A stretch of 64,000 nucleotides of DNA, from positions 1 to 64,000 of the forward strand of contig NZ_CALMZC010000054.1 in the NCBI RefSeq assembly GCF_937873765.1. Reading direction: 5' to 3'. Source of the stretch: an uncultured Thiothrix sp. Lineage in GTDB: Bacteria; Pseudomonadota; Gammaproteobacteria; Thiotrichales; Thiotrichaceae. This document shows, one piece after another, positions 1 to 64,000 of this stretch; the stretch's first letter is position 1; the number at the start of each line of letters is the position of its first letter. The translations under genes and the position numbers were made by a program. The notes beneath the pieces were generated by a model. It ran no database searches. It was not told the DNA's origin and was given only the letters and a program-made list of their open reading frames with translations.

Positions 1-176
1 AGTTTAAATGAATCAGGAACGCGCCAAGGCTTAGCAAAAAAGGCAGACTGACGATAAACCACCAGTGAAAATTTAACAGATAAAGCAATCAAATAAGATG
101 CAGTATCCACTACAAAATCATAAATACCTGTATAGAACCAATCTAATAGCAAATCTAACTGATCAAATATATCCAT
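1..176 (-). CDS. Inovirus minor structural protein, DUF2523-like, partial
   Basis: Partial leftward reading frame that runs off the left edge. It begins at an ATG two bases after the stop of the neighbouring coat-protein relic. The visible 58 residues start MDIFDQLDLL and contain a hydrophobic stretch around residues 20-40. In filamentous phages a short membrane protein (DUF2523-type) follows the attachment protein and precedes the Zot-like assembly ATPase, and position and composition fit that role. I see no frame break inside this piece, unlike the rest of the phage remnant. The family assignment is inference; only the start, spacing and hydrophobicity are seen. Confidence 0.4.
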   Translation of the reverse strand, partial: MDIFDQLDLLLDWFYTGIYDFVVDTASYLIALSVKFSLVVYRQSAFFAKPWRVPDSFK

Positions 177-177
177 A

Positions 178-820
178 CTAACGCCTCAAAATAATCAAAC
201 CTGTCAATAAAAACCCTAAAGCAAAAAACCTAAAGCGGCAATAAAAACGCCAATTACTGCCAGCAGGAGTATTTGAATTAAAATTTAAAAAGGCTTGCAT
301 GTCAGCTCTAATTTCCGAAAATTTAGATTTTATATCAGTTTTTAATTTTGAAATTTCAGCGTCTAATTGAGCTTTTGCCGAATCATAACCTTTAGCTGTG
401 CGGTTTTTAGAATCACCCGTCACAGCGCTTTTAATATCAAGCGTATATTAGCCTTAGCTTGAGTATTCAGCGATATAAGCAGCAGAGGCGTTTATAGCAT
501 CCGTATTGGCTTTAATTTGACCTAATTTACCCGCTATCTCAGCATCATAAGCCCCTGTACCATCGTACCATCACCCGTACCTGTCCACTACCGCTAGTAG
601 TAATATAAAACTATTGGTATCAGGGCTATCACCCGTGTTATTGCCATTTGCATCAATTCGCGTTTTTGGGTATCTTCGCCTTTTAATACATCAGTTTTTA
701 TTTGTGCTTTCCAAGCCGCCTCGGTTACTTCTCTCGTTTTTTATTTACGTATTTCTGATTAAAATAAACACTATCTACAATGGCAATCATATAAGAACCG
801 GGAATAAATGAATCAATCAT
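178..820 (-). pseudogene. Filamentous-phage attachment/minor coat protein, frameshifted relic
   Basis: Leftward remnant that can be followed only by changing frame several times. It starts at ATG 820 (MIDSFIPGSY), leaves frame near 730, continues with a lysine- and glutamate-rich segment, then a short Gly/Thr/Asp-rich linker near 565-640, and ends in an 81-residue open frame (178-423). That last part has a charged coiled-coil-like segment followed by a C-terminal hydrophobic anchor (ALGFLLTGLII). A Gly-rich linker followed by a C-terminal membrane anchor is the usual plan of inovirus attachment proteins, although I cannot match it to a named family. It lies just upstream of the DUF2523-like gene, as in inoviruses. 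At least three frame changes make it non-functional. Confidence 0.5.
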
Positions 821-975
821 GTTTTAAACCTTTCATTTCTAAAGACTGACAAATAGAAGTTAATTCAACACTCAAAAGATCAACAGCAATAGTATTTAAT
901 GATAAATTAGGGTAAATCTCTTTAAGTGCCAAAAGCCTTTGGTGATCATTTACTGGAAAAGGGAGTAGATTGTTA
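813..975 (-). other. Possible small phage ORF overlapping the coat relic
   Basis: A leftward open frame of about 50 residues ends at a TGA that overlaps the ATG of the coat-protein relic by eight bases, which would be normal translational coupling in a filamentous phage. The C-terminal part reads ...VELTSICQSL EMKGLKHD. No ATG start lies in frame and the upstream DNA is a very A/T-rich run (about 980-1020), so the 5' end may be missing. I do not recognise a family. Confidence 0.25.
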
Positions 976-1020
976 GAAATGAAACAAAAAATAAAAAAAT
1001 AAAAAAATAAAGATAAAAAC

Positions 1021-1866
1021 TTAAAGTGTGTTCAATTGATCTTTAGCACGCTCTTCAGCAGTTCTAAAATCTGGAATTGACATTTTTTCTTGAATGCGCC
1101 AAGTGTGAACCCGAGTTTTAATAGCGGGATTATCAAAGAGTTTTAAACCTTCCACTTTGTCGATAATTTAACCATAGCGATTACTGAGCACTTCACCCGT
1201 TTCCGCGCGTTAATGCGCTCGACGGTATAGACCCTTAATGGCTGATCTTTACGGGGAGTGGTAACGCCGCCTTGAGCTTGCAGATAGCTGCACCAGTCGC
1301 TAGCGTCAGCGGCAAGCCGTGCCTGTTCAACCAGCGGATTATCATTAGCACCGCCGATTTGTTGGAACTGGCGAATGCCCCAAAGGGAAGCCCAAGCACA
1401 TACCCGTTTAGCAGCTTCAGTAGCCTTGGTATCTGGTGTAGCCTCGTGATCACAAAACCATTGATGTTTTTGCTTACATATTTAGCGATATAGCCCGTCG
1501 CACTACCCTTATTAGAGTCAATTTCAACCGTACCCCTTTCCTGTACATCTTCCCTTAAAGCATAAGAGCGAAGAGTTGAAGTCAATTCATTTTTTTGGTC
1601 AGGAGAAACGAATAGAAGTAAATGCCAGTGCGGGCAGCCGTCATGGTGAGGTTCAGCAATGCGGAAGCCATAAGGCTGTATTTCGCGACATTTAAGAATG
1701 GCACGAATGTGGTGAAACGATGAAACTTAGAGGGATATGTTAGGGTGTAGAACATGCCAACATGTCCGGCCTGTTTAGCAGCCTCTTCAAAACCGCGCAT
1801 TCTGACCATGAGTTCAGCGCGTCTTGACTTACAGGAGTGTAAGCCACTTAGGGGATTCCACTCTCT
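1021..1866 (-). pseudogene. Phage replication initiator (HUH nickase, GPA/Rep family), frameshifted
   Basis: Decayed rolling-circle replication protein of the phage gene-A type, which nicks the origin and becomes joined to the 5' end. Following the homology across frames gives: an N-terminal part from about 1866 with RMRGFEEAA and YTLTYPS; a frame change and probable short deletion near 1710-1725; the HUH metal-binding motif HHDGCPHWH at about 1623-1650; GYIAKYVSKN, where catalytic tyrosines normally sit, at about 1455-1485; a frame change near 1440; WGIRQFQQIGG near 1360; further breaks near 1200; and a tail ending at TAA 1021. The N terminus is missing and at least three frameshifts are visible, so no active protein is expected. 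Confidence 0.75.
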
Positions 1867-1900
1867 CTATAATTTACTTATCAATAAATCAAAAAAAATT

Positions 1901-2236
1901 TTAATCCATCGGTACAACAATACGACTATCTGAAGTACGCAATTGAAAACTACGGGTACGTGTAATGGTTTTATCATTCTCTGTTAAAGTCGCAACTACT
2001 CGATAGTTACCTGCGGGTAAAGTCACATGAGTTGAGTGATATTTAGCTGAGGTCACTTTAGTATCAGTATCTGTACGATAAACAGTCCAAGCGATATCCT
2101 TCATGGCTGGTTGGTCATCAAAGGTTGCAACTAAATTTAAGCGCAATTCTTGAGCCCTTACTGGGGAGTAACTAAGTAAAATCACAGGAATCCATGCTAC
2201 AGCAATGTAACGTAAAAGTTTGCCTCGAATGAACAT
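1901..2236 (-). CDS. Small secreted protein of unknown function
   Basis: Protein of 111 residues. I chose ATG 2236 (MFIRGK) rather than the upstream ATG 2251 because a strong GGAGG lies just before it. The N terminus has lysine/arginine followed by a hydrophobic stretch (YIAVAWIPVILL) and a likely signal-peptidase site after SPVRA, so the mature protein should be periplasmic or outside the cell. The rest alternates short hydrophobic beta-type segments (LRLNLVATF, THVTLPAGNYRVVATL), which suggests one Ig-like or carboxypeptidase-regulatory-like beta sandwich. No cysteine pair or catalytic motif is apparent. It stands alone beside the phage remnant, so it may be the first host gene after the insertion. 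I do not recognise a named family. Confidence 0.6.
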   Translation of the reverse strand: MFIRGKLLRYIAVAWIPVILLSYSPVRAQELRLNLVATFDDQPAMKDIAWTVYRTDTDTKVTSAKYHSTHVTLPAGNYRVVATLTENDKTITRTRSFQLRTSDSRIVVPMD

Positions 2237-2420
2237 ATGGCCTCCTTGCAATATGAATTTAAACGAATGCTAATATTTAGATTGATAAATGATCATTCAG
2301 TTCCCATTCATTTTAGCGCAAACTAAAAAAAGATGCAGTCATTCGAGAAATACTTGAACAAAAAGTAACTAATAATGCTTTATTTTATTTATAGACTAAT
2401 AGAAAAATTAGTTTTACATA

Positions 2421-2756
2421 TTAATAGCAAGGTTTTGGTGGAGCTTGTAATAAGTTCTCACCTAAAAGACCTTCAAAGTATTGTTGAATACGTGATTGAT
2501 GCTCACCAATGATTTGAATGCCTACACCTTGTGGTAAACTCCGCACTGCCCCGCCAGGCGTGATCCAAACTACACGCCCTGGTACTAAGGCTTTTTGTTT
2601 TTCACTCAGCAATTCGACCTGTACCTGTATCCTATCTCCAAAATTTAGATTTTCTCTAGTGGGTACAAATAAGCCACCTCCTTTGAGCATTGGTAAATAA
2701 TGGTTATGCAGGGCTATGCGGTCATTTAAACTAAAAGAAATTTTAATGGGTTCCAT
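2421..2756 (-). CDS. pilZ: PilZ-domain protein
   Basis: Protein of 111 residues starting at the internal ATG (MEPIKISFSL); the upstream ATG at 2783 gives a basic extension unlike the family. It is a short type IV pilus PilZ protein: LKGGGLFVPT near residue 25, a basic beta-strand core, VPGRVVWITP near 60 and GVGIQI near 80 match the family pattern. The canonical cyclic-di-GMP RxxxR motif is not evident, as is usual for PilZ proper. The order holB then pilZ downstream of tmk is common in gammaproteobacteria. Likely role: assembly and control of type IV pili (twitching) at the inner membrane together with PilB/FimX-type partners. It follows holB by 39 bases and is probably co-transcribed. Confidence 0.8.
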   Translation of the reverse strand: MEPIKISFSLNDRIALHNHYLPMLKGGGLFVPTRENLNFGDRIQVQVELLSEKQKALVPGRVVWITPGGAVRSLPQGVGIQIIGEHQSRIQQYFEGLLGENLLQAPPKPCY

Positions 2757-2795
2757 TTTTATTTTTATTAAAACTCTAATCAAAAGGCTAAATAG

Positions 2796-3758
2796 CTATA
2801 GCCACAAACTTAGCATATGTTCGACGAACAAGCGTCCATTCAATGGATGAGTGGATAAGGCTTTTAACTCCAACAAACGTTCATAAAGCAACCAAAGTCC
2901 TTGAGGCTTTACCAAGCAGTCTACCAACTCACTAGCTTCACCTACCAATGCCCCCCCTACTTCCTGATTAATTAAGCTTTGAACCCATATTAATTGCCAA
3001 TCCAATAGCTCTTGACGATTGTATTTTTCCCATTGACTCGCAACTTCAGTGATACTTAAATGTCCAGTTAAAACTGATTTAAGTTGATTTAAAAATAGTA
3101 TCTTCTGTTGTAAACGCTCACCAACATCTTCAGCAATAGCGGCTAAGGGGCGCCCGCGTGCTAAGCCTAATAACTCACTAGCTGTCTGTCTAATAGCAAT
3201 AGTCTGGCCTTCTATCCACGCTAAAGACTCTACTGGTGTGGGTAGTGGCAAACGGAATTGCTGGCAACGGCTTCGAATCGTCGGCATTAGCGCTGCTACT
3301 CTATCGGTGAACAGTAAAATATAGGAGTTATCAGCTGGTTCTTCCAAAGACTTTAACAAGCTATTAGCAGCATGAATATTCATCGCATCTGCATTTAGAA
3401 TCAGTGCGACCCGATTTGGACTGTAGCTACGGCTTAGCTCTAAAAAACGCTCCAAACTACGCACCTGCTCTACGCTAATCGCTTGCTTATCCTCTGCAAG
3501 CGACAAAAGCATAAAATCTGGGTGTGAGTGTGCAGTAAATACCTTACAACTTCGACAACTACCACACGCATAGCCATTTTCACTAGGCTCTAAACATAAC
3601 AAGCTTTGAGCCAAAGCATACACCATTGCCTCATGGCCACAGCCCGTTGAACCGGTAAATAATAAAGCATGCGGTAAATGTTGCTGCTGGCGAGCGCGCT
3701 GGAGTTGTTGCCAAATAGTCTGATGCCAAGGATAACTGGCTGCGCTAAGCGGGATCAT
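2796..3758 (-). CDS. holB: DNA polymerase III subunit delta'
   Basis: Protein of 320 residues, normal for HolB. It is part of the clamp loader that places the beta sliding clamp on primed DNA. Visible features: an AAA+ fold with a degenerate nucleotide-binding loop (FTGSTGCGHE, residues 34-43; delta' does not hydrolyse ATP), a four-cysteine zinc module near residues 63-76 (CGSCRSC plus the earlier cysteine), the conserved NSLLKSLEEP segment near 131 and IRSRCQQF near 161, equivalent to the SRC motif. The start overlaps the tmk stop by four bases, so translation is coupled. It sits in the conserved mltG-tmk-holB-pilZ order. Confidence 0.95.
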   Translation of the reverse strand: MIPLSAASYPWHQTIWQQLQRARQQQHLPHALLFTGSTGCGHEAMVYALAQSLLCLEPSENGYACGSCRSCKVFTAHSHPDFMLLSLAEDKQAISVEQVRSLERFLELSRSYSPNRVALILNADAMNIHAANSLLKSLEEPADNSYILLFTDRVAALMPTIRSRCQQFRLPLPTPVESLAWIEGQTIAIRQTASELLGLARGRPLAAIAEDVGERLQQKILFLNQLKSVLTGHLSITEVASQWEKYNRQELLDWQLIWVQSLINQEVGGALVGEASELVDCLVKPQGLWLLYERLLELKALSTHPLNGRLFVEHMLSLWL

Positions 3759-4411
3759 TCAGTAACTGCCTTAGCTAAGATAGCGGCTAATACGTGCTGT
3801 AATTGCTGTTGTACTTCATCAATAGATTGAGAGGCTTCGATAACTCTATATTGCTTAGGGTACAATTTAGCACGCTCTAAATAGCCCTCTCGAACGCGCT
3901 CAAAGAATTCCAGCGTCTCCTGCTCAAAACGATCAGTGCTCATCGCTAATTGTTCAGCGCGCGCCCGTACACGCTGCATACCAGTTTGCACATTGATATC
4001 GAATAATAAGGTGTAATTAGGGCGCAAATTGCCTTGTACCCAAAATTCTAAAGCAGCAATCCTTGCGTGATCTAAACCGCGCCCATAGCCTTGATAGGCG
4101 TAAGTGGCATCCGTAAAGCGATCACAGATCACCCACTGCCCTAATGCTAACGCTGGCAAGATTTTCTTCTGCAAATGCTCATTACGGGCTGCAAACATCA
4201 ACAGTAGTTCGGTATCAGCATGTATAGCGGGCAGAGCACTATTGAGTAGTACATGGCGAATAGCCTCGCTCACCTCCGTACCACCTGGCTCACGCGTTTC
4301 TAAAACTTGAATGCCCTGTTGCTTTAAAAACTCGCTGATATAAGCTCGACTCGTGGTTTTACCAGCACCCTCTCCCCCTTCTAAAGTAATGAATACGCCT
4401 CTTTTGCTCAT
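3755..4411 (-). CDS. tmk: Thymidylate kinase
   Basis: Protein of 218 residues. It phosphorylates dTMP to dTDP with ATP in the cytoplasm, the last specific step of dTTP supply. The P-loop GGEGAGKT is at residues 12-19, the REPGGT substrate motif near 40, and DRFTDATYAYQG near 97 carries the usual DR motif. The lid region with several arginines follows. It overlaps mltG upstream (ATGA, 4408-4411) and holB downstream by four bases each, so the three genes are one translationally coupled unit. Confidence 0.96.
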   Translation of the reverse strand: MSKRGVFITLEGGEGAGKTTSRAYISEFLKQQGIQVLETREPGGTEVSEAIRHVLLNSALPAIHADTELLLMFAARNEHLQKKILPALALGQWVICDRFTDATYAYQGYGRGLDHARIAALEFWVQGNLRPNYTLLFDINVQTGMQRVRARAEQLAMSTDRFEQETLEFFERVREGYLERAKLYPKQYRVIEASQSIDEVQQQLQHVLAAILAKAVTE

Positions 4412-5472
4412 TGGGTAGCTATTCCTTGTTGGCGTTTTTTATCATTCGCTAAGTATTGGCTCACCGCTTTACGATGTGCTTCATAAGTCTCAGAAAAGAA
4501 ATGACGTCCATCACCCGTGCCAGTCGCCACAAAATACAAATAATTGGTCTTAGCTGGATGCATAACAGCATCAATAGCAGCTTTACTCGGCGTTGCGATA
4601 GGTGTAGGTGGCAAACCAGTGCGTGTGTAGGTATTCCAAGGTGTATCGGTTTCTAGATCCTTTTTACGAATATTGCCGTCATAAGTATCACCCATTCCGT
4701 AGATAACGGCTGGGTCAGTTTGTAACAACATATTCTTTTCTAAACGTGTCAAGAATACGCGCGCTATCATGGGTCTCTCATCCGGCATACCTGTTTCTTT
4801 TTCGACCAAAGACGCTAAAATCAAAGCTTGGTAAGGAGTTTTAATCAAAGGATGGGGTTCACGTTGCTCCCATGCCTTCAGTAAATAGTCATGCATCGCT
4901 TGATAACTACGTTTTAAGACTTCCAGATCCGTCGATCCACGTGGGAAGTTATAGGTATCTGGATAAAACCAACCCTCAGCAGATTCACCATTAGCCCCCC
5001 CAAGCCTAGGCATTAAATGCTTATAATCTTCAGTACTTAGGGTTTGTTTAATATATGGATGAGTTTGCACGGCTCTAACTAGCTCGTTAAAGGTATGCCC
5101 TTCAATAATCCCTAGTTGATATTGTAAGGTTTTACCTGACGCTAAACGTGTTAATAAATCCCCAGTGGTCATGCTTGGCTCTAAAGCATATTCGCCAGCC
5201 TTTAATTTTGAGGCTTGCTCGGTAAAACGGGCTTGCGCTAGAAATAGATAGTCTGCGGGAATCACACTAGTTTTAGGCAAGATATCTGCTGCAATTAATT
5301 GTTGGGTGACTTGGCGGATAGTCGCCCCTGATTTGACTTCAAAGGTCGCCGGCTGGTCAGGAGCAAGCTGAATGTGCTTTTGAGTAAAGGCTTGATACTG
5401 TTGATAAACAAGACTAGCCGCTATTCCAGCCAAAATTACTAAGAATAGAACGAGCTTTAAAACAAACCGCAT
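4408..5472 (-). CDS. mltG: Endolytic murein transglycosylase
   Basis: Protein of 354 residues, the normal YceG/MltG length. A single N-terminal membrane segment (about residues 4-23) anchors it in the inner membrane with the catalytic domain in the periplasm. There it cleaves nascent glycan strands and so terminates peptidoglycan elongation. The LysM-like segment (FEVKSGATIRQV) is near residues 44-55. The catalytic glutamate lies in LASLVEKETG (E224), and the GLPPTPI segment near 290 is also family-typical. The gene precedes tmk with a four-base overlap and follows fabF after 134 bases that hold a terminator-like hairpin. Confidence 0.94.
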   Translation of the reverse strand: MRFVLKLVLFLVILAGIAASLVYQQYQAFTQKHIQLAPDQPATFEVKSGATIRQVTQQLIAADILPKTSVIPADYLFLAQARFTEQASKLKAGEYALEPSMTTGDLLTRLASGKTLQYQLGIIEGHTFNELVRAVQTHPYIKQTLSTEDYKHLMPRLGGANGESAEGWFYPDTYNFPRGSTDLEVLKRSYQAMHDYLLKAWEQREPHPLIKTPYQALILASLVEKETGMPDERPMIARVFLTRLEKNMLLQTDPAVIYGMGDTYDGNIRKKDLETDTPWNTYTRTGLPPTPIATPSKAAIDAVMHPAKTNYLYFVATGTGDGRHFFSETYEAHRKAVSQYLANDKKRQQGIATQ

Positions 5473-5564
5473 GAACGACTCTCGAAAGGATTAGGCAGGA
5501 TTAACATAGAGCAAAGCCTATGAATTGCCAAGAAAAGCTTATGTAAGCTAGTTCTTTTGAAGCA

Positions 5565-5592
5565 AAGAAGCAAGCCGTACTTTGCTTGCCTC
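5565..5592 (-). terminator. Hairpin downstream of fabF
   Basis: On the minus strand a 10-bp stem (AGAGGCAAGC / GCTTGCTTCT, one wobble pair) with an 8-base loop lies 15 bases past the fabF stop. It is followed by a mixed T/C tract rather than pure T. It probably reduces read-through from the fab genes into mltG. Confidence 0.45.
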
Positions 5593-5606
5593 TTAATCGA
5601 ATACGC

Positions 5607-6851
5607 TTAAATTTTCTTAAAAATCAAAGTACCGTTAGTACCACCAAAGCCAAAGGAATTGCTCATGGCTATATTAACAGTCGTTTCGCGGGCGACATTG
5701 GGTACGTAATCAAGATCACATTCGGGATCTTGTTGATGCAAATTGATCGTTGGCGGTAGGACTTGCTCATAGATAGCCAGCGCACTAAATACTGCTTCAA
5801 TGCCACCTGCAGCTCCTAATAAATGACCTGTCATTGACTTAGTGGAACTAACTGTCGTTTTATAGGCATGCTCCCCTAAAGCTAATTTAACGGCGAAGGT
5901 CTCTGCTTTATCACCTGCAGGCGTAGAAGTTCCATGGGCATTGATATAGTCGATTTGATCTGGATTTAAGCCAGCATCCCGCAGTGCATTACGCATACAA
6001 CGAGCAGCCCCCTCACCACCTTCTGAGGGCGAAGTCATATGGTAAGCATCACTGCTCATGCCATAGCCGACTAATTCACAATAAATTCTCGCGCCCCTAG
6101 CCTTAGCGTGTTCATATTCTTCTAAGACTAACACACCAGCACCATCACCTAGTACAAAGCCGTCCCGCTCCACATCCCAAGGACGACTTGCAGCTTCGGG
6201 ATCATCATTACGAGTTGATAAAGCCCGTGCAGCAGCAAAGCCACCGATACCTAAGGGGGTGGAACCCATTTCAGCACCACCCGCGACCATCACATCAGCG
6301 TCACCGTAAACAATCATCCGTGCTGCATCACCAATACTATGAGTCGCGGTCGCACAAGCAGACACGATCGACATATTGGGGCCTTTCAAGCCATACATAA
6401 TTGATAGATTGCCAGCTACCATATTAATGATACTCGCGGGAACAAAAAATGGAGAGATTTTCCGCGCGCCCCCATTCAGAAAAGCGTTGTAGTTACGCTC
6501 GATCGTTTGTAAGCCACCAATTCCGGAACCCATCAAGACCCCAATACGCTCAGCATTTGCTTCTGTGACCTCTATCCCTGAGTCACGAATAGCATCGACT
6601 CCAGCACCAATGCCATAGTGGATAAAGGTATCCATCTTTTTTTGGTCTTTAGGTTTAATGTAATTATCGACATTAAAGCCTTTGACATTTCCCGCAATCC
6701 GCACGCTAAACTCGCTAGCATCGAATAACTCAGGACTGATAGTATTGATACCGCTTTTACCCGCCTTAATATTGCCCCATGCACTTGCTAAGGTAGAACC
6801 TACCGGAGAGACAATACCTAAACCCGTTACTACTACACGCCTTTTAGACAA
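5607..6851 (-). CDS. fabF: Beta-ketoacyl-ACP synthase II
   Basis: Protein of 414 residues, the standard FabF length. It condenses malonyl-ACP with growing acyl-ACP in fatty-acid elongation. The catalytic triad is visible: nucleophile C166 in [11 protein letters not shown]306 in [11 protein letters not shown] and H343 in [15 protein letters not shown] (with K338). The C-terminal GFGGTNG loop is intact. It follows acpP on the same strand after 96 bases, the classical fabD-fabG-acpP-fabF order. Start ATG 6851 gives the family N terminus [12 protein letters not shown]. Confidence 0.97.
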
Positions 6852-6947
6852 ACTTATATACCTTCATGAAATAGAGATATTTCTGACTCCAAACCGTAAC
6901 CCTAACTAAGCAGGGCTACGTGTGTTAGGTAGCTAATCCTTACAAGA

Positions 6948-7187
6948 TTAAGCTGAAGGCAGGCAGGCATTGATATAATCAATGGCTGCTTGCACAGTAG
7001 TGATCTTTTCAGCTTCTTCATCAGGGATTTCTGTACCGAACTCTTCTTCCAGTGCCATCACCAGCTCAACGGTATCTAATGAATCAGCTCCTAAATCTTC
7101 AATAAAAGAAGATGCATTAGTGACTTCAGACTCGTCTACTCCCAACTGCTCGACCACGATAGCTTTGACGCGAGCTTCAATACTCAT
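6948..7187 (-). CDS. acpP: Acyl carrier protein
   Basis: Acidic protein of 79 residues that carries growing acyl chains on a phosphopantetheine arm. The modified serine is S36 in [10 protein letters not shown]. Helix I (residues 3-15) and the acidic helix II match AcpP. It sits between fabG and fabF. The holo-ACP synthase that would modify it (acpS) lies elsewhere in this window at 43577-43957. Confidence 0.98.
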
Positions 7188-7280
7188 GTTTTTAGTTCCT
7201 CTAGATTAAAATGCTTGGCATCGAAGGCTTATTGTATTGAAAACATTCGATGCTTGCCAGTTGTGCAAAGGTAGAAATAC

Positions 7281-8036
7281 CTATGCCATATACATTCCAC
7301 CATTCACATGAATGGTCTCGCCCGTGACATACGCTCCCACAGGAGAGGCTAAATACAGCACTGCACCTGCAATTTCTTCAGGTTGTCCTAAACGTCCTAA
7401 GGGAATATTTTGGAAGATTGCTGCACGTTGATCTTCTGATAACTCACGCGTCATATCGGTATCAATGAAGCCGGGTGCAACTACATTCACAGTGATATTT
7501 CTTGAGCCTAGTTCACGTGCTAACGACTTAGAAAAACCGACTAGGCCTGCTTTCGCTGCGGCATAATTGGTTTGTCCTGGATTACCACTAGCGCCAACTA
7601 CCGAAGAGATCGAGATAATCCGGCCTTTTTTAGCCTTCATCATCGACCGAATACAAGCCTTGCTCATGCGAAAGATTGAGCTGAGATTAGTGTTAATAAT
7701 CGAATCCCACTCCTCATCCTTCATCCGCATCAATAGATTATCACGCGTAATACCCGCATTATTGACCAGTATGCTAATACCACCATACTCTTTGCTTAAA
7801 GCAGCAACGAGAGTATCAATAGATTCACTTTTAGCCACATCTAATACTTTACCTAAACCTTGAATACCTGCTGCGGCTAAATAGTCTGTAATCGCTTGAG
7901 CACCGTTTTCACTAGTTGCAGTTCCAATCACGGTCGCTCCTTGCTGACCTAAAGTTTCAGCAATCGCGCGTCCGATCCCACGGCTAGCACCTGTGACCAA
8001 GGCTACTTCGCCCTTTAAACTAAATAAATCTGACAC
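7281..8036 (-). CDS. fabG: 3-oxoacyl-ACP reductase
   Basis: Protein of 251 residues of the short-chain dehydrogenase family. It reduces 3-oxoacyl-ACP with NADPH. The cofactor motif TGASRGIG is at residues 15-22, NNAG near 92, and the catalytic residues are S144/S145 in ISISS, Y158 and K162 in NYAAAKAG. The C-terminal GETIHVNGGMYM end is typical. Its start immediately follows the fabD stop, so the two genes are coupled, and acpP follows after 93 bases. Confidence 0.96.
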   Translation of the reverse strand: MSDLFSLKGEVALVTGASRGIGRAIAETLGQQGATVIGTATSENGAQAITDYLAAAGIQGLGKVLDVAKSESIDTLVAALSKEYGGISILVNNAGITRDNLLMRMKDEEWDSIINTNLSSIFRMSKACIRSMMKAKKGRIISISSVVGASGNPGQTNYAAAKAGLVGFSKSLARELGSRNITVNVVAPGFIDTDMTRELSEDQRAAIFQNIPLGRLGQPEEIAGAVLYLASPVGAYVTGETIHVNGGMYMA

Positions 8037-8975
8037 TTAAGCCCCCTGACAAAATTTTAAGGCAGCTTCAAGGCTCGCATTATCACTAATACAAACTGCA
8101 TCCATCCGGCGTTCAATGCGCCGATTCAAGCCAGTCAATACCTTTCCTGGCCCAAACTCAATCATCACCTTGGCTCCTTGTACTTGCAGATTACGAATCG
8201 TACTCACCCAACGTACTGGGCGATACAGTTGTTCCGCTAAAGCACTACGCATACTAGTAAGATCCTCACGTGCTAAACCATCTACATTTTGTAGCACCGG
8301 CAACTTGCCTGTTCGGAACTGAACTTGATTTAGGGCTTGCTCTAATTTAGCCGCTGCAGGTTTCATTAAACTACAATGTGAGGGTACACTAACTGTTAAT
8401 TTAACAGTTTTTTTCGCGCCCAACTCATTAGCAGTCGCAATAGCACGTTCAACTGCAGACGCATTTCCTGCAATGACCACTTGCTCAGGTGAGTTAAAAT
8501 TGACGGCCTCAACAATCTCACCTTGGGCTGCTTGCTCACAAGCGGCTATCACTTGTTCATCAGCCAAGCCCAGAATTGCAGCCATCGCCCCCGTACCTTC
8601 AGGAACGGCTGCTTGCATTAGTTGGGCGCGCTTAGAGACTAAAGCTACCGCTTCATTAAAATCTAAAACCTCAGCAGCTACCAAGGCAGAGTATTCACCT
8701 AAACTGTGACCGGCTACTGCTATTGGCAAGCAGCCCCCTTGAGTTTGCCAAACCCGCCAAACTGCAACACCTGCAGCAAGCATCAAAGGCTGCGTTGTTT
8801 CAGTACTATTTAAGGCGGTCTCGTCACTCCCTTGAGCTAATTGCCATAAACCACGCCCTAAAACAGAAGATGCTTGTTCAAAGGTTTGGGTAACAATGGG
8901 AAAAGAGGCTGCTAATTCAGCAAGCATACCCAATGACTGAGACCCTTGCCCAGGGAATAGCCCTGCTATTGCCAT
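8037..8975 (-). CDS. fabD: Malonyl-CoA:ACP transacylase
   Basis: Protein of 312 residues when started at ATG 8975 (MAIAGLFPGQGSQ). A longer frame exists upstream but TGGAG lies seven bases before this ATG and the family begins here. It loads malonyl groups onto ACP. GQGSQ is at residues 9-13 and the nucleophile S91 lies in GHSLGEYSAL; the active-site histidine is near residue 200 in VPSHCSLM. It is the first gene of the fab block here. The usual upstream plsX and fabH are absent and a divergent infA takes their place. Confidence 0.96.
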   Translation of the reverse strand: MAIAGLFPGQGSQSLGMLAELAASFPIVTQTFEQASSVLGRGLWQLAQGSDETALNSTETTQPLMLAAGVAVWRVWQTQGGCLPIAVAGHSLGEYSALVAAEVLDFNEAVALVSKRAQLMQAAVPEGTGAMAAILGLADEQVIAACEQAAQGEIVEAVNFNSPEQVVIAGNASAVERAIATANELGAKKTVKLTVSVPSHCSLMKPAAAKLEQALNQVQFRTGKLPVLQNVDGLAREDLTSMRSALAEQLYRPVRWVSTIRNLQVQGAKVMIEFGPGKVLTGLNRRIERRMDAVCISDNASLEAALKFCQGA

Positions 8976-9154
8976 GACTGACTCCAGAATTAAAAACAGA
9001 AATAGTTGTCCAACACATAAATTCGCGCCTATGCTAATAGAATTTGTTAAGCAAATCACGCTGCTTGACAAAAAGAACTTGTCATCTGCCAGAATGGCAG
9101 GATAATACGCGCTTCATTAGAATTTTTGCAGATTAACCCTGTAGCAAAGGAATT

Positions 9155-9373
9155 ATGGCGAGAGAAGATTATATCGAGATGGAAGGCACGGTAATTGACA
9201 CTTTACCGAATACTACTTTCCGTGTGAAGTTAGATAACGAACATATTGTAATGGCTCATATCTCCGGGCGGATGCGTAAGAACTATATTCGTATTTTAAC
9301 AGGCGACCGAGTAACTGTGCAGTTAACCCCTTATGACTTGACTAAAGGTCGAATTAGTTACCGCAGCAAATAA
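9155..9373 (+). CDS. infA: Translation initiation factor IF-1
   Basis: Protein of 72 residues, exactly the family length: a single OB-fold that binds the A site of the 30S subunit during initiation. It begins [11 protein letters not shown] and contains [15 protein letters not shown] near the C terminus. An AAGGA ribosome-binding site lies six bases before the ATG. It is divergent from fabD (promoters share 9076-9154) and converges on clpA, the clpA/infA neighbourhood familiar from E. coli. Confidence 0.97.
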
Positions 9374-9397
9374 GGCTAGGAGTTAATACTCCCAGCC
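9374..9397. terminator. Hairpin between convergent infA and clpA
   Basis: Inverted repeat GGCTaGGAGT-taat-ACTCCcAGCC begins directly at the infA stop codon. It has a stem of nine pairs with one mismatch and a four-base loop. No clear T-run follows on either strand, so it may act as a weak bidirectional terminator or mRNA 3' stabiliser. Confidence 0.5.
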
Positions 9398-9406
9398 TCA
9401 CCTAAT

Positions 9407-11701
9407 TTAGACGGCTGCTGCTTCAGCACCCTCGTAGTTCAAAGCTAAGGTATCATTCTCAACCGATACCTCGACCCGCCCACCATTTGCCAATTCGCCG
9501 AACAATAAAGCATCTGCTAGTGGACGTTTGATATGCTCTTGAATCACCCTCTCCATGGGTCGCGCGCCCATGAGTGGATCATAGCCTTTCTTCGCTAACC
9601 AATCGCGGGCGTCTTCATCAACGATCAGAGTTACACCTTTTTGTTGTAGTTGCACTTCAAGTTTGATTACAAACTTATCAACCACTGAGCGAATCACCGT
9701 ATCAGTTAAGGCATTGAACTGAATAATGCCATCTAAACGGTTGCGGAACTCTGGGGTAAAGATACGCTTTACCGCCTCCATCGAATCACTGGTATGATTT
9801 TGCTTCGTGAAACCTAAAGACTTACGGCTAATATCTTCCGCGCCTGCATTACTAGTCATCACTAAAATGACATTTCGGAAATCAATCTTCCGCCCATTGG
9901 TATCTGTCAAAGCTCCATGATCCATTACTTGCAACAGCAAGTTGAACACATCGGGATGCGCTTTCTCGATTTCATCCAACAACAAGACAGCATGCGGGTG
10001 CTTATTTACAGCATCCGTCAGCAAACCACCTTCATCATAGCCCACGTAGCCCGGAGGTGCACCAATTAAGCGCGAAACCGTATGGCGTTCCATATACTCA
10101 GACATATCAAAGCGCAACATTTCTACACCCATGCGTAGGGCTAATTGCTTAGTGACTTCGGTTTTACCAACCCCAGTAGGGCCTGCAAACAAGAAAGAAC
10201 CAATAGGTTTAGTTTCATCACGTAAGCCAGAACGTGCCATTTTGATGGCTGAAGTCAGTTGCTCAATTGCCGCATCTTGACCAAAGATCACCATTTTTAG
10301 ATCTCGCTCTAAATTCTTCAGCATATCCATATCCGAATTAGAGACCGTCTTTGGTGGAATCCGTGCAATTTTAGCGACGATTTCTTCAATATCACCTACT
10401 GAAATTGTCTTTTTGCGAGTTGCCGAAGGCTTCAAACGCCGATTCGCACCGGCTTCATCAATAACATCAATTGCCTTGTCCGGTAAATGCCGATCATTGA
10501 TATAGCGTGCTGCCAATTCAGCGGCTGCTTTCAACGCTGACAGGGTGTACTTCACTTGGTGATGATCCTCAAAACGCGAACGCAAACCCTTTAAAATTTC
10601 ATAGGTTTCTTCCACACTCGGCTCATTCACATCTATTTTTTGGAAGCGCCGCGCAAGGGCGCGGTCTTTCTCAAAAACACTGTGATATTCTTGGAAAGTT
10701 GTCGAACCAATGCATTTCAGCTCACCCGATGACAACACGGGCTTGATTAAATTAGACGCGTCCATTGTGCCACCTGAAGTGGCACCAGCTCCAATAATGG
10801 TATGAATTTCATCAATAAAAAGTACCGCATTTTGCTCATCTTTGATTTGCTGAATTACTGCTTTTAAGCGCTTTTCAAAATCACCACGGTATTTAGTGCC
10901 TGCCAACAATGAACCCATATCCAAGGAATAAATCACTGCATCTGCTAAAATTTCAGGCACTTCCCCATCGACAATCCGTTTAGCCAAACCTTCAGCAATA
11001 GCAGTTTTACCAACGCCTGCTTCACCCACAAGGAGCGGATTATTCTTACGTCGGCGACACAAGACTTGAACAGTGCGCTCAATCTCATTGTCACGCCCAA
11101 TTAACGGATCAATACGACCCTCTAGCGCTAACTGGTTGAGGTTGCTGGCAAATTGATCTAAAGGCTTTTGTTTACCGTCGCCTAAGTCAGTATCTTGTTG
11201 CTCACCATTATTACCCGAGGAATCCATATTGCTACCCCCATCATTGTCGTGCCGACCACTGATATGCTCATCTTTGCGAATCCCATGCGATAGGAAATTC
11301 ACAATATCGAGACGTGCTACATCGCGCTGCGATAAGAAAAACACCGCATGCGATTCAGGTTCACCAAAGATCGCAACTAAGATAGCATCACCAGTGACCT
11401 CACCCTTACGTGAAGACTGAGCACTATAGACGGCACGATGAATGACCCGCTGAAAACCTAAAGTCGGTTGAACATCACGTTGATCACTGGCTGGGAGCAC
11501 AGGCGTATTGTCATCAATGAAGGTTTCAAGCTCTCGCTTTAAACCAGGAATATCGACACCACAGGCACGCAGTGCAATCGAGGCACTTGGGTTATCCAGC
11601 ATAGCCAATAGTAAGTGCTCAACCGTCACAAATTCGTGGTGGCGCTCCCGAGCATTACGGAATAGCGTGTTGATTGATTCTTCCACTTCAGCGCTTAACA
11701 T
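9407..11701 (-). CDS. clpA: ATP-dependent Clp protease ATP-binding subunit ClpA
   Basis: Protein of 764 residues. It unfolds proteins, including N-degron substrates delivered by ClpS, and feeds them to ClpP. The N-terminal Clp_N repeat domain occupies about residues 1-145, followed by a Gly/Asp/Asn-rich linker (about 150-185). Two AAA+ modules follow, with Walker A GEAGVGKT near 230 and GPTGVGKT near 510, and Walker B motifs LFIDEIH and [10 protein letters not shown]. It lies just downstream of clpS on the same strand, 12 bases apart, forming the conserved clpS-clpA operon. Confidence 0.97.
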
Positions 11702-11713
11702 AATTTTTGTCCC

Positions 11714-12043
11714 TTATGCCTCTTCCATCGTACAGAGTAGCGGATGCTGATTGTCACGTGAGTAGCGATTCACTTGTGCGACCTTAGTCTCAGCGATATC
11801 ACGTGTGTACACTCCACACACTCCCTTGCCCCGGGTATGAACATGCAACATCACACGCGTTGCGGTTTCATGATCTAAGCGGAAAAAAATCTGCAACACG
11901 TCTATTACAAAGTCCATCGGTGTGAAGTCATCGTTTAAAAGTATAACTTTAAAACGTGCCGGTTCCTTCACCTTCGGACGGCTGTCCTGTACCGCTACAC
12001 CAGAATCATGATCACTAGAGCCTTGTTTATCTTTGCCTGCCAT
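11714..12043 (-). CDS. clpS: ClpS adaptor protein
   Basis: Protein of 109 residues that binds N-terminal destabilising residues and hands substrates to ClpA. The substrate-pocket motif [14 protein letters not shown] is near residues 33-46, and [19 protein letters not shown] carries the second conserved surface. The N-terminal 25 residues are polar and disordered, as usual. It is followed directly by clpA. The 223 bases upstream, towards icd, would contain its promoter. Confidence 0.96.
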
Positions 12044-12228
12044 TAAAAATGCAACTCCAACTTAAGTTAGTCGATAGCTAACTTAACTAGTTAACTGAAT
12101 CTATCAGCCCTTGTCACTATTCCTGACTTGGACTTGGGTATTTCTTCATTATTGGGATGAAACTAAGAAAGTAAAGTGGAGTGGGGTAAATAGCGCGTCA
12201 ACTACTAAAACTATAGCTGAATTGAAGT

Positions 12229-12255
12229 GAACAGTGCTAAAGACAAGCACTGTTC
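12229..12255. terminator. Hairpin downstream of icd
   Basis: Perfect 10-bp inverted repeat GAACAGTGCT / AGCACTGTTC with a 7-base loop, 11 bases past the icd stop. No strong T-run follows on the minus strand. It is a likely transcription terminator or 3' end for icd. The rest of 12044-12266 shows nothing else I can name. Confidence 0.5.
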
Positions 12256-12266
12256 TATAGACAAAC

Positions 12267-13520
12267 TTACATATGCTCGATGATATTATCACCAAATTCT
12301 GAACAACTGACTTCCTCAGCCGTATCAATCAAGCGTGCAAAATCAAAGGTAACGCGACCTGAAGCAATCGCACCTTCCACCCCTTTAACAACTAGATCTG
12401 CTGCATCAACCCAACCCATATGGCGGAGCATCATTTCTGCAGACAAAATAATAGAGCTAGGATTCACTTTATCTTGACCAGCAAAGGTAGGAGCGGTGCC
12501 GTGAGTTGCTTCAAACATCGCAATGGTATCTGACATATTCGCACCGGGCGCGATCCCAATTCCCCCCACCTGAGCCGCTAACGCATCAGAAATATAGTCA
12601 CCATTTAAGTTCAAAGTAGCCACTACTGAATAATCTTCAGGGCGTAGTAGAATCTGTTGCAGGAAGTTGTCCGCAATGACGTCTTTAATGATGATTTCGT
12701 TGCCCGTTTTGGGGTTTTTAAAGGAGCACCAAGGGCCACCTTTAATCTCTACTGCACCAAACTCTTGTTTAGCCAGTTCATAAGCCCAAGTTTTAAATCC
12801 ACCCTCAGTAAATTTCATGATATTACCTTTATGCACAATCGTCATTGAGGGCAAATCATTATCGATGGTGTATTGAATCGCTTTACGGACTAAACGCTTG
12901 GTTCCTTCGGAAGAGACAGGCTTAACTCCAATCCCTGAAGTTTCTGGGAAACGAATTTTAGTCACACCCATTTCTTTGATTAAGAAATTGATCACTTTTT
13001 TCGCTTCGGCAGAATCCGCGCTCCACTCAATCCCCGCATAGATATCTTCGGCATTTTCACGGAAGATCACCATGTTGGTTTTTTGTGGCTCACGTACAGG
13101 GCTAGGTGTACCTTCGTAATAGCGAACCGGGCGTAAGCACACATAAAGATCTAAATCTTGACGCAGTTTCACATTCAGGGAGCGGATACCGCCTCCGACT
13201 GGAGTGGTCAACGGTCCTTTAATAGACACGACGAAATCTTTAACCGCGTGGACGGTTTCTTCAGGCAACCAGACATCTTCGCCATAAACAGTATTGGCTT
13301 TTTCACCCGCGTAAATTTCCATCCATTGAATTTGGCGCTTGCCACCGTAAGCACGCTCAACCGCTGTATCGATGACCTTGATCATCACAGGGGTAATATC
13401 CATTCCAATACCATCCCCTTCAACGAAAGGAATGATCGGTTTGTCGGGAACATTGAGCGAAAAGTCGGGATTAGTAGTAATTTTTTGACCGCTAGTTGGC
13501 ACCTTAACGTGTTTATACAT
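12267..13520 (-). CDS. icd: Isocitrate dehydrogenase
   Basis: Protein of 417 residues that converts isocitrate to 2-oxoglutarate and CO2 in the TCA cycle. The substrate region [17 protein letters not shown] near residue 105 contains the serine that corresponds to the E. coli phosphorylation site, and ENAEDIYAG near 155 is typical of the E. coli-type homodimeric enzyme. The NADP-contact loop [14 protein letters not shown] differs from E. coli (KY is replaced by TF) and the later contact Tyr is Phe (TFDFARL), so cofactor preference is uncertain. It diverges from nudJ. Confidence 0.95.
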
Positions 13521-13586
13521 TGGCTTAAAGTTCTCCTGAATTTATTTGATTTCTCAAGCGCGCGAATATTATAGAACAATCTCTGC

Positions 13587-13616
13587 GTGAAGGTGCAGCA
13601 TTTCGCTGTGCCTTCA
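13587..13616. repeat. Inverted repeat in the icd/nudJ divergent region
   Basis: GTGAAGG...CCTTCAC with an inner GCAGC/GCTG extension forms a stable hairpin in the 149-base region between the icd and nudJ starts. It could be an operator or a leader hairpin in the nudJ mRNA; nothing decides between these. Confidence 0.35.
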
Positions 13617-13669
13617 CGGCTGAAAGCAGCTAGAATAAACCTATTCAGAAGATTGAGGAACCTAAAGCG

Positions 13670-14119
13670 ATGGTTTGGAAACCACGAGTCGTTGTTGCGA
13701 GTGTTATTGAACAAGCAGGTCGATTTTTATTGGTCGAGGAGATCATTAATGGCGTGCAAGTCATCAACCAACCGGCCGGACACTTGGAGTATGGTGAAAG
13801 CTTAATTGAAGCTGTCAAGCGCGAAACGCTCGAAGAAACAGGCTATCGTTTTGAGCCAACTGCTTTACTAGGCATTTTGATGCTAAACTCGGAAGATCCT
13901 GAACGTGTCTATTTGCGTTTTACCTTCACAGGAGATTTATTGGAAAAGGTGTCTGATTATCAGACCGACCCGGATATTATTGCAACGCATTGGCTGAACC
14001 CTGCAGAAATTCAGTCGCACCCACGTTTGAGTCCACGTAGTGATCTAGTTTTCCAAGCAATTAATTTGTATCAAAGTGGTCAACGCTTGCCTTTAGACAG
14101 TTTAGTGTTCACTCGATGA
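13670..14119 (+). CDS. nudJ: Nudix hydrolase, NudJ-type phosphatase
   Basis: Protein of 149 residues. The Nudix box is complete ([20 protein letters not shown], about residues 37-56), so it hydrolyses a nucleoside-diphosphate-linked substrate with Mg2+. E. coli NudJ acts on thiamine pyrophosphate precursors and nucleoside tri- and diphosphates. Its place directly before mnmA, with a four-base ATGA overlap, matches the E. coli nudJ-mnmA-hflD order and supports the name. The exact substrate is not shown by the sequence. Confidence 0.85.
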
Positions 14120-15213
14120 AACAGCGCGTTATTGTTGGCTTGTCAGGGGGCGTTGACTCCTCAGTAGCAGCTTTATTGCTTTTGGAACAAGGCTATCAAG
14201 TGGAAGGCTTGTTCATGAAAAACTGGGAAGAGGACGATACTGATGAATACTGCTCAGCCACAGTTGATTTAGCGGATGCGCAATCAGTTGCTGACCAACT
14301 AGGAATTCGCCTTCATACGGTCAGTTTTGCTAGCGAGTATTGGGATTATGTATTCACCTATTTTTTACATGAATACCAAGCAGGGCGTACCCCGAATCCT
14401 GACATTATGTGCAATAAGGAAATTAAGTTTAAAGCGTTTCTCGATTTTGCCTTGAGTATGGGTGCAGACTTCATTGCTACAGGACATTATGCACGTATTC
14501 ATCACTTGAAAGATGGGTCAACTCAAATGCTCAAAGGTGTGGATGACAATAAGGATCAAACTTACTTTCTTTATACTCTGCAACAAGTCCAACTGACGCA
14601 TAGTTTATTTCCGATTGGGCATTTGCCTAAAAGCCGAGTACGGGAGCTTGCTGGGGAACAGGGTTTTAGCACGGCTCGCAAGAAAGACAGTACGGGTATT
14701 TGCTTCATTGGTGAACGGAAATTTAGGGATTTTCTCCAGCGTTTTCTTCCAGCTCAACCGGGCGCGATTGTGAGCGTTGATGGTACGGTTTTGGGTGAAC
14801 ATCATGGTCTGATGTATTACACCTTGGGGCAGCGTCAAGGTTTAGGTATTGGTGGACGCAAAGCCACCCCTGAAGCACCTTGGTTTGTGATCGCGAAAAA
14901 TTTAGAGCAAAATGAATTAGTAGTTGCCCAAGGCAATAAAAATAACTTTTTGTTGAAATCTTTTTTAGTGACTTCACAACTACATTGGGTAGCAGGTTCA
15001 GCACCGGATCAAAGCTTTGAGTGCACGGCTAGAATCCGACATCGTCAACCTGTGCAGAAATGTTTAGTAGAGCTTAGTTCCTACGGCATTGCTAAAGTTT
15101 GCTTTGAACAAGCACAACGTGCAATCACTCCAGGACAATCCATTGTGTTTTATCAAGGTGAGGTTTGTCTCGGTGGTGGGATAATTGATGATATACAAAC
15201 GCATTGTGCTTAG
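14116..15213 (+). CDS. mnmA: tRNA-specific 2-thiouridylase
   Basis: Protein of 365 residues that installs sulfur at position 2 of U34 in tRNA(Lys, Glu, Gln), taking sulfur from the Tus relay. The PP-loop LSGGVDSS is at residues 9-16. The catalytic cysteines are C99 (NPDIMCN) and C196 (STGICFIG). It overlaps nudJ by four bases and precedes hflD, the conserved order. A DsrC/TusE-family protein is encoded at 59467-59808 but lacks the cysteine needed for sulfur relay. Confidence 0.97.
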
Positions 15214-15280
15214 GTTTACTTGATCTTTTTCAAATTTAATTATATCTATCTTTTTTCATAGCAAACTCCAGATAAAAACT

Positions 15281-15928
15281 GTGCAAGCCAATAACAGAAA
15301 TCGAACTTTCGCTCTCGCTGCTTTGTTTCAAAATGTTGAGGGTGTTAATCAAATTGCCACAACAGGCCAAGTGAATAATGAATTGTTAACCCAAGCTATT
15401 AATAGCTTATTGATAGAAAGCGCTAATGAGATCGAGGATCTTTATGGCGGGGTCACAGGTTTAAAAACTGGCCTAGAAGTCTTATTGCACCAATTAGGTG
15501 CAGGACGACTCACATCTGATGGCAAGCCCAAAAATCTTGAGGCTACACGTTATGCAGTCAATTTGCTGTATTTGGAAAAAAAATTAAGTAATAATCAGAC
15601 TACCTTCCGGACTGTGTTGCAGGGCATTGAATCAGCCCAACAACAATTAGAGTTCTTCTCTCTTATCCACCCTAATATGATCGCACGTTTGGCTGAACTA
15701 TATACTCAAACCATCAGCAAGATAGGCCCGCGTATTATCATTAAAGGTGAACAACAGCATTTATCTAATCCAGACAATGCAGCCAAAATTCGTGTTTTAC
15801 TGTTTGCAGGTATTCGTGCCGCCTTATTGTGGAGGCAAGCAGGTGGAGATCGCTGGAAGCTATTATTCTCACGTGGCAAATTGCAGGCAGAAGCTCAACA
15901 GTTGTTAAAAACAGCTAAGTCTTGGTAA
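15281..15928 (+). CDS. hflD: High-frequency lysogenization protein HflD homologue
   Basis: Protein of 215 residues, close to the family length. The best start is GTG 15281 (VQANNRNRTFALAALFQ), since the family begins with an N-R-T-x-A-L-A segment at this distance and no ATG is available. The body is helical, with GVTGLKTGLEVL near 65 and GPRIIIKGEQQHL near 150, typical of HflD. In E. coli the membrane-associated protein affects lambda CII and lies between mnmA and purB. Here it follows mnmA by 67 bases and ends before convergent pyrF. Confidence 0.9.
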   Translation: MQANNRNRTFALAALFQNVEGVNQIATTGQVNNELLTQAINSLLIESANEIEDLYGGVTGLKTGLEVLLHQLGAGRLTSDGKPKNLEATRYAVNLLYLEKKLSNNQTTFRTVLQGIESAQQQLEFFSLIHPNMIARLAELYTQTISKIGPRIIIKGEQQHLSNPDNAAKIRVLLFAGIRAALLWRQAGGDRWKLLFSRGKLQAEAQQLLKTAKSW

Positions 15929-16047
15929 TTTTTTGGACTTTTTTTGGTTATAAAGAATTTTTATTATTAAAATTTTACATAACATAAAATATAAGAATTA
16001 AATAAAACAAGGAACTAAGAGGTTGAAAAATGCTATTTTGATGATAA

Positions 16048-16737
16048 CTAGGTCAAATCTTGGTTAATAGCCGCAATAATTGCCAACGGATCTTTGGCTC
16101 GTGTGATTGGCCTACCAACTACTACATAGTCGATGCCTAACTGGCGAGCTGCTAACGGTGTGACTACACGGCTTTGATCATCCTGCTGACTACCCAGTGG
16201 ACGAATGCCTGGAGTGACCAACAAAAAATCAGAACCACAAGCTTGCTTTAGAATCGGTGCTTCTTGAGCAGAGCATACTATACCATCTAAACCACATTGT
16301 TTGGTTAGCACGGCCAAATGACTGACTTGCTCAACTGGTGACTGGATAATATTAATCTTTTCTAATTGCGCTTTGTCCATTGAAGTTAGTACGGTTACAG
16401 CAATCAATTTGGGTGGCTGTTGAAAACCTGCTAAAGCATCACGAGCCGCCAGCATCATTTGATCACCACCCGCAGCGTGTACATTGACCATCCAAACCCC
16501 AAGATCAGCAGCAGACTTACAAGCAGCAGCCACTGTATTAGGGATATCGTGAAATTTTAAATCCAGAAAAACATCAAAACCTTGAGTCACTAGCTGGCGC
16601 ACAAAGTTAGGTCCTGCTGCTACAAATAATTCAAAGCCTACTTTCAATTTACAATCGTTTGGAGATAACTGCTTGACTAAACTGATTGCTGGCTCAGCAG
16701 CAGGAAAATCTAAAGCAATAATTAATCGATTAGTCAC
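16048..16737 (-). CDS. pyrF: Orotidine 5'-phosphate decarboxylase
   Basis: Protein of 229 residues, a TIM barrel that makes UMP from OMP. The catalytic Lys/Asp set lies in [14 protein letters not shown] near residues 55-68. The phosphate-binding VTPGIRPLG and [10 protein letters not shown] segments are near 173 and 207. It follows lapB after 21 bases on the same strand, the common lapB-pyrF pair. The short convergent gap to hflD (15929-16047) is A/T-rich without a clear hairpin. Confidence 0.97.
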
Positions 16738-16758
16738 AACAGACTCCCTAATTTAAAT

Positions 16759-17898
16759 TTATTGACTCTGTACCGAGTCCCAATGATGGCAGGCTGGACA
16801 ACGCCAAACATATTCATGGAGCTTATAGCCACAATTAGCACACTGAAAACGTGGTAATGTGTTCGCTAAGCGACCTAAAGCTAGACTTAATTCGCTTAAG
16901 GCAGCTTTAGTATCAGATTCAGAGCTTAGATAACGTGCAGAACAGGCGAGTGTCTGTACATTACCTAACTCATGTTGTAAATGCTGATGTATCACAGGTA
17001 ATAAACTACTACCCTGCCCCACTTCTTGCGCGATTGCCGTTAACGCAGGCAGCATTTTTACATCTGGATTACGGCGGTATTCGCTATTAATCACTTCATA
17101 CAACTGTTGTAACTCAATAGGCTGGGTGAATACTGTTAGTAAACGCTTAACCAACGAGCTTAATAAACGCTGGTCATACATTAAAGCTTGGCGAAAATAC
17201 TTTAAAGCCGCTGAACGTTCACCACGTGCTAAAGCTAACTCAGCGAATAAAGTTTGTACCCGCACTGATTGTGGATAAATACTTAGAGCTTTTTTTAGTT
17301 TTTCGTCCACTTGGAATAATTGATTCTTGGCTAGTAATTCTTCTACCTGCTCACAAAGATAGTGAGCCATTAAACGGATGCGCTCAGTTTTATCAATGAC
17401 TGAGCATTCGGTTAAAATAAAAGCTTTTTCCCACTCACGAAGCTGCTCATAAATTCGCCGGAGTGGTATACAAGCTGCAGTATTTTTTGGATAGGTTTTA
17501 ATCAATTCATTAAAAACACTTTCAGCGCGATCTAATAAACCGGCTGCAAAAAAATCCTCACCCAAAGCTAGCATTGCTACTTGACGTTGATTATTAGTTA
17601 AATCAGGACGAGCTACTAAATGCTGATGTAAACGTAGCGCACGATTCACTTCACCACGATTACGAAACATTTTCCCTAAAACTAGAAAGGTCTCTGCAGT
17701 TTGAGCATCTAAACTAGGTGCTTCTAGAAAAACATCTAAAGCCTTGTCAGGCTCTTCATTCAATAGAAAATTGATACCTTGAACCAAGCGCGTAGAAACT
17801 TCAGTAGTTGCAGTTTGGTTGGAGCGATTCTTTTTATAAGCGGTACGCCAACCAGAATAGAACGCTAAGGGCAGTAAAAGAAATAAGATCTCTAGCAT
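16759..17898 (-). CDS. lapB: Lipopolysaccharide assembly protein LapB
   Basis: Protein of 379 residues from ATG 17898; an upstream TTG at 17907 is in frame but less likely. An N-terminal membrane segment (MLEILFLLLPLAFYSGW) is followed by TPR-like helix pairs across about residues 35-330 and a C-terminal rubredoxin-like zinc knuckle (CANCGYKLHEYVWRCPACH, near 352-370). LapB adapts FtsH to LpxC and so controls LPS synthesis at the inner membrane. The usual partner lapA, normally between ihfB and lapB, is absent. An intrinsic terminator lies just upstream instead. Confidence 0.93.
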   Translation of the reverse strand: MLEILFLLLPLAFYSGWRTAYKKNRSNQTATTEVSTRLVQGINFLLNEEPDKALDVFLEAPSLDAQTAETFLVLGKMFRNRGEVNRALRLHQHLVARPDLTNNQRQVAMLALGEDFFAAGLLDRAESVFNELIKTYPKNTAACIPLRRIYEQLREWEKAFILTECSVIDKTERIRLMAHYLCEQVEELLAKNQLFQVDEKLKKALSIYPQSVRVQTLFAELALARGERSAALKYFRQALMYDQRLLSSLVKRLLTVFTQPIELQQLYEVINSEYRRNPDVKMLPALTAIAQEVGQGSSLLPVIHQHLQHELGNVQTLACSARYLSSESDTKAALSELSLALGRLANTLPRFQCANCGYKLHEYVWRCPACHHWDSVQSQ

Positions 17899-17910
17899 AT
17901 TAGGCAAGAA

Positions 17911-17930
17911 AGGAGGCTAAAAAGCCTCCT
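17911..17930 (-). terminator. Intrinsic terminator between ihfB and lapB
   Basis: Perfect 8-bp stem AGGAGGCT / AGCCTCCT with a four-base loop, followed on the minus strand by TTTCTT. It lies 36 bases after ihfB and only 12 bases before the lapB ATG, so lapB expression depends on read-through or on a promoter overlapping this site. Confidence 0.6.
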
Positions 17931-17966
17931 AGGGAGTAAAGAAAATTAAAACTTACTAAAAAAAAA

Positions 17967-18272
17967 TCAATCTTGAATAACATAGTATTGCCGTGAGCTA
18001 TTCACACGCTCACGTAATTCCTTACCCGGCTTAAAATGTGGCACAAACTTTGGTGGTAAACTAACTTGATCACCTGTTTTTGGATTACGCCCTTTACGGG
18101 CAGTCCGATGATGCAATGAGAAACTACCAAACCCACGAATTTCAATTCGCCCACCTGATGATAAAGTTTCACTCATCGACTCTAATAATAACTTAATCGA
18201 TAGCTCAACATCCTTACTACTCAGATGACTTTGTTTACGGGTTAGAATATCAATGATTTCAGACTTGGTCAT
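17967..18272 (-). CDS. ihfB: Integration host factor subunit beta
   Basis: Protein of 101 residues, a DNA-bending HU/IHF-family subunit that pairs with IhfA. It begins [14 protein letters not shown] and has the [13 protein letters not shown] core near residue 41. The arm segment [16 protein letters not shown] (57-72) contains the R-x-x-R-N-P-x-T-G motif that intercalates DNA. It follows rpsA, as in E. coli. It is relevant to the sigma-54 system at 26-31 kb, since IHF often bends DNA between enhancer and promoter. Confidence 0.96.
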
Positions 18273-18332
18273 CCGTTACGCTCCTGAAGCTTATTTATCT
18301 GAATTTGAGTTTTGTGATTCTAGCGGGGAACG

Positions 18333-18420
18333 GAGGTAATTGCACTGGTATTAAAGTCAATTTAACAATTACCTCTCATCTGGAATAAAGGCCATCCTTG
18401 GCCAAAGTGATTTTATTCCA
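18333..18420 (-). repeat. Two hairpins between rpsA and ihfB
   Basis: Two inverted repeats lie in tandem after the rpsA stop. The first (18381-18420) has an outer 9-bp stem TGGAATAAA/TTTATTCCA and an inner GGCCA/TGGCC stem. The second is GAGGTAATTG (18333-18342) pairing perfectly with CAATTACCTC (18366-18375). There is no T-run, so they look more like mRNA processing or stabilising structures than classical terminators. They occupy most of the 176-base gap to ihfB. Confidence 0.5.
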
Positions 18421-18448
18421 TTTTAAGGAGCAGAAAGATTAATTATTA

Positions 18449-20110
18449 TTAATCACTCATTTGCTCTTTAAAGATATCGCCCAATGAAGTGGAAGCAGAA
18501 CCCTTGGTGTACTCCTTCATGGTACGAGCTTCCTCTTCATTCTCTCTTGCTTTAATGGACAGGTTAATCGCACGAGTTTTGCGATCAACACCCATAAATT
18601 TAGCTTCGATTTCATCGCCTTCATTTAATAAAGTACGCGCATCTTCTACACGATCACGTGATAATTCAGAAGCCCGTAAAATACCTTCGATGCCATCGCC
18701 TAAATCAATGCGTGCTGATTTAGCAGTCACCTCGACCACTTTACCTTTAACAAAGCTACCTTTGGCATGAGCAGCAACAAAATTAGAGAATGGATCTTGC
18801 TCCATTTGTTTGATGCCCAGAGAAATACGCTCACGTTCTGGATCAACTGCTAGAACAACCGCTTCTACTTCGTCACCTTTCTTATAGTTGCGTACTGCTT
18901 CTTCGCCCGGAGCATTCCAAGAAATGTCAGACAGATGCACTAAACCATCAATACCACCATCTAAACCGATGAAGATACCGAAGTCAGTGATTGACTTGAT
19001 CTTGCCAGATACTTTGTCGCCTTTATTGTGTGAAGTCGCAAATTCATCCCAAGGATTAGCTTGGCACTGCTTCATACCTAAAGAAATACGCCGACGATCA
19101 GCATCGATGTCAAGAATCATTACTTCAACTTCGTCACCCAAGGTTACTACTTTAGCTGGGTTAACGTTTTTGTTTGTCCAATCCATTTCAGAGACGTGGA
19201 CTAAGCCTTCAACGCCATCTTCAATCTCAACGAAACAGCCGTAATCAGTTAAGTTGCTAACTTTACCGAACAGACGAGTTTCGCGTGGATAACGACGCAC
19301 TAAATCTTGCCATGGATCTTCGCCTAATTGCTTCAGACCCAAAGAAACACGGTTTTTGTCTTTGTCGAACTTAAGAACCTTAACTTCGATCTCATCACCA
19401 ATATTAACCACTTCAGAAGGATGCTTAACACGCTTCCAAGCCATATCCGTAATGTGTAACAGACCATCAATACCACCCAAGTCAAGGAAGGCACCATAGT
19501 CAGTGAGGTTTTTAACCACGCCTTTAACTGCTTGACCTTCTTGGAGATTATCCAATAAGGCTTCACGTTCTGCACTGTACTCCTCTTCAACTACAGCACG
19601 GCGAGAAACGACCACATTATTGCGTTTCTGATCCAATTTGATTAGTTTGAATTCCAACTCTTTGCCTTCTAAATAGGCTGTATCACGTACTGGACGCACA
19701 TCGACTAAAGAGCCTGGTAAGAATGCACGGATATCGCTTAACTCAACCGTGAAGCCACCTTTAACTTTGCCAGTGATGATACCTGTAACGATTTCATCAT
19801 TTTTGAAGGCTTCGTCAAGGATTTCCCAAGCACGCATGCGACGCGCTTTTTCGCGAGATAAACGCGTCTCACCAAAACCATCTTCAACTGTGTCTAGGGC
19901 AACCTCAACTAAGTCACCTACTTGAACAGTAATTTCACCACGTTCGTTTTTGAACTGCTCAGCCGGAATAACCCCTTCCGACTTTAGGCCAGCGCTGACA
20001 ATAATGAAATCAGGGCGTACATCAATAACCGTCGCGTTAACCAAGGAGCCGGGTTTCATCTGGGTGTAAGATAGGCTCTCTTCAAACAGTTCTGCAAAAC
20101 TTTCAGTCAT
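18449..20110 (-). CDS. rpsA: 30S ribosomal protein S1
   Basis: Protein of 553 residues with six S1 RNA-binding OB folds, the normal architecture. Recurring strand motifs such as [37 protein letters not shown] and [14 protein letters not shown] mark domains 2-5. It brings mRNA to the 30S subunit, especially with weak Shine-Dalgarno sites. The start gives [13 protein letters not shown]. It lies downstream of cmk, separated by a strong terminator, so it should have its own promoter within 20111-20166. Confidence 0.97.
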
Positions 20111-20166
20111 GAATCAATTTACCTGTAGATTTAAAATGTTCACCATAACATCCTGTTACGATGGGC

Positions 20167-20200
20167 AAAAATAAAAAGCCCGGACAATCCTTGTCTGGGC
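20167..20200 (-). terminator. Rho-independent terminator after cmk
   Basis: On the minus strand a GC-rich 10-bp stem GCCCAGACAA / TTGTCCGGGC (one wobble pair) with a 3-base loop is followed immediately by TTTTTATTTTT. It is one of the clearest terminators in the window and separates cmk from rpsA. Confidence 0.85.
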
Positions 20201-20225
20201 CTCTGCATAATTTTCCAGCGCTTGT

Positions 20226-20879
20226 CTATTGATTCTGCAAAATCAAGTGCAACACTTGTTTTGGACTTAGCTGACTGCTGTCAATCAGTAATGCATCAGC
20301 GGCTGGACGCAAGGGTGCTATGGAGCGATTACTATCGCGTTCATCACGCTCTTTAATCTCTTCAATAAGGGCGGCAATACTAGCATAAATTCCTTGTTCG
20401 CTCAACTGCTTAAGCCGCCTTTCAGCACGGATCTCCGGGCTTGCTGTTAAAAAAACCTTAAGTTTGGCGTCAGGAAAAACGACTGTTCCCATATCGCGCC
20501 CATCCGCCACTAAACCAGGTAATTGCCGAAATGCTCGCTGACGATCCATTAAAGCAGCACGCACGGCTGGCAAGGTTGAAATACGCGAAGTCGCGTCAGC
20601 GGCTTCAGGGGTACGAATCGCTAAACTCACATCCTGCCCATTGCGCCAGACTTTGCCCTTTTCAAAACGCATTTCTAAATTTTGAATCAAGGTAACTAGA
20701 GAATCTGCATCATCAAGAGCAAGTTTCGCCTCTAAGGCCGCCTGCGCCGCGACTCGATAAATAGCACCACTATCTAATAACTGCCAGCCCAAGTGTTGTG
20801 CCAGCATGGTCGCAATCGTACCCTTACCAGAACCTGCGGGGCCATCAATCGTAATAACAGGTGCTTGCTTATTCTCCAT
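20226..20879 (-). CDS. cmk: Cytidylate kinase
   Basis: Protein of 217 residues that phosphorylates CMP and dCMP. The P-loop GPAGSGKGT is at about residues 13-21, followed by LLDSGAIYR near 35 and the DGRDMGTVVFPDA segment near 125, which binds the substrate base. It overlaps the end of aroA by 11 bases and is followed by a strong terminator. The aroA-cmk-rpsA order is conserved in gammaproteobacteria. Confidence 0.96.
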   Translation of the reverse strand: MENKQAPVITIDGPAGSGKGTIATMLAQHLGWQLLDSGAIYRVAAQAALEAKLALDDADSLVTLIQNLEMRFEKGKVWRNGQDVSLAIRTPEAADATSRISTLPAVRAALMDRQRAFRQLPGLVADGRDMGTVVFPDAKLKVFLTASPEIRAERRLKQLSEQGIYASIAALIEEIKERDERDSNRSIAPLRPAADALLIDSSQLSPKQVLHLILQNQ

Positions 20880-22224
20880 CTGTACTGATTCCTAAACCGG
20901 CGCCATAAGCTAATTGCACAAAGCCCGGAAATGATGTATTCACCGTTGCACAATCATTAATCAGCATAGAGCTACTAGCACGCAAACCTGCGATTGAAAA
21001 TGACATCGCAATCCGATGATCATTATGGCTAGTAATTGTGCCCCCAGTCAGCTTGCCACCTTGAATAATAATCCCATCAGCAGTAGGTCGAGCATCAATC
21101 CCACAAGCGACTAAACCATCCGCCATCACCTGAATACGATCACTTTCTTTTACCCGTAACTCTTCAGCACCAGTTAATACGGTCTCGCCTTCAGCACAGG
21201 ATGCAGCCACAAATAGCACTGGAAACTCATCAATCGCGAGCGGCACTAACGCTTCAGGAATACGAATTCCTTTTAGCTTAGCTGAACGTACCCGAATATC
21301 TGCAACTGGCTCACCACCCACTTCACGCGGATTCAGTAGCTCTAAATTCGCGCCCATTAAACGCAAAATATCAATCACACCGGTACGTGTTGGGTTCATA
21401 CCCACATGCTCAATGATTAAATCTGAGCCTTCAGCAATACTCGCCCCCACCATGAAAAAGGCTGCTGAGGAAATATCTGAAGGCACATCAATCGCCATCG
21501 CAGTGAGCTTGCCGCCGCCTGTTAGGCTAATATGATTGCCTTCGGTTTTAACGGTATAGCCAAACCCACGTAGCATGCGCTCTGTGTGATCACGCGTCGG
21601 TGCAGGCTCAGTCACAGAAGTTTCACCTTCTGCATATAAACCCGCTAATAACAGCGCTGATTTAACCTGTGCACTCGCCATCGGCATCTCATAGTGAATC
21701 CCTGTTAACTGGCTACTCCCATGCACTACTAACGGTGGAGTGCCTTGTTCGGTGGCATCAATACGTGCGCCCATTTGCGCTAAAGGCACAGTCACACGCT
21801 TCATTGGACGCTTCGATAAGGAGCTATCCCCTGTCATTCGCACATCAAAAGCTTGACCACTCATCAGACCGGACATTAAGCGCATGGAAGTCCCTGAATT
21901 CCCCATATCTAAGTCAGTATTAGGTGCTTTTAAACCATGTAAACCCACGCCGTGAATGGTCACTTTGCCCTCCTCACTCGGCCCTTCAATCTGCACCCCC
22001 ATATTGCGAAAAGCTTGTAAGGTACAAAGACAATCCTCGCCTTGTAGGAAACCGCTGACCTGAGTTATTCCCTCCGCTAAAGAGCCTAGCATAATCGAGC
22101 GATGTGAAATCGATTTATCTCCAGGCACACGAATTCGTCCAATAAGCTTGCCACCGGGTTGCACAATAAAACGAAGATTTTGCTGACTCACGTTAATGTT
22201 GTCCTGCTGATTTAGGGGGTTCAA
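20869..22224 (-). CDS. aroA: 3-phosphoshikimate 1-carboxyvinyltransferase (EPSP synthase)
   Basis: Protein of 451 residues that joins phosphoenolpyruvate to shikimate 3-phosphate in aromatic amino-acid synthesis. GDKSISHRS near residue 35 and GNSGTSMRL near 107 bind phosphate and PEP. The catalytic ELRVKESDRI segment is near 355 and NDHRIAMS near 400. The SISHRS, SGTSMRL and PMASAQVKS forms resemble class II enzymes more than E. coli AroA; in Pseudomonas a similar module is fused to TyrA. Here the two genes are separate but overlap by 32 bases. Confidence 0.95.
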   Translation of the reverse strand: MNPLNQQDNINVSQQNLRFIVQPGGKLIGRIRVPGDKSISHRSIMLGSLAEGITQVSGFLQGEDCLCTLQAFRNMGVQIEGPSEEGKVTIHGVGLHGLKAPNTDLDMGNSGTSMRLMSGLMSGQAFDVRMTGDSSLSKRPMKRVTVPLAQMGARIDATEQGTPPLVVHGSSQLTGIHYEMPMASAQVKSALLLAGLYAEGETSVTEPAPTRDHTERMLRGFGYTVKTEGNHISLTGGGKLTAMAIDVPSDISSAAFFMVGASIAEGSDLIIEHVGMNPTRTGVIDILRLMGANLELLNPREVGGEPVADIRVRSAKLKGIRIPEALVPLAIDEFPVLFVAASCAEGETVLTGAEELRVKESDRIQVMADGLVACGIDARPTADGIIIQGGKLTGGTITSHNDHRIAMSFSIAGLRASSSMLINDCATVNTSFPGFVQLAYGAGLGISTDGE

Positions 22225-23083
22225 AACGAGCTATATAGTTATCACGGGCTTGTTTAGCCTTGGTCATACGCTGATGTAGGGCATCGCCATTCTGTTCACG
22301 AATTAATGCAGCGAACTCGCCAAGATTCGTTTGTAAAGCTTGAATCATATCGAGAATAGCGTGGTCGTTATACAGACAGATATCCCGCCACATGACAGGA
22401 TCACTGGAAGCAATACGGGTGAAATCACGGAAACCGCCCGCTGCATAACGCAAAATATCTTCCTGCTGCGGCATATTGAGCAGAGTATCGACCAAAGAAA
22501 AGGCTAACACATGCGGTAAATGACTTGTAGCCGCTAATACTTGATCATGCAGCACGACTGGCATTTGCTCCACCAATGCGCCAGTTACCTCCCACATGCC
22601 TGCAACGATGGCTAAAGCTTGGCGATCAGTTTGTTCAGTAGGCGTTAAAATCACCCGGCGCCCTTGGTAGAGATCAGCTACTGCTGCCTCTACACCACTT
22701 TTCTCCCGACCTGCGACCGGATGACCGGGTATAAATTGTTGGTAATCAGCCCCCATGATAGCCGTCACTTGATCAACAATCGAAGCTTTCGTACTCCCCG
22801 CATCAGTGAGAATACAAGTCGGTGGCAAAGCCTCTTTAATTTGCTCCAACACTGCAGGCATCGCGCCCATCGGCACTGCTAACAGAACAATATCTGCATC
22901 CCGCACAGCGGCTTTAGCATCTAAGCTAAAACTATCAATGGCACCTAAATCAACGGCTTTTTGCAATTGTTCAGCATTACGCCCACAACCGACAATTTGC
23001 TGGCAGTAATTGGCTTGGCGCAAAGCTAAACCTAACGAACCACCAATCAACCCTACCCCAAAAATCACTAATTTATTAATCAC
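22193..23083 (-). CDS. tyrA: Prephenate (or arogenate) dehydrogenase
   Basis: Protein of 296 residues without a chorismate-mutase domain. The Rossmann motif GVGLIGGSLGLAL is at residues 9-21, GCGRNAEQ marks the end of strand 2, and IPGHPVAGREKSGVEAA near 117-133 is the substrate region, with the histidine and arginine seen in cyclohexadienyl dehydrogenases. ATSHLPHVLAFSL follows near 190. It makes the tyrosine precursor by NAD(P)-dependent oxidative decarboxylation. It overlaps hisC upstream by four bases and aroA downstream by 32 bases, so it belongs to one translationally linked aromatic operon. Confidence 0.93.
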   Translation of the reverse strand: MINKLVIFGVGLIGGSLGLALRQANYCQQIVGCGRNAEQLQKAVDLGAIDSFSLDAKAAVRDADIVLLAVPMGAMPAVLEQIKEALPPTCILTDAGSTKASIVDQVTAIMGADYQQFIPGHPVAGREKSGVEAAVADLYQGRRVILTPTEQTDRQALAIVAGMWEVTGALVEQMPVVLHDQVLAATSHLPHVLAFSLVDTLLNMPQQEDILRYAAGGFRDFTRIASSDPVMWRDICLYNDHAILDMIQALQTNLGEFAALIREQNGDALHQRMTKAKQARDNYIARFEPPKSAGQH

Positions 23084-24228
23084 GCCACCAGCACCTTTTT
23101 CAATGCAGTGATACAGCGTTGATTTTGTGCTTCAGTGCCAATCGTAATGCGCAGATGCTGCGGCAAACCATAACCAGCAATCGGGCGAACAATCACACCT
23201 TCCCGCAATAAAGCCTCATAAATCGCTACTGCCGGACGCTTTAAATGTAGCGTGATGAAATTACCGACTGTTGGAATATAATCCCAGTTTTCTTCAGCAC
23301 AAGCGGCAAACCATTGTTGTAAACCGGCACTATTCACCGCTTTACTTTGCTCTAAAAATGCATCATCGTTTAAAGCAGCCGTTGCAGCGGCTAAAGCTAA
23401 AGAGTTGACATTAAACGGCTGGCGCACGCGATTTAAAATATCCGCAATTTCCGCGCTAGAAGCAGCGAAACCGACACGCAATCCCGCTAAACCATAAATT
23501 TTGGAAAAGGTACGAGTGACAATTAAATTGGGGAATTGCTCCAACCATGCCAAAGCATCGGGAAACTCAGGATCTTCCACATACTCTGTATAAGCTTCAT
23601 CAATCACCACAATCACTTGCTGTGGCACTTGCTGTAAGAAATTGAGTAATTCCTCCTTACCTAACCACGTACCAGTCGGATTATTCGGATTCGCAATAAA
23701 CACCAACTGCGTCGTAGCAGAGATTTTTTCTAATAGGTTCTGCAGATTATGTCCATAGGGCATGTCGGCATGTTCGGGGGGATTCGCTTTAGCAATATAT
23801 AATTCCGCGCCGGCGGCTTGTGTCACAATCGGATAAACCGCAAAAGCAAATTCCGACATCACTGCCGAACGTCCTTGCGCTAGAAAAGCTCGCGCAATCA
23901 ACTCCAAAACATCATTGGAGCCATTACCCAAAGTAATTTGCTTAGCCTGTAAACCCAGCTTATTGGCAATCGCTTCTTTTAACAGATAACCACTACCATC
24001 CGGATACAATTCCAAAGCTTTTAAAGGACGCGTTAAAGCGGCCAAAGCTTTAGGACTTGTACCTAGAGGATTTTCATTCGATGCCAATTTCAGAATATTG
24101 GTGATACCTAATTCACGTTCTAATTCTTCGATAGGTTTGCCGGGCTGATAAGGCGATAAAGCCTGCACACCTGCTAAAGCAAGGCTTTGATAATTAACTG
24201 TTGATGGCATGATGCTCGCGCTCTGCAT
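23080..24228 (-). CDS. hisC: Histidinol-phosphate/aromatic aminotransferase
   Basis: Protein of 382 residues, a class I/II PLP aminotransferase. The PLP lysine is in RTFSKIYGLAGLRVG near residue 220. NPNNPTGTW near 160 and DEAYTEYV near 190 are the other cofactor contacts. It begins after an N-terminal segment ending in NIL..ASNENPLG, as in HisC2-type enzymes. Placed before tyrA and aroA, it may serve phenylalanine/tyrosine transamination as well as, or instead of, histidine synthesis. The usual serC and pheA upstream are not here; purU takes their place. Confidence 0.9.
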   Translation of the reverse strand: MQSASIMPSTVNYQSLALAGVQALSPYQPGKPIEELERELGITNILKLASNENPLGTSPKALAALTRPLKALELYPDGSGYLLKEAIANKLGLQAKQITLGNGSNDVLELIARAFLAQGRSAVMSEFAFAVYPIVTQAAGAELYIAKANPPEHADMPYGHNLQNLLEKISATTQLVFIANPNNPTGTWLGKEELLNFLQQVPQQVIVVIDEAYTEYVEDPEFPDALAWLEQFPNLIVTRTFSKIYGLAGLRVGFAASSAEIADILNRVRQPFNVNSLALAAATAALNDDAFLEQSKAVNSAGLQQWFAACAEENWDYIPTVGNFITLHLKRPAVAIYEALLREGVIVRPIAGYGLPQHLRITIGTEAQNQRCITALKKVLVA

Positions 24229-24262
24229 TGATTAGGCCAGCATTCAATCATATTAAAAGCGA

Positions 24263-24292
24263 CTTTGCCAGACTCAAACCCTACTGGCAAAG
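24263..24292 (-). terminator. Hairpin between purU and hisC
   Basis: Perfect 9-bp inverted repeat CTTTGCCAG / CTGGCAAAG with a 12-base loop, 17 bases past the purU stop. TCGCTTTT follows on the minus strand. It is a probable terminator that separates purU from the hisC-tyrA-aroA-cmk operon. Confidence 0.6.
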
Positions 24293-24309
24293 CGCTAAGA
24301 AGAAGGATT

Positions 24310-25194
24310 TTATTTAAAAACGACCGTTTTATTCCCATCTAAGAACACACGATGCTCTACATGTAATTTGACCGCTTTAGACAATGCAATTGTTTCAGTA
24401 TCGCGCCCAACAGCGACCAAAGCATCCGGCGAATAAGAATGATCAACGACTTGCACAGCTTGTTCAATGATCGGGCCTTCATCCAAATCAGCGGTGACGT
24501 AGTGCGCCGTTGCGCCAATCAGCTTGACCCCACGCTCATAGGCTTGGTGATAAGGCTTCGCACCCTTGAAACCGGGCAAGAAAGAATGGTGAATATTGAT
24601 GGCACGTCCCCGCAATTGGCTACACAAACTATCTGAAAGAATTTGCATGTAGCGTGCTAAGACCACTAACTCCGTGCCTGTTTCTTCAACAATTTCCATT
24701 AAGCGGAGTTCTTGCTCACGCTTATTTTCTTTAGTCACCGGTAAATAGATAAAGCGTAACCCCTCACGCTCTGCCATCGGGCGTAAATCCCGATGATTAG
24801 AGATCACGGCTGTAATCTCCATCGGCAATTCACCTTTATGATGACGATAGAGTAGATCATCAAAACAATGGTCAAATTTACTCACCATGATTAGAACTTT
24901 AACAGGGGTATCAGCATTATGAATCGACCACTCAATGCCGAAGCGTTCAGCCACTGGAATTAAGGCTTCACGAATATCATCAAGGGTACTCGTACCGACT
25001 TGCACTTGAGCATGAGCACGCATAAAGAACCGACCACTTTCGCGATCATCAAACTGTGACATCTCATTCAAATAACAGCCCTTCTCAAATAGAACTGAAG
25101 TCACTGCCGCGACAATACCGCGAGCAGCTACGCAACTCGCACGAAAAATAAAGGAAGTCCCGGCGGTGTCTGGCTGTTTTTTATCAATACTCAT
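24310..25194 (-). CDS. purU: Formyltetrahydrofolate deformylase
   Basis: Protein of 294 residues that hydrolyses 10-formyl-THF to formate and THF, supplying formate for PurT and balancing folate pools. The N-terminal ACT regulatory domain covers about residues 12-95. The formyltransferase-like catalytic domain follows, with VSKFDHCFDDLLYR near 102, NIHHSFLPGFKGAKPY near 200-215 (catalytic Asn and His) and TAHYVTADLDEGPII near 230 (Asp). The start lies 10 bases after a weak AGAG-type site. It is followed by a hairpin and then hisC. Confidence 0.95.
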   Translation of the reverse strand: MSIDKKQPDTAGTSFIFRASCVAARGIVAAVTSVLFEKGCYLNEMSQFDDRESGRFFMRAHAQVQVGTSTLDDIREALIPVAERFGIEWSIHNADTPVKVLIMVSKFDHCFDDLLYRHHKGELPMEITAVISNHRDLRPMAEREGLRFIYLPVTKENKREQELRLMEIVEETGTELVVLARYMQILSDSLCSQLRGRAINIHHSFLPGFKGAKPYHQAYERGVKLIGATAHYVTADLDEGPIIEQAVQVVDHSYSPDALVAVGRDTETIALSKAVKLHVEHRVFLDGNKTVVFK

Positions 25195-25335
25195 GCTCTG
25201 ATAACTCTGCTGTTGTGCTGTGATTCAACTTAGTTTTACTAACATTGACTGACTAGTCAATCAATATTTATAGCTTCTGCCCATCCTGTAGCAGCCTAGC
25301 TAGTTCTCAATCTAGCGCAAACTAAACTTAAGGCT

Positions 25336-25920
25336 TCACTGCATTTTTTTAAAATCAATGCCTTCAGCATAAGCTTTCATATCCTCAACACTCACTTGCT
25401 CACCTTTTACCGTCACCATGTATTTATTCGCCACCGCAAACTGATAATCACCCGATTTTGTTGCTGCATCATAAGTGGAAATCACTTTTTGCCCAGCAAT
25501 TTTCTCTAACTTTCCGCCTGAAGAGCTAGCAAACATGGGATTACTAAATAAAGTCATTAAGCCTTGCAACATCGGTGAATCGGTGACGATTTGCACACTG
25601 ACTGAACTTTTATCCTTGGTATAGCGCTTTTCCACCGTAATCCCACCGCCAAACATCGCCGCACCCACTGCAGTTGACTCTGCTTTTTCAGCCATCCAAC
25701 CCGATAACGGCTGTGGCAGCAAACTCTCTAAGCCTTGCGCTTTGGCTTGTTGCATCAGTTGCACCGCATAATTAAGACTTTCTAAGGCTTTAGCCGTATC
25801 ACCTTTAGCATAGGCATCGCTGGCCTCTTGGATAGAATCTGTCACATCATCGGCTTGCACAGAAATAATAGCAGTCGCCAAACTCAAGACAACCACGGCT
25901 ATTAATTGGCTTTTTAACAT
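25336..25920 (-). CDS. Secreted protein of unknown function
   Basis: Protein of 194 residues with a clear signal peptide (hydrophobic VVVLSLATAIISV, cut after VQA, about residue 23). The start is supported by AGGAG just upstream. The mature N-terminal part is a helical segment of TPR-like character (ASDAYAKGDTAKALESLNYAV). A Gly-rich, beta-rich half follows, with KRYTKDKSSVSVQIVTD and a C-terminal KYMVTVKGEQVSVEDM, typical of an open-faced beta sheet. It has no cysteines, so metal or haem binding through cysteine is excluded. It diverges from the sigma-54 activator gene at 26092. I do not recognise the family. Confidence 0.65.
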   Translation of the reverse strand: MLKSQLIAVVVLSLATAIISVQADDVTDSIQEASDAYAKGDTAKALESLNYAVQLMQQAKAQGLESLLPQPLSGWMAEKAESTAVGAAMFGGGITVEKRYTKDKSSVSVQIVTDSPMLQGLMTLFSNPMFASSSGGKLEKIAGQKVISTYDAATKSGDYQFAVANKYMVTVKGEQVSVEDMKAYAEGIDFKKMQ

Positions 25921-26091
25921 AGTAAGCTCCTCGCATAGCTTATTGATTCTTAATGAACGCTGATGAATTTACTGGTATCTCTAAGCATAATCTGTCAGTT
26001 TCAGACTTGCTTCAACTAATTCCAGACTAAGCCAATTTATGCTATAAGCCATTACACTTAATCCACATAGACCTTAAGGCTTTATTGCACT

Positions 26092-27036
26092 ATGTATTTC
26101 GATGCCATTCTGACCCGTTCCGCCACCATGCAAGCCACCTTGTGTGCTGCACGCTTAGTGTCTAGTACTCAAGTCACTGTATTAATTACTGGTGAATCCG
26201 GCACAGGTAAAGAATTAGTCGCTCAAGCCATTCACTACAGCAGCTCCCATAAAACTCAACCCTTCATTACCGTGAATTGTGCCGCTTTACCTGAAACCCT
26301 CGCCGAATCTTTATTGTTTGGCCATCGTAAAGGTAGCTTCACAGGTGCTGAGCAAGCACAAATTGGACTGATTGCCGCTGCTGAAGGCGGGACTTTATTT
26401 TTAGACGAAATCGGTGAGTTACCGCTCACGCTACAAGCCAAGTTATTACGCTTTCTTGAATCGGGTGAAATTCTACCCTTAGGTGAAGTACGCGCCCGTA
26501 AAGTAGCTGTACGTGTTATAGCAGCTACTCATCGCAATCTTGAGCAAGCAAGCCGTGAAGGCAAGTTTCGCGGCGACTTATTCTATCGCTTGAACGTGAT
26601 GCCGATTGAGCTACTACCTTTACGTGAGCGACCTGAAGATATTGAAGTTTTAAGTCAGCATTTTTTACGGCATTTTGCTGAGCTGCATCGTTTAGCTAAA
26701 ACCAATTTAGCACGCGATGCGTTAAAAACTTTGCAGCGTTATCTTTGGCCGGGCAATGTACGTGAGTTGAAAAATACTTGTGAACGTTTAAGCATTTTGC
26801 TCGCTGGACAAGTTGTTAATTCAGCCAATTTGCCTGCACAATTTCAAGCTAATACACCAAGCAACTTAAGCTCGTTTGTGCTGCCCGCTGAAGGTGTGAA
26901 TCTAGAAGCACTGGAACGTGACTTACTCCAACAGGCCTTGGATAAGGCTCAGCACAATAAAACTCAAGCAGCCCGGCTGTTAGGGATTAGCCGTGATGCT
27001 TTAAATTATCGCTTAAAGAAATATTGGCCAGTTTGA
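26092..27036 (+). CDS. Sigma-54-dependent activator without sensor domain
   Basis: Protein of 314 residues. It starts directly with an AAA+ sigma-54 interaction domain and has no receiver, GAF or PAS module, so its plan resembles PspF. Walker A GESGTGKE is near residues 34-41. The sigma-54 contact loop reads GSFTGA (near 80) instead of the usual GAFTGA, Walker B is [10 protein letters not shown], the R-finger region [10 protein letters not shown] is near 163-172, and a Fis-type helix-turn-helix ([19 protein letters not shown]) closes the protein. It ends base-to-base against the DUF2282 gene on the other strand. A sigma-54 promoter and a palindrome upstream of mbnP are its likely target. Control probably works through a partner protein, which I cannot identify. 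Confidence 0.9.
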
Positions 27037-27306
27037 TCATTCGTTATCTTTAAGTACGCGCCCGCCCACGATTTTCTCGCAAGTACCTTTAGGTACATTG
27101 ATCCATTCCTCAGGGTCATTATCCACTTTTGCCTTGCCACCACAGGCATGCTCGTGCGCACTGCAATCATTCATCCCTGCTTTCACAATCCCTGCACAAC
27201 GCTCAGTTTCAGTATCATAAGTTTCTTTGTGCGCACTCGCTCCACCTGCTGTCAGCAATAAGGCACTCGTTACAGCGGCTGCCATCCAATAATGCTTGTC
27301 TTTCAT
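27037..27306 (-). CDS. DUF2282 bufferin-type metal-binding peptide precursor
   Basis: Protein of 89 residues from ATG 27306, preferred to ATG 27315 because AGAG lies at a proper distance. A signal peptide ends after GGASA (about residue 25). The mature part has the DUF2282 pattern: [35 protein letters not shown], with four cysteines (37, 48, 55, 76). DUF2282 proteins include bufferins, in which enzymes of the DUF692 and DUF2063 families convert cysteines to copper-binding heterocycles. No such enzymes are encoded in this window. It is the last gene of the mbnP-mbnH-barrel unit and lies just behind a terminator-like hairpin. Family assignment is firm; bufferin function is inferred. Confidence 0.85.
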
Positions 27307-27326
27307 TAAATTCATCTCTAAACATT

Positions 27327-27378
27327 AAAAAAGGCGGCTAACTCAGGTTTTGGTTTCGGTTGAGGTAAGTTAACCGCC
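27327..27378 (-). terminator. Terminator/attenuator before the DUF2282 gene
   Basis: On the minus strand an 11-bp stem GGCGGTTAACT / AGTTAGCCGCC (one mismatch) with a 24-base loop is followed by TTTTTT. It starts 9 bases after the outer-membrane barrel gene and ends about 21 bases before the DUF2282 ATG. Position and T-run fit an intrinsic terminator that would set the ratio of DUF2282 to upstream genes. Confidence 0.75.
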
Positions 27379-27386
27379 TAGAAAAC

Positions 27387-28580
27387 TTAGTATTCATGTA
27401 AAAGCTGCTGCCACACCAAGCCCACACTAAAACGTTCATCAGCTTGAGCTAGGGTGTCGTCTTGGGTATAAGCAGCTCGCCAGAGCAGATTTTTATTAGC
27501 TTGCCACGCTAATTGCAAAGTTTGCCGCTGAGGTTGCGCAGTATTCAGTAGATTGGCATCCTGTGCTAGCACTGCTGCACCCGCGCCAATTAATCGATTA
27601 TCCAGTGATAATTTTTCAAAGCGATAGCTTAGATTCCAAGCGCCATATTGCAAATTAGGTGTGAGCGTATAACCTAAATGCTTGGCTTGATATGCTGCCT
27701 GATAATTAGTTTCGCTTAACTCACCCTCCGCTTTCGCTTGCACCGCCTCATAATCAAAACCAGCTTGGAGAGTTTCACTTAAAGGCAAGGAGCTTGTGAG
27801 CCATAATCCCATTAATGCACTCTTACCAGTGAACCGCACATCTGGCGGAGTAAAGCTACTACTGCTATGGGAGTGACCCGTCTGATAACGCTCATCACCT
27901 CGTTGTACGGCTTGAGCCTGCAAACCCCAAATACCTGCTTTTAGCTTCAACTCTTGTAACTGCTGTTCGGTTTGTGCAAATAAAACCTGTGCACCTTCAC
28001 CCTTGGATGCTGGAAAGAAATCGCCATCATGCAATTCCACCCCAAACTTAAGCTGTGGGTGCGCCTGCCAATCCAAACGCAAACCTAGATCATGAATACT
28101 GCCCCCCCAAAAAGCCTCAGCTAATAAACTAGTTTCTACAAACTGGCGTTCTGAAGGATGACTTGACGCATTAGGCGAAAACCTAGCGTCCATTAAACCA
28201 GCCGCTAAGTTCAGCTTTTCAAACTTTGCTGGCTGATAATCTAAATATAAATTTTCGAGACTAAGTTCTGTATGACCTGCATGTGTCCCCACAGCTGCAT
28301 ACACCGCACTATTCGGCTGCCACTGATAACGCGCCCATAAATGGGCGTCGTCTACTTGTGCACCTTTTGCATTCGGTAAAGCTTCCCCACCCATTAATAA
28401 ACCGGGAATACGCCATAAACCATGCACATCGGTCGCTTGTGCAGAATAGGCTGTTGCACTAAACATGGCTCCAATCTGCAATTGAGCAGTTGGCTCTAAC
28501 TCAAGATTATCATGAGTTTCGCCTGAATGAGCCAGTAAACCAGCCGGCCAAAGTAAACTGCTTAAGATTAATCGACGCAT
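27387..28580 (-). CDS. Outer-membrane beta-barrel protein of the mbnPH locus
   Basis: Protein of 397 residues from ATG 28580 (MRRLILSSLLWPAGLLA), eight bases past the mbnH stop region; the longer frame would overlap mbnH. The signal peptide ends near HSGETHD, a His-rich start of the mature protein. The rest alternates amphipathic strands (NLAAGLMDARF, LQAGFDYEAVQA, LWRAAYTQDD) and ends in an outer-membrane-type C terminus, LVWQQLLHEY. A histidine-containing loop TGHSHSSSS is near residue 260. It reads as a porin-like barrel that could pass metal or metallophore across the outer membrane. Exact family not recognised. Confidence 0.7.
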   Translation of the reverse strand: MRRLILSSLLWPAGLLAHSGETHDNLELEPTAQLQIGAMFSATAYSAQATDVHGLWRIPGLLMGGEALPNAKGAQVDDAHLWARYQWQPNSAVYAAVGTHAGHTELSLENLYLDYQPAKFEKLNLAAGLMDARFSPNASSHPSERQFVETSLLAEAFWGGSIHDLGLRLDWQAHPQLKFGVELHDGDFFPASKGEGAQVLFAQTEQQLQELKLKAGIWGLQAQAVQRGDERYQTGHSHSSSSFTPPDVRFTGKSALMGLWLTSSLPLSETLQAGFDYEAVQAKAEGELSETNYQAAYQAKHLGYTLTPNLQYGAWNLSYRFEKLSLDNRLIGAGAAVLAQDANLLNTAQPQRQTLQLAWQANKNLLWRAAYTQDDTLAQADERFSVGLVWQQLLHEY

Positions 28581-28587
28581 AATAAGG

Positions 28588-29757
28588 TCACTCTGCCCAA
28601 GGATTCGCAAAGCGCGGATTATTAATAAAGCTGTCATCAGTTAAGCTTTCTAAAAACTCGCGTAAATCAGCAATTTCTTGCTCGCTTAGGTCAAATGGGC
28701 GCACAAAGCCACTTTTATAAGGATTAGCACGACCATCACCTGCATTCACAGCAGTAGTAATATGACGCCCACCACGCATATAGTGGCGAATGACTGCATC
28801 CAAACTCTCAATACTGCCGTCATGCATATAAGGCGCGGTTAAAGCGATATTGCGCAAAGTGGGGGGGCGAAAACGCCCCATATCCTCAGGCTTGCCGGTA
28901 ATTTCAAAAATTCCTTCACCTCCATCCGGATACTTACCCTTCCCATCAAGGTTATACAGGCCATTATTGAAAAACTCAGTATCCGCAAAGCTTTGACTAC
29001 GATCAAAAGAAGATAGAGTAAAATTCATCCCACCATGACAATGAAAGCACTCAGTTTTCTCATTAAAAAACAAATTCATCCCGCGCTTCGCTGCCTGCGT
29101 AATCGCAAACTGATTTCCAGCCTCATATTGATCAAATGGACTATTGAAACTATTTAAACCGCGCTCAAAACTAGCTAGAGCCTTGGCGATATTCGCAAAA
29201 TGTATCGGCTGAGTCTCATTCGGAAAAGCAGCTTTAAACATACGTTGATAGCGTGGCTCAGCTTGTAAACGGGCTAAAACTTGTGCCTGATTACTATCAT
29301 TCACGCCCATTTCTACTGGAAATTCATTAAATAAAGGAATAGGAGCTTGTTGCTCCAAGGTAACGGTGGTGGGATTGCCCCAATTAACACTCGCGTTATA
29401 GGCAATATTTACCAACGCTTGGGCACTGCGTGGATGCTTTTGCCCCGTTGCACCGATGGCTTGGGCTAAACCATCGGTGAACGCAAGCTCTTGACGATGA
29501 CAGGAGGCACAGGAGAAGTTGGCTGGTCCTGATAAACGTTGGTCATAAAACAGGTGACGTCCTAACTGAAATTTTTCCTCAGAGATTGGATTATCCGCAT
29601 GCACAACTGGCAAAGGATAATTCGCTGGAATATTCCAGTTGAAACTGCGGTCATTATCTAAGCCACCGGTATTTATCAGGGTTTGGCTATCTTGCTCGAC
29701 ACAAGCACTCGTCATTATCGTAATAATCCCTATAGCCAACCAGCCTCTGCTATTCAT
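28588..29757 (-). CDS. mbnH: MbnH-type di-haem peroxidase
   Basis: Protein of 389 residues related to bacterial cytochrome c peroxidase and MauG. A lipobox-like TSAC (C19) suggests a lipoprotein. Two CXXCH haem sites are seen: CASCH (83-87) and CFHCH (237-241). FRPPTLRNIALTAPYMHDG near 300 supplies the typical distal segment. In methanotrophs MbnH oxidises a tryptophan of its partner MbnP to kynurenine, creating a copper site. Here mbnP lies 11 bases upstream on the same strand, so this is a textbook MbnP/MbnH pair outside a methanobactin cluster. Confidence 0.88.
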   Translation of the reverse strand: MNSRGWLAIGIITIMTSACVEQDSQTLINTGGLDNDRSFNWNIPANYPLPVVHADNPISEEKFQLGRHLFYDQRLSGPANFSCASCHRQELAFTDGLAQAIGATGQKHPRSAQALVNIAYNASVNWGNPTTVTLEQQAPIPLFNEFPVEMGVNDSNQAQVLARLQAEPRYQRMFKAAFPNETQPIHFANIAKALASFERGLNSFNSPFDQYEAGNQFAITQAAKRGMNLFFNEKTECFHCHGGMNFTLSSFDRSQSFADTEFFNNGLYNLDGKGKYPDGGEGIFEITGKPEDMGRFRPPTLRNIALTAPYMHDGSIESLDAVIRHYMRGGRHITTAVNAGDGRANPYKSGFVRPFDLSEQEIADLREFLESLTDDSFINNPRFANPWAE

Positions 29758-29768
29758 TATTCTGCCTC

Positions 29769-30677
29769 TTAGTTCGCTACACTAAATACTTTTTGCAAAC
29801 CAGTCGCAGTATGTGCACCATGATTCATACCTAAATTATCAAAAATATTCATACACTCAATATCGGTTCCACCAGACATACATCCCGGAGGCATTACTGC
29901 ATCCGTATTAAGATTGTTGCTAGCCATTAACTTCGCATAATCAAGCACAATCTTACTGGTGGTTAAATTAGTAACTTTAAAATCAGTTGAAAGCGTAATA
30001 GTGGGACGATTCGGGGCGGCACAACTGACCACAGCACCGGTAGTGGGATCGCCTGTACAGTTGGTAGAACCTAAATGGAAGTAATATGAGTTGGAGACAT
30101 TAGCCCCGCCCAAAGCATAGTCTAATTGCACCTTATTGCTAGGATTTACATCCAAGCGCATAAATTTATGCCCAGACTGCCATGACCAAGCCATACCTGA
30201 ACGATTATAAGGTGCTATTGCAATACTAGCATTATGATGATTCACGGCTGCAGGTACGCCCACTTTGAATTCAATTCCTACAATATCCGCCGAACTCACA
30301 TTATTCACACTGGCATAAACGACTTTATTGGTAGGTTTAGCAGCACCATTACAAGAATCGGTTTTATCTTGGAAGTCTAAAAGGGCTACACCATACTCAG
30401 AATCTTGGAAATCATTTTTTTCCAAACTTGCGCTAACGATTTTGCCGCTGGTAGTTTTAAATTTAATATCATGAATATAGAAAGCAAAATCAGCAATTGT
30501 GCCTTTGTCGGCACTCAGGCCTAAATTAGTCAACTGTTTACCGCAAGCAATCTCGGTAGCGCCCGACTTAGCTTGGAAAGGAATCGTCAGATTCGTAACT
30601 TGATTGTCATCCCCGCCCCCACAAGCGGCTAACATCAGGGCACAAACTAAAGGGCTGAAAGCATAGATTTTTTGCAT
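29769..30677 (-). CDS. mbnP: MbnP-family copper-binding lipoprotein
   Basis: Protein of 302 residues of the metallo-mystery-pair four-Cys family. The lipobox LAAC puts the lipid-attached cysteine at C19. Further cysteines are C45, C109, C207, C219 and a late CMSGG...ECM pair. The tryptophan motif SGMAWSWQSGHKFMRLD holds W164 and W166; the equivalent region of MbnP carries the tryptophan that MbnH oxidises. NHHNA (146-150) and NHGAH near the C terminus add histidine ligands. It is the first gene of the unit, with a sigma-54 promoter 37-52 bases upstream of the ATG. Confidence 0.88.
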   Translation of the reverse strand: MQKIYAFSPLVCALMLAACGGGDDNQVTNLTIPFQAKSGATEIACGKQLTNLGLSADKGTIADFAFYIHDIKFKTTSGKIVSASLEKNDFQDSEYGVALLDFQDKTDSCNGAAKPTNKVVYASVNNVSSADIVGIEFKVGVPAAVNHHNASIAIAPYNRSGMAWSWQSGHKFMRLDVNPSNKVQLDYALGGANVSNSYYFHLGSTNCTGDPTTGAVVSCAAPNRPTITLSTDFKVTNLTTSKIVLDYAKLMASNNLNTDAVMPPGCMSGGTDIECMNIFDNLGMNHGAHTATGLQKVFSVAN

Positions 30678-30713
30678 GAGCCGATACTCTTAACTTAAAA
30701 ACAGCAGAGTATT

Positions 30714-30729
30714 AGCAAGTCACATGCCA
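30714..30729 (-). promoter_or_regulatory. Sigma-54 promoter of the mbnP operon
   Basis: Read on the minus strand, TGGCAT-GTGAC-TTGCT matches the sigma-54 consensus TGGCAC-N5-TTGCW with a single difference (T for C at the end of the -24 box) and correct spacing. Transcription would start near 30703, about 26 bases before the mbnP ATG. The adjacent gene at 26092 encodes a sigma-54 activator. Confidence 0.8.
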
Positions 30730-30799
30730 ATTATTCTTTTGAATTATTTCAATTATTTATATATAAACAGTCTTAAAAATATAAGTGATTTCACCTAGC

Positions 30800-30821
30800 A
30801 ACTGTGTGAAATCACACAGTT
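30800..30821. promoter_or_regulatory. Perfect palindrome, likely enhancer site of the sigma-54 activator
   Basis: AACTGTGTGA-AA-TCACACAGTT is a perfect 22-bp inverted repeat centred about 107 bases upstream of the predicted mbnP start point. That is where enhancer sites for Fis-type sigma-54 activators normally lie. It could instead be an operator for the divergent lig operon, whose ATG is 180 bases away. Confidence 0.65.
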
Positions 30822-30975
30822 TATGCTATCGATTTCTACAAACTGCTAATGCCATCCTCTCGTCGCCCTAAAGTATTCGCCCCAGAGTTAGACTTAGCAA
30901 GATACTCAAAAAATACAAAAACACCCTCGTTTTATCCATGCCTTTCTGCTGAAAAAGTACCTACACTAGTCGACA

Positions 30976-30998
30976 TATAATGAGTTCTCTTAGGAGGA
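30976..30998 (+). promoter_or_regulatory. -10 box and ribosome-binding site of the ligK operon
   Basis: TATAAT at 30976-30981 and a strong AGGAGGA at 30992-30998 lie immediately before the ligK ATG (31002). No good -35 box is visible, so activation by an unseen regulator is likely. The remainder of 30678-30975 holds the sigma-54 promoter and palindrome described separately. Confidence 0.4.
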
Positions 30999-31001
30999 GA
31001 C

Positions 31002-31712
31002 ATGATCACTCACACCGTTCAAGGCGTTGCGGTTAAACATATTGACCGTGCTGACTCTACTATTATCGAGGGTCTTGCTAAACTCGGCGCTGCGACCGTG
31101 CACGAAGCCCAAGGCCGAATCGGTAATCTCAATCCGAACCTTCGCCCGATTTACTCTGGTGCGAGCATTGCGGGTAGTGCGGTGACCGTACTCGCGCAGC
31201 CCGGCGATAACTGGATGATTCACGTCGCGATTGAGCTATGCCAACCCGGTGATATTTTAGTCGTGGGTACAACCACCCCCTGCACCGATGGTTATTTTGG
31301 TGATCTGCTTGCCACTTCGGCACAAGCGCGTGGCGTGCGTGGATTGATTATTGATGCGGGTGTGCGTGATGTGCGTGATTTGACTGCAATGAATTTTCCG
31401 GTCTGGTCAAAAGCCATTTCGATTAAAGGCACAGTGAAAAACACCTTAGGTTCAGTGAATGTACCGATTCTCTGTGGTGGTCAGCATATTATGCCCGGTG
31501 ATGTGATCGTCGCAGATGATGATGGTGTTTGTGTCGTACCACGTTTGACAGCTACCAAAACCTTAGCCTCTGCGCAAAAACGCGCAGCTTTTGAAGGCGA
31601 AAAACGCGCTAAACTCGCCTCCGGTATTTTAGGTTTGGATATGTATAACATGCGCCCTGGCTTAGAGGCAGCAGGGTTTAAATATGTGGAGCGCTTGGAG
31701 GATTTAGCATGA
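31002..31712 (+). CDS. ligK: 4-carboxy-4-hydroxy-2-oxoadipate aldolase
   Basis: Protein of 236 residues of the HMG/CHA aldolase family (RraA fold). It splits 4-carboxy-4-hydroxy-2-oxoadipate into pyruvate and oxaloacetate, the last step of protocatechuate 4,5-cleavage. The active-site segment [12 protein letters not shown] puts R122 and D123 at the positions of the catalytic Arg and Asp of the Pseudomonas enzyme. It is the first gene of ligK-ligJ-ligA-ligB and overlaps ligJ by four bases. A strong AGGAGG site supports the start. Confidence 0.92.
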
Positions 31713-32751
31713 GTAAACCTTTAATCATTGACTGCCACGGTCACTATACGACCGCACCGGATGAGTTAGGCGATTATCGAGAGCAGCAGAAAAAAGATGT
31801 GAAAACCGACCCGCTGTTTGAGCATGTCAAAGGAGTCATCCATATTAGCGACGATCAGATTCGTGATAGCCTCGAAGGTGCACAGCTTAAATTGCAACGT
31901 GAACGGGGAACTGATGCCGCGATTTTCTCGCCACGCGCTAGTTGGATGGGGCATCACATTGGCAATCAATCCACGAGTCAATATTGGACGGAGCATTGCA
32001 ATGATCTGATTTATCGCATTACCCAGCTCTATCCACAAAACTTTATTGGTGCGGCACAGCTCCCACAATCCCCCAAGGCAGATATGAAAGCCAGTGCACA
32101 AGAATTAGAGCGCTGTGTGACAGAACTGGGTTTTGTGGGTTGTAATTTAAGCCCTGATCCTTCCGGTGGACATTGGACAGCACCCCGTTTAGACGATCCT
32201 TATTGGTATCCGATTTACGAGAAAATGTGTGAATTGGATGTGCCTGCAATGATTCATGTGAGTGCCTCTTGTCACCAGTGCTTTGATACCACGGGTTCGC
32301 ATTATTTGGGTGCAGACACGACCGCTTTCCAACATTACATGATGGCGAAAACCCTATTTAAAGACTTCCCGAATCTGAAACTAATTATTCCGCATGGCGG
32401 CGGTGCAGTCCCTTATCACTGGGGGCGTTTCCGGGGCTTGGCCGATATGATGAAACTACCACCTTTGCATGAGATTATTAAAGATCACATTTATTTTGAT
32501 ACCTGCGTTTATCATCAAGAAGGCATTGATTTACTGCTTGAAGTCGTACCCACCGACAATATTCTATTTGCCTCCGAAATGATTGGTGCAGTACGCGGGA
32601 TTGACCCACAAACCGGACATTATTTCGATGACACCAAACGCTATATCGACAGCAGTAAATTAAGTGAAGCAGACAAACTTAAAGTGTTTGAGTTAAATAC
32701 GCGCCACGTATTCCCACGCTTAGATGCACGTTTAAAAGAGGTCGGTTTACT

Positions 32752-32755
<4 letters not shown>
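31709..32755 (+). CDS. ligJ: 4-oxalomesaconate hydratase
   Basis: Protein of 348 residues of the amidohydrolase superfamily. It hydrates 4-oxalomesaconate to 4-carboxy-4-hydroxy-2-oxoadipate. The N-terminal metal motif DCHGHY is at residues 8-13, [13 protein letters not shown] near 72, [14 protein letters not shown] near 147, [15 protein letters not shown] near 229 and [15 protein letters not shown] near 288, all as in Sphingobium LigJ. It overlaps ligK upstream and ligA downstream by four bases each. Confidence 0.93.
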
Positions 32756-33988
<1,233 letters not shown>

Positions 33989-34005
33989 CTTTTCTTCCAC
34001 AGAAC

Positions 34006-34035
34006 TAGAGGTTTCTAACAAAGCAGAGACCTCTA
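34006..34035. terminator. Hairpin between ligB and the convergent hypothetical gene
   Basis: TAGAGGTTTCT / AGAGACCTCTA, an 11-bp stem with one mismatch and an 8-base loop, lies 18 bases after the ligB stop. It is placed to terminate both convergent transcripts; no long T-run. Confidence 0.55.
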
Positions 34036-34044
34036 ATCAATTAT

Positions 34045-34629
34045 TTACTCAATAATGATAGCCTTAAACCAGCGGGCGTCAGGCTCCATCTCTCCACGGT
34101 TTTCCTTGCCAAACGGAGGGGTAGAGAGGTCACTGGGGGGTGCTGCAATTTCGTTTAAATCCACCGCTTTTGGCAGCCCCACCAGTGCGTTGTCCTGTAC
34201 TTGCAGCTCATAGTAGACCCCATTCCACAGTTTTGCCCCGTATTCAGAGGGGGTTTTGTAAAGGAAAAGGAGGTTATGCTCCAACCATGTAAGATCATCA
34301 GGCTTTATTTTGGTAGGGTACTGATACGGATACGGCACATAACAACTAATTTCTTTGGCAGCAGGCAGACATTTAAACTCGCGCATAGAAAGAAAGTGAT
34401 CCGTGAACACTTGGGTTGTCAGGGCAAGTTTAAAAGCCACACCTTCTGCTTCTGGCCTGAACTCAACCGTTCCAATCGGTGTTTTTGTATCGTCAGCACC
34501 GACCACCACAATCGACTTGACACCATTAAACTCAAAAGCAACCACCTGACTCGGCAGACACACCATTGCAGTAAAACTCAGTGCTGCAACTAGGTAGCGG
34601 ACTTTAAGCGAAGCAAGCAAGTGACGCAT
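34045..34629 (-). CDS. Secreted protein of unknown function between ligB and ligC
   Basis: Protein of 194 residues from ATG 34629. The upstream part of the longer frame lacks a signal peptide at its start and overlaps the ligC promoter region, so this internal ATG is preferred. A signal peptide (VRYLVAALSFTAMVCLPSQVVA) is followed by a domain with FEFNGVKSIVVVGADD and a CLPA...CYVPYPYQYPTK pair of cysteines near residues 103 and 112. It is proline- and acid-rich at the C terminus. It is oriented against the lig genes, so it is not part of their operon. No family recognised. Confidence 0.55.
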   Translation of the reverse strand: MRHLLASLKVRYLVAALSFTAMVCLPSQVVAFEFNGVKSIVVVGADDTKTPIGTVEFRPEAEGVAFKLALTTQVFTDHFLSMREFKCLPAAKEISCYVPYPYQYPTKIKPDDLTWLEHNLLFLYKTPSEYGAKLWNGVYYELQVQDNALVGLPKAVDLNEIAAPPSDLSTPPFGKENRGEMEPDARWFKAIIIE

Positions 34630-34847
34630 AGATAAAGACCTGATGAGTAAAGAACTTAACAACTGAGTGAAGCTTTCTGTATAGCACAGTAGGCAAATGC
34701 TAAGCAAACAACTGCATCCTCTTCCGCTTTTGTACTTTTTCCACAAAAAACTACCCAATTTCCTCATTCCCATGCTGCCCCCTAGCTTCTAGCTATCTGA
34801 CTAGTACAATCAAGCAGCATAGAAGGATGCAAGTCTTAGGAGTGAGT

Positions 34848-35792
34848 ATGAAACTAGTAATGATTGGCGAAGGGGCGTTTGGGCATAAACATTTGGACGC
34901 ACTGAAAAATATACCCGATGTGGAGGTCGCAGCACTTGTCGGGGGTGTAGCAGAAAGTACTCAAGCCACTGCGGAAAAATATGCAATCCCCTTCTGGACT
35001 TTGAATCTGGACGAAGCGCTGAGTCAACCCGAGATTGCAGCCGCGATTATCACCTCCCCCACGCCCATTCATGCTAAACAAGCGCTGCAAGTAATGAACA
35101 CAGGCAAGCATGTCATGATTGAAATTCCGATGGCGGATACGCTCGCGGATGCGGAGGCGATTTGCGCTAAACAACAAGAAACCGGCTTAGTCGCCATGGC
35201 AGGCCATACCCGCCGCTTTAATCCGAGCCATCAATGGATTCACCAAAAAATCAGCGTGGGTGAACTGAAAATCCAGCAAATGGATGTGCAAACTTATTTC
35301 TTCCGCCGCCAAAATCTCAATGCTTTAGGCCAGCCCCGCTCATGGACGGATCATCTCTTATGGCATCATGCTTGCCATACCGTCGATCTATTCGCCTACC
35401 AAACCGGCGAGAAAATCGTCCAAGTACAAGCCCTGCAAGGCCCGAAACATCCTGAGTTGGGGATTGCGATGGATATGAGTATTGGCCTGAAGTCCGAATC
35501 TGGGGCGATTTGTACTTTATCGCTATCCTTCAATAATAATGGCCCACTCGGCTCGTTTTTCCGCTATATCTGTGATAAAGGTACTTATATCGCCCGTTAT
35601 GATGATTTAGTGGATGGCTATGAAAACCCCATTGATGTGAGCCATGTCGATGTATCCATGAATGGCATTGAACTGCAAGATCGTGAGTTTATTGCCGCGA
35701 TTCGGGAAAAACGCGAGCCGAACGCAAGTGTGCAACAGGCTTTAGCCGCGATGCAGATCTTGCATCTGTTGGAAGAGCAATTGGAAAACTAA
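34848..35792 (+). CDS. ligC: 4-carboxy-2-hydroxymuconate-6-semialdehyde dehydrogenase
   Basis: Protein of 314 residues of the Gfo/Idh/MocA family, started at ATG 34848 (MKLVMIGEGAFGHKHLD). It oxidises the ring-cleavage product of LigAB (as its hemiacetal) to 2-pyrone-4,6-dicarboxylate with NADP. The Rossmann motif GEGAFG is near residues 7-12, HTRRFNPSHQ near 118, PRSWTDHLLWHHACHTVDLF near 164 and NGIELQDREFIAAIRE near 273; all match Sphingobium LigC closely. It stands alone between ligB and a convergent hypothetical gene. Confidence 0.94.
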   Translation: MKLVMIGEGAFGHKHLDALKNIPDVEVAALVGGVAESTQATAEKYAIPFWTLNLDEALSQPEIAAAIITSPTPIHAKQALQVMNTGKHVMIEIPMADTLADAEAICAKQQETGLVAMAGHTRRFNPSHQWIHQKISVGELKIQQMDVQTYFFRRQNLNALGQPRSWTDHLLWHHACHTVDLFAYQTGEKIVQVQALQGPKHPELGIAMDMSIGLKSESGAICTLSLSFNNNGPLGSFFRYICDKGTYIARYDDLVDGYENPIDVSHVDVSMNGIELQDREFIAAIREKREPNASVQQALAAMQILHLLEEQLEN

Positions 35793-35807
35793 TGACTGCT
35801 TGGCTCT

Positions 35808-35834
35808 TAAGCCGCTTTTTCTAGAGGCGGCTTA
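35808..35834. terminator. Bidirectional terminator after ligC
   Basis: TAAGCCGC / GCGGCTTA, an 8-bp GC-rich stem with TTTTT in its 11-base loop, between the convergent ligC and DUF1176 genes. Confidence 0.55.
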
Positions 35835-35863
35835 GCGTATGACGAGTCAATCCTGAGCTTCTA

Positions 35864-36979
35864 TTAGTTTTCAGGTTGCTTCACATTTAACTGCCAAACA
35901 TTCATTGAATTGAGGCTTCCTCGGCATTCTGGCATGCTGTAATAGCTGCTTAGTACAAAGCTTTTACCATTCCAGACCCATTCTGCAGTACTACCACAAT
36001 CACCCATTTCACTTTTACTATAATAATTAAGCAGTATACCTTCACTAGCACTATAGCCATTAAATTCACCTGTAATGATTGAGTCATCGGCGCCTTGGTC
36101 GAATTTCGCTAATTCTGCTTGCTCAGGATTAGTTTTAGGGGCTACCAACACTAGAGTTTGCCGATTTAGCTCATCTATGACACAGGTAATCCCAAAGATA
36201 TAATGATCTTTATCCAGAATCTCAATCACATCCTCAGCCGCTTGTTCTGGATGAGTTTTAGCTAAACAGTCTTTCGCTAGAGGCAATTGGCGAACTTGAT
36301 CTTGTAGCTTAGCACGCTCATCATCAGCAATAACTTCATCATCATTCGAGATTACCGGTGTAAGGCTTTCAACTTGCGGTGGGGTAGCCGTGAAAGCTTG
36401 CTGCCCTTTCTTCACTAAAGCCGTGGAGGTATCAACCCGTTGTTGTTGCTCATCAAAATACTGCAAACCTGCGTTCATACCTTGCAAATTGATCGCTAGC
36501 GTTTCCTCACCTACTTTCAGTTCGGCTTGCGTCGCTTTCTGTAAGGCCGCCAAAAGCTCTGGTATGGTCTTACTGTCTATTTCAAATGAAGAATTTTCAG
36601 CAACCTCAGCGCTCACCTTACCTAGCTCAAACGTTTGTTGATCAATCTTCAAGCTAAGACTCTGCCCTTGCTCTAAGCTACCCTCTTCCTCAGCCCAGTC
36701 ATTTATGGTTAAGACCACCGGACTATCAGCGGATGCTTTACGGCTAAAACCTAAATACAAGGACTGAACATCTGCGACTTCTTCTGCATTGTCTGTGCTA
36801 GCTGCTGCTGGCTGTTCTGACTTGGGCGGCAGAGAATCCATAAAACATTCACGCTGATTATTACAAGCCACTGACCAATCATTAAAATACTTAACTTGTT
36901 GATCTAGTTTTGAAAAATCAGCGAAACTCAATTGACTTAAAACTACTAGGACACTGACATATAAATATTTAATTTTCAT
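35864..36979 (-). CDS. DUF1176-domain secreted protein
   Basis: Protein of 371 residues with a signal peptide (LYVSVLVVLSQLSFA). After it comes WSVACNNQRECFMDSL, an invasion-associated-locus-like segment with two cysteines, then IsdB/LaiB-like beta segments (VVLTINDWAEEEGS) in the first half. The second half has LAKTHPEQAAEDVIEI, the EMGDCGSTAEWVWNGKSFVLSSY segment near 325 and MPECRGS, which are the DUF1176 hallmarks. Even cysteine number suggests disulfides in the periplasm. Function of the family is unknown. It stands as a single gene, convergent with ligC. Confidence 0.7.
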   Translation of the reverse strand: MKIKYLYVSVLVVLSQLSFADFSKLDQQVKYFNDWSVACNNQRECFMDSLPPKSEQPAAASTDNAEEVADVQSLYLGFSRKASADSPVVLTINDWAEEEGSLEQGQSLSLKIDQQTFELGKVSAEVAENSSFEIDSKTIPELLAALQKATQAELKVGEETLAINLQGMNAGLQYFDEQQQRVDTSTALVKKGQQAFTATPPQVESLTPVISNDDEVIADDERAKLQDQVRQLPLAKDCLAKTHPEQAAEDVIEILDKDHYIFGITCVIDELNRQTLVLVAPKTNPEQAELAKFDQGADDSIITGEFNGYSASEGILLNYYSKSEMGDCGSTAEWVWNGKSFVLSSYYSMPECRGSLNSMNVWQLNVKQPEN

Positions 36980-37090
36980 TCTTACTGATCCAACTGATTA
37001 CTAAAAAATTGCTTAGACGCTTCTTAGTAGTTTAGCTTGTGAATTTATTAGTGAGTGTTGTATACGCTTTTAATTACTGGCTATAGACGA

Positions 37091-37295
37091 TCATGCATTA
37101 GAAGAGTTGCAGAATATGCGCTTAATAAATTCACCGCTCACCTTATATTGAGTCTCAATAGACTTCGAAAAACACAAGGTTTTGCGGGCTAAGCGTTTAA
37201 GATGGGTAAAAAATTCCGTGACCCCAGCTCATAAGCTAACACCGTTTTCAAATTAGGTTGCCATGCATACCACAACCAACGAGGTTGCTTTTAAA
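37091..37295 (-). pseudogene. IS1-family transposase C-terminal remnant
   Basis: On the minus strand, frame-joined pieces read QPRWLWYAWQPNLKTVLAYE and, after a deletion and frame change near 37205-37215, FTHLKRLARKTLCFSKSIE, ending at a TGA at 37091. The first matches the RWLWYA...VLAY part of IS1 InsB transposases and the second their C-terminal end. Both ends of the element are lost. Only about 70 codons remain. Confidence 0.65.
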
Positions 37296-37299
37296 GTCT

Positions 37300-37846
37300 A
37301 GACAGCACCGGTTTGAAGCAAAACCCTGTACTTAAAAGTGTATGACGCAGCGGACAGGTTAGTAATGACTATGATTTTATACAAAAAATTGCTAAGCAAA
37401 TTCCACCTCCACCACCAGAAGCTATTTTTTATAAACAAACACCTGTCTTGTATAAAACAGGCGTTGCCAATCCAAAATTTGAAGCGCAAAAACCTTTTAC
37501 TATTTAACTTGTGCTAATGGGTAGATTTTTTCTTTGATGTAAAGCACATGAAAATTTTATTTAGTCAATCTACAACAATAAAAACCCCAATCTAAGTCAG
37601 CGGAGGAGAATACCGGCTTAGATCAGGGCTACATGAACTAGCTTGTCGAACACTAAGATAATGTTTGAAATGGCCACTTAGGAATCTAAATGCAATATCA
37701 GTGCCAAAAGTTCGGAACTCAAGCTATCCAAAAACAAATGCATACCTTGACATTTTTAGTACAAACTTTTTAAGGCAAACTGTGCAGAAGCACGCTTTTA
37801 AGCTACATTCAAACACTTAATTATTTTTCAAGCGCAAAACTTGCCT
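37300..37846. other. Intergenic region, mostly without recognisable genes
   Basis: A plus-strand open frame of about 45 residues (to the TAA at 37504-37506; contains IAKQIPPPPPEAIFY) has no start codon and is probably the tail of a lost gene. A terminator-like hairpin on the minus strand is listed separately at 37578-37628. TTGACA at 37747-37752 could be a -35 box for chaA, but its -10 box is poor. Nothing else was seen. Confidence 0.4.
37578..37628 (-). terminator. Orphan terminator on the minus strand
   Basis: Minus strand: CCCTGATCTAAGCCGG ... CCGCTGACTTAGATTGGGG, an imperfect stem of about 13 pairs, followed by TTTTTATTGTTG. There is no gene directly upstream on this strand, so it may end a small RNA or be a leftover. 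Confidence 0.45.
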
Positions 37847-38935
37847 ATGACGCAAATCAATCTACGCTCCCCCCTTTGGACATTACTGGCTCCTGCTTTC
37901 ACTTTATGTTTACTCGCGTTGCAATTCACCAGCTTTGAATTGACCGGTTGGTATAGCGTAGCGCTCGCCATTGGCTTAATCGCCAGCGTATTAGCCGCAG
38001 TCCACCATGCCGAAGTGATTGCCTATGGAATTGGAGAACCCTTTGGAACTTTAGTGTTGGCCTTAGCAGTCACGGTGATTGAAGTCTCCTTAATCGTGTC
38101 AATCATGATGAGTGCGGAATCGGGGGCGACAGTATTAGCACGGGATACAGTCTTTGCCACAGTCATGATTATTTTAAATTTAATCATAGGTCTGAGTTTT
38201 TTAATTGGCGGCATTCGTTTTGGCGAACAACGTTTTATTTTAACCGGTAGCTACACCGCCCTGACTACCTTAGCCGCGATTGTGGTGCTGACTCTAATCT
38301 TACCTAATTACACCATCAGCATGTCAGGGCCGCGCTATACCGATAGCCAACTCGCTTTTGTTGCAGTGGTTGCCTTAGTTCTCTATATGTTGTTTGTTTT
38401 TGTACAAGCGGTACGCCATCGCGATTACTTTCTCAGCAGCCCCATGCGCGAAGAGACCGAACAACAAGCTAAACTATCGATTAAAACTCTGATTATGAGT
38501 GGGGTTTTCTTATTACTCAGCTTAGCTGGCGTAGTGCTAGCCGCGAAACTCCTATCGCCCGATGTCAAAACCTTAGTGCACGCGATTGGTGCACCGGAAG
38601 TATTAGTTGGAGTAATTATCGCCACGATTGTGCTCCTACCCGAAGGATTTGCGGCTTTGCGTGCCGCTGCGAATAATCAATTACAAACTAGTCTCAATCT
38701 CGCCTTTGGCTCTGCCCTCGCTACGATTGGTTTAACCATTCCCGTAGTAGCAGTAGTCGCAATTGCAATGGATATGACTTTGGTTTTGGGATTGGATAGC
38801 AAATCGATTGTGTTGCTGGTGTTGTCCTTGTTTGTGACTTCGCTGTCAATGAGCACGGGACGCGTAACAGTGATGCAGGGGGCTGTGCATCTGGTGATTT
38901 TTGCAACCTATTTGTTTATGACGATTGTGCCTTGA
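37847..38935 (+). CDS. chaA: Calcium/proton (sodium/proton) antiporter ChaA
   Basis: Protein of 362 residues, close to the 366 of E. coli ChaA, with about eleven membrane segments. The two inverted alpha motifs are visible: GEPFGTLVLALAVTVIEVSLI near residues 64-84 and LLPEGFAALRAAANNQLQ...GSALATIGLTIP near 265-300, each with the conserved acidic residue. It exports Ca2+ or Na+/K+ in exchange for protons. ATG 37847 is chosen over an in-frame TTG two codons upstream. A strong bidirectional terminator follows. Confidence 0.93.
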   Translation: MTQINLRSPLWTLLAPAFTLCLLALQFTSFELTGWYSVALAIGLIASVLAAVHHAEVIAYGIGEPFGTLVLALAVTVIEVSLIVSIMMSAESGATVLARDTVFATVMIILNLIIGLSFLIGGIRFGEQRFILTGSYTALTTLAAIVVLTLILPNYTISMSGPRYTDSQLAFVAVVALVLYMLFVFVQAVRHRDYFLSSPMREETEQQAKLSIKTLIMSGVFLLLSLAGVVLAAKLLSPDVKTLVHAIGAPEVLVGVIIATIVLLPEGFAALRAAANNQLQTSLNLAFGSALATIGLTIPVVAVVAIAMDMTLVLGLDSKSIVLLVLSLFVTSLSMSTGRVTVMQGAVHLVIFATYLFMTIVP

Positions 38936-38956
38936 CTGTCTTCGTCAACATCAAAT

Positions 38957-38985
38957 AAAAAGACACTGCTGAGCAGTGTCTTTTT
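38957..38985. terminator. Bidirectional rho-independent terminator
   Basis: AAAAAGACACTGCT-g-AGCAGTGTCTTTTT, a perfect 14-bp inverted repeat with A-run and T-run, so it works on both strands between convergent chaA and the next gene. Confidence 0.88.
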
Positions 38986-38990
38986 ATGGA

Positions 38991-39269
38991 TTAAACCTGT
39001 TGAAGCTTACGCCATTCCTGTTGAACTATTTCGCTGAACGCTACCAGCATAGCAAATAATATCACCAAACTAGCCACCAGCTCCGCATGGAAAAAGCTAG
39101 CAGTTTGGGCAACTTCACTGATTAAAGCAGAGTCAGCTAAGACATGAGTAACTGCTTTCATCAATAAAAATGTACCTAAAGTGACACTCAGCATCACAAA
39201 AGCAGCTACTTGTGCTTTCCAAGAGTGCGTTAAAACAACCCATAAACGCTCGATAAAACTGTAACCCAT
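38991..39269 (-). CDS. Small membrane protein of unknown function
   Basis: Protein of 92 residues with two predicted membrane helices (AAFVMLSVTLGTFLLMKAVTHV near 21-42 and VASLVILFAMLVAFS near 65-79), separated by a short loop with an acidic residue. The C-terminal IVQQEWRKLQQ is amphipathic and probably cytoplasmic. No cysteines or motifs that would name it. It ends right beside the bidirectional terminator shared with chaA, so the gene is probably real. Confidence 0.55.
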   Translation of the reverse strand: MGYSFIERLWVVLTHSWKAQVAAFVMLSVTLGTFLLMKAVTHVLADSALISEVAQTASFFHAELVASLVILFAMLVAFSEIVQQEWRKLQQV

Positions 39270-39411
39270 GACAGCCCCCTAAATGAATAAATTAAGATAC
39301 CCACTCAGTGCCTTAAGCTAACAAAAAAGTTCAGGTAAATTTTCACAAAATAGCTTAAATCAATGATTTAACATAAAAAATTCATAATTTTAACATCAAT
39401 AGAATGCCTGA

Positions 39412-39807
39412 CTATTTACTGATATTAAAACTAGCTTTTGCAGCCGCATAAGTAACCGTAAAGCCTGCAGCGACATTAATAAACGCCATTAAAGTCAAGA
39501 GCATGAAATAGCTATTCGCTGCCCAAGGTTTAGTCAGCCAAATAATCAAATAGACGATTAAGACAAGGGTAGAAATGATCCGCTCAAGAATCGAGAGATC
39601 GTTAATACGGGTTGCTTTGAAGATTTCAAAATGCAAAGCAATCAAACCTGCAACGACCAACCAATCACCGTAAGTTGGGCGCATCACTCCATAGGACGGC
39701 ATAGGAATAGCCAGAGGAATCGCATCTAAACCTGCAGGAAAAAATCCAAGCCAATGTAATAGTAAATAGAACACCAAGACTAGAGCGAATAAAGGAGTAA
39801 TCGACAT
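39412..39807 (-). CDS. Membrane protein of unknown function
   Basis: Protein of 131 residues from ATG 39807 (MSITPLFALV), preceded by AGGAAG; the longer frame has an unlikely N terminus. Four hydrophobic helices are seen: TPLFALVLVFYLLLHWLG, DWLVVAGLIALHFEIF, ISTLVLIVYLIIWL and YFMLLTLMAFINVAAGFTV. There are no charged pairs within the helices that would suggest transport. A 140-base gap separates it from the 92-residue membrane gene on the same strand, and both may share expression. It diverges from ligU. Not recognised. Confidence 0.6.
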   Translation of the reverse strand: MSITPLFALVLVFYLLLHWLGFFPAGLDAIPLAIPMPSYGVMRPTYGDWLVVAGLIALHFEIFKATRINDLSILERIISTLVLIVYLIIWLTKPWAANSYFMLLTLMAFINVAAGFTVTYAAAKASFNISK

Positions 39808-39966
39808 ACTTGAACTTCCTAAAACAGACGTGATCGGTAAACAAAAAATACCAGAGCACAAATATTTTTTACATGTTCAAACTCGCTACTTGACAATAAA
39901 CTGCTAACGAGCTAACTCATTGTGACTCGCGCCTCACTCCCTTTATTAGGCTAGCTAGGAGAAATC

Positions 39967-41025
39967 ATGCAACGTGCTATTCCCTTTATGCAATTTCGGG
40001 GTGGCAGCTCGAAAGGCTTGTACTTTTTAGCGAGTGATTTGCCATCTGAGCCGGTCGAGCGTGATCAAATCCTTCTCTCTGCTGTCGGACGTGAAGCACG
40101 GCAAATTGATGGCTTAGGTGGTGCACACCCTTTAACTAGTAAAGTGGCGGTAGTAAGTCGCTCAATCCGTCCTGATGCGGATGTAGATTTCCTATTTGTG
40201 CAAGTCGTGGTGGGGGAAAATCGAGTTGATACTACACCCAATTGTGGCAATATCTTAGCAGGCGTTGGCCCATTTGCGCTTGAGGCGGGTTTGATTCCAG
40301 TGCAAGGCGATACGACTACGGTGCGTGTCTATATGCTAAATAGTGAAAATCTCTGCGAACTCACTATTCAAACCCCAAATGGTCAAGTCACTTACGAAGG
40401 CAATGCTAAAATCGACGGCGCGCCTGGCACGTCTGCTCCAGTTATTTGTAATTATCTCGATGTAGCTGGCTCGATTTGTGGAGCACTGCTCCCCACCGGT
40501 AATACTAAAGATCTTATCAACGGCATTCCCGTCACTTGCATTGATAATGGTATGCCAGTCGTGGTGATCAATGCTCAAGATTTAGGAAAAACGGGCTACG
40601 AAAGCTGTGCGGAACTTACGAACGATAGCGAATTTCGCGCTAAGCTCGAAGCCTTACGCCTAAAAATCGGCCCATTGATGAATTTAGGTGATGTGACGAA
40701 AAAAGTCGTACCAAAAATGACCTTAATCGCTCCTCCGCAAAACGGTGGTCATGTGAGCACACGTACTTTTATCCCACATACTTGTCACGATGCGATTGGC
40801 GTGTTGGGAGCTGTGTCAGTGGCAACTGCTTGCATTTTGCCGAATTCAGTGGCTGAAGGTATTGCAGTTATTCCTGAAGGCAACCCAAAAAATCTATCGG
40901 TTGAGCACCCTTCCGGCGAGTTTTCTGTCGAACTGCAGCAGGATGCCAACGGTAATGTGAGCAAAGCTGGACTCTTGCGTACCGCACGGCTCTTGAGTCG
41001 TGGCGAAGTGTATGTGACTGTCTAA
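39967..41025 (+). CDS. ligU: 4-oxalomesaconate tautomerase/isomerase (PrpF family)
   Basis: Protein of 352 residues of the PrpF/diaminopimelate-epimerase fold. Here it should isomerise the 4-oxalomesaconate product between LigI and LigJ (LigU in Sphingobium; GalD in Pseudomonas gallate breakdown). Motifs: FRGGSSKGLYF near residues 9-19, QIDGLGGAHPLTSK near 43, TTPNCGNILAGVGPFA near 84 and KVAVVSRS. AGGAG lies before the ATG. It is followed after 27 bases by ligI, so the pair is an operon. The choice between LigU and GalD names is by pathway context. Confidence 0.88.
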   Translation: MQRAIPFMQFRGGSSKGLYFLASDLPSEPVERDQILLSAVGREARQIDGLGGAHPLTSKVAVVSRSIRPDADVDFLFVQVVVGENRVDTTPNCGNILAGVGPFALEAGLIPVQGDTTTVRVYMLNSENLCELTIQTPNGQVTYEGNAKIDGAPGTSAPVICNYLDVAGSICGALLPTGNTKDLINGIPVTCIDNGMPVVVINAQDLGKTGYESCAELTNDSEFRAKLEALRLKIGPLMNLGDVTKKVVPKMTLIAPPQNGGHVSTRTFIPHTCHDAIGVLGAVSVATACILPNSVAEGIAVIPEGNPKNLSVEHPSGEFSVELQQDANGNVSKAGLLRTARLLSRGEVYVTV

Positions 41026-41052
41026 ACTATTTATTTTATTGGAGGAGAGCGT

Positions 41053-41925
41053 ATGAGCAAACTCAGTTGCATGCCACCAGATAATAATACCCGCACCCCG
41101 TTGTATAAAGCGCCCCCGAAAGCTTGCGATGCGCATTGTCATGTGTTTGGTCCGCATGCGATTTTTCCCTATGCCGATAAAGCCTCCTACTGGCCACCCG
41201 ATGCGGATAAACAGGCACTGAAACGCTTACACGATAAGCTTGGCATTGAACGAGCGGTATTAGTACAAGCGAGCTGCCACGGTGTGGATAATCGCGGCAT
41301 GTTAGATGCGATCAAATCCAGCAATGGTGCGTATCGTGGCGTGTGTATCGCGAATGACAGTTTCAGCGAAAACGATTTTCAAGACTTACATGATGGCGGT
41401 GTACGTGGGGTACGCTTTAACTTCGTCAAACATCTAGGTGGCGCCCCCAATCTCGCTAGCATGAAAACTGTGCTAGAGCGCGTCAAGCCGTTGGGTTGGC
41501 ATTTAGTTATTCATGTGAATGCGGAAGATGTCATCACCTATGCCGAATTTTTCGATGCGATTAACATGGATATTATCGTCGATCACATGGGGCGCGTGCC
41601 AACCACCGAAGGCGTCGGCCAGCAAGCTTATAAAATCTTACTCGAGCGCATGCACCGTGATAATTGGTGGATGAAAGTTTGTGGCTCTGAACGTATTTCG
41701 ATGGGACCACCTTTCTATGATGCCGTACCTTTTGCACAAGGATTTATTGAGATCGCCCCCGATCGGATTTTGTGGGGTACCGATTACCCGCATCCGAATA
41801 TTAAAAAGCATATGCCGAATGATGCCGATTTATTAGATTTAGTGCCCTTGATTGCACGCGATGAAAGTGTGCAGAAGAAGATATTGGTGGATAATCCGGC
41901 ACGGCTGTATGGGTTTCCGGATTAA
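41053..41925 (+). CDS. ligI: 2-pyrone-4,6-dicarboxylate lactonase
   Basis: Protein of 290 residues of the amidohydrolase family. It opens the lactone PDC made by LigC. The start is supported by GGAGGAG. Motifs: ACDAHCHVFGP near residues 23-33, ERAVLVQASCHGVDN near 66, GVRGVRFNFVKHLGG near 116, HVNAEDV near 155, IVDHMGRVPTTEGVGQQ near 176 and LWGTDYPHPN near 239, with the metal-site aspartate. All match LigI. It ends the ligU-ligI operon, with a hairpin downstream. Confidence 0.94.
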   Translation: MSKLSCMPPDNNTRTPLYKAPPKACDAHCHVFGPHAIFPYADKASYWPPDADKQALKRLHDKLGIERAVLVQASCHGVDNRGMLDAIKSSNGAYRGVCIANDSFSENDFQDLHDGGVRGVRFNFVKHLGGAPNLASMKTVLERVKPLGWHLVIHVNAEDVITYAEFFDAINMDIIVDHMGRVPTTEGVGQQAYKILLERMHRDNWWMKVCGSERISMGPPFYDAVPFAQGFIEIAPDRILWGTDYPHPNIKKHMPNDADLLDLVPLIARDESVQKKILVDNPARLYGFPD

Positions 41926-41952
41926 TCAAAGCTAACTGCTATTCGTATGAAC

Positions 41953-41984
41953 AAGCCCTACATCACACTATATGATGAGGGCTT
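41953..41984. terminator. Hairpin after ligI
   Basis: AAGCCCTACATCA / TGATGAGGGCTT, a stem of about 11 pairs with one bulge and a 7-base loop, between ligI and the convergent catalase relic. No T-run. Confidence 0.5.
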
Positions 41985-42004
41985 CAACACTCAACAGCTA
42001 AACT

Positions 42005-42581
42005 TTACCTCTTATTCACCTTAGGCTCACGCTCCCAGAAGCGTAATTTACCACAAGCTTTAATAAAGGCTTTCGCATCTTCAGCTTTCGCCAATTTAAT
42101 GCACCCACCATCTAAATCACCATCAATACTGACTGCTTTAAACAGTGGCATAGCGTCCTCGTTATAAGCGATGAATTTGCAGTGGGCAAAGGCATCTGCC
42201 ACAAAGTCTTTACTTGCGCCATCGGCTTTCAGTAACTCAGCGCCTGCTTTCGAGGGAATCACCGCCACCGCATCGAATACCACTGCTGGACCAGCGCCGA
42301 TTTTTTCATCCACTGGATACATTTTATCATCGCTCAATTTCACACCAGAGATCTTGGGCGCAATAATCGCACAGGCTGCTCCTTCAGTTTTGGCTGCTTC
42401 CTGCAAACCCTTGACCAAAGCCGCATCCGAACCTTCAGTGGAGAAAATACCGAGCTTACACGATCAAAACGGGCGAGTTTAGGGTCGGGCTTTTAGCATC
42501 TGCTTGCTGATGGATTTCACCACCTTTGCCGACTTGAGTTTTTGGCTTATAGGTATCTTGCATGTTTGAATCCTTAGTCAT
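42005..42581 (-). pseudogene. katE: Large-subunit catalase (KatE/HPII) collapsed by internal deletion
   Basis: The first about 35 codons from ATG 42581 (MTKDSNMQDTYKP, then GGEIHQQAD) look like the polar N-terminal arm of a large catalase. The reading frame then jumps, via a frameshift near 42460, to the C-terminal DJ-1/PfpI-like domain: KLGIFSTEGSDAALVKGLQ, then AVVFDAVAVIP and the tail CGKLRFWEREPK. The whole haem-binding core of about 500 residues is missing. The 137-residue open frame (42005-42418) is only the last domain. No catalase activity is possible. The flanking genes are intact. Confidence 0.8.
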
Positions 42582-42674
42582 AAGACTACCAAAGAACTTG
42601 ATCTGATCCTGAGCATAGGCTGCTTACTGAGAGAATGCCAGATTGGCTGGAAGTAGCAGGGTTATACAATCCAT

Positions 42675-43571
42675 TTAAGCCGGAAACACACCCGTCGAAA
42701 TATACCGATCCCCACGGTCACAAATAATGGTCACAATCGTAGCCTTCTCTAAGGCTTGCGATAAACGCAAAGCGGCCGCCAACGCACCACCAGAAGAAAC
42801 ACCACAAAAAATTCCCTCTTCTGCAGCTAAGCGCCGCATCATCGTTTCAGCTTCTAACTGCGTCACGTCCACTTCCAGATCAACATGTTGAGCCTCAAAA
42901 ATTTCTGGCAAATACTCAGGTGACCAACGCCGAATCCCCGGAATTGCATCTTGCTGCGTAGCCGGGCGCACTCCAACAATTTGAATACTCGGATTTTGCG
43001 ATTTTAAATACCTACTAGTACCCATAATCGTTCCTGTCGTACCCATCGCGCTCACAAAATGCGTAATCTGGCCTTGGGTATCCTGCCAAATTTCCGGCCC
43101 AGTACTTAGAATATGCGCTGCTGGATTGTCAGCATTTGCGAACTGATTGAGAACCTTACCCTTACCCTCACGCTCTAATTGCAAAGCCAAATCCCGCGCC
43201 CCCTCCATTCCACCTTGTTCTTTACTCACTAAGAGTAGCTCAGCACCATAAGCTTTCATCGACGCACGCCGTTCCATACTTAAATTATCCGGCATGATCA
43301 GGATCATTTTATAACCCTTAATCGCCGCTACCATCGCCAGTGCAATCCCCGTATTACCGCTAGTTGCTTCAATCAGTGTATCACCGACTTGAATTTCACC
43401 GCGCAATTCAGCTTGACGGATCATGTTTAAAGCAGGCCGATCTTTGACCGAACCGGCAGGATTATTGCCCTCTAATTTAGCCAAGATAGTATTGCTGGTA
43501 TTGCCGGGTAAGCGCTGTAAGCGCACGAGCGGTGTTTTGCCAATAAAGTCTTCAATCGTTGGGTAATACAT
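42675..43571 (-). CDS. cysM: Cysteine synthase B
   Basis: Protein of 298 residues, a fold-type II PLP enzyme that makes cysteine from O-acetylserine and sulfide (or S-sulfocysteine from thiosulfate). The PLP lysine is K43 in NNPAGSVKDRPA; EATSGNTG near 68 and GTTGTIMGTSRYL near 175 bind substrate and phosphate. The short length and SVKDRPALNM favour CysM over CysK. It follows acpS by five bases on the same strand; the recO-acpS-cysM run is probably co-transcribed. Use of thiosulfate would suit a sulfur oxidiser. Confidence 0.94.
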   Translation of the reverse strand: MYYPTIEDFIGKTPLVRLQRLPGNTSNTILAKLEGNNPAGSVKDRPALNMIRQAELRGEIQVGDTLIEATSGNTGIALAMVAAIKGYKMILIMPDNLSMERRASMKAYGAELLLVSKEQGGMEGARDLALQLEREGKGKVLNQFANADNPAAHILSTGPEIWQDTQGQITHFVSAMGTTGTIMGTSRYLKSQNPSIQIVGVRPATQQDAIPGIRRWSPEYLPEIFEAQHVDLEVDVTQLEAETMMRRLAAEEGIFCGVSSGGALAAALRLSQALEKATIVTIICDRGDRYISTGVFPA

Positions 43572-43576
43572 GCTGG

Positions 43577-43957
43577 TTATCCTATTAAAATCACGAAAGC
43601 GACCGCATATTCGCGCTCATCCGCTAGCGACATTTGGATCTCTGTTACCCCTAAGCGCTCCGCATTCGCTAAAGCAGTACCATGCAAATGCACGTGTGGC
43701 TTACCTAAATCACTATGGCTAGTTTCGATTTCAAAGAAACTGGCATCCTTACCAATCCCTGTACCTAAGGCTTTTGCCACTGCTTCTTTAGTGGCAAAGC
43801 GTTTAGCTAACCAAGCGGCTGGGTTGCTACTGGTTTTCAATGCGCTCATTTCATGCGGGTGCAAAATACGCTCAACAAAGCGCTCCGAATTCCGCTCTAA
43901 TAAGCGTTTAATTCGCGCGATTTCGACAATATCGGTACCGACTCCAACAATTCGCAT
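43577..43957 (-). CDS. acpS: Holo-ACP synthase
   Basis: Protein of 126 residues that transfers phosphopantetheine from CoA to AcpP. The metal-binding GVGTDIVEIARI is at residues 5-16 and the second motif AWLAKRFATKEAVAKALGTG near 48-67 holds the KEA glutamate. It overlaps the recO stop by one base. The pdxJ gene, usually between recO and acpS, is absent. Confidence 0.95.
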   Translation of the reverse strand: MRIVGVGTDIVEIARIKRLLERNSERFVERILHPHEMSALKTSSNPAAWLAKRFATKEAVAKALGTGIGKDASFFEIETSHSDLGKPHVHLHGTALANAERLGVTEIQMSLADEREYAVAFVILIG

Positions 43958-44649
43958 TAGCTGAAGCCAGCGATAAGTTGGCGAGCATATAAAGTCTTAC
44001 CTTTGAGATGTACTCGCCAGAGTCGATCTAAAACCACCCTAAGTTCACGCCAAGCGCTCAGGGTCATCTGTTCAGGCGCACGTAAAGCTAATAATAAGTT
44101 ACCAGAAATCAAGGTATCGTTCGGCTCAGCTAAGACCTGATCTACCATCGCTAAGCCCACTTCGGGGCGAAACCGATAGCTTAGCGCCTCACGCAACTCA
44201 AACCCTGCATGATCATCGTGCCAAAGATTAAGGCTATAACCACAAGCTTCTAATAACTCTAACTCTAAGAGCATGACAGCCGGCAAATTTTCACCGGATT
44301 GGAGAAGATACAAGACTTCTCGATAGCGTTGGAATAGCTCAGGAATTGGTTCATGGGCTTGAAAAGCTCGCAAGAACAATTCATTTAAATAAAAACCCTG
44401 TACTAAAGCACCTTGCTGTAAACGATACCGGCCTTTTTCTTCGGTTTGCGTCAGAGTAAACACCTCACCACGTCCGACCCAAGCTGCATCCAATAAGCGA
44501 AATGGCTCTAACATCCCTTTAATGCGCGCTGCCTGCTTTTTAGAATAACGCGCCACTGCACTGATGCGCCCTTCGTCTTGCGTGAGCAAATCCAACAATA
44601 AACTATGATCGCGGAAATTATTCCGCCGCAAGACAAAGGCGGGCTTCAC
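43957..44649 (-). CDS. recO: DNA repair protein RecO
   Basis: Protein of 230 residues with the N-terminal OB fold (AFVLRRNNFRDHSLLLDLLTQ) and a helical C-terminal region. It loads RecA with RecR at gaps in the RecF pathway. The Cys zinc motif found in some RecO proteins is not complete here, as in E. coli. Its start overlaps the stop of the GDT1 gene by four bases, and acpS follows with a one-base overlap, so the genes are tightly coupled. Confidence 0.92.
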   Translation of the reverse strand: MKPAFVLRRNNFRDHSLLLDLLTQDEGRISAVARYSKKQAARIKGMLEPFRLLDAAWVGRGEVFTLTQTEEKGRYRLQQGALVQGFYLNELFLRAFQAHEPIPELFQRYREVLYLLQSGENLPAVMLLELELLEACGYSLNLWHDDHAGFELREALSYRFRPEVGLAMVDQVLAEPNDTLISGNLLLALRAPEQMTLSAWRELRVVLDRLWRVHLKGKTLYARQLIAGFS

Positions 44650-45215
44650 ATGCCGACTCCTATTAAGGCGAGCCCCCCTAAAAGCGCAAAAATAGCCGCC
44701 GCAATCGCGTGAATCAGCTTGAGGGGCAATTTGTGCGCTAACTTATCACCGATAAAAACCGCAGGTACATTCGCCAACATCATCCCTAAAGTCGTCCCCG
44801 CTACGACTGCGACTAAAGCCTGATATTGCGCCGCTAAAGCTACAGTAGCTACCTGAGTTTTGTCACCCATCTCCGCAAAAAAGAAAGCAATCAAGGTGGT
44901 CACAAACACACCAAAGCGCGAGACTTTGACATTCGCATCTTCTTCATCCAATTTATCCGGAATCAGCATCCAGACAGCCATAGCTAAGAAGCCAATACCC
45001 AAAATCCAGCGTAAAGCATTCGGGCCTAAAACTGAGGTCAACCAAGTACCTACTGCACCAGCCAGAGCATGATTGAGCAAAGTAGCAACTAAAATGCCTA
45101 AAATAATCGGCAAAGGCTTGCGAAACTTAGCTGCCAAGACTAACGATAAAAGCTGGGTTTTATCACCCATTTCGGCTAGCGCAACGATCCCAGTTGAAAT
45201 TAAAAAAGCTTCCAA
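44646..45215 (-). CDS. GDT1/TMEM165-family manganese (calcium) exporter
   Basis: Protein of 189 residues with six membrane helices in two homologous halves. Each half carries the family signature E-x-G-D-K-T: LAEMGDKTQLLSLVLAA near residue 14 and FAEMGDKTQVATVALAA near 113. Bacterial members (for example MneA in Vibrio) export Mn2+. The gene overlaps recO by four bases. No Mn2+ riboswitch (yybP-type) is apparent in the 88 bases upstream. Substrate is inferred from family. Confidence 0.88.
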   Translation of the reverse strand: MEAFLISTGIVALAEMGDKTQLLSLVLAAKFRKPLPIILGILVATLLNHALAGAVGTWLTSVLGPNALRWILGIGFLAMAVWMLIPDKLDEEDANVKVSRFGVFVTTLIAFFFAEMGDKTQVATVALAAQYQALVAVVAGTTLGMMLANVPAVFIGDKLAHKLPLKLIHAIAAAIFALLGGLALIGVGM

Positions 45216-45303
45216 AACTGCTACTCCTATTCAATCAGCGCAGCAGTGTACTGAGTAGCAAGTCGAATGCCAATGCTGTTTTACTACGGAGCCTTGCATG
45301 AGT

Positions 45304-48300
45304 TTAGACACTCACTTCGGTTTGAGTTACTGTTTGTAATGTTTCTTCTTTAATTTTTTCAGGGAAAATTTTCTTTACTACCAAAAAGAATAACGGTGCA
45401 AAAAAGATCCCTAAAATCGTAGCTGCAATCATCCCTCCCAAAACGCCCGTACCAACAGCATGTCGACTGCCAGCACCCGCTCCCGTACTTAACACCAAAG
45501 GCAGTACCCCTAAAATAAAAGCAAACGAAGTCATGAGAATGGGACGCAAGCGAATCCGTACCGCTTCTAAAGTAGCGGGAATCAAAGCATAACCTTGAGT
45601 CAATAGATTACGCGCAAACTCCACGATCATAATCGCATTTTTAGCTGCCAAACCTATCGTCGTGAGTAAACCGACTTGGAAATACACATCATTGTTTAAA
45701 CCACGAAGATCGGTGGCTAACACTGCGCCTAAGACCCCAAGTGGAACCACTAAAATGACCGCAAAAGGAATCGACCAGCTTTCGTATAAAGCTGCGAGTG
45801 CTAAAAACACCACTAATACGGATAAAGCATAAAGTAGAGGAGCCTGTGCGCCCGATTTAGCCTCCTGATAGGATAAGCCAGTCCACTCATAGCCAATGCC
45901 TTCTGGCAATTTATCCACTAAATCTGCGACAATCTGCATCGCCATACCGGAACTTACACCCTCTGCTGGTGCGCCCGTCACTTCCACTGCACTAATCCCA
46001 TTAAAGCGCTCTAACAAAGGTGGCCCTTTAGTCCAACTACCTGTCGAGAAACTTGAAAACGGTACCATATCGCCCGCAGCGTTTCGCACGAACCAGCGAT
46101 CTAAATCTTCTGGCATCATTCGGCTCGTAGCTTCACCTTGCAGATAAACCTTTTTGACCCGCCCGCGGTCAATGAAGTTGCTCACATACGCGCCACCCCA
46201 AGCCGTGGAGAGCGTATCGTTAATCGTGCTAATAGAAATGCCCCTTGCGCTCGCTTGGAGTACATCAATATCCACTTGATATTGGCTGCTGTCATCCATG
46301 CCATTCGCCCGCACTGCCGTTAAACGCGGATCTTGCGAAGCTGCTTTGATAAAATCATCGCGTGCTTTCATTAGAGCTTCGTGGCCTAAACCAGCCCGAT
46401 CTTGAATCTCTACCGAGAAACCTGCGGAATTCCCTAAACCACGCACGGCGGGGGGCGCATTCACCACCACACGTGCTTCTTGAATGCTGCGCAATTTGCC
46501 AGAAGCACGTTTAGCAATGGCTTGTGCAGTCTGATCGGGACGTTTACGCTGATCCCAATCGACTAAACGCACGAATAAGCGCGCTACATTTTGCGCATTC
46601 CCAGCCGTGCCAACCCCACCCACTGCCATCACCGCTTTGAGAACCTCTTTTTCATTCTCTAAGAAATATTTCTCGACCTTACTTACCACTTTTAAAGTGC
46701 TTTCTTGAGTCGCTCCGGGTGGTAAGCGCACTTGAACGAATAAAGTACCTTGATCTTCATCGGGTAGAAAAGAAGTTGGTAAACGTACAAATAGATAGCT
46801 CATTAACCCAATAATTAAAAAATAAATCAGTACATAACTCATGGGTTTATTGAGCATCCCACCGACCATCACTTGATAACGTTTGCTGGAGCGATTAAAG
46901 CTACGGTTAAACCAACCTGCCCAGCCCTTTTTATCTTTGGCATCACTGGCTTTTAAAAGGCTGGCACATAAAGCGGGCGTCAAAATCAACGCAACCCCCA
47001 CCGACAGCGTAATTGCTGAAACCAAGGTAATCGAGAACTGTCGATAGATCACCCCGGTTGAACCACCAAAGAAAGCCATGGGCACAAACACGGCTGCTAG
47101 TACTAAGGCAATGCCAATCAAAGCACCAGTAATTTGCCGCATAGATTTACGTGTAGCTTCCCTTGGAGATAAGCCTTCGTCATGCATGAGGCGCTCGACG
47201 TTCTCCACCACTACAATCGCATCGTCCACCAACAAGCCAATCGCTAAGACCATTGCAAACATGGTGAGGGTATTAATCGAATAGCCGAACACATTCAAAA
47301 TAGCCAACGTACCCAATAAAACAATCGGTACGGTAATCGCTGGAATTAACGTGGCGCGGAAACTTTGTAAAAACACGAACATGACGATAAAAACTAAGAG
47401 CATCGCCTCAGCTAAAGTCATCAGCACGCCTTCAATCGAGATTTTAATAAAGGGTGAAGCATCATAGGTAATAATCGCAGTGAGACCTTTAGGGAAATAA
47501 GCCTCTAACTCTTTGAGCTTGTCCTTAACCGCCTCAGCAGTCGTCAGAGCATTCGCACCACTAGCCAAGGTGACGGATAAACCGCCTGAAGGCTTGCCAC
47601 CAATCCGTGATACCACATCATAGCTTTCGCTTCCTAGCTCCACCCGCGCAATATCCGCTAGGCGCACTACCCCCCCTGTAGCATTTGCCTTCACCGTAAT
47701 GGCATTAAATTGCTCAGGTGTTTGTAAGACAGACTGCGCAGTCACAGTCACATTCATCGGTTGATTTGGTACTGCTGGTGTACCGCCTAGTTGTCCCGCT
47801 GAGACTTGAGTATTTTGTGCCTGAATAGCACTTTTCACCTCAGTCGTGGTGATTTTATACATGCTCATTTTTAGCGGGTCGAGCCAAATTCGCATCGCAT
47901 AAGGCGAACCAAAGATTTGCGTACTGCCGACCCCATCCACTCGACTAATTGGGTCTTGAATAGTAGTAGCGATATAGTCAGCAATATCCGTTTGGCTCAT
48001 GCTGCCGTCTTCAGAGATAAAACCAATAATCTGTAAGAAACCGCTCGAACTTTTACTGACTCTTGTACCCTGTTGTTGTACCGCAGCCGGTAACTGTGGG
48101 AGTGCTAGCTGGAGCTTATTTTGTACTTCAACTTGAGCCAGATCAGGGTCGGTATCGGCAGAAAAACTCAAATCTACCCGCGCGCTACCTGAGGAGCTAC
48201 TAGTGGAGGCGATATATTGCAAACCATCTAAGCCTGTCATTTTCTGCTCAATAATTTGTGTGACTGAATCTTCGACCGTCTTTGCAGACGCACCGGGGTA

Positions 48301-48444
48301 AGATGCAGACACAGAAATCGTGGGGGGAGCGATATCAGGATATTGCGCAATAGGCAGATTCGGTATGGAGAGCAGACCTGCTAACATCACTATAATGGCG
48401 ATAACCCAAGCAAATATGGGTCGGTCAATGAAAAATAAGGACAT
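45304..48444 (-). CDS. RND multidrug efflux pump, inner-membrane subunit (AcrB/HAE1 type)
   Basis: Protein of 1046 residues when started at ATG 48444 (MSLFFIDRPIFAWVIAI); 33 bases upstream is an alternative ATG. Twelve membrane segments and two large periplasmic loops are present. The proton-relay aspartates lie in GLLVDDAIVVVENVER near residue 400 and the lysine in GLAAKNAIMIVEF near 940; the family motif NVFGYSINTLTMFAMVL precedes the first. GLTTIGLAAKN is intact, so it looks functional. No membrane-fusion protein or TolC-like gene lies next to it, and no regulator either; it must use partners from elsewhere. Confidence 0.92.
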   Translation of the reverse strand: MSLFFIDRPIFAWVIAIIVMLAGLLSIPNLPIAQYPDIAPPTISVSASYPGASAKTVEDSVTQIIEQKMTGLDGLQYIASTSSSSGSARVDLSFSADTDPDLAQVEVQNKLQLALPQLPAAVQQQGTRVSKSSSGFLQIIGFISEDGSMSQTDIADYIATTIQDPISRVDGVGSTQIFGSPYAMRIWLDPLKMSMYKITTTEVKSAIQAQNTQVSAGQLGGTPAVPNQPMNVTVTAQSVLQTPEQFNAITVKANATGGVVRLADIARVELGSESYDVVSRIGGKPSGGLSVTLASGANALTTAEAVKDKLKELEAYFPKGLTAIITYDASPFIKISIEGVLMTLAEAMLLVFIVMFVFLQSFRATLIPAITVPIVLLGTLAILNVFGYSINTLTMFAMVLAIGLLVDDAIVVVENVERLMHDEGLSPREATRKSMRQITGALIGIALVLAAVFVPMAFFGGSTGVIYRQFSITLVSAITLSVGVALILTPALCASLLKASDAKDKKGWAGWFNRSFNRSSKRYQVMVGGMLNKPMSYVLIYFLIIGLMSYLFVRLPTSFLPDEDQGTLFVQVRLPPGATQESTLKVVSKVEKYFLENEKEVLKAVMAVGGVGTAGNAQNVARLFVRLVDWDQRKRPDQTAQAIAKRASGKLRSIQEARVVVNAPPAVRGLGNSAGFSVEIQDRAGLGHEALMKARDDFIKAASQDPRLTAVRANGMDDSSQYQVDIDVLQASARGISISTINDTLSTAWGGAYVSNFIDRGRVKKVYLQGEATSRMMPEDLDRWFVRNAAGDMVPFSSFSTGSWTKGPPLLERFNGISAVEVTGAPAEGVSSGMAMQIVADLVDKLPEGIGYEWTGLSYQEAKSGAQAPLLYALSVLVVFLALAALYESWSIPFAVILVVPLGVLGAVLATDLRGLNNDVYFQVGLLTTIGLAAKNAIMIVEFARNLLTQGYALIPATLEAVRIRLRPILMTSFAFILGVLPLVLSTGAGAGSRHAVGTGVLGGMIAATILGIFFAPLFFLVVKKIFPEKIKEETLQTVTQTEVSV

Positions 48445-48659
48445 GCTAACCATCCACGCAAAACCTTGATAATGCATGGTAGTTTAAAGCTTTAGGCTAG
48501 TGCGAACAAACCTTAGCTATTTTCCTAAGGTCTAAAGTGCTGTGCTAATAAAAAAAATTAGAGGCATCATTCGTATTTATGTTTATCAGGCTTAGATTGC
48601 CCTAGGCAGCTTTTGTGCATAAGATCAAGTCCAGTCTTTACTCAAACAGGATAAGCATA

Positions 48660-49934
48660 ATGACAAGCAGCACACCCAGCCTGCGCGAGCGCTGGTCTTG
48701 GGCCTTTTACGACTGGGCGAATTCAGCGTTTGTAACCACTGTGGTCGTGGCTTTTTTCCCGATTTTTTTCCGCAGCTACTGGGCTAAAGAACTGCCCTCT
48801 GAAGAAGTCACCTTGCATTTAGGCACAGCGAATGCTTTAGCCAGTTTATCCGTGATGTTATTAGCACCGTTCCTAGGTGCAGTGGCGGATCGCGGTGGCC
48901 TAAAAAAACCGCTACTTGCTACCTTTGTCGCGATTGGTGTGAGTACCACCTTATTATTGACGGTGATTGGCGTGAATCAATGGCAAATGGCCATGTTCGC
49001 TTTTGTACTAGCGGTTGTGGGTTTCCTAGGAGCCAACATTTTTTATGACTCCTTACTCGTTGATGTCGCTGAAGAGCAAGATTTTAATCGTGTCTCCGCT
49101 TTGGGTTATGGCATGGGCTATCTGGGAGGAGGCTTACTCTTTTTATTATGTGTACTGATGACGCTGCACCCTGAATGGTTTAATTTAGGGACAGATAAAC
49201 TTCTTGCTGTCCGTTGGGCATTTGGGATTACGGCTCTATGGTGGGCTTTATTCTCGATTCCCATGTGGTTATTTGTGCGTCAACGTCGTACTAGCATGGC
49301 TAAACGCCCACCGTTGCTGACTTTGATGGCTGAAGGCGGGCGGGATTTACTAGATACTTTCCGGCATATTCGTCAATTAAAATCGGTTGGTTTATTTTTA
49401 TTAGCCTATTGGTTTTACATTGATGGTGTTGACACAGTAATCGTAATGGCTGTTGATTACGGACAAACCTTAGGCTTCCCCCAAGATAGTTTGATTACTG
49501 CGCTGTTAATCACCCAATTCGTAGCCTTCCCAGCCGCTTTAGCCTTTGGATATTTAGGGAATCAATTGGGAGCTAAGAAAGGCATTTTAATTGGTCTAGC
49601 AGCTTATATTGCGATCACGATTTTTGCCTCGCAAATGCAATCTGTGCAAGGCTTCTATGCACTAGCGATTTGTGTTGGCCTAGTTCAAGGCGGGGTACAA
49701 GCTTTAAGTCGTTCCTTGTATGCGAGTTTAATTCCTGCCGATCAAGCGGCTAAATTCTTTGGTTTTTATAATATGCTGGGTAAGTTTGCCGCTGTCCTCG
49801 GGCCTTTGTTAGTCGGCTGGTTTGGCTTACTTACTGGTTCGTCACGCCTAGGCTTATTAGCCATACTTATTCTGTTTGTCATAGGTGGATTCTTATTATG
49901 GCGGGTTCCCACCACTAATGCCTCGCAACACTAG
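48660..49934 (+). CDS. MFS transporter of the UMF1/Atg22-like family
   Basis: Protein of 424 residues from ATG 48660 (MTSSTPSLRERWSWAFYDWANSAF), since the family starts just before WAFYDWANSAF; a frame extends 15 codons further upstream. About twelve membrane helices are seen. Motifs: WAFYDWANSAFVTTVV at the start, LAPFLGAVADRGGLKKP near 75 (MFS motif A-like) and GLVQGGVQALSRSLYASLIP near 340-360 (second-half motif). Substrates of bacterial members are mostly unknown. It converges with the flavoprotein gene, with a hairpin at the junction. Confidence 0.85.
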   Translation: MTSSTPSLRERWSWAFYDWANSAFVTTVVVAFFPIFFRSYWAKELPSEEVTLHLGTANALASLSVMLLAPFLGAVADRGGLKKPLLATFVAIGVSTTLLLTVIGVNQWQMAMFAFVLAVVGFLGANIFYDSLLVDVAEEQDFNRVSALGYGMGYLGGGLLFLLCVLMTLHPEWFNLGTDKLLAVRWAFGITALWWALFSIPMWLFVRQRRTSMAKRPPLLTLMAEGGRDLLDTFRHIRQLKSVGLFLLAYWFYIDGVDTVIVMAVDYGQTLGFPQDSLITALLITQFVAFPAALAFGYLGNQLGAKKGILIGLAAYIAITIFASQMQSVQGFYALAICVGLVQGGVQALSRSLYASLIPADQAAKFFGFYNMLGKFAAVLGPLLVGWFGLLTGSSRLGLLAILILFVIGGFLLWRVPTTNASQH

Positions 49935-49950
49935 TCGGTGACTTAAGCAA

Positions 49951-49973
49951 GGATGTGTTACTTAAACACATCC
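49951..49973. terminator. Hairpin at the MFS/flavoprotein junction
   Basis: GGATGTGTT / AACACATCC, a perfect 9-bp stem with a 5-base loop, overlaps the flavoprotein stop codon (49958-49960) and lies 17 bases after the MFS stop. It may terminate both convergent transcripts. Confidence 0.45.
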
Positions 49974-51256
49974 TGCGTAAAATTGTTATACCAACTATAA
50001 GCATAACTCGCATCGAACAAACGATCTTGTGCAGTCCCAGTGGCAGAGGAGACGCCGCCACTCCCCGGAATGCTTTCAATCACTTTGCCATTATCCGACA
50101 GCCGATAAACACCCACGACTGAAATCGCGTAATTCTTACCAACCACACTATAGCAACCATTCGAGAAGGCTGGACTTGCCAACTCCAGACCATTCAACAA
50201 TGCATGAATAGCAGCAGCACAAACTTTAGCTTCCGTATTAGCGGCAAAACCTGATTTAGGCAAGGAGTCTGCCATACAGGCATCACCAATCACATGCATA
50301 TAAGGATGACGCGTGGATTCAAAACTTTGCTTATTGACCGGACACCAGCCCGTGCTATCCACCAAATCAGCATCAAAGGCTAACTTACCGGCTTTTTGCG
50401 GCGGAATCACATTGAGTACTGCCCCTTGAACCCGATCACCAAATTCCGTAATCACCGTTTTTGAACTAACATCGACCTCCACCACTCCGGCAGCCTGATC
50501 ACTGGATCGCCACTCAATCAGCGAGTCAGTGGTTTTATAGCCATAGAGTTCTTTCCATGCCTGCTCGAATAAAGCTTGCTTAGTAAAGCTTGGCTTAGGA
50601 TCAAGAATAATCAGTTTAGAATTCGGTTTGTGCTGTTTTAAATAATAGGCAATTTGACTAGCACGCTCATAAGGGGCGGGCGGACAACGATAAGGATTCG
50701 GGGGAGCAGCAATCACCACAAGACCCCCATTTGGCATCGCATGGAGTTGATCACGTAATAACAGGGTTTGCGCACCCGCCTTCCAAGCATGGGGCACAGT
50801 CTCGATAGCTGCTTCGCTATAACCTGCAATCGCCTCATACTTAAAATCAATCCCCGGCGACACCACACAACGATCATAGGGATAGCTCACACCCCCTTTG
50901 GTTAAAATCAGTTTGGCGTCATAATCAATGCCTGTGACTTCATCAATCACCACCTTGACCCCATGTGCCTTCAGTCCATCGTAATTAAACTGCAAGGACT
51001 CCAAGCTACGCTCGCCACTCAAGACCTCATTACTCATGTAACAAGTTGTATAAATGGCATTCTTTTCAATCAAGGTGACATCAAGGGTATTATCCAAGCG
51101 GCGTAAGTATTTCGCTACCGTTGCACCCCCTGTCCCACCACCAACGACCACCACCCGTTGGCCTGCAGCGCCGACAATCGCAGGGAACCCTAGGCTACTC
51201 ACTGCTGCTCCAGCAACCAATGTTTTTAGAAATGTTCTACGACGAGTATCCAGCAT
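49958..51256 (-). CDS. FccB-type flavocytochrome c sulfide dehydrogenase flavoprotein
   Basis: Protein of 432 residues. A Tat signal (TRRRTFLKTLV) sends it to the periplasm folded. The FAD motif VVVVGGGTGGATVAKYL is at residues 35-51. The cysteines of Allochromatium FccB are all in place: C72 (TTCYMSNE) for covalent FAD, and C191 (RCPPAPYERAS) and C368 (NGCYSVV) for the redox disulfide. The C-terminal FCSD domain ends in SYAYSWYNNFTQ. FccB oxidises sulfide and passes electrons to the cytochrome FccA. No fccA lies here; instead the gene ends an operon with a DUF1552 protein and a CBM2-cytochrome protein, 12 bases behind the former. Confidence 0.88.
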   Translation of the reverse strand: MLDTRRRTFLKTLVAGAAVSSLGFPAIVGAAGQRVVVVGGGTGGATVAKYLRRLDNTLDVTLIEKNAIYTTCYMSNEVLSGERSLESLQFNYDGLKAHGVKVVIDEVTGIDYDAKLILTKGGVSYPYDRCVVSPGIDFKYEAIAGYSEAAIETVPHAWKAGAQTLLLRDQLHAMPNGGLVVIAAPPNPYRCPPAPYERASQIAYYLKQHKPNSKLIILDPKPSFTKQALFEQAWKELYGYKTTDSLIEWRSSDQAAGVVEVDVSSKTVITEFGDRVQGAVLNVIPPQKAGKLAFDADLVDSTGWCPVNKQSFESTRHPYMHVIGDACMADSLPKSGFAANTEAKVCAAAIHALLNGLELASPAFSNGCYSVVGKNYAISVVGVYRLSDNGKVIESIPGSGGVSSATGTAQDRLFDASYAYSWYNNFTQDVFK

Positions 51257-51268
51257 ACTTTGCCTCTC

Positions 51269-52540
51269 CTAAGCGATCAAACCGGGCAAAGGCCCTGGAT
51301 TAGTATCTTGAGTACCAAACTGATTCAGATTCAACCCCATAAATTGAGCCATCGACACCAAGATTTTATTATGTGGTGTCCCATTGAACCTTAAGCTACG
51401 TCCCCCGCTAATCCCCGCACTATTCCCACCTGCGAGAATAAAGGGCATATCGGTATGGTTATGCCAACCACCATTCGCTAGATCACTGCCTACAAAAATC
51501 AAGGTATTATCTAAAAGTGTCCCACTGCCTTCTGGCACACTGGCAAGCTGTTCAATGAGTTTTGCTAATTGCTCGGTGTACCAAGCTTTTACTTTAATAA
51601 AGTCCTCGCCACCGCCATGCGAAGCCTGATGACAAGTCTGACCACTACCTGACTCGGCAATCACCGCCTCATTCACTGCATGCCCCCAAGTTAAGGTCAC
51701 TACCCGCGTTAAATCACAGGCTAAAGCATGTACGGCAATATCCATTTGCAAGCTACTAATCAAGCCCATTTTGCTCGCATCCCGATACTCGGGATTACTC
51801 CAGAAACCCGTGCGTGTGACTTTAAAGCCTGTAGGGTTGAAATTCCACGCCGCACAAACACCCGCATTAGCATTCAGCTTTTGCTCTAACTCCCGCAAAG
51901 ACTCAAGGTGCGTATCTAACTTGGCCTGTTCGACTGAGCCTAAATTATTACGTAAAGCATTCAGTTCATTCAAGGAAGCACTCATGACACTTAAACGCCG
52001 CTGCACTAAGAAATTATCAGCCGCATTCGCCCCAAATAAAGACTCAAATGCGGCTAAAGGATTAGGCTCAGGGGCAACTCGCAAACCATTTGCATCAAAT
52101 GTCACACCCGCACTATCCCAAACGGGAACAATATTCAAGTTCAGATGGGGTCTCACCGTTTGGGTCTTAAAGGATTGTGCAAGGTAATAATCTAAACTGA
52201 CGGCTTTATCACTCGCGCGCCCATCTGCACCGGTGAGTAATTTTAAGACTCCACCTTCATGGGTAGAGCCGGAACCTTTCATGTCGATCCCACCTAAAAA
52301 CACGCAGTGCTGACGCACCCGCTCTAAAGGAGCCGTCATCCGTGGTAGAACGAAATTAGTACCAGTCGTTGATGGATGCCAATGCTCAGGACGCATTCCA
52401 TCTGGGAAATACACAAAAATCACTCGTCGAGGTGGGTCAGCCGCAAAGGCCATATTGCCATAGGGCAACATAGCTGCACCAAAACCGGCCGCCACCCATT
52501 TCAGAAACTTACGGCGCTCATTCACTTGGCTCATGCTCAT
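51269..52540 (-). CDS. Tat-exported DUF1552 protein
   Basis: Protein of 423 residues with a Tat signal (NERRKFLKWVAAGFGAAMLP). DUF1552 proteins share a fold with DUF1501 and the alkaline phosphatase/sulfatase superfamily, although function is not known. Visible: VIFVYFPDGMRPEHW near residue 40, FLGGIDMKGSGSTHEGG near 84, VTLTWGHAVNEAV near 280, SHGGGEDFIK near 303 and FVGSDLANGGWHNHTDMPF near 345. DUF1552 genes are almost always next to DUF1592 genes, as here: it starts five bases after the upstream gene. Histidines and aspartates in these motifs may bind metal. Confidence 0.85.
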   Translation of the reverse strand: MSMSQVNERRKFLKWVAAGFGAAMLPYGNMAFAADPPRRVIFVYFPDGMRPEHWHPSTTGTNFVLPRMTAPLERVRQHCVFLGGIDMKGSGSTHEGGVLKLLTGADGRASDKAVSLDYYLAQSFKTQTVRPHLNLNIVPVWDSAGVTFDANGLRVAPEPNPLAAFESLFGANAADNFLVQRRLSVMSASLNELNALRNNLGSVEQAKLDTHLESLRELEQKLNANAGVCAAWNFNPTGFKVTRTGFWSNPEYRDASKMGLISSLQMDIAVHALACDLTRVVTLTWGHAVNEAVIAESGSGQTCHQASHGGGEDFIKVKAWYTEQLAKLIEQLASVPEGSGTLLDNTLIFVGSDLANGGWHNHTDMPFILAGGNSAGISGGRSLRFNGTPHNKILVSMAQFMGLNLNQFGTQDTNPGPLPGLIA

Positions 52541-52545
52541 ATCCC

Positions 52546-55500
52546 CTATTGCGCCCGACGCAAGGTAAAGTTAGGCGCATTCACAATGCTCAGCAACATC
52601 GTTTGTAGGTTGTAATTATTATCTTTATAAGTTTGGAGGTAATCCTCCAAAGCACAGCTATCCGCCGAAAACTCTCTACGCCCCGTGGTATAACGATAAT
52701 ACTGGCGCGCTAAACATTGAGCAGCCGTGGGACTATCTGCGAGCAATTGGCTGAGATAACCAAGATCGGTTACGCTCAGCTCTTCAGTTGGCGAATAAGT
52801 TTCCATACCCCGCAAGATGCCGCTCGCATCAATCAGACTACCGTTTTCCAATTGCCGGAATTGACCCGCACCATCATATTTTTCAAAATTGAATCCAGGA
52901 CCATCCAAGTATTGATGACAACTGTAACAACTCGTCCCCGAATTACTATGGAAAGCAAAACGCTCACGGGTGGTCATATTCGGATCAGGATCCGGTGCCT
53001 CAACGATCCCCATATTGGCTGGCTCTGGTAAATCATGGCAAAGCACTCGCTCAAAGAAAAAGCGCCCACGTTTGAAGGGATGGGATTCATTACTATTCGC
53101 GTAGCGGGCTAAAACTGCACCTAAGGTCAAAATACCATGCCGTGTGCCATCCGCCACCGGCGTTTTCTCAAAGCTATTACTGCTTGGCCCGGTCAATTGA
53201 TAGAAATTTGCTAAAGTCTGATTCGCCAACACATAATCCGCCTCATATAACTCACGGAAACTTTGCGTCGAATCAAAAGTTACATAGTTAAAGAAATTAA
53301 TCAATTCTTGCGACATAGCTAGGCGTACTGCATCAGTGTAGGCAGGATAGACACTACTATCTTTAGCGGGCAAGAAATACGGATTGGTTTTGAGTAGCCA
53401 TTGCCCAACAAAATTACCCACTTGCTGACGACTTCGACTTGCTGCCAATAAACGTGAAGCTTGGGTGATACGTTGTTGCGCAGTATCCAGCGCATTCTGA
53501 TCAGCCGCTGTCATTAATTCCGCATCAGGCATACTGCCCCAGAACAAGTAAGAAAGACTGCTAGCAACCTCATAGGATGTGAGCTTATAGGTACCGTCGG
53601 TTTGCAACTCTCCCAGCTCAGAACGGTAGAGGAAATGAGGTGACATCAGCATCCCCATGACGGTTTTTTCTACCGCATCTTTGAAAGCTATACCACTAAA
53701 ATTCAGCGCAAAACTATCCACTTCAGTCGTTGTTAAAGGTCGCCGGAAAGCACGCTTGCCAAAACTTTGAATAAATTGCCGTCCACAAGCAGCATCTTGT
53801 TGACCACAGGGCACTAAATGATTCCAACTTTGCAAGACCGCCTGCGATGCTAATTGCTCAGCTTGGGTCAGGAAAGCCTCCATTCTCAAACTGGTAATCT
53901 GATTCTGCGCCACATTATTATCAAAGCCATCGACCCGATTTTCTTCAGGTAATTTATGCAAGAGATCCAGTTGCAAACCCAGTAAATCATTGACCGTGTT
54001 TTGATATTCTTGGCGAGTTAGCAATCTCAAACTACGGGCACTGGCAGGGGGTGAGCCTAGGCAAGCTTGAGTATCATCATCTCCCCCACCATTAGCATTC
54101 GGAACTAAAACTTCGGTGATATAACTAGCAATAGCCGAAGCACATCCCCCTGTACAGGCTCCGGGATTACCAGGCGGCATGGTATCGTGAATAACTTTGG
54201 TTAAATTCGCTAAATCAGCAGAGGTGTATTTAGTTAAAGCCACTTTGGTAAAACCACCCTTGCCATCCGCACCATGACAACTCGCACAACCTTGACGTTG
54301 ATATTGGCTTTGACCATATTGTAAGGCTGTTTGTAAACTCACCGTTGCTATCGTGCTTGCGGTGCTGCCTTTGGTATTAAACGCTGATACCCGATAGTCA
54401 TATCCCAAGCCCATTGCAACCGTCGTATCGGTATAGGCTTGGGTATTACTGGCTAAATCGATCAGACTAACCCAATCATTATCAGTCGCTCCCATAGCAC
54501 GTCGTTCAACCCGGAAACCTAGCTCGGTAGCGCTAGTATCTTTCCAAGCTAAATTGACTTTACTATTATCCACTGCAGTGGCAATAAACACAGTAGGTGC
54601 AGTCGGCACGGTATCCGTTGAGTTCCCCCCATCATCCCCGCCCCCGTTATCCCCACCATTGTTTCCTCCGGCTTTCGCAGTAGCATCCGCCGCATAATAT
54701 TGAGCCAGTGCGACTAACACATCCTCACCAAACAATAACTTTAAGTTAGTCATTTGATGTGCCATTTCGGTCGGAATATTGCTGCTACGTCCTAGGTAGT
54801 AATCCTCAAGCGTAGCATGCAAATAACCAGCCCACTGCCCATCAAGACGGGTACCTGTCAAGCTCATATCATTGCCCGTGCCCACATGGCAAAAAACACA
54901 GTTACTTTCATGGACTGCCTTACCACGATTAACAAGAGTTTGATCAGTAATTTGTGGGGCTGCTTTAAACGGCAGAGCGGCCAAATAATCAGCCATACGC
55001 TCAATTTGAGTATCGGTATAGCCCTTGGCAATCCGATTCATGACACTCGAAGCCCGTTCACCCGTACGATAAGCTTTCATCGTACGAACTAGGTAGCTTT
55101 TACTTAGACCGGCAATTGAGGGAGTTCCCGGCCCCGAACTATAGCCGTCAGTACCGTGGCAGGCAGCACAATTATTCACCAACATCGCTGCCCGAATATC
55201 GGTTCGATCTTGGCGCTTAGCTAATACAATATCGGTATAAGTTGACGAGCCTGAAACATTCACTGCCTTTAAACGATATTCATACGTGATGCCAACCGCT
55301 AAGGTTTTATCTTGATAGCTGAGCGTATTCGCCGCTAAAGTTACTAAGGCCACCCAGTTTCCGCCAGTTTGGAGACGCTCTAGGACGAAAGAGTCTTCAT
55401 TATCACTGGTATCTTGCCAATTCAGATCAGCATAATTATTTTCGATCAGGCTCACTTTTAATTGTGTAGGCGCTTTGGGTGGTAACTGCAGTGTATCAGC

Positions 55501-56616
55501 CTGACCACTGCAGCGCGTGCCATTCACTGCTAGATCAATCGGGGCAATATTTAAGCCCGTGTGCGAAGCATTAAAGCCAAAGGAAAGACTCTTATTTTGG
55601 CGGACAATCTTATTACTTTCTATATGCCCAACCGTGACCTTATCCGCTGCTTGATTAAATTGTCCATTCCAGCCCTCAGTTAACTTTTGCCCCGTTGGCA
55701 TGGTCCAAGTGGCTTGCCAGCCACTCCAAGGAGCACCGGTATTTTTAATATCGACTGTTCCTGTAAAACCAGTCTCCCATTGGGTTTGGATTTGATATTT
55801 CACTTCACAGGAGGGAGGGGGAGGTGCGGGTGGATCTACCTGTCCGGTACATTTAACTCCATTGACACTGATATTACCGGGAATACGATTAAGCCCACTG
55901 TGATTAGCATTAAAGCCAAATTGCAGCGTACCCCCTGCAGCGATTAGTTGGTTCCAACCGGCATGCGTTACATCAATATGGCTGCTAGTCTGTTTATAAA
56001 CCCCATTCCACATACCCGTGAGCTGCTGAGCATCAGGCATATCCCAAGCGACCGTCCAATTACTTAGAGCATCACCCGTATTCTTAATAGCTACATCACC
56101 GGTATAGCCCGTATCCCATTCAGTGACAATAGCATATTTGACATCGCACGCCACGACAGCAGGTTTAGGAGGTAGTGGATTTCCTTCACAGAGCACACCA
56201 TTAACAGCGATATTGCTAGGCTTTTGATTGGTTCCCGTATGTGAGCCATTAAAGCCAAATTGCACTGTTGTGCTATTGTTAACCTTGCCATTCCAACTTG
56301 CATTTTTAACTGTGACGGCCGCACCGGTTTGGGTGTAGCTGCCATTCCATAAGCCGGTAATTTTCTGCCCGTTGGGCATATCCCAAGCAACCGTCCAACT
56401 AGACCACGCATCACCGGTATTGGTGAGGGTTACATTGGCAGAAAAACCATTGCCCCATTGATTAGGGATGTTGTAGTCGACTTTACAAGTTGTTCCTGCC
56501 CACGCAAGCGAACTGAAAAACCACAAGACTAAACCAAGTAGCCAATAACTCATCAAGCTAGACCTGCGTCCAAGCTTAAAGCCCATGCGCTCCGGCATGA
56601 GTTGTTGATTTTTCAT
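52546..56616 (-). CDS. CBM2-multihaem-DUF1592 secreted giant protein
   Basis: Protein of 1356 residues, with GAGGAGA before the ATG. Domains in order: signal peptide (about 1-40); three cellulose-binding CBM2 domains (44-143, 157-256, 270-369), each closed by a cysteine pair and with conserved tryptophans such as SWTVAWDMP; fibronectin III (about 382-465); c-type haem CAACH (483-487) and CVFCH (573-577); a Gly/Asn/Asp linker (about 650-670); a second fibronectin III (about 672-757); haem CASCH (777-781); then DUF1587, DUF1595, DUF1592, DUF1588 and DUF1585 (about 863-1350), with a fourth CXXCH, CYSCH (1230-1234). It is first in an operon with DUF1552 and FccB-like genes. Cellulose-binding cytochromes of Cellvibrio (Cbp2D/E) are the nearest known idea. 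Function is unknown; surface redox work on a polysaccharide is inferred. Confidence 0.87.
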   Translation of the reverse strand: MKNQQLMPERMGFKLGRRSSLMSYWLLGLVLWFFSSLAWAGTTCKVDYNIPNQWGNGFSANVTLTNTGDAWSSWTVAWDMPNGQKITGLWNGSYTQTGAAVTVKNASWNGKVNNSTTVQFGFNGSHTGTNQKPSNIAVNGVLCEGNPLPPKPAVVACDVKYAIVTEWDTGYTGDVAIKNTGDALSNWTVAWDMPDAQQLTGMWNGVYKQTSSHIDVTHAGWNQLIAAGGTLQFGFNANHSGLNRIPGNISVNGVKCTGQVDPPAPPPPSCEVKYQIQTQWETGFTGTVDIKNTGAPWSGWQATWTMPTGQKLTEGWNGQFNQAADKVTVGHIESNKIVRQNKSLSFGFNASHTGLNIAPIDLAVNGTRCSGQADTLQLPPKAPTQLKVSLIENNYADLNWQDTSDNEDSFVLERLQTGGNWVALVTLAANTLSYQDKTLAVGITYEYRLKAVNVSGSSTYTDIVLAKRQDRTDIRAAMLVNNCAACHGTDGYSSGPGTPSIAGLSKSYLVRTMKAYRTGERASSVMNRIAKGYTDTQIERMADYLAALPFKAAPQITDQTLVNRGKAVHESNCVFCHVGTGNDMSLTGTRLDGQWAGYLHATLEDYYLGRSSNIPTEMAHQMTNLKLLFGEDVLVALAQYYAADATAKAGGNNGGDNGGGDDGGNSTDTVPTAPTVFIATAVDNSKVNLAWKDTSATELGFRVERRAMGATDNDWVSLIDLASNTQAYTDTTVAMGLGYDYRVSAFNTKGSTASTIATVSLQTALQYGQSQYQRQGCASCHGADGKGGFTKVALTKYTSADLANLTKVIHDTMPPGNPGACTGGCASAIASYITEVLVPNANGGGDDDTQACLGSPPASARSLRLLTRQEYQNTVNDLLGLQLDLLHKLPEENRVDGFDNNVAQNQITSLRMEAFLTQAEQLASQAVLQSWNHLVPCGQQDAACGRQFIQSFGKRAFRRPLTTTEVDSFALNFSGIAFKDAVEKTVMGMLMSPHFLYRSELGELQTDGTYKLTSYEVASSLSYLFWGSMPDAELMTAADQNALDTAQQRITQASRLLAASRSRQQVGNFVGQWLLKTNPYFLPAKDSSVYPAYTDAVRLAMSQELINFFNYVTFDSTQSFRELYEADYVLANQTLANFYQLTGPSSNSFEKTPVADGTRHGILTLGAVLARYANSNESHPFKRGRFFFERVLCHDLPEPANMGIVEAPDPDPNMTTRERFAFHSNSGTSCYSCHQYLDGPGFNFEKYDGAGQFRQLENGSLIDASGILRGMETYSPTEELSVTDLGYLSQLLADSPTAAQCLARQYYRYTTGRREFSADSCALEDYLQTYKDNNYNLQTMLLSIVNAPNFTLRRAQ

Positions 56617-56866
56617 TATGGTCTCCTCGCAAGACGACTAATTAAGGAAAAAATCAACTTATAAGGCTAGACTATCAAAACAATCTATTCAAGCAGAAAC
56701 TGACTAGGCTATGAACAAAAAACACACAAATACTGATAAAAATATTTAATTACTGTGGTATAGGAGAGATCAAACCTAAAACCTTGGTATCCGACTAAGT
56801 TTAATCCTCTATCTTATCTTAGGATGTTACGATGTCTGTTAATAACAGAATAAAAGAACCACTTTG

Positions 56867-58036
56867 ATGAAACAAACCATTCAACGCTTTTTAGCTTTAG
56901 AGTCAGCCAGTGGAATTTTGCTAGTGATTGCAGCCATGCTAGCGATGCTCGCTGTGAACTCCCCTTTACAAGATTGGTATCAAGCCTTATTGAATACGCC
57001 TGTGAGCGTTCAGGTAGGTGCCTTAGAAATCGCTAAACCTTTGCTACTATGGGTCAATGACGGTTTGATGGCGTTATTTTTCCTCACCGTTGGCTTGGAA
57101 ATTAAGCGCGAAGTTTTACAAGGTGAATTAGCTGATCTGTCTAAAGCCGCACTCCCAGTGATCGCCGCTATAGGGGGTATGGTGGCTCCGGCTTTAGTCT
57201 ATAGCCTAATCAATTATGATAATCCGTATGCGATGCGTGGCTGGGCGATTCCTACTGCTACGGATATAGCCTTTGCTTTGGGTGTGTTATCGTTATTAGG
57301 CAAGCGCGTACCCACCAGCTTAAAGTTGTTCCTCCTAACTTTAGCCATTGTCGACGACTTAGGTGCGATTGTTATCATCGCGATTTTCTACACGGTTAAA
57401 CTATCAGCGGTTTCTCTAAGTATTGCAGGGGCTGCTTTAGTGATTTTGTTTATCTTTAATCGACGGGGTGTCTTGTCCCTGTCCCCTTATCTGCTAATCG
57501 GCTTTGTCATGTGGGTTGCAGTCTTAAAATCGGGTGTGCATGCTACTTTAGCCGGTGTGTTACTTGCCTTTTTCATTCCCCTGCGCGCACCTGAAGGCAA
57601 GCATCAGACTTTAGCTGAAGGGCTGGAACACGATTTACATACCTCCGTTGCTTATGTGATTTTGCCGCTATTTGCGTTTATGAACACGGGCGTATCTTTG
57701 AATGGCTTATCCATCAACTCTATTATAGAGCCGATTCCTTTAGGTATTGCTTTAGGTTTATTTTTAGGTAAACAACTGGGGATCTTTGGTGCCTGCTGGT
57801 TGGCGATTCAATTAAGAATTGCGCAATTACCCTCAGGCATTGGTTGGTGGGAGTTATATGGGGTAGCTTTGCTCGGCGGGATTGGCTTTACCATGAGCTT
57901 ATTTATTAGTTCACTGGCTTTTGAGGGTACAACGTTAGTCACTAATGATCGCTTAGGCATTCTGGTCGGCTCGATTGCTTCAGCACTACTAGGTTATCTG
58001 CTCTTGAAATGGCGACTTTCTAAAACCACTGCCTAA
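56867..58036 (+). CDS. nhaA: Na+/H+ antiporter NhaA
   Basis: Protein of 389 residues from ATG 56867; a TTG one codon upstream is in frame. It exports Na+ (or Li+) in exchange for two protons. The two transport aspartates are in [16 protein letters not shown] near residues 160-175, the helix XI segment [16 protein letters not shown] near 330-345 is conserved, and [15 protein letters not shown] near 68 completes the family signature. About twelve membrane helices. It diverges from the CBM2-cytochrome operon across 250 bases that are A/T-rich and show a CTGTTA/TAACAG repeat near 56837-56849. Confidence 0.95.
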
Positions 58037-58056
58037 TACTATTTAATGAGATCAAC

Positions 58057-58088
58057 AACGCAGCCTATACAAAGTGACTGCGTTTTTT
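58057..58088 (+). terminator. Rho-independent terminator of nhaA
   Basis: AACGCAG / CTGCGTT, 7 bp with a 14-base loop, followed by TTTTTT on the plus strand, 20 bases after the nhaA stop. Confidence 0.75.
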
Positions 58089-58096
58089 AAAGACCT

Positions 58097-58765
58097 TTAG
58101 GCTTGATTAAAGGCACGCACTAAAGACTGAAATTCTTGTTCGGCACGTGAATTATACTCTTGGAATTGACGATACTTCTTATAAGCCCCATTCAAATTTT
58201 CCAAAGCAGTTAAACGCAGTGCTTGTAAGATTACTGAATCTAACTCACTGCGCATGGCTCTCAATACTTCCGGCACATGTTGGCGATCACTCTCAACCGC
58301 TATCTGCATTTGATTCAATTTGGTAAGTAAAGACTCATGATGCGTATCTTTGATAAGCTCTTTTAACTGGGTAAACTCTTCGGTTATTTCTGCTTCATTA
58401 GCCGGCACAGCGCTGGGATTGGCTTGTTGCTCCGCTAACTGCCATAAGATTTGCTGCAGTTCTTGTTGGCGTTCTTCAATAACGGTCTTATAAATAGCCA
58501 ATTTACCGCGTAAATCTTGTTGCGCTTGCTTAGCTTTGACAATCGAAGAAGCTAAGACTTGGTAGGAGTAGCCTAAACGCTTTAAGAGTTGTAAGTCGTC
58601 TTCAGCAATAGGGGCTTCAGTCGTAACTGCTACCTCTGGTTCAAAACCTTGATTCATTGGCATCTGTGCATGAGCCGTGTTTTCGATCACGGGAACTAGC
58701 GGTACTTCGGTTATATTATTAACCCAGCCCGGATTCACTTCTGGATGAGGTTGAAATGGAGTCAT
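58097..58765 (-). CDS. Coiled-coil protein of unknown function
   Basis: Protein of 222 residues without signal peptide or membrane segment. The first 60 residues are Pro/Glu/Val-rich and probably disordered. Residues 60-220 are strongly helical with heptad patterns (AKQAQQDLRGKLAIYKTVIEE; LLTKLNQMQIAVESDRQ; MRSELDSVILQALRLTALE), suggesting a coiled-coil bundle. It ends KYRQFQEYNSRAEQEFQSLVRAF. There are no cysteines or ligand motifs. A weak ribosome-binding site precedes the ATG. It is convergent with nhaA and divergent from the lipocalin. A chemotaxis- or magnetosome-type scaffold is imaginable but unsupported. Confidence 0.6.
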   Translation of the reverse strand: MTPFQPHPEVNPGWVNNITEVPLVPVIENTAHAQMPMNQGFEPEVAVTTEAPIAEDDLQLLKRLGYSYQVLASSIVKAKQAQQDLRGKLAIYKTVIEERQQELQQILWQLAEQQANPSAVPANEAEITEEFTQLKELIKDTHHESLLTKLNQMQIAVESDRQHVPEVLRAMRSELDSVILQALRLTALENLNGAYKKYRQFQEYNSRAEQEFQSLVRAFNQA

Positions 58766-58891
58766 TTGCTAGCCCTTTATATAATAATTATGAAATGACA
58801 TTTTATAAGTTTTTCTAATACTAGTTGTTTTTGCAGCAAGGCGCAATTCTTGCCGTTAAAATCGCCGTAACCCCTGTATAAGAGTATTGTA

Positions 58892-59416
58892 ATGAAAAAA
58901 TTTTATTTAACTTGGGTACTCGCTCTACCTTTATTTTTGCTGAACGCTTGTACCTCAATCCCCGAAGGGATTAAGCCCATTGATAATTTTCAGCTAGAGC
59001 ACTACTTAGGTCAATGGTATGAAATCGCCCGTCTCGACCACAGCTTCGAGCGTGGTTTAGAACAAGTCACCGCAACCTATAGCTTGAATCAAGATGGTTC
59101 AGTACGTGTACTTAATCGTGGTTTCAACGCCATTAAACAGCAGTGGCAAGAAGCCGAAGGGCGCGCTCAGTTTGTAGAGTCACCACAAGTGAGCCGCTTG
59201 AAAGTTTCTTTCTTTGGCCCGTTTTACGGCGGCTATAATATCGTTGAGCTAGATAAAAACTATCAATACGCCCTGATTATCGGCAATAATCGTAGTTATC
59301 TGTGGATACTCTCACGCACACCCCGCCTAGACCCCACAACTCAAGAGCAGTTAATCCAACGCGCCCAAGCGCTCGGCTTTGCTACTGAGCAACTTATTTT
59401 AGTTAAGCAGCCTTAG
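58892..59416 (+). CDS. blc: Bacterial lipocalin, outer-membrane lipoprotein
   Basis: Protein of 174 residues. The lipobox LLNAC puts the lipid-attached cysteine at about residue 20, followed by TS, which favours outer-membrane sorting. The lipocalin signature LGQWYEIARLDHSFERG near residues 44-60 contains the G-x-W motif. VTATYSLNQDGSVRVLNRG and YALIIGNNRSYLWILSRTP match E. coli Blc, which binds fatty acids and lysophospholipids and is induced under membrane stress. It stands alone. Confidence 0.92.
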   Translation: MKKFYLTWVLALPLFLLNACTSIPEGIKPIDNFQLEHYLGQWYEIARLDHSFERGLEQVTATYSLNQDGSVRVLNRGFNAIKQQWQEAEGRAQFVESPQVSRLKVSFFGPFYGGYNIVELDKNYQYALIIGNNRSYLWILSRTPRLDPTTQEQLIQRAQALGFATEQLILVKQP

Positions 59417-59466
59417 ACTTGAATCATTTCAGCAGCATGGCTAAAAAAGTAGGGATTGGAAATACA

Positions 59467-59808
59467 CTATAAATCCAGCATTAATTTCAAAGGCTTGCGC
59501 ATACCGGCTACTTTACAGGCCTGTTGCGCATAGCCTCTAGGGAAGAGTTTATATAAATATTTACGGGTAGCTTTCTCCGCGCCCCATTGCTCTTTCATAA
59601 ACTTCAAGACTTTGCGCGCTTCCGGCACACTCGCATACTGCTCAAAATATTCACGCACGAACCACACTACTTCGCGTTGCTCGCCGACTAATTCAAACCC
59701 TAGTTCTAGCGCCAAAGCTTCCGCTAGTTCTTCAGACCAATCTTCAGGATTGAGTAGATAGCCTTCATTGTCACGAGAAATTGTATTTTGTGTAATGCTT
59801 GGCTGCAT
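59467..59808 (-). CDS. DsrC/TusE-family protein lacking the terminal cysteine
   Basis: Protein of 113 residues from ATG 59808, preceded by AGGAG. The fold markers are present: DNEGYLLNPEDWSEELAEALA, YASVPEARKVLKFM near residues 58-71 and YLYKLFPRGYAQQACKVAG near 85-102. C98 corresponds to CysB of DsrC. The penultimate CysA, which should lie 11 residues later, is replaced by LKLML, so the two-cysteine trisulfide chemistry of DsrC and the single-cysteine relay of TusE (which uses CysA) are both impossible. It may be a regulatory paralogue. It is a single gene between blc and an unknown gene. Confidence 0.85.
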   Translation of the reverse strand: MQPSITQNTISRDNEGYLLNPEDWSEELAEALALELGFELVGEQREVVWFVREYFEQYASVPEARKVLKFMKEQWGAEKATRKYLYKLFPRGYAQQACKVAGMRKPLKLMLDL

Positions 59809-59887
59809 AATCAACTCCTACCACACTCACTTGCTTCCAGCATACTGATCAATGGCTATAAGCTATATGCTCCTAAAGAGATAGAGT

Positions 59888-60784
59888 TCAAGTAGCACTA
59901 TTTACTGACTCAGCAGTCTGTTTACGCTTCAACAGCACTAAATGCTGATGCAACATCTCGGTCGCCAAGCCATGCAACACTAAACGAAAGCCTGCTTTCA
60001 GCGTTGAATGCGGTACTAAAGGATGGCGATTATTCAATAGTAATACTGGCAACGGATCCTGCAAAATTTTGCTGACATACAGCGCTATCGTCTCATCTAA
60101 TTGCAAAGAATTGACTGAGCGCCAGAAATCATTATCGCTTAGAAAAAACTGAAAAATCGGCGTATACAGCTCAATCGCGGTTTGAATATCAATTTTATTA
60201 AGCTTCCCCCTTGGTAGGTCGTGAATAGGAAAATCGCCATCGGTGATCGCAGCAAAATTCAATTGCTCAGGGGCTACAATCTCACGCCCTTGTGCTTTTA
60301 AAGCCAAATTCAGACTGGTTATAAAATTGAAGAGATTCAAATCATGCTTTAAGAAGGCATCGTCTCTTAACTCTTCCAAGGTCTGAAAGCGCATAAAATG
60401 CAGAGACTGAATTTCAATACCCGGTAAATTATCCAGAATAAACCGCTGAATCTCACTGCCTAAGGTGAAATGGCGCAGGATAAACCGATTCGCTTCGGGG
60501 CTAACAAAGTGTTTTAAGCCCCAGACAATGGTGTTATGCAAAGCGGCTGGATGCCGCCAATGGGGTAACAGGCTTTTAAGCAATTGATTGAAAATAATCG
60601 TAGCACGAGCTAAGGGACGAACCATCGGCAGTAGATATTGGCGACTTTTACGACTGCTATCTGTTAGCCAAGCCTGTTTCACCTCAGAGGATAAAGGCGT
60701 GACACTATCCACATAAAGTGTGTACCAAGGGTTGGGGTCATCGGGGTTATGCTGCCAGTTTGACCAATCCGCGGGCGTGTTCAC
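59888..60784 (-). CDS. Conserved protein of unknown function beside the IS element
   Basis: Protein of 298 residues with GTG 60784 as start (VNTPADWSNWQHNP) and TGGAG eight bases upstream. The frame stays open for 54 more codons but that part is insertion-sequence DNA, so it is not native. Features: DDPNPWYTLYVDSVTPL near residue 13, LPMVRPLARATIIFNQLLKSLLP near 52-75 (amphipathic or membrane-seeking), FVSPEANRFILRHFTLGSEIQRFIL near 93-117, then a polar helical half with LNLFNFITSLNLA. No catalytic motif is recognised. The IS lies 21 bases upstream of the start and may have separated it from its promoter. Confidence 0.65.
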   Translation of the reverse strand: MNTPADWSNWQHNPDDPNPWYTLYVDSVTPLSSEVKQAWLTDSSRKSRQYLLPMVRPLARATIIFNQLLKSLLPHWRHPAALHNTIVWGLKHFVSPEANRFILRHFTLGSEIQRFILDNLPGIEIQSLHFMRFQTLEELRDDAFLKHDLNLFNFITSLNLALKAQGREIVAPEQLNFAAITDGDFPIHDLPRGKLNKIDIQTAIELYTPIFQFFLSDNDFWRSVNSLQLDETIALYVSKILQDPLPVLLLNNRHPLVPHSTLKAGFRLVLHGLATEMLHQHLVLLKRKQTAESVNSAT

Positions 60785-60823
60785 AGAATATGCTCCATTT
60801 ATAACTGATCCCCTCCGCGAATA

Positions 60824-61183
60824 GTGGACAGAAGGAAAAGGGAGTATCTTTGCGATGAACTGAAAAGGTACTGCAGGATAAGTAAGACAAAATCCCCCAG
60901 TCCGAAAAGCACGACGTATACGCATCACAGCCACGAGTACAAACAAGAAGCGTTGAAACTCGCCAAGCAGATTGGCGTTGGCAAAGCGGCGTTACAGTTG
61001 GGTGTGCACGAATCCCAGCTTTATCAATGGCGCAAGGCGTTTGAGCACGCACAAACGGTGAGTGAGCGTGAAACGAGTCTCGCCGTGGAAAATGCGCGTT
61101 TAAAGCGTGAGTTAGCGGAAGTGCAGGAGGAACTCGCCATTGCAAAAAAGGCGGCCACCTACTTCGCGAAACAACTGAAGTGA
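60824..61183 (+). CDS. IS3-family OrfA (DNA-binding part of transposase)
   Basis: Open frame of 119 codons. The true start is unclear: the first possible GTG (60824) lies within the terminal repeat and no ATG occurs in frame before the conserved part. From about residue 37 the sequence is typical OrfA: YKQEALKLAKQIGVGKAALQLGVHESQLYQWRKAF is a helix-turn-helix, followed by a leucine-zipper-like ENARLKRELAEVQEELAIAKK. It overlaps orfB by four bases (61180-61183), where a -1 frameshift usually makes the OrfAB fusion. Confidence 0.82.
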   Translation: MDRRKREYLCDELKRYCRISKTKSPSPKSTTYTHHSHEYKQEALKLAKQIGVGKAALQLGVHESQLYQWRKAFEHAQTVSERETSLAVENARLKRELAEVQEELAIAKKAATYFAKQLK

Positions 61184-61911
61184 AGTACGGTTTCATGAAA
61201 CAACATCAGTCGACGTTTGGGGTAGCTGCGCAATGCCGTTACTTTGGCGTATCACGTAGTGGGTTTTATGCGTGGTTAAACCGCAAACCCAGTGCCCGTT
61301 TGCAGTGGAAACAGTTTTTAGATCAAGAGGTTAAGCAGTGTTTTGAACAACACAAGCAACGTTATGGCGCACAACGCATTCAACGTGAACTGCAACGCCA
61401 GAACCAGCCGTATGACATCAAAACCATTGCTGCCAGTTTGCGTCGTCAGGGGTTGGTAGCGAAAGCGGCACGCACCTTCAAAGCCACGACCCATAGTCGG
61501 CACACGTTACCTGTGTTTAAAAACCTTTTGAATCAATACTTTACCGCCTCGCAGCCGAATCAAAAATGGGTGAGTGACATCACCTATTTAGCCACGGCGG
61601 AAGGCTGGGTTTACCTCGCAGTGGTGATTGATCTCTATTCACGGCGCGTCATTGGCTGGTCAATGGCAGAACGCATGACCACCGAGTTGGTGTGTGCGGC
61701 CTTGCGCATGGCGATTTTCCAACGCAAACGCCCGATAAATGTCATGGTTCATTCGGATCGGGGCAGCCAATATTGTTCTCATATCTACCGTGAATTACTG
61801 GAAAAACATCAGTTTATCGGCAGTATGAGTGCTAAAGGTAACTGCTACGACAATGACTACCAAAGTCTGGTAGCGTTTGAAAGAGCGATTAAACGAAACC
61901 TCGCTTCTTAA
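61180..61911 (+). pseudogene. IS3-family OrfB transposase with internal deletion
   Basis: Open frame of 243 codons where about 290 are expected. The HTH_21 part (YFGVSRSGFYAWL; QRYGAQRIQREL) is intact. The first DDE aspartate is in WVSDITYLAT near residue 128 and the second in VHSDRGSQYCS near 190. After GNCYDND near 222 the sequence jumps to YQSLVAFERAIKRNL, which is the normal C-terminal end. About 50 residues are lost, including the catalytic glutamate of the NAxAES segment. The deletion keeps the frame. It is probably inactive. Confidence 0.85.
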
Positions 61912-61940
61912 ACTGTCCACTTTAGACAGTGGGGATCAAA

Positions 61941-62357
61941 TTAAATTTTCCACTCCCGCAATACGATATGCGTAACCACTTGCTTCACCGCCGGAAGTGC
62001 ATCAATTTTTTCGCGTAGTTGCTCAACCTTTGCTAAAGACCCTACTTCAGCTTTAATCAACATATCTAAGTCGCCACTGATCCCATAGCATTCGCGTACC
62101 CCCGCCAGTGCCATCACCTGCTCCACGATCCCCACACAGAACCCCGTATGGCGCACTTCAAACCAAACATGAATTTGCTGCTGTGCAGATTGACGCAAGA
62201 TGACTTGATAGCCCTGAATCTCCCCAGTTTCCTCTAAACGCTTAATGCGCTCTGAAACGGCAGAACGTGACAGATTTACTTGGGTAGCAATCCTAGAAAC
62301 ACTCTGGCGTGCATTTTGTTGCAAGACTTGCAAAATTTTCTGATCAAAATCATCCAT
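61941..62357 (-). CDS. Lrp/AsnC-family transcriptional regulator
   Basis: Protein of 138 residues. The N-terminal helix-turn-helix (FDQKILQVLQQNARQSVSRIATQVNLSRSAVSERIKRLEE) is followed by an RAM ligand-binding domain with VRECYGISGDLDMLIKAEV near residues 90-110. It should sense an amino acid and act on nearby genes. Its divergent neighbour is an amino-acid permease across 136 bases, which is the expected target. The IS element ends three bases past its stop codon, so its 3' end is intact. Confidence 0.9.
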   Translation of the reverse strand: MDDFDQKILQVLQQNARQSVSRIATQVNLSRSAVSERIKRLEETGEIQGYQVILRQSAQQQIHVWFEVRHTGFCVGIVEQVMALAGVRECYGISGDLDMLIKAEVGSLAKVEQLREKIDALPAVKQVVTHIVLREWKI

Positions 62358-62493
62358 ACAGACACACTTTAAAGATTAATCAACAAGCAATTGGGCGTAT
62401 TTAAACCTTAAAAAAGCCCAGAATCACGGCCAGAGACGACAGTCTGCAAATTAGAACTCACTTAAACTAAGTTTTTTCTAAAGAACTATCAGC

Positions 62494-63747
62494 ATGACAA
62501 GCTTAAATCCGACGATTACACGCTGGCAAGGAATCGGCTTAGTGAGCACCACTTTGTTAGGCACAGGCGTCTTTATTTTACCGCAACTGACTTTGAATCT
62601 AGCAGGTAGCTGGGCAACTGGGGCGTGGTTACTCTTGACGCTTGCGATTTTACCCTTGGCTTTAGTCTTTGCAGAATTAGGCAAGCATTTTCCCAATGCC
62701 GCCGGCCCTGCATTTTTTGTCCAGCAAGCATTTGGCAAAGCCTATGGGCAAATGATCGGTCTGTTATTTTTATGCATCATACCGGTGGGTGCACCCGCAG
62801 CTTTAATGATTACTTTTGAATTTTTAAAACCACTCATTACCCTCACGCCTTTCCAAGCCTTAGTCGGGCAACTGTTGGCTTTTGTTTTATTATTTGCCTT
62901 AAATTGGCGCGGTATGCAGTTATCAGGGCGGCTTCAATTAGGTTTAACCTTGGCGATTGTCACCGTATTAACCAGCCTAATCCTTGCCTTTATTTGGCAA
63001 ACACCCTTAGCTAAAACCGAATTGCCCACAGGTACGCGTAGTGGTGTTTTGCAGGCGATGAGCTTAGCTTTATGGAGCTTTTTAGGGATTGAAGCCGTGA
63101 CACATTTATCGGCTGAATTTAAACAGCCCAAGAAAGACTTTGTGCCAGCGGTTTTGGGCGGTACGGTACTGGTAGGCTGTATTTATCTGAGCTGTACTTT
63201 AATGAGTAGTCTCGATGCCAATGCCCCTTTAGCTATGGTTGGCGCTTATGAAACCTTATTGCATAGTGACAGTGGGCGCTGGGTGATTGGGATTTTGGGG
63301 TTAGCCAGTGGTTTAGCGACGGTGAATGTCTATATGGCGAGCTTTGCGCGCTTGGCTTGGTCTTTATCTTTAAGCCAAGACGCTGTTTTACCGACCGCTT
63401 TGCAGGCTTTGAATAAGCATCGTGTACCTAAGCGTGCTTTAGCACTTGTTTTAGTCGTGGCAAGCCTAGGCTTAATCCTCAGTTATAGCTTAGGTGAAAG
63501 CTTTGAAGCTTTAATTCTCTGGGCAAATGGAATATTTATCTTAGTGTATATTGCTTCAATGCTAGCCGCTTGGCGTTTAGTCGAGCACAAATATCGACCT
63601 GCAATTCTGCTTGCCTTAGGCATTTGTGCGGGCTTTGCGTGGAGTTTGGGTGCAGCTTTACTGTATGCCTTGGGCTTCGCTACTATCTTAGCTTTATGGG
63701 TCTTGTTCAATACCAACCAGAGTGCTGCCTTCAACAAAGATAATTAG
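62494..63747 (+). CDS. APC-family amino-acid permease, YjeH-like
   Basis: Protein of 417 residues with about twelve membrane helices. GIGLVSTTLLGTGVFILP near residues 13-30 is the unwound helix 1 of the LeuT-fold family, and FLGIEAVTHLSAEFKQPKKDF near 196-216 is typical. It resembles E. coli YjeH, which exports methionine and branched-chain amino acids, in length and in the segments IPVGAPAAL and LIIWANGIFILVY-like end. The divergent Lrp gene supports control by an amino acid. Export versus uptake cannot be told from sequence. Confidence 0.85.
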   Translation: MTSLNPTITRWQGIGLVSTTLLGTGVFILPQLTLNLAGSWATGAWLLLTLAILPLALVFAELGKHFPNAAGPAFFVQQAFGKAYGQMIGLLFLCIIPVGAPAALMITFEFLKPLITLTPFQALVGQLLAFVLLFALNWRGMQLSGRLQLGLTLAIVTVLTSLILAFIWQTPLAKTELPTGTRSGVLQAMSLALWSFLGIEAVTHLSAEFKQPKKDFVPAVLGGTVLVGCIYLSCTLMSSLDANAPLAMVGAYETLLHSDSGRWVIGILGLASGLATVNVYMASFARLAWSLSLSQDAVLPTALQALNKHRVPKRALALVLVVASLGLILSYSLGESFEALILWANGIFILVYIASMLAAWRLVEHKYRPAILLALGICAGFAWSLGAALLYALGFATILALWVLFNTNQSAAFNKDN

Positions 63748-63807
63748 CAATCTGTCTGTACTTGACTTATGGTTTACTCCTCACATTTTTCATTATAGGA
63801 GGTCGCT

Positions 63808-64000
63808 TTGAAACTTTTTATCTCCCCTGGCGCCTGTTCTTTATCTCCCCATATCGCTCTACAAGAGTCAGGCTTAGCCTTTGAAGTTGAGAAAGTAAAT
63901 TTAAAAACTAAACTGACCGAATCAGGTGTGAGCTTTCCTGAGATCAATCCTAAAGGCTATGTACCCGCTTTATTATTAGATTCTGGCGAGCTACTGACTG
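63808..64000 (+). CDS. gstA: Glutathione S-transferase, N-terminal part
   Basis: Partial gene cut by the right end. The start is TTG 63808, with AGGAGG seven bases upstream. The 64 residues seen (MKLFISPGACSLSPHIAL..., then FPEINPKGYVPALLLDSGELLT) match the thioredoxin-like glutathione-binding domain of beta-class GST such as E. coli GstA: the catalytic cysteine is C10 in PGACSLSPH and the cis-proline region is GYVPAL. The C-terminal helical domain lies outside the window. Confidence 0.88.
   Translation, partial: MKLFISPGACSLSPHIALQESGLAFEVEKVNLKTKLTESGVSFPEINPKGYVPALLLDSGELLT

Follow-up and report, generated by a model that had tools for sequence, protein, structure and literature searches.

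Cbp2D of Cellvibrio japonicus is composed of CBM2, X158, FN3, X183, and X132, and Cellvibrio requires it to grow normally on insoluble cellulose. The X183 domain of Cbp2D can slowly reduce an LPMO, whereas the X183s of Teredinibacter could not, and the partner of the latter was left "yet-to-be-identified" (PMC10916295). An extracellular redox role on polysaccharide is suspected for Cbp2D and for TERTU_3803/TERTU_2913 (PMC8981238, PMC12542752, PMC10916295). In Verrucomicrobia, PSCyt3-PSD genes adjoin a conserved gene; their function is not known, and some have CBM-like domains (PMC5615132). The FccAB flavocytochrome c sulfide dehydrogenase (FCSD; structures 1fcd and 3vrd) is a further relative of the locus described here, which belongs to an uncultured Thiothrix sp. 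and lies within a window of 64,000 nucleotides, the whole stretch of DNA that was analysed (contig NZ_CALMZC010000054.1).

The locus comprises three genes separated by 5 and 12 bases, as an earlier sequence-only reading had described; all are co-directional on the minus strand. The giant first protein has a Sec-type leader, and the DUF1552 protein and FccB have RR-x-FLK Tat leaders, which agrees with the Sec, Tat, and Tat signals proposed in that reading. The genes and domains, with their coordinates in the window, are:

52546-56616, minus strand: giant exported tetrahaem protein, 1356 aa, in the order signal peptide, three CBM2, FN3, FccA, FN3, X183, X132/PSD block
56188-56487, minus strand: CBM2 copy 1 of the giant, three of three binding-face Trp kept relative to the CBM2a of CfXyn10A
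55849-56148, minus strand: CBM2 copy 2, three of three Trp kept
55510-55809, minus strand: CBM2 copy 3, two of three Trp kept
55231-55473, minus strand: FN3 domain 1, residues 382-462 (Pfam fn3, E 4.9e-6)
54682-55206, minus strand: fused FccA, full-length dihaem subunit, residues about 471-645, CXXCH at 483 and 573, both axial Met kept
54334-54606, minus strand: FN3-like domain 2, about residues 671-761, a weak match to FN3con chains and similar to FN3 domain 1
54112-54321, minus strand: X183-type monohaem cytochrome c domain, residues 766-835, CXXCH at 777 (8q1v, E 6.9e-11; Cbp2D X183 7b21, E 2.4e-6)
52567-54027, minus strand: X132/PSD block, DUF1587-DUF1595-DUF1592-DUF1588 (PSCyt3, CXXCH at 1230)-DUF1585, from Pfam and an AlphaFold model
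51269-52540, minus strand: DUF1552 (HXXSHH) protein, 423 aa (Pfam DUF1552, E 2.4e-63), Tat leader
49958-51256, minus strand: FccB, flavin subunit of flavocytochrome c sulfide dehydrogenase, 432 aa (Pfam), Tat leader

Pfam bears out the three CBM2 domains (E 7.8e-78), the DUF1587/1595/1592/1588/1585 series, and the DUF1552 identity of the second gene, and the four CXXCH motifs of the giant are present, all as previously read. That domain list was correct for the domains it named, but it overlooked that the third haem domain is of the X183 type and that the giant has two FN3-like stretches. The claim that the flavoprotein comes without a cytochrome subunit does not hold, as the first two CXXCH motifs of the giant belong to a complete FccA domain. 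Residues 476-643 match FccA of solved structures over its full length (3vrd_A, E 1.3e-31, and 4.2e-33 on repeat; also 1fcd_C). Across 35 FccA sequences, fused and free, the two CXXCH motifs and the two Met ligand positions never vary, and these Met are presumably the axial haem ligands, as in the family. Judged by homology, the cytochrome subunit of FccB is thus located two genes upstream, inside the giant, and not free.

The third gene is a sulfide-dehydrogenase-type flavoprotein, as had been read, with the FCSD central and flavin-binding domains (PF21706, E 6.1e-48; PF09242, E 1.7e-20). It aligns end to end with 3vrd_B (E 3.4e-146) and 1fcd_A (E 2.6e-143). Cys72, Cys191, and Cys368 are invariant in all 35 sequences. 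From the alignment with the Allochromatium enzyme and from what is known of 1fcd, Cys72 is taken to be the covalent FAD site, and Cys191 and Cys368 the redox disulfide pair. The trio therefore shares with FccAB an end-to-end FccB, the three functional Cys, a full-length FccA, and both haem sites. In contrast to FccAB, its FccA is one domain of a tetrahaem giant with CBM2, from which FccB is separated by a DUF1552 gene. The operon is, by its predicted domains, a complete flavocytochrome c, FccB plus fused FccA, on a CBM2-X183-X132 and DUF1552 system.

The third haem domain of the giant is closest to the X183 of Teredinibacter and of Cbp2D, and the fourth CXXCH falls within DUF1588. The AlphaFold model of the X132 block is confident, with a pLDDT of 88.7 and a pTM of 0.90; among solved folds, Foldseek gave no match, and the best VIA-align hit (Z 6.0, 100 residues, 4.3 A) is not convincing. 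The block also has an invariant His seven residues before the CXXCH. The DUF1552 protein is modelled at a pLDDT of 79.5 with an alkaline-phosphatase/sulfatase superfamily fold (VIA-align Z 17.6, 242 residues, 3.3 A). Its wide alignment has H304, H308, and H360 as invariant residues. D47, the Asp after the first strand and the superfamily's usual metal-binding place, is outside the conserved positions of that alignment, and hydrolase activity is for this reason not assumed.

The giant resembles the Cbp2D and Teredinibacter proteins in having CBM2 (Cbp2D, TERTU_3803), FN3 (Cbp2D), X183, and a probable X132 that starts with DUF1587 (Cbp2D). The giant has DUF1587 and the rest of the block, and PMC8981238 draws X132 with DUF1587; the likeness is taken from that drawing. 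Where the giant has FccA, Cbp2D, TERTU_3803, and TERTU_2913 have X158 (YceI-like, quinone-binding) or X122, and the Pfam scan of the giant gave no YceI (X158) match. DUF1552 and FccB genes follow the giant, unlike in the Cbp2D and Teredinibacter systems. The PSCyt3-PSD loci of Planctomycetes and Verrucomicrobia have the same DUF1587-1595-1592-1588-1585 block and a DUF1552 neighbour, but the 40-odd examined have neither an FccA domain nor a linked FccB. The combination had been called undescribed, and this is right only for the addition of FccA and FccB, since CBM-X183-X132 proteins such as Cbp2D and PSCyt3-PSD genes with conserved neighbours are already published. The literature searched, which covers few subscription journals, contains no account of the FccA fusion.

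A role as LPMO electron donor is rejected for these genomes, as a search for the AA10 family found no AA10 LPMO in any of the 13 genomes checked. LPMO reduction is an unlikely purpose of the giant.

Methanotrophs offer a comparison without a linked flavocytochrome c. Loci of Methylococcus sp., M. capsulatus Texas, and Methylocucumis oryzae have the same CBM2-FN3-X183-X132 order followed by DUF1552, and their X132 blocks are 62-69% identical to that of the giant. They differ from the trio in lacking the FccA domain and in lacking FccB after DUF1552. A fourth methanotroph locus of the same layout is cut by a contig end. In the methanotroph genomes, one FccB-like gene lies at a separate, unlinked place. 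In M. oryzae, the DUF1552 gene is split into two overlapping frames (L090:7889-9161), possibly by a frameshift or a sequencing error.

The full trio is found in 16 genomes, including that of the window, so that the linkage of the flavoprotein gene to the PSD and DUF1552 genes, on which the sequence-only reading depended, holds elsewhere. Seen again in 16 genomes, the arrangement is far beyond chance. A 17th genome, of the window's own genus, has the giant and DUF1552 and then a contig end. Trio-type FccB occurs at 82-88% identity in 11 Thiothrix genomes, and a second genus of the family has it at 63%; named carriers include T. caldifontis and T. fructosivorans. The order in all those Thiothrix-family genomes is FccA-bearing giant, DUF1552, and FccB, and the same trio is present in Ca. 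Marithrix, Thiohalocapsa ML1, and a gammaproteobacterium of another family. In an even sample of 369 Gammaproteobacteria, a match running from FccA through X132 occurs in this genome and one other, a lower bound because at most two candidates were scored per genome; nearly all other matches are free FccA. The trio sits among Thiothrix sequences, yet most genomes of the window's genus lack it. Such patchy presence is a hint of either transfer within the family or loss on repeated occasions. The flanking gene NhaA is absent from most relatives and is thus uninformative as a gauge of transfer.

The examined ORFs with a PSD block comprise 20 with FccA and a downstream FccB, two with FccA but too little contig left for FccB, and 51 with neither, the four methanotroph loci among them; FccB was sought up to 3 kb downstream, some contigs end inside those 3 kb, and several loci represent one genome from two collections. 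Wherever the contig goes on beyond an FccA-bearing PSD-block protein, FccB is the gene after DUF1552. By this pattern, the FccA domain and the operon's FccB gene are gained or lost together. Among these loci, a contig labelled as a Poseidoniaceae archaeon has PSD and DUF1552 genes of the same size and at the same positions as a Verrucomicrobiales contig, and is probably a binning error.

Trees of FccA and FccB from 35 pairs each have a single branch that parts the fused forms from classic FccAB (support 99/97 for FccA and 100/100 for FccB). Grouping within the fused forms is weakly supported in the FccA tree. The distance matrices of FccA and FccB correlate, with r 0.95 for the whole set and 0.92 for the CBM2 type by itself, values reached by 0 and 2 of 2000 permutations, respectively; the two proteins have co-evolved. 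Trees and distances together fit one origin of the fused FccA-FccB pair followed by joint descent.

A second, paralogous trio with fused FccA occurs at seven loci of Thiothrix and others, and consists of a giant, a DUF1501-or-similar protein, and then FccB. This giant contains FccA and a divergent PSD4/PSCyt3 region, is PA14-rich at one locus (L038), and is encoded in open frames as long as about 3,700 aa. On a reading of PMC5615132 together with the present loci, planctomycete-type cytochromes have two kinds of neighbour, the DUF1501 and the DUF1552 proteins. As FccA and FccB pair with both, the same electron-input module is used with two members of the planctomycete-type group.

In this genome, CBM2 is confined to the giant, which likewise holds all recognisable CBM2 in eight of nine Thiothrix genomes checked; there is thus no set of CBM2 cellulases. 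This near confinement and the kept binding Trp speak for a single specific glycan as the target. As Thiothrix is sheathed (PMC8570282), the sheath is a plausible candidate for this predicted target, and no account of Thiothrix sheath chemistry was found in the literature searched. Dedicated cellulose degradation is weakened by the restriction of CBM2 to the giant here, whereas GH5 domains, present in nine of 11 genomes checked, speak otherwise.

Taken together, the operon probably encodes a polysaccharide-anchored flavocytochrome c in which electrons pass from sulfide through FAD, the FccA haems, and X183 to the X132 haem. The giant would be exported via Sec and held on a crystalline β-1,4-glycan by CBM2. 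FccB would fold in the cytoplasm, take up FAD, exit via Tat, and dock outside the cytoplasm on the FccA domain of the giant as it does on free FccA. This docking step is well supported. The giant-FccB complex may then cross the outer membrane; type II secretin genes are present, although a substrate signal is not readable. Sulfide or a related sulfane would reduce the FAD of FccB, and some other sulfur species may be the donor. The electrons may then move to the two FccA haems, to X183, and to the haem of the X132/PSCyt3 block, which would act with DUF1552 on a polymer-bound target. In sulfur bacteria, FccA and FccB may have been added as an electron-input module to a CBM2-X183-X132 and DUF1552 machine that methanotrophs have alone. 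The earlier proposal, an electron chain that links the flavoprotein with the haems of a protein held on polysaccharide, has good support, and better than that reading had, because FccA, the flavoprotein's natural partner, is inside the giant; no subunit is missing.

A less favoured, rather unlikely alternative is that the locus serves anchored sulfide oxidation only. The giant would then be a scaffold that fixes a flavocytochrome c of the ordinary kind at the sheath or extracellular matrix, the first place to meet sulfide; from the haems, electrons would leave for soluble cytochromes and the respiratory chain, and X132 would be structural or a conduit and not polymer-acting. All catalytic features of FCSD are kept, the named carriers are of sulfur-oxidiser lineages, and the absence of a CBM2 cellulase set agrees with such a scaffold. 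However, X132 and DUF1552 are kept without FccA in methanotrophs, Planctomycetes, and Verrucomicrobia, which indicates a job of their own. Further FccB copies, classic FccAB in some cases, are frequent in the same genomes, and make another plain copy less needed.

Reverse flow, in which X132/DUF1552 oxidises the polymer and electrons pass through X183 and FccA to FccB to reduce sulfur or polysulfide, is improbable. Flavin-cytochrome chains can in principle run both ways, and the X132 block is without known chemistry, but the sulfide-oxidising family's Cys pair and covalent FAD site persist in FccB, and the named carriers are bacteria that live by sulfide oxidation. Still more improbable is that the genes are mere neighbours, in which case FccB would pair with a free FccA from another locus, and the FccA domain built into the giant would have a different partner. 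Although classic FccA/FccB pairs do occur in some of these genomes, the tight co-occurrence in several families, the close spacing, and the shared split from classic FccAB in both trees argue against it.

Tentatively, the fused flavocytochrome c may feed X132/DUF1552 in a sulfide-powered extracellular machine that modifies or cuts a structural polysaccharide, for example the organism's own sheath. If true, sulfide would be the fuel here, and the machine the bacterial analogue of a cellobiose dehydrogenase that supplies an oxidative enzyme. For the X183-X132 and PSCyt-PSD proteins, which are widespread, the trio suggests an electron source by naming a partner with well-understood chemistry. Because the genome names FccB as this partner, the electron direction and redox span of the family are testable with sulfide as a simple reagent. 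The locus further raises the possibility that part of the sulfide oxidation in Thiothrix takes place on an extracellular polymer, and published fccAB counts in the Thiothrix group may mix free and fused forms.

An AGGAG that is ribosome-binding-like precedes the FccB start. Promoter and terminator scans gave sites no more numerous than in shuffled sequence. Elsewhere in the window, an ORF at 60824-61183 on the plus strand resembles, by eye, an IS3-type transposase OrfA.
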